Virus record (IMG/VR): IMGVR_UViG_3300030104_002966
Location: 1-20,552 of that record
Length of the DNA stretch: 20,552 bases
DNA from: a virus
Reading direction: 5' to 3' (one strand)
Part shown: one piece after another, positions 1 to 20,552 of the stretch
Numbering within the stretch: the first letter of the stretch is position 1
Layout of the letters: each line of letters starts with the position of its first letter
Notes under the pieces: model-generated
Database searches by the model: none
Told to the model about the DNA's origin: nothing
What the model saw: the letters and a program-made list of their open reading frames with translations, nothing else
Program-made: the position numbers and the translations under genes

Positions 1-56
1 TGAGAGTAATCTACTTTGCTTGTTTCTGTTAATTCTATTACTATGTATGTTGCCAT
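1..56 (-). CDS. Partial phage protein, N-terminus only
   Basis: The minus strand has an ATG at 56-54 and an open frame of 18 codons to the window edge, reading MATYIVIELTETSKVDYS. An A-rich leader (57-76) lies between it and the stop of the large LamG gene at 77, matching the other starts in this block. It is the next gene of the same operon and is cut off by the window end. I recall similar short N-termini in small proteins of Bacteroidota phage structural regions, but too little is present to name a function. Confidence 0.6.
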   Translation of the reverse strand, partial: MATYIVIELTETSKVDYS

Positions 57-76
57 TTTATTTTTATTTTAATATT

Positions 77-2329
77 TTATGTTGGTACTGATGTTGTTTT
101 TGCGGTTACACTCATATTGTATGAAACTGCATTTGAATTACTGTAAGGTGCATCTCCAGTTTTATTTGTTCCTGATGACATACCTGAAGAAACACCGTTG
201 GCTGTTGCTCCTACTCCATCAACTAAATCTGCTTGTGTCATATTTGCTGAAGTGCCGTTGTTTGTTCCTATTTCATCCAATACAGTCCAGTTTGTGCCAT
301 CAAATGATGAATTTACACTTCCTAATCTCCACCAACTTACTGGTGTAACTGCAAAAGTGTTTAAGTCAAAAGGTTTATGTTCATTATATAGAGTTGTTAC
401 TTGTGCTGATGTTAATGCTGAATTGTAAATTGAAAGGTTGCTTATTTTTCCATCATACCAAAATCTACCCCCTGAATGATTATCATTACAAATGCTGAAT
501 TTATCATAAGTATCAAAATCTCCAGAGGTGTTGTCTGTTACTGGTGTTGCTGATACATTGTCAATGTACAATTTTAATTGTGGGGTTCCTGAATTATAAT
601 CTCTAATAGCTACTATATTATGCCAAGCACCGTTTGTTGTTGTTTTTGTTATTACTGATTCAGTTCCTGAACCATTTCCTCTTAATCTAAAACCTATTGT
701 TGTTCCATCTCTATAAAGCCATATTAAAGGAGTGCCTCTAAAAGAAATAATATTTTCTTGACTGCTTGTACTTACCATATTTATCCAACAAGAAATTGAA
801 AAAGAATCTGTAGAAGTAAATTTTAAAGAAGAAGGGCCACCACCAGCAGTTCCGTCATAAACACTAATAAAATCATCAACACCGTCAAAAGATAAAGAAA
901 AACTATCAAAAGGCGCATTTATAATTAAATCACTTTGCACAAGGTTTGCAACTGTCATACCTGAAGATGTGCCAGTATTAGAATTACTTGAAGCATCTGG
1001 AATACTCCAATTTGAACCATCAAAGGTTGCTGAAGCATCTAATTCCCACCATCCTTGTAAACCACTATAAGAAGCTATATTTGGTGGTGTTCCGTAGTTA
1101 TATAAAGATTCAACAGATTCTGTTCCTGTTGCTGGTAATGATGTGTTAAATATAGCAACATTTGAAAGTTGACCATCAAACCTAAAACCAGCATTTTGTT
1201 GAACTGAACCAATAGCTAAACCAAATGTTGAAAGATTTCTAATCCCTGAGCTTGTCGCTGTTGTGCTTTCTTCATTGCCACCGTCTATAAATGTTTTAAA
1301 TGCATTTGCTGTTGTTGTTCCATCCCAAGTAAAAATTACATTGTGCCAATTTCCGTCTTGCACTTCTGAAGCTGTACTTCTTATAAATTGAGTGTTTGTT
1401 CCATCTGTATGGTATACAAGGAAATTTAATTTATTTGACGCTAATAAAATAGCCCAGTTTCTATTTGTTCCACTTGTTCTATCTTCATTAACAATCCACT
1501 GTACACCCGTAGCAGTTGTTTTCATCCAAAATGACACACAAATAGCAGAAGTCAAATTTAATCTTGGTGCTTCTATAATATCATCTATCGCATCAAAGTC
1601 AAATACATAATCTTGTTCTGCTCCATTACTTGCTAAAAACTCACCGTTAAAAGCTGAATTTCCAAGTGGGTAATATGCAACAGGTTTTCTACCGTTTGTT
1701 ATTGCCATAGGGTTGCCAACTGCTGAGCCAGTACCATACAATTGTGTAACTTGTGAAGATGAAAGTGCATAATCAAATATTGATACCTCTGTTTGTTTTC
1801 CTGTAAATTGATTGCCACTTGAATTACTTATTTTTGCAAGTGTAAAAGAATCCGTTATATCTCCTGTACTTGTTGGAATAGTTCCAAAATTTGTAATTAT
1901 ATTACTACTGTTTCCATTTAGATATATTTTTGCTCTATCATTATTTGAAGATTCATTTCCGTCATAAACAATGCTTAATAGATTCCATTCATTTAAATTA
2001 ACTAAAGATGAAAAATTATTTACATAAGAAACACTCCCAGTTCCAGAATTTTTTATCCACAAATATAATATCCCACTTGCTCCCCAATTATATAACCTTA
2101 TAACATTATTCCCTGAAGCGTCTGATTTATCAAATATTATTTTAAAAGCTAATGATGTTTCATATTTAATCCACAAATTTATTGAAAAATTTGAAGCACT
2201 ATTTAATTGGCTTATATTTCCACAGCTAATTGAGTCAGTTCCATCGAATGATAAAGAGTAGTTAGCAAGTTTATCTTGATTGCTGTTTTCTGGCATAAGC
2301 CAACTATTTGATATGAATTCTGTTGCCAT
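77..2329 (-). CDS. Large fibre-type protein with three LamG/concanavalin-like domains
   Basis: The protein has 750 residues and no visible catalytic motif. Three modules of LamG_3/concanavalin type can be read at about residues 24-198, 241-412 and 477-648. Each opens with an S/D-F-D-G/A-x-D-D/S-x-I strand. Each also has an FSI/VSF-W-I/M strand, an EWN or WHN-I/V turn near the middle, and ends in D/N-x-A/S-L followed by VTxLY or VESLY. The linkers carry aromatic motifs (YYPLG at 219-223, WWEL at 427-430, WWRLG at 666-670). Two of them continue into a related Ser/Thr/Asn-rich stretch with FDGxNW. Residues 656-750 form a low-complexity tail. LamG folds bind glycans, so this is inferred to be a receptor-binding tail fibre or capsid decoration. 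The AT-rich leader AAAAAAAAT precedes the ATG at 2329. It follows the 297-aa LamG gene by 22 bp. Confidence 0.75.
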   Translation of the reverse strand: MATEFISNSWLMPENSNQDKLANYSLSFDGTDSISCGNISQLNSASNFSINLWIKYETSLAFKIIFDKSDASGNNVIRLYNWGASGILYLWIKNSGTGSVSYVNNFSSLVNLNEWNLLSIVYDGNESSNNDRAKIYLNGNSSNIITNFGTIPTSTGDITDSFTLAKISNSSGNQFTGKQTEVSIFDYALSSSQVTQLYGTGSAVGNPMAITNGRKPVAYYPLGNSAFNGEFLASNGAEQDYVFDFDAIDDIIEAPRLNLTSAICVSFWMKTTATGVQWIVNEDRTSGTNRNWAILLASNKLNFLVYHTDGTNTQFIRSTASEVQDGNWHNVIFTWDGTTTANAFKTFIDGGNEESTTATSSGIRNLSTFGLAIGSVQQNAGFRFDGQLSNVAIFNTSLPATGTESVESLYNYGTPPNIASYSGLQGWWELDASATFDGSNWSIPDASSNSNTGTSSGMTVANLVQSDLIINAPFDSFSLSFDGVDDFISVYDGTAGGGPSSLKFTSTDSFSISCWINMVSTSSQENIISFRGTPLIWLYRDGTTIGFRLRGNGSGTESVITKTTTNGAWHNIVAIRDYNSGTPQLKLYIDNVSATPVTDNTSGDFDTYDKFSICNDNHSGGRFWYDGKISNLSIYNSALTSAQVTTLYNEHKPFDLNTFAVTPVSWWRLGSVNSSFDGTNWTVLDEIGTNNGTSANMTQADLVDGVGATANGVSSGMSSGTNKTGDAPYSNSNAVSYNMSVTAKTTSVPT

Positions 2330-2351
2330 ATTTTTTTTAATTAATCATTTT

Positions 2352-3245
2352 TTAATCACCCATTCTATACCAAGCTGTTGGGCTTGATGCATTAGTTAAA
2401 TTATCTAAGTCATTTGGCGCACCTGAGTTGTAAATTTCTGTTACTGCGGTTGAACTTAAAGCACTTGTCCAAATTGCAACTTCATCAACTTTACCGCTAA
2501 AATAATTTGCTGTTGAATAAGCTCCTTTTGATAATTGAAATTTATTTGTTGTACCAGTGTTAACAGTATTTGTGCTTGTTGCAACTGCTGAACCATTTAA
2601 ATATCCTCTTAATGTTGTACCATCATAAGTTATAGCGTAGTGATTCCAAGCTGAAGCATTATATGTTCCACCAGCTAAAACAGATGTACCAAATAAATGA
2701 ACCCCTATTGTATTTGATGTATAATTAACAATGTCAAAACCTTGATTTGAAGAAGCAGTACCATATCCACATATTGTTTTAAATGAAGAATTATTTGCAT
2801 AAAACCATAGTGAAATTGTTCTTGAAGAACTGCCTACTGGTGGTGTGTAATTAGTTTCAAAATAATCATTCACCCCATCAAATGTAAAACTATTTGCGTT
2901 TGTGAAAGCTGGTGCTGTTATTGCTAATGATTGTTCTGCAAATGTTGCATCTGGTAATGTATATCTTACTGTATATGAATTTATACTTGATGTTGATAAT
3001 GTTATTTCACCAGTTGATGAATTAATACTTAAACCTTCAGGAGATGCAGTAAAAGTACCTCCAGCATCACCAGTTATTGTTGGTGTAGGATCTGTACCAT
3101 TTGTTGCATAACTTGATTCAGCATAACTAAAAGAAGCATCTGAGCAGTTTGCTATTGATTTATATATTGAACCCCAACCAATAGTATTATCACAAACAGC
3201 AACACCCCAATAAGAACTCTCATATATTTTACCAAAATCTGACAT
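2352..3245 (-). CDS. Fibre-type protein with Ig-like and LamG domains
   Basis: The protein has 297 residues. The N-terminal third is Ser/Thr/Gly-rich and contains the pattern [17 protein letters not shown] (about 90-107), typical of bacterial Ig-like or cadherin-like repeats. One LamG/concanavalin-like module follows, from [10 protein letters not shown] (about 122) to [13 protein letters not shown] (about 251-265). The protein ends in AWYRMGD, which matches the aromatic linker found after each LamG unit in the neighbouring 750-aa protein. It therefore looks like a shorter relative of that protein with its own N-terminal attachment region (residues 1-40, rich in W, Y and C). The inferred role is particle-surface glycan binding. 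It lies 19 bp after the connector candidate. Confidence 0.7.
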
Positions 3246-3264
3246 ACTTTTTTTTATTTAATAT

Positions 3265-3777
3265 TTATAATACCCAACCTCCAAAATTAGCAACCGTATC
3301 TGGGTCTATATCACCATTTGAATTGCTATTATATTCAGGGAATAAATTAGTGTTAAAACAAATGTAATCAATGAACCTATTTGTGTAGTGTTGTGCTTTA
3401 GTTCTTGTATTCTCAATTAAAAAATCTACTCTATCTTTATCTAATGCAGTTGCATTTTCTGGACTATGTTGAAAGATTCCACCATTAGTAATATTAACAC
3501 CAGCAAATGGCAAATATTCTACCATAGCCCAATATATTAACATATCTTTCAAATAATCTTTTACTAAATTAAAATAGTTAGGATTTAATAATTCTGTTAA
3601 TTCACCATCTCTAATAAGCTTCTCAATCTTTTCATACAAATCTGTACCTAAGTAGTTTTGCATGTGTATATCTTGTGCCAAAGAAATATAGGGTAAGAAC
3701 TTGTCAGGGTCAAGGCTTCCATTGGCACTTGTAAAAGTTACTAAATCTTGACGTGTTATGAATAATGCTTTTGCCAT
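3265..3777 (-). CDS. Head-tail connector / head completion candidate
   Basis: The protein has 170 residues and is mostly helical. The pattern of an N-terminal ITRQDLVTFTSANGSLDPDKFLPYI region, then AQDIHMQNYLGTDLYEKI and LIYWAMVEYLPF, is one I associate with small connector-type proteins in Bacteroidota phages (DUF6712-like). These resemble the gp6-type adaptors that sit under the portal. A second helix pair with TRTKAQHYTNRFIDYI closes the fold, and the tail ends in FGGWVL. Its position shortly after the portal and before the fibre genes fits a head completion or neck role. The name rests on pattern memory and context, so the family is moderately sure and the exact role less so. Confidence 0.55.
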   Translation of the reverse strand: MAKALFITRQDLVTFTSANGSLDPDKFLPYISLAQDIHMQNYLGTDLYEKIEKLIRDGELTELLNPNYFNLVKDYLKDMLIYWAMVEYLPFAGVNITNGGIFQHSPENATALDKDRVDFLIENTRTKAQHYTNRFIDYICFNTNLFPEYNSNSNGDIDPDTVANFGGWVL

Positions 3778-3790
3778 ATCTTAATTTATT

Positions 3791-4180
3791 TTAAATAATT
3801 TTTTGGTCAATTAATTTATTTAATTCTTTTTCACCAAAATTTACATCATCCATTAAATCCAATAATTCATTTAAACCATCAATACTTTTAGGATTTATTC
3901 CAAGTTCTTTTGCAATTTTTTCAGCATTATTTACAACATCTACTTGGTTATTATAAAAATCTGAATTTTGTATTACACCTCTTGTTTTATCAAGTGCATC
4001 CTCAAAAGTGTCTTGCGCTTTTCTTAAAAATTTTTCAGCTGAATCAAGTTTTTTTAATTGTGCTTTACCTTGTGTGATACCTTTTTTTATGTCACTTGCT
4101 ACTGATAATTCAACTTTATGTGTACCTAATTCTGTTTTATCTGAATTTAGTTTGCTATATACTGTTTCTATTGTTTTCAT
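3791..4180 (-). CDS. Small helical protein between portal and connector
   Basis: The protein has 129 residues, is Lys/Glu/Asp-rich and is probably almost all helix. There is a possible coiled coil at about residues 35-75 (KKLDSAEKFLRKAQDTFEDAL) and a second helical part at the C-terminus (DGLNELLDLMDDVNFGEKEL). There is no signal peptide, membrane segment or catalytic motif. It follows the portal with a gap of 15 bp and precedes the connector candidate by 13 bp, so a virion-assembly role is likely. I do not recognise the family. It has the usual A-rich leader (AAATAAATAAAAA) before the ATG. Confidence 0.5.
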   Translation of the reverse strand: MKTIETVYSKLNSDKTELGTHKVELSVASDIKKGITQGKAQLKKLDSAEKFLRKAQDTFEDALDKTRGVIQNSDFYNNQVDVVNNAEKIAKELGINPKSIDGLNELLDLMDDVNFGEKELNKLIDQKII

Positions 4181-4195
4181 TTTTTATTTATTTAA

Positions 4196-6022
4196 TTATT
4201 TTACTCCTGGGTAATGTCCGTTATTTGGCATATTAATTGGCGCTACTTTTGCTTTATTGCTTCCAGCTGGTGAACGTCTGTATGTTTTAGGTATTTCTTT
4301 TACTCTTTTGTAATCTTCTATATCTTTACTTCCTTTTTTTCCTTCAAGTGCTTCTTTTGTTTTCATTTTATATAAAATTTGAACCCACTTGTGTTTGCAG
4401 TATACACCGCCTTTGAACTTAAACAATGAATATTCTTGTTTATTATGCATAGGTAATTTAGCAGATTTTTCAAATGCATAATTACTGGCTTTATCTATAT
4501 CCTCAATTCTATAAACTATTTTATTTGCAGTTCTTGCCATCATTGCTTGGCAAAATGGTCTGGATGTATTTCCTTCTTTATTTGGCTTATTAGAACCCTT
4601 AGTATATTTAAATCTAATCTTGTAATATGATTTATCTAAAATACTAAATCCACTTGGCCTATCATCAATACTTGCTAAATCAGTTTTTATTAAACTATTT
4701 GCCCAATCTTCTTCATCATTAGTTTCTAAATAATCACGTTCTGCAACTTTTTCCCAATCTTCATCCATTACTTCACCTTGTAAACCATCCAAAACAACTT
4801 CATAATCTTCATCAGTTAATTCTTGTTTACTTAGTTTAGATTTACTAATTAGTTCTTCTATTTGTTGGTATTCATCTTCTTCTTTAAAATCTTGATCTTC
4901 TACATCAATACCAGTTTCTTCTTCTATTACTTCAGCATCCATATCTTTATCTATTTCAATGAATTCTAAAGGTTCAATAGTTTGGAAATAAAGATTTAAT
5001 GAAATATCATTTACTGCAAACATTTCATCTAATGCATCTATCAATAATTCTTGGTATGGTTTTATAACTACATTATCAAATAATAGTGAAGCATTTTTAA
5101 TTTCATCTGCATTACTTGAAAAGCCATTAGCTGAGTTTAAACCGATTAAAATTCCAGATGTCACCCTATGTGTTACCATTATCTTTTTTGAACATTCTTC
5201 ACTAAGGTATGAGTAGTGTGCTGGTGCATCATTTAAAGGTACATCATCAATAGTTGTTTTACTTTCTGCATCATTGTTAAAAGCAATTATTACTTTTTCT
5301 CCATGACTGCCTGTTAACTTATTCATGACATCATTTTTGATGCTTAACTGTTTTTCACGGTCAGGGACTCCATTGTTAAAATTTAAAATTTTAGTCCCCG
5401 AAAAACCTGATTTACAGTCATTTATGAGATAATCAGCAATTTCTTTTTCAAGTTCTGCATAAGCAATTTGATAGTCAGCTGGTGAGTAGTAATAATATCC
5501 AGTTACATACCTTCTAACTATAAATATTTCATTCTGTGCGCCTGATCCAAAAACTGGAAATCTTTTTAATTTTGTATTTCTTGTAACATCTTTCCAATCA
5601 GCACTATAATAGTAAGCTTCTATATCTCCTTCTTCATTGCATTTTTCTGCTCTTAATGTTTCTCTTGGAAAATGTGTTATGCTTTTTATTTTATTGCCTT
5701 GATATGTAACCTGAAATGCACCCTCACCTAATAATTTTAAATCTTGACAAACCCTTCTTAAATCTTTTTTCTTTAAGATAGATTTCATGTTTGCATATTC
5801 TTCTGGCTTTTTATGGCTATCAGTAGCATCTAAACCTTTGCCATAGATTCTATCTACAATACCATTTATAACTGCATTGTTAGTAGTTGAATCCATAAAT
5901 GCATCTATCAAATTCTGATAGTAATCATTATGTTCACCAATACCAATCCAATCTCTGTTCTTTTCTTCAGTGATTATTGGCCTTTCATATTGGTTTAATT
6001 GTATTAAATGTAAATTATCCAT
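4196..6022 (-). CDS. Portal protein with C-terminal extra domain
   Basis: The protein has 608 residues. Residues 1 to about 360 carry the portal-like part: an early GHNDYYQNLIDAF-type helix (Gly here replaced by GEHNDYY), VINGIVDRIYGKGLD, LLGEGAFQV, the ITHFPRETLRAEK strand, and IMVTHRVTSGILIGLNSANGFSSNADEIKNA, which resembles the crown or stem region of phage portals. Residues 365-450 are strongly acidic, with few hydrophobic anchors. Residues 465-608 form a separate domain with SRPFCQAMM, NKIVYRIEDID, YSLFKFKGGVYCKHKW and the ending MPNNGHYPGVK. I know this from phage structural proteins of Bacteroidota, often fused to other proteins. The portal forms the dodecameric DNA gate at one vertex. 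It lies downstream of the capsid and tail tube genes, not next to the terminase. Confidence 0.75.
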   Translation of the reverse strand: MDNLHLIQLNQYERPIITEEKNRDWIGIGEHNDYYQNLIDAFMDSTTNNAVINGIVDRIYGKGLDATDSHKKPEEYANMKSILKKKDLRRVCQDLKLLGEGAFQVTYQGNKIKSITHFPRETLRAEKCNEEGDIEAYYYSADWKDVTRNTKLKRFPVFGSGAQNEIFIVRRYVTGYYYYSPADYQIAYAELEKEIADYLINDCKSGFSGTKILNFNNGVPDREKQLSIKNDVMNKLTGSHGEKVIIAFNNDAESKTTIDDVPLNDAPAHYSYLSEECSKKIMVTHRVTSGILIGLNSANGFSSNADEIKNASLLFDNVVIKPYQELLIDALDEMFAVNDISLNLYFQTIEPLEFIEIDKDMDAEVIEEETGIDVEDQDFKEEDEYQQIEELISKSKLSKQELTDEDYEVVLDGLQGEVMDEDWEKVAERDYLETNDEEDWANSLIKTDLASIDDRPSGFSILDKSYYKIRFKYTKGSNKPNKEGNTSRPFCQAMMARTANKIVYRIEDIDKASNYAFEKSAKLPMHNKQEYSLFKFKGGVYCKHKWVQILYKMKTKEALEGKKGSKDIEDYKRVKEIPKTYRRSPAGSNKAKVAPINMPNNGHYPGVK

Positions 6023-6034
6023 CTAAATATTTAT

Positions 6035-6385
6035 TTAAGCATAAATGTATTCATTATTGCTTGTTGATTTTTCAATATATACATTGTTGCTAATTTCAAA
6101 AGTAGAAAGTGTTTGATCAGTACAAAATAATTTATCTTTAAATATTAAAGTATTATCTGTTGTGTTATTAATCTCCACAGTATAAAAATTAGCTTCATCA
6201 AGGGCTTGTGTTGTGCTATAAGTGTAATAGTACTTAACTAATGTAAAAGATGCATTAGAATCCGTTAAAATGACTTTATTTTGTTCCTCACTTTTAATAG
6301 TTAGTTTATACACCTTAGAATTATCAATAGTTTCCCTTGGCATTAAATTTAATAATCTTGTTCCGCTTTTGGTAATTATTTGCAT
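6035..6385 (-). CDS. Small beta-rich structural protein of unknown function
   Basis: The protein has 116 residues, with alternating hydrophobic and Thr/Asn strands, no helix-rich part and no catalytic motif. The layout (YKLTIKSEEQNK, FYTVEINNTTDNTLIFKDKLFCTDQ, ending EYIYA) resembles small beta-sandwich proteins that I associate with Bacteroidota phage head or tail regions. Their function is not established. It is the first gene after the terminator at 6405-6442 and ends 12 bp before the portal ATG. It may serve as a neck, decoration or tail accessory protein. It has an A-rich leader (AAAATAAAAAAAC) before the ATG. Confidence 0.5.
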   Translation of the reverse strand: MQIITKSGTRLLNLMPRETIDNSKVYKLTIKSEEQNKVILTDSNASFTLVKYYYTYSTTQALDEANFYTVEINNTTDNTLIFKDKLFCTDQTLSTFEISNNVYIEKSTSNNEYIYA

Positions 6386-6404
6386 GTTTTTTTATTTTAC
6401 TTTT

Positions 6405-6442
6405 AAAAAAAAAGGAGAGAAACAAATTTGTAACCCTCCTTT
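6405..6442 (-). terminator. Rho-independent terminator after the tail tube gene
   Basis: On the minus strand the arms AAAGGAG (6442-6436) and CTCCTTT (6417-6411) form a 7-bp stem. Inside it an ACAAATTTGT palindrome can extend the hairpin. The 3' arm runs straight into a T tract (9 T in total at 6413-6405), as expected of an intrinsic terminator. It lies in the 110-bp gap between the tail tube candidate and the 116-aa gene. It would end or reduce transcripts from the scaffold, capsid and tail tube unit. Confidence 0.75.
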
Positions 6443-6495
6443 AGCCAACTTAACTATATATTGAATCACACTAAACTATGAATTTTGTGCCTATT

Positions 6496-7044
6496 TTAAC
6501 TATTGGTTCCCTGAACAATTGTAAATGTTCCACTCATTCCAGCAAAAGGATTGCCAGCAACTGCACTTTCTATAAACTGTGCTGGAAGTTTTTCCATTCC
6601 AACAAGTGTTAAAGAATAACCAGCAAAATCACCCATTGCAGCACCAGTAGCAATTGAACCACCAGTTACATCACACCCATACTCTACACCGCACATTACA
6701 CAATTACCATTGTTGTCCTCTACTACAATATGTGGCCTTCCGTATGAAAGTAATTTTACTTCTTTATTATCTTCTTTGCTTAATTTTGGTAAAGATAGTG
6801 TTAAGGTTTGCTCAAAGAATGTTGTGCCATTATCTCTTGATGAGTTAATAGCTTGTTCTAAAGCACTTGTTCCTTTTACATCATATTCATATGCAGAAGC
6901 AGTTCCAGTCATATCACTAATTTCATCACCTGAATTTGTAGTAACTGTTCCTAAATCACCAAAATTAACAAAATACACTTTAGTTATTCCGCCTATTACA
7001 TCTTTACAGGGCACTTTTCTCCCTAAACTAATATCACATGCCAT
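6496..7044 (-). CDS. Major tail (tube) protein candidate
   Basis: The protein has 182 residues and is beta-rich. It begins MACDISLGRKVPCKDVIGGI and contains TSALEQAINSSRDNGTTFFEQTLTLSLPKL and a Gly-rich half (GAAMGDFAGYSLTLVGMEKLPA). This composition and order fit tail tube proteins of Bacteroidota siphophages: a beta-sandwich core, a mid-protein loop with many charged residues, and a hydrophobic C-terminal strand (GTFTIVQG). The tail tube stacks as hexameric rings around the tape measure. Unusually, it follows the capsid gene and is far from the tape measure gene. A head decoration protein is the alternative reading. A hairpin lies in the gap before it and a terminator after it, so it shares the highly expressed capsid transcript. 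Confidence 0.6.
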   Translation of the reverse strand: MACDISLGRKVPCKDVIGGITKVYFVNFGDLGTVTTNSGDEISDMTGTASAYEYDVKGTSALEQAINSSRDNGTTFFEQTLTLSLPKLSKEDNKEVKLLSYGRPHIVVEDNNGNCVMCGVEYGCDVTGGSIATGAAMGDFAGYSLTLVGMEKLPAQFIESAVAGNPFAGMSGTFTIVQGTNS

Positions 7045-7061
7045 CTTGTTTTTGTTTTTAA

Positions 7062-7089
7062 TTAAGGGGGGAAATTAATCCCCCTTTAA
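7062..7089 (-). promoter_or_regulatory. GC-rich hairpin between capsid and tail tube genes
   Basis: On the minus strand the arms TTAAAGGGGG (7089-7080) and CCCCCCTTAA (7071-7062) pair over 10 positions with a single A/C mismatch around an 8-nt loop. G5/C5 runs are striking in DNA this AT-rich. No T tract follows on either strand, so it is not a standard intrinsic terminator. Possible roles are 3'-end protection of the capsid mRNA, an RNase processing site or partial attenuation between the two genes. Confidence 0.6.
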
Positions 7090-7111
7090 TGGTTATTAAT
7101 TAATTTATATC

Positions 7112-8053
7112 TTAGGTATAATAAGTTACTTCACCTAAAAGACCGATTTGAACACCAGCTTTCCATCTTGCAACAAATCTTACATTTTGATCTCCTAAAG
7201 TATCAGCAGTATCAATTAATCTTAATTCAGATAAATCTCCAAGAACACCACATCCAAAGAATAGGTTTGAAATTTGTGTACACATCATTTTGTTAGCTGG
7301 CATCCCAGGTGCTAAGAAAATTGGAATACCATCAAAAGTAAGTCCTCCTCCATTATACCATTGTGTCATTTTATCATCAGTACCAGCACCACCAGTTAAT
7401 GCAAAACCTCCGAGGGCTCTGACATAAGCTTGGAATACTTTGTTTCCAACATAAATTCTTAAATCTTCTTTATCTAAGATTGCAGGAGTGTTAGTAGCAA
7501 CATGATCAACTACTTTTCCTAATTCAGTAATTACATTTGAAGCAGTAACATCAGTTCCAACTACAATTGCACCACCAGCTAAATCAGCTATGTTAGCACC
7601 AGCAATAGTTGTAAATCCATCAAACTCACCAGCATTAGCATTAACACCAGCCCAAATGTTAGTTTCAGTTTTAGCAGCAATTTTAGCAATGTACTGTTGT
7701 ACAATAAAATCTGCAAATGATTTAGGTAAACTTTGGTTTAATACAGAATAACCCATTTCAGCAGATTGCCATGATTGAGCAAATGTTTTTTTACATTCTG
7801 TTTTGTTTACTTGAAATTCTTCTACTTCAAGAACTCTTTCAGTAAGTGTTAAAGTACCAGCATCAGTGTAATCACATCCTGCGTTTACTATTAAATCATC
7901 ACCCATTACTGATTTTTGCATTACTTCTTTATAAGCAATGTTTGGAAGTATTGTTACACCCCCGTTGTCAAGTGTTTTACCACTTGTTAATGCTGCTGCA
8001 ATGTATTTATCTTTAAATTCACCAGCATACGTTGTTGTCAAACTTGTTGCCAT
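7112..8053 (-). CDS. Major capsid protein, HK97 fold
   Basis: The protein has 313 residues. It starts with a flexible arm, MATSLTTTYAGEFKDKYIAAALTSGKTLDNGGVTI. A long helix follows (SFADFIVQQYIAKIAAKTETNIWAG), then an A-domain-like segment (DLRIYVGNKVFQAYVRALG, FDGIPIFLAPGMPANKMMCTQISNLFFGCGVL). It closes with the RFVARWKAGVQIGL strand seen at the end of many HK97-type capsid proteins. The direct upstream gene is an acidic scaffold candidate, and the protease lies one gene further, as expected for this maturation system. It has an A-rich leader with no Shine-Dalgarno. The following gap holds a GC-rich hairpin. It would form the icosahedral shell. Confidence 0.8.
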   Translation of the reverse strand: MATSLTTTYAGEFKDKYIAAALTSGKTLDNGGVTILPNIAYKEVMQKSVMGDDLIVNAGCDYTDAGTLTLTERVLEVEEFQVNKTECKKTFAQSWQSAEMGYSVLNQSLPKSFADFIVQQYIAKIAAKTETNIWAGVNANAGEFDGFTTIAGANIADLAGGAIVVGTDVTASNVITELGKVVDHVATNTPAILDKEDLRIYVGNKVFQAYVRALGGFALTGGAGTDDKMTQWYNGGGLTFDGIPIFLAPGMPANKMMCTQISNLFFGCGVLGDLSELRLIDTADTLGDQNVRFVARWKAGVQIGLLGEVTYYT

Positions 8054-8065
8054 TTTTATTTGTTT

Positions 8066-8716
8066 TTAGTTATTTAATTTTTCATATATCCTTTGTTGTA
8101 ATGTCTTAGGATAATTAGTTTTCTTTAATGTAAACTTACTTTCATTTGTTGCTTCTGGGTTGTGTTTAACTGGTTCAGCAACTTCAGCCGAAAGTTCTAC
8201 TTCTACATTTTCTTTAATTTCTTCTTTAGATAATTCAGATTTAACTTCTTCATTTGTTTCTTCAGAAAGTTCTTCTGTTGCTTCTACATCTTCAGGTGCA
8301 TCAACTTTATCTTCTTTAAGGTCAGCAATGGCGTCCTCAAGGTTCTTGATTCTTTTTTCCATTCCTTCCCAATCATAAACAGCTGCTTCTTCAGCCATTT
8401 CTTCTTTGATATCTTCTTTCATATCTTCTTCTTTTGCGGGTACATCATCAGACACGTCTCTCATGTCTGCTATAATTCCTTCTTCTTCAACTACTAAAAG
8501 TTTACCATCTTCAAGTACATACTCTCCAACTGGCATTGCAATTCTTTCATCATCTGATTTAATGAATATAGCTTCCCCTTTTTTAAATTCTTCTGCTTCT
8601 ACTACTGTTCCGTTTTGTAGTTTCATTTCAGCTAATTCAACTTCTCTAACTTCTTCAGTTAGTTCAATTCCACCAATAATGGTTTTGATTTTATTTAACA
8701 TGTCATTTGCTTTCAT
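8066..8716 (-). CDS. Scaffold protein candidate (acidic)
   Basis: The protein has 216 residues and is extremely rich in Glu, Asp and Lys. Residues 1-85 form a beta part (MKLQNGTVVEAEEFKKGEAIFI, MPVGEYVLEDGKLLVVEEEGIIADM) of a type I associate with proteins preceding capsid genes in Bacteroidota phages. An acidic helical middle follows, with coiled-coil potential (WEGMEKRIKNLEDAIADLKED, about 117-137), then a Glu-rich disordered stretch. The tail is basic (FTLKKTNYPKTLQQRIYEKLNN), as in scaffolds that bind capsid subunits through a basic end. It lies 12 bp before the capsid gene and directly after the promoter-like element at 8717-8752. The element's A10 tract would be in its leader. Confidence 0.65.
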   Translation of the reverse strand: MKANDMLNKIKTIIGGIELTEEVREVELAEMKLQNGTVVEAEEFKKGEAIFIKSDDERIAMPVGEYVLEDGKLLVVEEEGIIADMRDVSDDVPAKEEDMKEDIKEEMAEEAAVYDWEGMEKRIKNLEDAIADLKEDKVDAPEDVEATEELSEETNEEVKSELSKEEIKENVEVELSAEVAEPVKHNPEATNESKFTLKKTNYPKTLQQRIYEKLNN

Positions 8717-8752
8717 ACTATATAAATGTTTTTTTTTTCAACTTGTTATACC
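8717..8752 (-). promoter_or_regulatory. Promoter-like repeat, copy B, upstream of scaffold/capsid
   Basis: On the minus strand this reads TATAAC (8750-8745), six bases, ten A (8738-8729), then CATTTATATAGT directly before the scaffold ATG at 8716. The same arrangement occurs at 17351-17386 with about four or five substitutions and an identical 28-nt TATAAC-to-ATG spacing. The Bacteroidota consensus TAnnTTTG is absent and no clear -35 box is visible. I infer a phage late promoter with a -10 of TATAAC and an A-rich leader. A conserved translation element is the alternative. Confidence 0.5.
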
Positions 8753-8772
8753 TTTTTTTTATTTTTTTTTAA

Positions 8773-8919
8773 TTATGCTTGTGTTTTGCCTATTCCTTGC
8801 GCCCTTAATGAACCATCACAACATTTAACATTATATGTATTGTCTTTACATAAACAACCTCTTTTACCACCCTTTGGTGAGGTTCTACTTTTTTCTCCGT
8901 CTGTTAATTTATTTCCCAT
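8773..8919 (-). CDS. 48-aa Cys-containing phage microprotein
   Basis: The minus strand has an ATG at 8919 and a TAA at 8775-8773. The 48-aa product starts MGNKLTDGEKSRTSPKGGKR and continues GCLCKDNTYNVKCCDGSL. It has a Cys-x-Cys pair (22, 24) and a Cys-Cys pair (33, 34), then RAQGIGKTQA. I recognise the motif R-G/x-C-x-C-K-D-x-x-Y-x-x-K-C-C-D-G-S-L-x-A-Q-G-I-G from small proteins of Bacteroidota phages. Their function is unknown to me. Four close Cys suggest metal binding or disulfides. The gene starts 2 bp after the protease stop, with the leader ATAAATAAATAAAAATG. Confidence 0.75.
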   Translation of the reverse strand: MGNKLTDGEKSRTSPKGGKRGCLCKDNTYNVKCCDGSLRAQGIGKTQA

Positions 8920-8921
8920 TT

Positions 8922-9998
8922 TTATTTATTTATATGTTTTTCACATGGCATGTACCAAGTTTTATTTTCTAATTCATGTGTATGAAAACCTTTACACCCA
9001 ATATTCATTGCCATTTCTTCTGCTTTTTCTTGTGTGCTATATGCTAATCTATCATCAATAATTGCAAAATTTTCATCTATAACCATTGATGCTAAATTAA
9101 CTTGATCAAGTTCTTTAAGTTTACTTAATGACCACCTTAATCCAGCTTTGCCACCCCACAATAAATAAGATATTGTTCCGCATGCTTCAGTATCACTTTC
9201 ATCATAATATGTTTCTGCTCTGCTTAAATAACTATACATTCTTTTAATAGTGTCTAAACTTATATTTTTTTTATCTGCTAATTGCTGCGCTCTTACTTTT
9301 CCAACTTGTGTAGCACATTTATTATTTACTTTTTTATTAAGTTCTATTCCCCTTTTAGCATTATTACTAACTGCATCAGGATAATCATTGTAAGTTTCTA
9401 ATTCAACTTTTTTTTTAAATAGATTTCTAATTTCTTCTATTTTTTCTTCTGCTTCTTTTTCAGCAACATCTTCTACACTTGCTTTTATGTTTGCTTTGTC
9501 AGCAAAGTAACCTTCAATTGAAAATCCTTTTACTTTATCTGTTTTCACATATTCATTCCAAATTTCATCATTGTTTACTTTCATTGATACCATCCATGTG
9601 CCAACAGGAACATCAAGGCCATACATTTTGCTCTTATCTTGTTCGCCTTCTACTATCCATGATTCAACTACTGTTAAACCATTTAATGCCATATTATGCT
9701 CTAATGTTGTATTGTTTTGATTTCCATTCATAAAAAATAACTCACTTGCTTTACGTACTGTATCAGCAGAAAAATAAACATAGTATTCTTTTCTTTCATC
9801 CTTTCTGTATATTGGTTTGTTAGGAATTAAAGCAGCACCCATTAAAATGCGCTTTTCATCATCTACTTTTGCAAATTTGATTTCTTGTGATTTTAGTTTA
9901 ATAAAATCTGATTCAATGGCTGGTGATGATACAATACTTATTGCATCTATTCCAGCAGTTTCATTTTCTTCATCTAATAAAAGTTCTATTATTTCCAT
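8922..9998 (-). CDS. XkdF-type prohead protease with two C-terminal domains
   Basis: The protein has 358 residues. Residues 1 to about 170 match the XkdF-like phage serine protease pattern. There is a short N-terminal IDAISIVSSPAIESDFIKL segment, then GAALIPNKPIYRKD. A His lies in TTLEHNM (H101), and a Ser in KGFSIEGYF (S160) fits the nucleophile position. Residues 200-300 form a second conserved domain (AKRGIELNKKVNNKCATQVGKVRAQQLA, then YSYLSRAETYYDE and ISYLLWGGKAGLRWS), known to me from phage structural proteins. Residues 305-358 form a third, with GCKGFHTHE and WYMPCEKH (C335, H339, H341, C352, H355). The protease would clear the scaffold and trim the capsid. It lies 12 bp after the tape measure gene and before the scaffold and capsid genes. 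Confidence 0.75.
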   Translation of the reverse strand: MEIIELLLDEENETAGIDAISIVSSPAIESDFIKLKSQEIKFAKVDDEKRILMGAALIPNKPIYRKDERKEYYVYFSADTVRKASELFFMNGNQNNTTLEHNMALNGLTVVESWIVEGEQDKSKMYGLDVPVGTWMVSMKVNNDEIWNEYVKTDKVKGFSIEGYFADKANIKASVEDVAEKEAEEKIEEIRNLFKKKVELETYNDYPDAVSNNAKRGIELNKKVNNKCATQVGKVRAQQLADKKNISLDTIKRMYSYLSRAETYYDESDTEACGTISYLLWGGKAGLRWSLSKLKELDQVNLASMVIDENFAIIDDRLAYSTQEKAEEMAMNIGCKGFHTHELENKTWYMPCEKHINK

Positions 9999-10010
9999 TT
10001 TGTTTTGTTT

Positions 10011-11954
10011 TTAAAAAGTTGCTGTTTGTATTATTGCGTTATCTAATTGTTGTGCAGTTGTAACATCTTGAGATACTACAAATGCTTGTATTGGTGGTTG
10101 GCCTTGGCCTAATGCAGTTGCTATTTGATTAAATCCTGATTGGCCTACTACGTTAAATGCTGGTGGTTGCGTTGTTGCCCCAGTTCCCCCACCTATTCCA
10201 GTTGATGGGGTAGGTGATGGTGCTTGTTCTGGACTATCAAATTTTGTTTTTGAAATAACTGCTATTTGCGCTGCTCCAGTTGCTGCAATAATTGCTGACT
10301 TGGCAAATGCTACACCACTTGCAACGTCAACTGGGTTTGCATATGCATTTATTACACCTTGCGCAGTTGATATTATTGCTTGCGCTATTCCTACTGCTTT
10401 ATTTACATTAAATGCTTTTCTTGCACTTTCTTCATCTTCTTTTGCAAATGCTTGCACTAAACCATTTATAGCACCTAAGGCGTCAGATGCAATTGTCAAT
10501 TTCTGGTCATTTAATTGCCTTTGATTAGCTAATTCTTCATCAGCAAACTTTTTTCTAATATCTGCTTTTGCTTTTTCTTCATTTAATTCTAATTGTGTAG
10601 TATCTTCACCATGTTGTATTGCTAATTCTTTTAATCTAAAATATTTATCTTCAACTGCTTCAATTTCTATTTGTTGTTCTGTTAAAAAACTTTGTCTATA
10701 TATTTCTGTTTCTTCTTCTAACTCTAATAAAAATTCATTTCTAATATCTGCTAAATTTTGTTCATGATCTCTTTGTCTTTGTAATTCTTCTTCTTTTCTT
10801 TGCCTTTCTTTTTCGGCTTGTTCTTTAGCATCTTTTTCAGCTTGTTTATTTCTTTCTTTTTTTTCCTTAGATGCTTTTTTATTTAATTCATTTATTTTAT
10901 TTTGTTTTTCTTCTTCAGCTTTTACTTCTGCTGCTCTATTTTCAATTTCTTTTACTGCAAGTGAATTTCTTAAATCAGCAATTTTAGTTTGCAATTCTGC
11001 TTCTTTATTAAATAAATCACCTAAACCTGCAATATTATTTTGCCTTAATTGTTCTTCTGTAGAAGAAGAAAATTTAAAAAGTTCAAGTTTATCTTTATAC
11101 ATTTTTGTTGTGGCAGAAATTTCATCTTTTAAGTTTAATATTTTTTGCTTCAATGCTTTTTCTTCCATCTTAGCAATTTCCAGATTTGATTTTCCTTGCG
11201 CCCTTGCTAATGCAGTTTGTAATTTTAAACTTCTATCTAATTGCCTATTAACATCATCAAATGCTTTTGTTTGTTTGTCTAATGCTCGGTTAGTTTCTTC
11301 TATTGCTGCTTGGAACCTTGCAGATTGTTCTTCAGCATCTTCAGTGCCACTAATCCAATCTCCAATAGCGCTAATTGCAGAAGATATTCCTATAACTAAA
11401 GCGCCAATACCAGTTGCCATTATAGCACCTTTTAAAACTTTAAATGATAATGATGTAGCTTTTACAGATTTGCCAAATAAACCCATAATTGCAGTGGCAG
11501 CAACAGTAACAGTATTATTAATTTTTTGTAATGTGTTTGATGTTGCTAATGCATTGTTTAATAATTTTCTACCAGCACTTATACCTTCTATTGCTCCTTT
11601 AAATGCCATTGATATACCAATAGCAGTACTAATTTTTTCACCAACTTCTGCTACAGGGCTATCTTCGCCACCAAGTAAAACAAATGCACCAGTCAAATCA
11701 CCTACCGCCCCAGTTAATGCGCCAAACTCACTTGCAACTTGTTCTGAATCTAAAGATTCTAATGCAAGTTCTGTATTCTTTAATTGTTGTTGAGCTTTAG
11801 TTAATTCCCTTGATAATTTTTTAAATTCTTCACTACCAAATTCAGCTTGTTTTAATTCATCTTCTAATGAACCAATAGCATTTTCTAAGTCATTAATATT
11901 TTTAATGGCCTGTGGTGCGCCCTCTACATCAATTTCTACTAAGATAGTTTTCAT
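10011..11954 (-). CDS. Tape measure protein
   Basis: The protein has 647 residues. It starts MKTILVEIDVEGAPQAIKNINDLENAI, then has coiled-coil helices (residues 20-70). A hydrophobic segment follows at about 140-200 (AATAIMGLFGK, ATGIGALVIGISSAISAIGDWI). Residues 215-430 are long charged coiled coils, very rich in Lys/Glu/Arg/Gln. A second hydrophobic part (about 515-565) precedes a Pro/Gly/Thr-rich linker and a Gln-rich end. This architecture is typical of tape measures, which set tail length and line the tube. At roughly 0.15 nm per residue, a general rule for this family, the tail would be close to 100 nm. The start overlaps the 53-aa gene by 26 bp. Confidence 0.8.
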   Translation of the reverse strand: MKTILVEIDVEGAPQAIKNINDLENAIGSLEDELKQAEFGSEEFKKLSRELTKAQQQLKNTELALESLDSEQVASEFGALTGAVGDLTGAFVLLGGEDSPVAEVGEKISTAIGISMAFKGAIEGISAGRKLLNNALATSNTLQKINNTVTVAATAIMGLFGKSVKATSLSFKVLKGAIMATGIGALVIGISSAISAIGDWISGTEDAEEQSARFQAAIEETNRALDKQTKAFDDVNRQLDRSLKLQTALARAQGKSNLEIAKMEEKALKQKILNLKDEISATTKMYKDKLELFKFSSSTEEQLRQNNIAGLGDLFNKEAELQTKIADLRNSLAVKEIENRAAEVKAEEEKQNKINELNKKASKEKKERNKQAEKDAKEQAEKERQRKEEELQRQRDHEQNLADIRNEFLLELEEETEIYRQSFLTEQQIEIEAVEDKYFRLKELAIQHGEDTTQLELNEEKAKADIRKKFADEELANQRQLNDQKLTIASDALGAINGLVQAFAKEDEESARKAFNVNKAVGIAQAIISTAQGVINAYANPVDVASGVAFAKSAIIAATGAAQIAVISKTKFDSPEQAPSPTPSTGIGGGTGATTQPPAFNVVGQSGFNQIATALGQGQPPIQAFVVSQDVTTAQQLDNAIIQTATF

Positions 11955-12090
11955 ATTCTTTTATTTTTTTTTGTATTGCACCTTCTTCAAAAGTTTGTGC
12001 ATATAAGTTTTTACCTAATGCAATATTTATGTTTTTATCATAGATATTATTTTCCTTGCAAAATTCTAATGCTTCAATTAATTCTTTCAT
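11929..12090 (-). CDS. 53-aa protein between tail hub gene and tape measure gene
   Basis: The minus strand has an ATG at 12090 in an ATGA overlap with the stop of the 728-aa gene, and a TGA at 11931-11929. The frame encodes MKELIEALEFCKENNIYDKN and continues to KKIKEYENYLSRN. It is a charged, amphipathic helical peptide, and its last 26 bp overlap the tape measure start. Both overlaps suggest translational coupling, and without this frame there would be an unexplained gap of 132 bp in a densely packed operon. No family is recognised. It may be a small chaperone or accessory protein for the tape measure. Confidence 0.6.
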   Translation of the reverse strand: MKELIEALEFCKENNIYDKNINIALGKNLYAQTFEEGAIQKKIKEYENYLSRN

Positions 12091-14273
12091 GATGTTGGTT
12101 CATTTAATAATTCAAGTGATGATTCTCCAGTTTGTAGTTTAGTTGTAATTTTATTTATAGTAAATGATCTACCATTTACAAATACTTTATCAGCTAAAGA
12201 ATAGTTTAATAAAAACTTTAATGGTAATATGGCTTTATATTTAAATATTCTTGTTCTTGTGTTAAATACTCTTGTAATATAATTTTGATAAAACTTTTGA
12301 AATAAAGAATTATTATCACCACCATAATCAGTTAATGTGTAACTATTAATCTCACTACCAAAATTAAGATTAAATGCTGGGGCAGTAGATGTAGTTCCTA
12401 ATTCATTTGCATTGTGTGGCATCCAATAAGCACTTAAATTATCATTTGGGCCTGTGCTTTGAGCTAAACCACCACCTTCAGGCCTTACATTATCAACCAT
12501 GTTTATTTGATTAGTTATTGATGATTGATATATTGCATAAAATAATAATGGTTTATTTACAAATGATTCATCATTTTCATTTACCATTAAACCATATTGT
12601 ACTTCTGTATAAGTGCCAGAACCTAAATTGATTAATCTTTCATATAACATATGTTCAAATGGTGCTTCTACTTTATATTGTTTTCCCCTACTTGCATTTG
12701 CATTAAATTCAGCACTTCCAAATTTTTTATTAAATAAATTAGTTTGTGTAATTGCCAGTTTAGATTGTGGTTCAACATATTCTAAATCTATTGTACTAAA
12801 TGGCAATGCTTCACTTACTGTATTTTCATCTGTTTTAACATATTGGCTAATATCATGAGTAGTAGTAGAATCACCATAAAAATCATCTAATGTTTTTACA
12901 ACTATTTCATCATTACTATCTAAAAATGCAGTAAGATTAAACATTTTAAACAACCCTTTTAAATAATCAATTATTTTAATATCTGGCATTTGATTATTTG
13001 GTAATATTTTTGGACTTGCTAAACTTAAAGGTGATGTAGTTGAAAGATTAACAACTTGATATGAAACACCAGTATCAACTGTTTTTAAAGTTTCATTAAT
13101 ACTAAAATTTAAAGAAGATTCAGAACTTACCCTTGTTACTAATTCTTTTTTTTCTCCTAATGCTATTTCTTGAGCTAATGAACCACCAGCCAATGAACCT
13201 CCATAAATTATGTTAGTTTGTTTTGAACCGCTACCAGTTGTTGAAGATACTACTGTATTAGTCAATCTATCTATAATTTCAATAGTATATATTACAGATG
13301 TATATCCTGATGCAGGAGTTACACTTGCAGTATAATGAAACTCATCAATAGTAGCAGTTCTTTCAATTTTAAAAACACCATCTACAAATTGAGATTCAGC
13401 AGTTGAAGAAAAATATGTACATGCACTTGCTGGTGATGGACTACTACAAAAAAATGTTTCACTATCTATTAATATATTACTTGATAAACTAATTTTTCCT
13501 TTTTCTCTATTCATCCATAAATAAACATTACTGAATTCAGTTGAATCAAAAAATTCACTTGATTTAAAAGTTATTCCGTATTGTTCTTCTATTGCCTTAA
13601 TTATTAAACTTGCTTTTATAGCTGGTTTTAAATCTTCAGGAAATACTCCTCGCTTACCATGATTACTTGAATGAATAGATAAATTTCCCCCATTGTCATA
13701 ATTACCGCCAGAATCATAAATATATCTTTGGTTTTGTGAAATTAAAGGGTAAATAATTGCATCATTATATGTTGTTGAACTTACTGTTAAATCAAGGCCT
13801 AAATTCAAACCAGCTTTTATATTAGCATATGTGTTATCATAAGATAAATTACTTAACCAATTTAAATTACTTAACTGATCTTCACCAAATGTATTATTCA
13901 ATGAAACTGTTTTACCAAAAAAAGTAACCTTGTAAACACTTGGCTTATTGTTCTTCATCTTAACTTCCTGAAGTTGTATTTTACCGCTTTTAAAAGGTTG
14001 GTAATTTAGTTCTATAATTGCTTCACTTTGTATATTGCTATCAAATCCATCTATGTCAGGATTGTACCAATGTTGAAATAGTTTATTATTAATTTGTGAT
14101 GCTGGTAAACTAAATGTTTGTGAAAAATCTGTAAACACTTTGTCAATATCTCTTACATCTTGGATCACTTGTGTTAATGTTACATTTTCATCACTAAACA
14201 TGTCAACCTTCACATAATCTTGTGTGACATTGTTTCTAAATTGTGGCCTGATATATAATATTAATTCTTGCAT
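12087..14273 (-). CDS. Large tail protein (hub/baseplate candidate)
   Basis: The protein has 728 residues, is Asn/Ser/Thr-rich and largely beta. The N-terminal part (about 25-130) contains VIQDVRDIDKVFTDFSQTFSLPAS, FQHWYNPDIDGFD and the FKSGKIQLQEVKMKN strand. I associate this combination with large tail proteins of Bacteroidota phages that lie close to the tape measure. A later part (about 440-480) has MPDIKIIDYLKGLFKMFNLTAFLDSNDEIVVKTLDDFY, resembling the tail-associated hub domains that contact the tape measure tip. The C-terminus (VFNTRTRIFKYKAILPLKFLLNYSLADKVFVNGRSFTINKI) is beta. The start overlaps the preceding stop by one base (TAATG). The role in the tail tip is inferred. Confidence 0.6.
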   Translation of the reverse strand: MQELILYIRPQFRNNVTQDYVKVDMFSDENVTLTQVIQDVRDIDKVFTDFSQTFSLPASQINNKLFQHWYNPDIDGFDSNIQSEAIIELNYQPFKSGKIQLQEVKMKNNKPSVYKVTFFGKTVSLNNTFGEDQLSNLNWLSNLSYDNTYANIKAGLNLGLDLTVSSTTYNDAIIYPLISQNQRYIYDSGGNYDNGGNLSIHSSNHGKRGVFPEDLKPAIKASLIIKAIEEQYGITFKSSEFFDSTEFSNVYLWMNREKGKISLSSNILIDSETFFCSSPSPASACTYFSSTAESQFVDGVFKIERTATIDEFHYTASVTPASGYTSVIYTIEIIDRLTNTVVSSTTGSGSKQTNIIYGGSLAGGSLAQEIALGEKKELVTRVSSESSLNFSINETLKTVDTGVSYQVVNLSTTSPLSLASPKILPNNQMPDIKIIDYLKGLFKMFNLTAFLDSNDEIVVKTLDDFYGDSTTTHDISQYVKTDENTVSEALPFSTIDLEYVEPQSKLAITQTNLFNKKFGSAEFNANASRGKQYKVEAPFEHMLYERLINLGSGTYTEVQYGLMVNENDESFVNKPLLFYAIYQSSITNQINMVDNVRPEGGGLAQSTGPNDNLSAYWMPHNANELGTTSTAPAFNLNFGSEINSYTLTDYGGDNNSLFQKFYQNYITRVFNTRTRIFKYKAILPLKFLLNYSLADKVFVNGRSFTINKITTKLQTGESSLELLNEPTS

Positions 14274-15307
14274 TAATGTACGTTATTAATTAAATCAAAT
14301 GCATATTCAAAATTGATAGCATAGTTTATTAATTTATCATTTAAACTTGTTTTAAAACTTAGTGAACTATCAGCAACCTTCATTGGAAATACTGTACTAT
14401 CTTTTGTCATCCATACTGATTTGCTTACTAATAATTCTTCAAATGTTGGATTCATGGCTTCATCAACAAAACCTGAATTAATGCTTATTGATTCATTTGC
14501 ATTTATGTCATATGTTCTTTTAGAAGCTTCTGTTGTTGTATAGCTTACATTTACCCTATCTAATAAATTTCTGTTAAATTCACTTTTAGTTACATTCATG
14601 TTTTCTAATGACTTTTTAAAGAACCATAAATCTTGTAATGCTCCATTCTTATTTATGAATGTTATTTTAATAGGTGTAAATTTACATTCTTCTACTTCTT
14701 CAAGTGTTATAATTGTATCACCTACATTCCCAGCAATATCAATTCTATCAGCAGTGCCAGAATATGTTATGTATTGTATTTTTTGGTTTGTGTTTCCATT
14801 ATCTGTGATTGCAGTACTTTGCACATTGGATCCATTTAATTTGAATGTTACATTAGTTGCTGATTCTGCATTTATTGGCAATACTATTGTAGTTCCTTTA
14901 TTATATTGCATATAACTTGCAGTTACTAAATCATCTAAATTTAAAAGATGGTTTGCACCATTCTTAAACTCACTAAATGAATCAAATGCTAAAAATGTAC
15001 TGGATGAAGTTGTTACTGCACTTGCTGTTGTATATTGAAAATCAGCAATCACCCACAATGTAGATCCAGCACCAGAATATGAACCAGTGAAAGCATGTGA
15101 AAAGTAATCTTGTATTAATTCACTTATTTCAAATGTTACACTTGTTTCACTGTTGATAGGTTTCTTAGTAAGTGTATATTGTGGTGAAGCTGGTTTATCT
15201 CCAATCACACCACTAAAAATATATAACTTTAATTGTGTTGATGTTAATCCAGTTACATTTGCTGGCCTTATATAATATGGTGACCTGGTTTGTATTCTTG
15301 TACTCAT
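14273..15307 (-). CDS. Tail protein, distal tail or tail-tip candidate
   Basis: The protein has 344 residues and is beta-rich. It starts MSTRIQTRSPYYIRPANVTG, with EISELIQDYFSHAFTGSYSG at about 55-75. The C-terminal half shows LQDLWFFKKSLENMNVTKSEF and ends with SVWMTKDSTVFPMKVADSSLSFKTSLNDKLINYAINFEYAFDLINN. That ending is a pattern I know from Bacteroidota phage tail proteins encoded just before the large hub-type protein. It starts in an ATGA overlap with the HK97-gp10-like gene and ends in a TAATG overlap with the 728-aa gene, so the three are translated as one coupled set. A distal tail or tail-tip role is inferred from context. The exact part of the tail is uncertain. Confidence 0.55.
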   Translation of the reverse strand: MSTRIQTRSPYYIRPANVTGLTSTQLKLYIFSGVIGDKPASPQYTLTKKPINSETSVTFEISELIQDYFSHAFTGSYSGAGSTLWVIADFQYTTASAVTTSSSTFLAFDSFSEFKNGANHLLNLDDLVTASYMQYNKGTTIVLPINAESATNVTFKLNGSNVQSTAITDNGNTNQKIQYITYSGTADRIDIAGNVGDTIITLEEVEECKFTPIKITFINKNGALQDLWFFKKSLENMNVTKSEFNRNLLDRVNVSYTTTEASKRTYDINANESISINSGFVDEAMNPTFEELLVSKSVWMTKDSTVFPMKVADSSLSFKTSLNDKLINYAINFEYAFDLINNVH

Positions 15308-15798
15308 TCTTCTAAATTTAAATTATCTTCTAAAAAACCTTCTAATATTTCATCTTCAAATAATGGCAAAGCTTCTTCAAATGGTTTAGTAAAAAACATA
15401 GTAGCCCTAATTCCTTTTTTATATATGCTTCTGGCTATTAAAAAGTTTAATGACTTTCTTTTTATAAACCTTCCCTTTTTATCTCTTGGTGCTATTCCAC
15501 TTCTAATTGTCCATTTATCAAATACACTGCTTGGCGGCATTTTAGTTGTGTATTTAAATGGTGATGTCCTACTTTCAGGATAAGTTGACTTTGCGCCTTT
15601 TACACCTTGGTCTTGAAACACTCCATAATTTTCTGCTAAAAATGATACCTTTCCTTTATTAATTTTATAACTTAAACTATTTGATAAAGCACCAGTTTTA
15701 TCTTGTGAGCCATATTTGCCACCCTTAGCTAAATTTTCCTTAGCTTTTTTAATTACATATTCTGCATACTTCTTTAATGCTTCTTCAAAATTTTTCAT
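15304..15798 (-). CDS. HK97-gp10-like tail/neck completion protein
   Basis: The protein has 164 residues from the ATG at 15798. A TTG six bases upstream is also in frame, but the ATG sits in a TAATG overlap with the previous stop, which makes it the better start. The sequence shows an N-terminal helix (EEALKKYAEYVIKKAKENLAKGGKYGSQDKTGALSNSL), the strand AENYGVFQDQGVKGA, and KKGIRATMFFTKPFEEAL near the end. This matches the gp10/tail-component layout, in which a G-rich loop in the middle precedes a helix that docks to the portal or neck. These proteins complete the head-tail joint. The gene lies directly between the terminator candidate and the tail protein. Confidence 0.7.
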   Translation of the reverse strand: MKNFEEALKKYAEYVIKKAKENLAKGGKYGSQDKTGALSNSLSYKINKGKVSFLAENYGVFQDQGVKGAKSTYPESRTSPFKYTTKMPPSSVFDKWTIRSGIAPRDKKGRFIKRKSLNFLIARSIYKKGIRATMFFTKPFEEALPLFEDEILEGFLEDNLNLEE

Positions 15799-16253
15799 TA
15801 GCAATATGTCATATCTGTATAAGTGTTAATAGTAAATGTTATTGCCCATCCAGCTAACATGTTTTCAAATCTTTCTGTAAATGGTTCACAAGTTGCATCA
15901 CCTACAATTTCAAATTCATCTCTATATGCATCTGCCTTTTGTAATACCCTCATTATTCTTGTGCCTAATGCTAACTGAGTGTTTAATATATCTTGCCTAT
16001 TGTCATTACCTAAAAATAAACTTGCATCTTCAGAGTTGCTTACATCTACTAAATCCATTAAAAAGATTGTCATGTTCTGCTGAACTATGTTATTTGTAAT
16101 AGTTGCATTATTAACCATTATATGGCACAATGGATATAAACTTTGTTTTTGCAAATCTATGTCTGCTATATCTCCAAATGTAACCTGATGATTAAATGGT
16201 TCAGCACTTATTGCATTTTTAATATTGTCTATTACTCTGTAAAAACTATTCAT
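15798..16253 (-). CDS. Tail terminator / completion candidate
   Basis: The protein has 151 residues. It starts MNSFYRVIDNIKNAISAEPFNHQVTFGDI, then has YPLCHIMVNNATI and NMTIFLMDLVDVSN strands. It continues with LNTQLALGTRIMRVLQKADAY and TCEPFTERFENMLAGWAITFTINTY. The alternation of an N-terminal helix, beta strands, one long helix, then a final beta hairpin containing W-A-I-T-F-T-I-N is typical of tail terminator proteins, which cap the tail tube at the head-proximal end. I recall similar proteins in Bacteroidota phages. It lies directly before the gp10-like gene, the usual adjacency for these two. The ATG lies one base after the previous TAG. Confidence 0.6.
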   Translation of the reverse strand: MNSFYRVIDNIKNAISAEPFNHQVTFGDIADIDLQKQSLYPLCHIMVNNATITNNIVQQNMTIFLMDLVDVSNSEDASLFLGNDNRQDILNTQLALGTRIMRVLQKADAYRDEFEIVGDATCEPFTERFENMLAGWAITFTINTYTDMTYC

Positions 16254-16254
16254 A

Positions 16255-16521
16255 CTATATATTTTTTATGTATAGGGGAGAATGATCACCCATATCTTCT
16301 TCTATAAATTCATTTAAAAAATCTAATGCATCATCAAAACTCATATCTTCATCTTTTATTGTAATGTCTAAACATTTCCAAAAGTCATATATTACTCTTA
16401 ATGGTTTTGTAGCAGTCACCCCAATCATGGCATCTTCATAACCATCTGCAAGAACAATTACATCATCTTCTAAGAATAATTTTCTTTCTATTAGTTCTTC
16501 TATTATTTTATCCTTTTGCAT
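16255..16521 (-). CDS. 88-aa conserved phage protein of unknown function
   Basis: The protein has 88 acidic residues. It contains VIVLADGYEDAMIGVTATKPLRVIYDFWKCLDI and DEDMSFDDALDFLNEFIEEDMGD. The arrangement (an A/L-DGYEDAIIG strand-turn, VIYDxxKCL, then DxMSxDDALDFxNEF) is one I know from small proteins widespread in unrelated tailed phages. Their function is not established. It starts 14 bp inside the -1 frame extension of the chaperone pair and stops two bases before the terminator candidate's ATG, so it is tightly coupled to both. I would not assign it to virion structure from sequence alone. Confidence 0.6.
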   Translation of the reverse strand: MQKDKIIEELIERKLFLEDDVIVLADGYEDAMIGVTATKPLRVIYDFWKCLDITIKDEDMSFDDALDFLNEFIEEDMGDHSPLYIKNI

Positions 16522-16768
16522 TTCTTTTTAAAATACTTTCTTCTACTTTTGCTTTGTCCTTTTCAAATGATAACATATACAAACATTGATGCAACTTTAA
16601 TTTAGTTACTTTTGATATGTTTCTAATATCTCCCTTACTGAGTCCGTAAATGGATTGATACCAACCCCATTTTTTAATGAAGCTATCAGATGTGGAGGCA
16701 AATTCACTTCTTGCTGATTCTGTAAATAATTCACTATATGTTTCAATAATTCTCTTTTTAAATTCCAA
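16508..16768 (-). CDS. Minus-1 frame extension of the tail assembly chaperone candidate
   Basis: This open frame of 86 codons has no ATG in its first two thirds. Its first usable codon is a TTG lying on the T9 run, then EFKKRIIETYSELFTE. It continues KKWGWYQSIYGLSKGDI and LHQCLYMLSFEKDKAKVEES, a compact W/Y-rich helical domain of a kind I have seen after tail chaperone genes in Bacteroidota phages. It overlaps the zero-frame gene by 163 bp in the -1 frame. A slip at TTT-TTT would join 161 upstream residues to these 86, giving a 247-aa fusion like the lambda G-T pair. Independent start from a TTG or ATT codon is the alternative, and a base error in the T run is another. Confidence 0.6.
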   Translation of the reverse strand: MEFKKRIIETYSELFTESARSEFASTSDSFIKKWGWYQSIYGLSKGDIRNISKVTKLKLHQCLYMLSFEKDKAKVEESILKRNAKG

Positions 16769-17250
16769 AAAAAAAGTAGTGAAGCCATTACAATATCTAA
16801 AGGCATATTCTTCATATTGTATTTACTTGCAGTTTCATATTCTTCAATTCTGTATTGCCCTTTTCTTTTAAATGATATTGGCCTAAATAAAACACCCATT
16901 GCTTTATCCATTGTTTCCCATTCATTAAGGTAATTATCAAGATCAACATACTCCCCAAAAGTCATATCATCTAATTTAGGAATGAATCCAAATTCTTTTT
17001 CATTCATTCTGAATCTATCTTTAAATGCTGGTTTATCTTCAAATATTTTATTTAAGTCAAAAGTAATTTTATTAATGTCTGTTACTTTCATTCTTAAAGC
17101 ATCTATTAATCTTGTTTTACAAAATATCTCAATCATCTTCTGTTGGTAAAAAGTATTCATTTCTTTGCCATCAGTTATTTTAAGCCACTTTTGATATTGG
17201 CCTAAAGTGATTTCATTTAGTGATTCTGGTATAGTTAGTTTAATTGCCAT
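16606..17250 (-). CDS. Tail assembly chaperone candidate, zero-frame product
   Basis: The protein has 214 residues. It starts MAIKLTIPESLNEITLGQYQ, a pattern common to small phage proteins with an N-terminal beta strand and a helix. It contains LDDMTFGEYVDLDNYL and MDKAMGVLFRPISFKRKGQYRIEEYE, then LLFFWNLKRELL at the T9 run. Past the run the zero frame still reads like protein (NYLQNQQEVNLPPHLIASLKNGVGINPFTDSV), so both frames appear to be used. Lambda-type phages encode a chaperone G and, through a -1 slip, a longer G-T that helps load the tape measure. Here the pair stands at the head of the tail module, directly after the 32-aa ORF, with a 1-bp gap. Confidence 0.6.
   Translation of the reverse strand: MAIKLTIPESLNEITLGQYQKWLKITDGKEMNTFYQQKMIEIFCKTRLIDALRMKVTDINKITFDLNKIFEDKPAFKDRFRMNEKEFGFIPKLDDMTFGEYVDLDNYLNEWETMDKAMGVLFRPISFKRKGQYRIEEYETASKYNMKNMPLDIVMASLLFFWNLKRELLKHIVNYLQNQQEVNLPPHLIASLKNGVGINPFTDSVREILETYQK
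16767..16775 (-). promoter_or_regulatory. T9 slippery run for a -1 ribosomal frameshift
   Basis: On the minus strand the run is CTT TTT TTT TGG in the zero frame and contains the heptamer T-TTT-TTT, which fits the X-XXY-YYZ form of -1 frameshift sites. A one-base slip back reads TTG GAA TTT in the frame of the 86-codon ORF. I see no clear stem downstream, and stimulatory structures are hard to judge by eye. The run also makes a sequencing indel possible. Confidence 0.55.
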
Positions 17251-17251
17251 A

Positions 17252-17350
17252 TTAAAAAAGGTTAGTTGGTGTAAATGCTTTAATACTTAATTTAAGTTTT
17301 TCTTGTTCAATATATTTAATGTATTTAATTATCTTTTTAATAAGCTTCAT
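17252..17350 (-). CDS. 32-aa basic microprotein
   Basis: The minus strand has an ATG at 17350 and a TAA at 17254-17252. The product starts MKLIKKIIKYIKYIEQEKLK and ends in SIKAFTPTNLF. It is Lys/Ile-rich and could form an amphipathic helix. Copy A of the promoter-like element (17351-17386) lies directly before its ATG, and the next gene starts one base after its stop. It could be a translated leader peptide, a small membrane-active peptide or a mere leader ORF. The codons look ordinary for this genome. No homologue is known to me. Confidence 0.45.
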   Translation of the reverse strand: MKLIKKIIKYIKYIEQEKLKLSIKAFTPTNLF

Positions 17351-17386
17351 ATTATATAAATGTTTTTTTTTTGACTTTGTTATATA
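17351..17386 (-). promoter_or_regulatory. Promoter-like repeat, copy A, upstream of the tail module
   Basis: On the minus strand this reads TATAAC (17384-17379), six bases (AAAGTC), ten A (17372-17363), then CATTTATATAAT and the ATG at 17350. It is the near twin of 8717-8752: same length, same A10 tract, same 28-nt distance, same CATTTATATA core. It lies in the gap after the terminase large subunit gene, where a new transcript for the tail module is expected. There is no Bacteroidota-type TAnnTTTG box at this place. Confidence 0.5.
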
Positions 17387-17404
17387 GGAATTTAATATTT
17401 ATTT

Positions 17405-18613
17405 TTAATAGTAATGATATTCACCCTTATTTGGGTTTTGTAATTGATAGCTTACTGCATATCTCAATGCATCAATAGCATGATTAAATTTATCTATTGG
17501 TGTTTGTGATTTCTTCTCTAACCAACAGTAGTTGTTTAGTTCTTTAATTAAATCTGTACTTTCTTCATCAATAATCAAATCATAATCTTGCAATAAGCTA
17601 ATACCATAAGTTATTGAACCTTGACCTTTTATTGCTGCTACTATATTATTGTTTCTTGTTAACTCAGAAATTAATCTTGGTTCAGCTGAATCACCTACAA
17701 TTAAATCTCTATTTGCAAATTTAGTATTTAATGTTGCTATATCACTTGTTGTGAGTTTAGGTTGGTAAAAACATAACTTAACATAAATTAGTTTATTCTC
17801 TTTATCTATATTGGTTTGTACTAATGTTGTTGGATCATTGCTAAATCCATAATCTTGGCCAAATACATTTTTCCCCACTTGTTTAAACTTTCCTATTTTC
17901 CAATTAGTAAATATTACACCTTCTGCTTTATCTAACCATGAACCAAGTATTGTGTGCTTGTATCTACTTGGCCTACGTTCTTTCATTCTTTCTATTTGCT
18001 CTATATAACTTTTACTTAGGTTTTCAATGTTATCTAAATAAGTTGTGTGAATGTAAGTTGTATCATCTTTAGTTATGTTGCTTCCAGCTTCAACACCTTT
18101 TGATTCAAACCATCTTTGATATATAAAGTTTTCTTTAGTTGTTGGATTTAGTATTAATATTACTCTATTATCTAAACCCTTTTGACGTACTGATAAATCT
18201 ATTTTATCAAACATATCTTCATCAGTCATTTCTTCTGCTTCATCAAATACCCATGTTGTAATCCCTTGTAATGATTTAAGATTTGCAGTTTGATCACCTG
18301 AACTTGTTTTAATACCTCTAAATAGTATTTTAGATTTAGTTACCTTGTTTAATACTTCATCTTTAGTTATTACAAAGTCTTCTGTTTTTTTTAGTAGTTC
18401 TATTTTTTCTATGAACTCAGGTATTATAGATATTGATGCAGAACGCAAAGTATATCTTGTAAATAGAATAGTATGCCCAGCTTCATATGTTAGTAATAGT
18501 AAGAATGTGTTAATAGCAAAGGATTTACCAGAACCCCTTCCACCAGTTACAATAAAATAACGTGAATCAGATTCTTCAAATATTTTATATTTATTGCTTA
18601 AACTTAATTGCAC
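17405..18613 (-). CDS. terL: Terminase large subunit
   Basis: The protein has 402 residues and packages DNA through the portal, cutting the concatemer. The N-terminal ATPase shows Walker A GGRGSGKS at about 24-31, Walker B VFDEAEEM near 123-130 with the acidic pair D-E, and a coupling motif ILNPTT near 155. The C-terminal RNase-H-like nuclease has FGQDYGFSND (about 252), IVGDSAEP (about 306) and NHAIDALRYA (about 378), so the three acidic residues of the triad are intact. This is the PBSX-type Terminase_3 layout. The start is a GTG at 18613, 23 bp inside the small subunit gene. Its stop precedes the tail module promoter candidate. Confidence 0.9.
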   Translation of the reverse strand: MQLSLSNKYKIFEESDSRYFIVTGGRGSGKSFAINTFLLLLTYEAGHTILFTRYTLRSASISIIPEFIEKIELLKKTEDFVITKDEVLNKVTKSKILFRGIKTSSGDQTANLKSLQGITTWVFDEAEEMTDEDMFDKIDLSVRQKGLDNRVILILNPTTKENFIYQRWFESKGVEAGSNITKDDTTYIHTTYLDNIENLSKSYIEQIERMKERRPSRYKHTILGSWLDKAEGVIFTNWKIGKFKQVGKNVFGQDYGFSNDPTTLVQTNIDKENKLIYVKLCFYQPKLTTSDIATLNTKFANRDLIVGDSAEPRLISELTRNNNIVAAIKGQGSITYGISLLQDYDLIIDEESTDLIKELNNYCWLEKKSQTPIDKFNHAIDALRYAVSYQLQNPNKGEYHYY

Positions 18614-18938
18614 TAACTAATTGTTTAAAGTCATGTGATACTGTTTCAGTCGTGTTTAAATCTACTGTATCTTTAGGTGAGCCATAACCTGAATTCATTA
18701 ATGCATTATAAGCATTTACATCACCTTTTTCAAATGCCTTTTGTAATACTGCAATAGTCATATGATGTTCAGCACTTAACCATTCTTCTTTGCCAGTTAA
18801 TGGATTTTTTCTTTTTAATAAAACTTCTAATAATTCTCTTACTACTGTACTTCTATTCTTACTTCCTTTTGGTCTGCCTTTAGGATTTCCACTTTGTCCT
18901 TTTGTCCAACTTTTTAAATTTTCTTCATTTGCCATCAT
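18591..18938 (-). CDS. terS: Terminase small subunit candidate
   Basis: The protein has 115 residues. The N-terminus contains WTKGQSGNPKGRPKGSKNRST, the DUF5681-type motif found in small packaging proteins, which mark DNA for the terminase. A helical part follows (VVRELLEVLLKRKNP, HHMTIAVLQKAFEKGDVNAYNALMNSGYGSP). A second ATG lies at 18935, and either start fits. Its 5' end overlaps the 40-aa gene by 14 bp and its 3' end overlaps the large subunit by 23 bp. The placement directly before the large subunit supports the name. Confidence 0.75.
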   Translation of the reverse strand: MMANEENLKSWTKGQSGNPKGRPKGSKNRSTVVRELLEVLLKRKNPLTGKEEWLSAEHHMTIAVLQKAFEKGDVNAYNALMNSGYGSPKDTVDLNTTETVSHDFKQLVSAIKFKQ

Positions 18939-19047
18939 TCATTGTATTTTCATTGTTGATTTGTTCTAACTGTTCTAAATATATTAATAATTTTTCTTCA
19001 GTTTGTTTTCTTGTTTTATGTTCACTTTTCTTTGTTTTCTTCTTCAT
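18925..19047 (-). CDS. 40-aa basic/acidic microprotein
   Basis: The minus strand has an ATG at 19047 and a TGA at 18927-18925. The 40 residues start MKKKTKKSEHKTRKQTEEKL and continue LIYLEQLEQINNENTMNDGK. The N-terminus is Lys-rich and a short Leu/Ile helix follows. It overlaps the 121-aa gene by 26 bp and the small terminase gene by 14 bp, as do other real genes of this set. It fills the only gap in the block, so a real coupled gene is likely. No family is known to me. A DNA-binding or accessory packaging role would be a guess. Confidence 0.5.
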   Translation of the reverse strand: MKKKTKKSEHKTRKQTEEKLLIYLEQLEQINNENTMNDGK

Positions 19048-19387
19048 AGGTTTTGTATAAAGTTTTCATTTGTTGTATTAAGTCCCTTACACAAGATCCA
19101 CAGCTTGATGATTCTTTTTTGGCATTAAATACTCTATTGAATATTTTTAATAGTTCTTTTTGTTCTATGTTGGTTAATGTGTTTCTATGTTTGCTGAAGA
19201 ATTCTTTTAGATAATTGTATTCATCTTCTATTAAGCATTTAGCATTTTTATATGGGAATAGTTTATTTAGTTTTTCTTTCCTGGCTTCACATCCGCAATC
19301 TTCACCCAATATGAATTTAGCTACTTTATCTATTTTTGTTTTCTTTAATACTTTTTCTATACTATCTCCTAAACCTTTAGATTTCAT
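19022..19387 (-). CDS. Conserved Cys-containing phage protein of unknown function
   Basis: The protein has 121 residues, is Lys/Glu-rich and mostly helical. It starts MKSKGLGDSIEKVLKKTKIDKVAKFILGEDCGCEARKEKLNKLFPY. A Cys pair (ED-C-G-C, about 31-33) and a second (S-C-G-S-C near 96-99) frame the middle. I recognise the pattern GLGDxxEKxxKxTxIxKV followed by DCGCxxRKExLNxxFPY from Bacteroidota phages, where it lies close to the packaging genes. The function is not established, and four Cys suggest a zinc site. It overlaps the sigma-like gene by 11 bp and encloses the start of the 40-aa gene. Confidence 0.65.
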   Translation of the reverse strand: MKSKGLGDSIEKVLKKTKIDKVAKFILGEDCGCEARKEKLNKLFPYKNAKCLIEDEYNYLKEFFSKHRNTLTNIEQKELLKIFNRVFNAKKESSSCGSCVRDLIQQMKTLYKTYEEENKEK

Positions 19388-19877
19388 TTTTTAATTTTCT
19401 TTTAATTTTTTTTTTACACTTGCTAATTGTGTTTTGTACTACTACATGACTAATTTTAGTTGCTTTGCTTAAGCTTCTAATTGTATGAAATTCCTTTCTA
19501 TATAAATTAAATAGTTTTCTATCAAACCAATAAAATGAATTTACTATTTCATCTATCTTCTTTTCTATATTGAATTTGTTTATTTCTGGTTCTTTAGTTT
19601 CTATTGTATGATTATCTTTTAATTCTGTTTTTAAGCTTTCTTGTTTTTGTGCATTTAAGTACATAGTGTACAAAATTTTATTAACATATCCAATATGTGG
19701 TTTATTGTTTTGAATTGCTTTTTTTATTACCTCATCTTTTGAACCATGAATTTTTAAATACATATCTTGTACTATATCTTCAGCAATTATGTTTTCATCA
19801 TTTATTAAAGCATCAACATTTGAAATCCATTTATTATGGTATTCAGCTAATAATGATAATACTTTGTTTTTATCCAC
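19377..19877 (-). CDS. Phage sigma factor-like protein, ECF type
   Basis: The protein has 166 residues and starts with GTG at 19877. Residues 25-75 resemble sigma region 2: IIAEDIVQDMYLKIH at 30-44, the core-binding helix of ECF-type sigma factors. A charged linker follows (80-105). Residues 105-160 resemble region 4: YWFDRKLFNLYRKEFHTIRSLSKATKISHVVVQNTISKCKKKIKR is a helix-turn-helix with a basic end. Such proteins join host RNA polymerase and select phage promoters. It lies upstream of the terminase genes, which suits a switch to late transcription. The two promoter-like repeats in this window are the obvious candidate targets (inference). It could also be a sigma-like regulator without promoter activity. 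Confidence 0.65.
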   Translation of the reverse strand: MDKNKVLSLLAEYHNKWISNVDALINDENIIAEDIVQDMYLKIHGSKDEVIKKAIQNNKPHIGYVNKILYTMYLNAQKQESLKTELKDNHTIETKEPEINKFNIEKKIDEIVNSFYWFDRKLFNLYRKEFHTIRSLSKATKISHVVVQNTISKCKKKIKRKLKNEI

Positions 19878-19889
19878 GTTCTTACAAAA

Positions 19890-20255
19890 TTATAATTTTT
19901 TTTGATTCCTAAATTCCTCAAGTTCTAATAATAAATTTAAAAAATCATTTAATTCTATAGCACAGTAATCTAATTCAAAATTTTTAGTAAATACTACTAA
20001 TGGTGTTTTACCCCTTGGCGCATCATTTCTACTTTGCTCTAATGCTTTCCATATGTTTAATTTTTCTTGGTTCTTACATTCAAAACTAAATTCACTTATT
20101 ATACTATTATCATCAATGCAAATAATGTCACCTTTAAAGTCCATTCCACCACTTAATGGTGTTCTTCTTACTTTAATGTTAAATAATTCTTTTAGTTTAT
20201 TAGCAATTGATAATTCAAATCTTTTGCCCTTTTGTTGACTTGACTTTCCACCCAT
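19890..20255 (-). CDS. PD-(D/E)XK nuclease, Holliday junction resolvase-like
   Basis: The protein has 121 residues. It starts MGGKSSQQKGKRFELSIANKL, with an N-terminal Glu (E14) on a helix. SGGMDFKGDIICID follows, with an Asp (D43), then FSFECKNQE with the E-x-K pair (E59, K61). E14, D43 and E-x-K make the PD-(D/E)XK metal site. The short length and the G-x-R-F-E start are typical of Holliday-junction-resolvase-like phage nucleases. The expected role is to cut branched DNA before packaging. It stands 3 bp after the 84-aa gene and 12 bp before the sigma-like gene. Another PD-(D/E)XK restriction-like nuclease is the alternative. Confidence 0.75.
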   Translation of the reverse strand: MGGKSSQQKGKRFELSIANKLKELFNIKVRRTPLSGGMDFKGDIICIDDNSIISEFSFECKNQEKLNIWKALEQSRNDAPRGKTPLVVFTKNFELDYCAIELNDFLNLLLELEEFRNQKKL

Positions 20256-20258
20256 AGT

Positions 20259-20513
20259 TTATTCTTTAGTTTCTAATTCAGTTTGTTTTGCTTCTTCAGC
20301 TTTCATTAAATCAATTAATTCATTTATGTATTCATGCAAATCTGGATTTGAAAATAGTAATACTGCAATCACACTTAAATTTTTTTGATTAGGTGCTTTA
20401 ATCTTAATTTTACTTTTTTCATCCATCATTAAGGCACACCACATATGTGCTTTATTAATTTCTTTAATTACTTCTTTTGTTAATGCTTTTTTAATTTGTC
20501 TATTAGGGTTCAT
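20259..20513 (-). CDS. 84-aa helical protein of unknown function
   Basis: The protein has 84 residues. It starts MNPNRQIKKALTKEVIKEIN, with a Lys-rich helix. SVIAVLLFSNPDLHEYINELIDLMKAEEA follows, then a Glu/Thr-rich tail. There is no catalytic motif or membrane segment. The start overlaps the preceding gene fragment by 11 bp and the stop is 3 bp before the nuclease ATG, so it belongs to the same operon. I do not recognise it. A small nucleic-acid-associated protein would fit the neighbours, but that is only context. Confidence 0.45.
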   Translation of the reverse strand: MNPNRQIKKALTKEVIKEINKAHMWCALMMDEKSKIKIKAPNQKNLSVIAVLLFSNPDLHEYINELIDLMKAEEAKQTELETKE

Positions 20514-20552
20514 ATAGTTTTCTTATTTGTTCACCAAGTTCTTTGTCATTAG
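20503..20552 (-). CDS. Partial gene, C-terminal end
   Basis: The minus strand is open from the window edge to a TAA at 20505-20503, reading NDKELGEQIRKLYEP at its end. The frame has no stop before the edge and it overlaps the next ATG by 11 bp, in the style of its neighbours. Only 15 residues are visible, so its function cannot be told. Confidence 0.45.
   Translation of the reverse strand, partial: NDKELGEQIRKLYEP

Follow-up and report, generated by a model that had tools for sequence, protein, structure and literature searches.

A two-box element before the structural genes of marine phages: a probable late promoter for the phages' own ECF-like sigma factor

The window analysed here is a 20,552-nucleotide stretch of viral DNA (IMG/VR record IMGVR_UViG_3300030104_002966), and its minus strand carries the block TATAAC-N6-A10-CATTTATATA(G/A)T-ATG twice. 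In copy B (TATAACAAGTTGAAAAAAAAAACATTTATATAGT-ATG) the TATAAC starts at 8750 and the ATG (8716-8714, minus strand) opens the gene for a probable scaffold protein, whereas in copy A (TATAACAAAGTCAAAAAAAAAACATTTATATAAT-ATG) the TATAAC starts at 17384 and the ATG (17350-17348, minus strand) opens a short reading frame behind the terminase gene. The features of the two loci, all on the minus strand, are as follows.

8066..8716, minus strand: 216-residue gene (MKANDMLNK...) behind copy B, a probable scaffold to judge from its position between protease and capsid
8714..8722, minus strand: copy B, TATAGT and ATG, with a predicted transcription start at most about 3 nt from the ATG, based on the box positions and the 6-9 bp seen in phage 7-11 (PMC8948821)
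8723..8728, minus strand: copy B, box 2, CATTTA followed by TATAGT, -10-like; at a constant distance from box 1, with a lineage-specific sequence common to the copies of a genome
8729..8744, minus strand: copy B, 16-bp spacer, AAGTTG plus A10; variable in relatives (T9 in L126/L127, CAATTAAAAAA in L113)
8745..8750, minus strand: copy B, box 1, TATAAC, a -35-like element; AAC core kept in 27 hand-aligned elements of 10 genomes
16606..17250, minus strand: 214-residue gene (MAIKLTIPESLNEIT...), phrog_32199, the first larger gene of the structural module behind TerL
17253..17350, minus strand: 32-codon ORF (MKLIKKIIKY...) directly behind copy A, missing in G001/G002-type relatives
17348..17356, minus strand: copy A, TATAAT and ATG, predicted transcription start on the same grounds as for copy B
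17357..17362, minus strand: copy A, box 2, CATTTA followed by TATAAT (from sequence and spacing)
17379..17384, minus strand: copy A, box 1, TATAAC (from sequence)
17405..18613, minus strand: terminase large subunit (TerL), the query used for finding relatives
19377..19877, minus strand: 166-residue ECF-like sigma factor, the proposed reader of the element (PHROG 1740 and Sigma70_r2 in homologues, and fold)

From TATAAC through ATG (37 nt) the two copies differ at only four positions (AAGTTG versus AAAGTC, and GT versus AT), the gap between TATAAC and ATG is 28 nt in both, and the sequences that flank them are unrelated to each other. When all start-codon contexts in the window were compared (49 and 57 on the two strands), copies A and B formed the best ATG-anchored pair, with 30 of 40 positions identical; the next pair reached 25, and the maximum in 60 dinucleotide shuffles was 27. 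The preliminary description, which had reported a repeat recurring with few substitutions, is borne out in this respect, although the end that it gave at 8752 takes in two flanking bases. The looser pattern TATAAC-N6-A8 with two mismatches is not enriched in the window (4 matches against 5.5 expected), so that the claim rests on the full 35-nt block and on its occurrence in relatives.

A wider search for the motif had been proposed with its first description, and an exact scan of IMG/VR (2.9 million viral contigs) returned 27 further copies, each starting 34 nt before an ATG; without exception they fall at two homologous places, behind TerL and before the MKANDMLNK gene. The relatives compared here have TerL identities of 78-99% and were supplemented by relatives found by capsid. 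The TerL of the window phage scores 53% against those of the Nonlabens phages P12024L/S, whose host belongs to the Flavobacteriia, and relatives carry Bacteroidota-type promoters elsewhere in their genomes; on these two grounds the host of the window phage is very probably a marine member of the Bacteroidota. Host-type promoters were counted as well and are too sparse for defining early promoters. A homologue of the 214-residue gene stands behind the element in the relatives compared. In some of them the post-TerL copy lies directly before the MAIKLNIPES gene, with the 32-codon ORF in between in the window, and in the G001/G002-type relatives the element directly precedes the next gene, without this ORF, which looks like a small shuffled gene. 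A short peptide resembling the ORF is found directly behind TerL in L044-L047. Other features occupy this region in relatives: TerL and the promoter are separated by DNA-methyltransferase-like genes (MKLYKGDCL...) in L063, L075, L077, L078, L088, L095 and L097, where the promoter keeps with the structural genes; a tandem AAGATAAGATAAGATAAG tract follows short GC-rich repeats just behind the TerL stop in many relatives (L040-L107); and L023/L030 have an insertion with a Bacteroidota-type promoter and terminator-like sequence between TerL and the late element.

As judged from comparison of these genomes, the block is made up of two boxes that keep a constant spacing, stand before structural genes and co-vary by lineage. 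The element reads TATAACGATTCACTAATTTAAACGTTTATATATAA-ATG in the sister lineage, TATAACACTTAGCTAAAAAATTTACATTAATAGT-ATG in another lineage and TATAACAAATTCAATTTTTTTTTATTTATATAAT-ATG in L126, and the wider relatives carry TATAAC and C(A/G)TTTATA with a free spacer sequence between them and a variable distance to the ATG. Measured between their starts, box 1 and box 2 are 22 nt apart in the lineages of the window and its sister and 22-23 nt apart in others; the distance from the C of box 2 to the ATG is 12, 13, 14, 17 or 24 nt in the window and sister lineages and varies overall from 12 to about 30 nt. In G005, G007, G009, G011 and G017 the scaffold copy is the same element with its ATG further downstream than at the post-TerL copy, as in G009, which has TTTACATTAATAGT-ATG at one site and TTTACATTAATAGT-ATACAATTACATTTAAAAGT-ATG at the other. 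Since the same element is found at differing distances from the ATG, the conserved unit is the two-box element and not its junction with the start codon. The A tract is not kept (T9 in L126/L127 and mixed sequence in sister lineages), so A10 is free spacer. With a separation of 22 nt, or a 16-bp spacer, between TATAAC and the CATTTATA box, TATAAC would take the -35 place and CATTTATA the -10 place. The exact limits of box 2 are uncertain, as its sequence varies by lineage and the offset between the two boxes shifts by about one base in some genomes.

Each genome of roughly 30 kb holds 2-3 strict copies, all on the coding strand and either before structural genes or within the sigma gene; a few looser regular-expression matches fall inside unrelated genes. 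In P12024L a related element, AAAACAAA...CGTTA(A/T)TATA-nn-ATG, precedes the genes at 179, 3031, 5412, 24771, 26011 and 27612, and in P12024L/S alike the related or analogous element sits before structural genes. On the opposite strand, host-type TATATTTG-like boxes seem to be present for small P12024L genes (L109; 2750-2980, 5123-5365 and 25649-25945, minus strand) that are placed back to back with late elements.

Two analyses that made no use of the motif recovered the element. When all start contexts were ranked, it came first in the window, G007, G018, G017 and P12024L and was among the top pairs in G006 and G019; it did not emerge from the ranking in G005, G008, G009, G011 and G016, in which leader length differs between the copies. 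In a motif-blind test, the 75 nt before the two genes were compared in nine lineages by their best local match, with partners permuted. The best match averaged 26.2 of 34 positions within a genome and 21.0 between lineages (p = 5e-5, where, the genomes being related, the permutation measures lineage-wise concerted change and not independent origins); in each genome the best match between the two regions lies on the element. In the hand-aligned version (27 elements, 10 genomes) the corresponding values for box 2 were 0.745 and 0.414. The regions upstream of the capsid gene, which served as the motif-blind control across the lineages compared, gave no such match (18-22 of 34). Each lineage thus has its own version of the element, common to its copies.

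A further copy, TATAACGATTCTTTAAATAAAGCGTTTATATATAAG, lies inside the sigma gene of the sister lineage, where it is read in frame as YNDSLNKAFIYK (L105:2226-2261, with homologues in 28 sigma genes) and retains both boxes. Among the 28 distinct sigma genes of this lineage, the 12-codon stretch with the highest synonymous conservation coincides exactly with the internal copy, where the frequency of the major codon is 0.979 as compared to 0.831 elsewhere in the gene; this peak is independent evidence for a function at the DNA level. The intragenic copy may drive the terminase genes. An in-frame ATG ATG behind it could give a fragment consisting of sigma-4 only. The post-TerL copy of the sister lineage is closely preceded by hairpins with T runs that resemble intrinsic terminators (-10 to -11 kcal/mol), and weaker ones precede this copy in G005, G006, G008 and G018; no terminator-like hairpin was found in the window.

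The candidate reader of the element is the 166-residue protein encoded upstream of TerL. All 19 relatives that were checked encode a homologue upstream of TerL, and so do P12024L/S; in P12024L this is gp35, whose annotation names sigma-70 region 2. PHROG 1740 (RNA polymerase sigma factor) is matched by 17 of the 19 homologues (best 4.5e-7) and Pfam Sigma70_r2 by three (best 1.4e-5). The window protein alone matches a sigma family weakly (PHROG 1190, E 0.0023); it has no match to Pfam sigma families, and a sequence search of the PDB with it returned nothing usable. Its AlphaFold2 model is all-helical (pLDDT 82, pTM 0.62), and the best PDB matches of this model in Foldseek are ECF sigma factors, led by SigL (6dv9_F, E 6.8e-4) and followed by SigE, AlgU and RpoE, while its BFVD matches are phage ECF-like sigma factors. 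The Foldseek E-values are modest and the whole-chain TM-scores low, as is expected if two domains are placed differently. The predicted layout is that of ECF group 4, with two domains (sigma2 and sigma4), no sigma1 or sigma3, and a length within the range of about 160-200 residues. A -35 element with an AAC core is a defining feature of this group; AAC is present in 27 of 27 aligned elements, in an alignment made by hand on that core. The most conserved part of the homologues is the C-terminal helix-turn-helix, which is where region 4 would read the -35 box. In tblastn against named phages, the window and freshwater sigma factors gave no match and P12024L gp35 matched only itself and P12024S; a search for further relatives of the G017 sigma factor found only the G017 contig. 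Every relative examined has both the sigma factor and the element, so the set holds no sigma-less control.

We propose, with a probability of roughly 0.78, that the block is a bipartite late promoter read by the phage's own ECF-like sigma factor and that it yields nearly leaderless structural mRNAs. The RNA polymerase of the Bacteroidota host, together with the small phage sigma factor, would recognise box 1 (TATAAC) at the -35 position and box 2 (CATTTA, then TATA) at the -10 position, across a 16-bp spacer whose A10 tract is incidental to the window lineage. The predicted start of transcription is the ATG itself or a position a few bases away in the window lineage, or otherwise a little upstream of the ATG, and the structural operons would be made as nearly leaderless mRNAs. 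A phage-specific class of late promoter had been suggested from the window sequence, and the placement before structural genes and the two boxes in relatives support that suggestion. The pairing of sigma factor and promoter, and the exact start site, are what we infer from these data.

Several known systems bear on this proposal, the closest in working being Salmonella phage 7-11. Its late promoters, GTAAtg-(16)-aCTA, are read by the phage sigma factor gp47, as proven in vitro, with a start 6-9 bp from box 2 (PMC8948821). Like these, the element described here is bipartite with a 16-bp spacer, is confined to late genes in low copy number, and is accompanied by a phage-encoded sigma factor with regions 2 and 4, predicted here from homologue matches and fold, with a weak match of the window sequence itself. 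The boxes differ, however (TATAAC/CATTTA versus GTAAtg/aCTA), so that the geometry is common and the sequence is not, and for this reason we do not file the element as a 7-11 promoter. The host belongs to another phylum, the sigma function is a prediction here, and the coincidence of start codon and predicted start site is peculiar to the element described here. The middle and late promoters of phiEco32, tAATGTAtA, consist of a single element without a -35 box and are read by gp36, which lacks region 4 homology (PMC8948821); T4 gp55, which likewise does without a -35 box, has just a sigma-2-like domain and acts together with gp33 and the sliding clamp (PMC2988020). The proposed system would resemble phiEco32 in that a phage sigma factor reprograms host RNA polymerase for late genes, and T4 in that a very small sigma-family protein serves them, but it departs from this single-element class in having two boxes at constant spacing and from gp55 in its predicted two-domain protein. 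Leaderless bacterial genes are marked by a TA-like box about 12 nt upstream of the ATG (PMC3160421). The -10-like box of the window likewise starts 12 nt before the start codon, yet it reads CATTTA instead of TANNNT and is joined by a strong -35-like box.

Among other explanations, the one that survives best, which we nevertheless consider unlikely, is a promoter read by the primary or an alternative sigma factor of the host with a phage activator and not by the phage sigma-like protein. The pairing with the phage protein is based on synteny, universal co-occurrence and fold only, and a host RNA polymerase core is probable in either case, as at the Bacteroidota housekeeping promoter read by sigma ABfr (TTTG / TAnnTTTG). 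However, neither box at copies A and B matches TTTG at -33 or TAnnTTTG at -7, in agreement with the departure from the TAnnTTTG consensus remarked on earlier, and a host -33/-7 promoter at these copies was rejected. The lineage-own box 2 fits a factor that evolves with the phage, the sigma gene of the sister lineage itself contains a copy, and phage 7-11 provides a precedent.

We regard as improbable the reading advanced in the preliminary description, in which TATAAC is a stand-alone -10 box and RNA starts near GTTG or GTC with an A10 leader, possibly with slippage. TATAAC does resemble the sigma-70 -10 box, and A10 is invariant in the closest relatives. The second box at constant distance, which this reading leaves unexplained, instead puts TATAAC at -35, and the copy within the sigma gene keeps both boxes. 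The A10 leader has to be given up as well, since L126/L127 have T9 at this place and other relatives have mixed sequence, and slippage to give a poly-A head was dropped since A10 is not conserved and the second box is.

It is more improbable still that the block is a translation-initiation signal, an A-rich, Kozak-like Bacteroidota leader. Its position before the ATG is fixed in the window, and bases upstream of the start codon, including A at -3, promote initiation in Flavobacterium (PMC6847099), but in several genomes the ATG lies 12-23 nt further away from the same element, one copy sits within a coding gene, and the capsid start is without such an element in every lineage compared. CATTTATATA alone as a translation signal was ruled out by the copies with a distant ATG and by the intragenic copy. 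A binding or recombination site for packaging, replication or homing that merely lies beside start codons, as one copy near the terminase gene and a partial palindrome in CATTTATATAATATG might suggest, can be dismissed almost entirely in view of the promoter-like two-box spacing, the 2-3 coding-strand copies that each head a structural gene or operon or lie in the sigma gene, and the terminator-like hairpins directly upstream in several lineages.

We place the element among the phage-sigma late promoters, as a variant of these whose sigma dependence and start site are predicted. In open-access full text, where papers behind subscription may be missed, we met no description of a promoter class of Bacteroidota phages that has a sigma factor of its own. 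In F. johnsoniae the mean leader is 33 nt and most mRNAs are leadered (PMC6847099), which counts against the proposal. A broader picture, to which we give somewhat less than even odds, is that a lineage of marine and freshwater Bacteroidota phages makes leaderless late mRNAs by means of its own ECF-like sigma factor, with transcription beginning at the start codon, in hosts where most mRNAs have leaders and Shine-Dalgarno sequences are lacking, and that the sigma gene of one sub-lineage carries a sigma-dependent promoter inside its coding sequence. Leaderless translation in a phylum without Shine-Dalgarno sequences is a testable claim, for which P12024L, isolated and culturable, offers a test system. 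The element gives a direct way of calling late operons in many uncultured marine phage genomes, an orthogonal expression system for Bacteroidota could be built on the predicted sigma-promoter pair, and box 2, which changes from lineage to lineage, would provide a natural data set on concerted change between a sigma factor and the few promoters that it reads.
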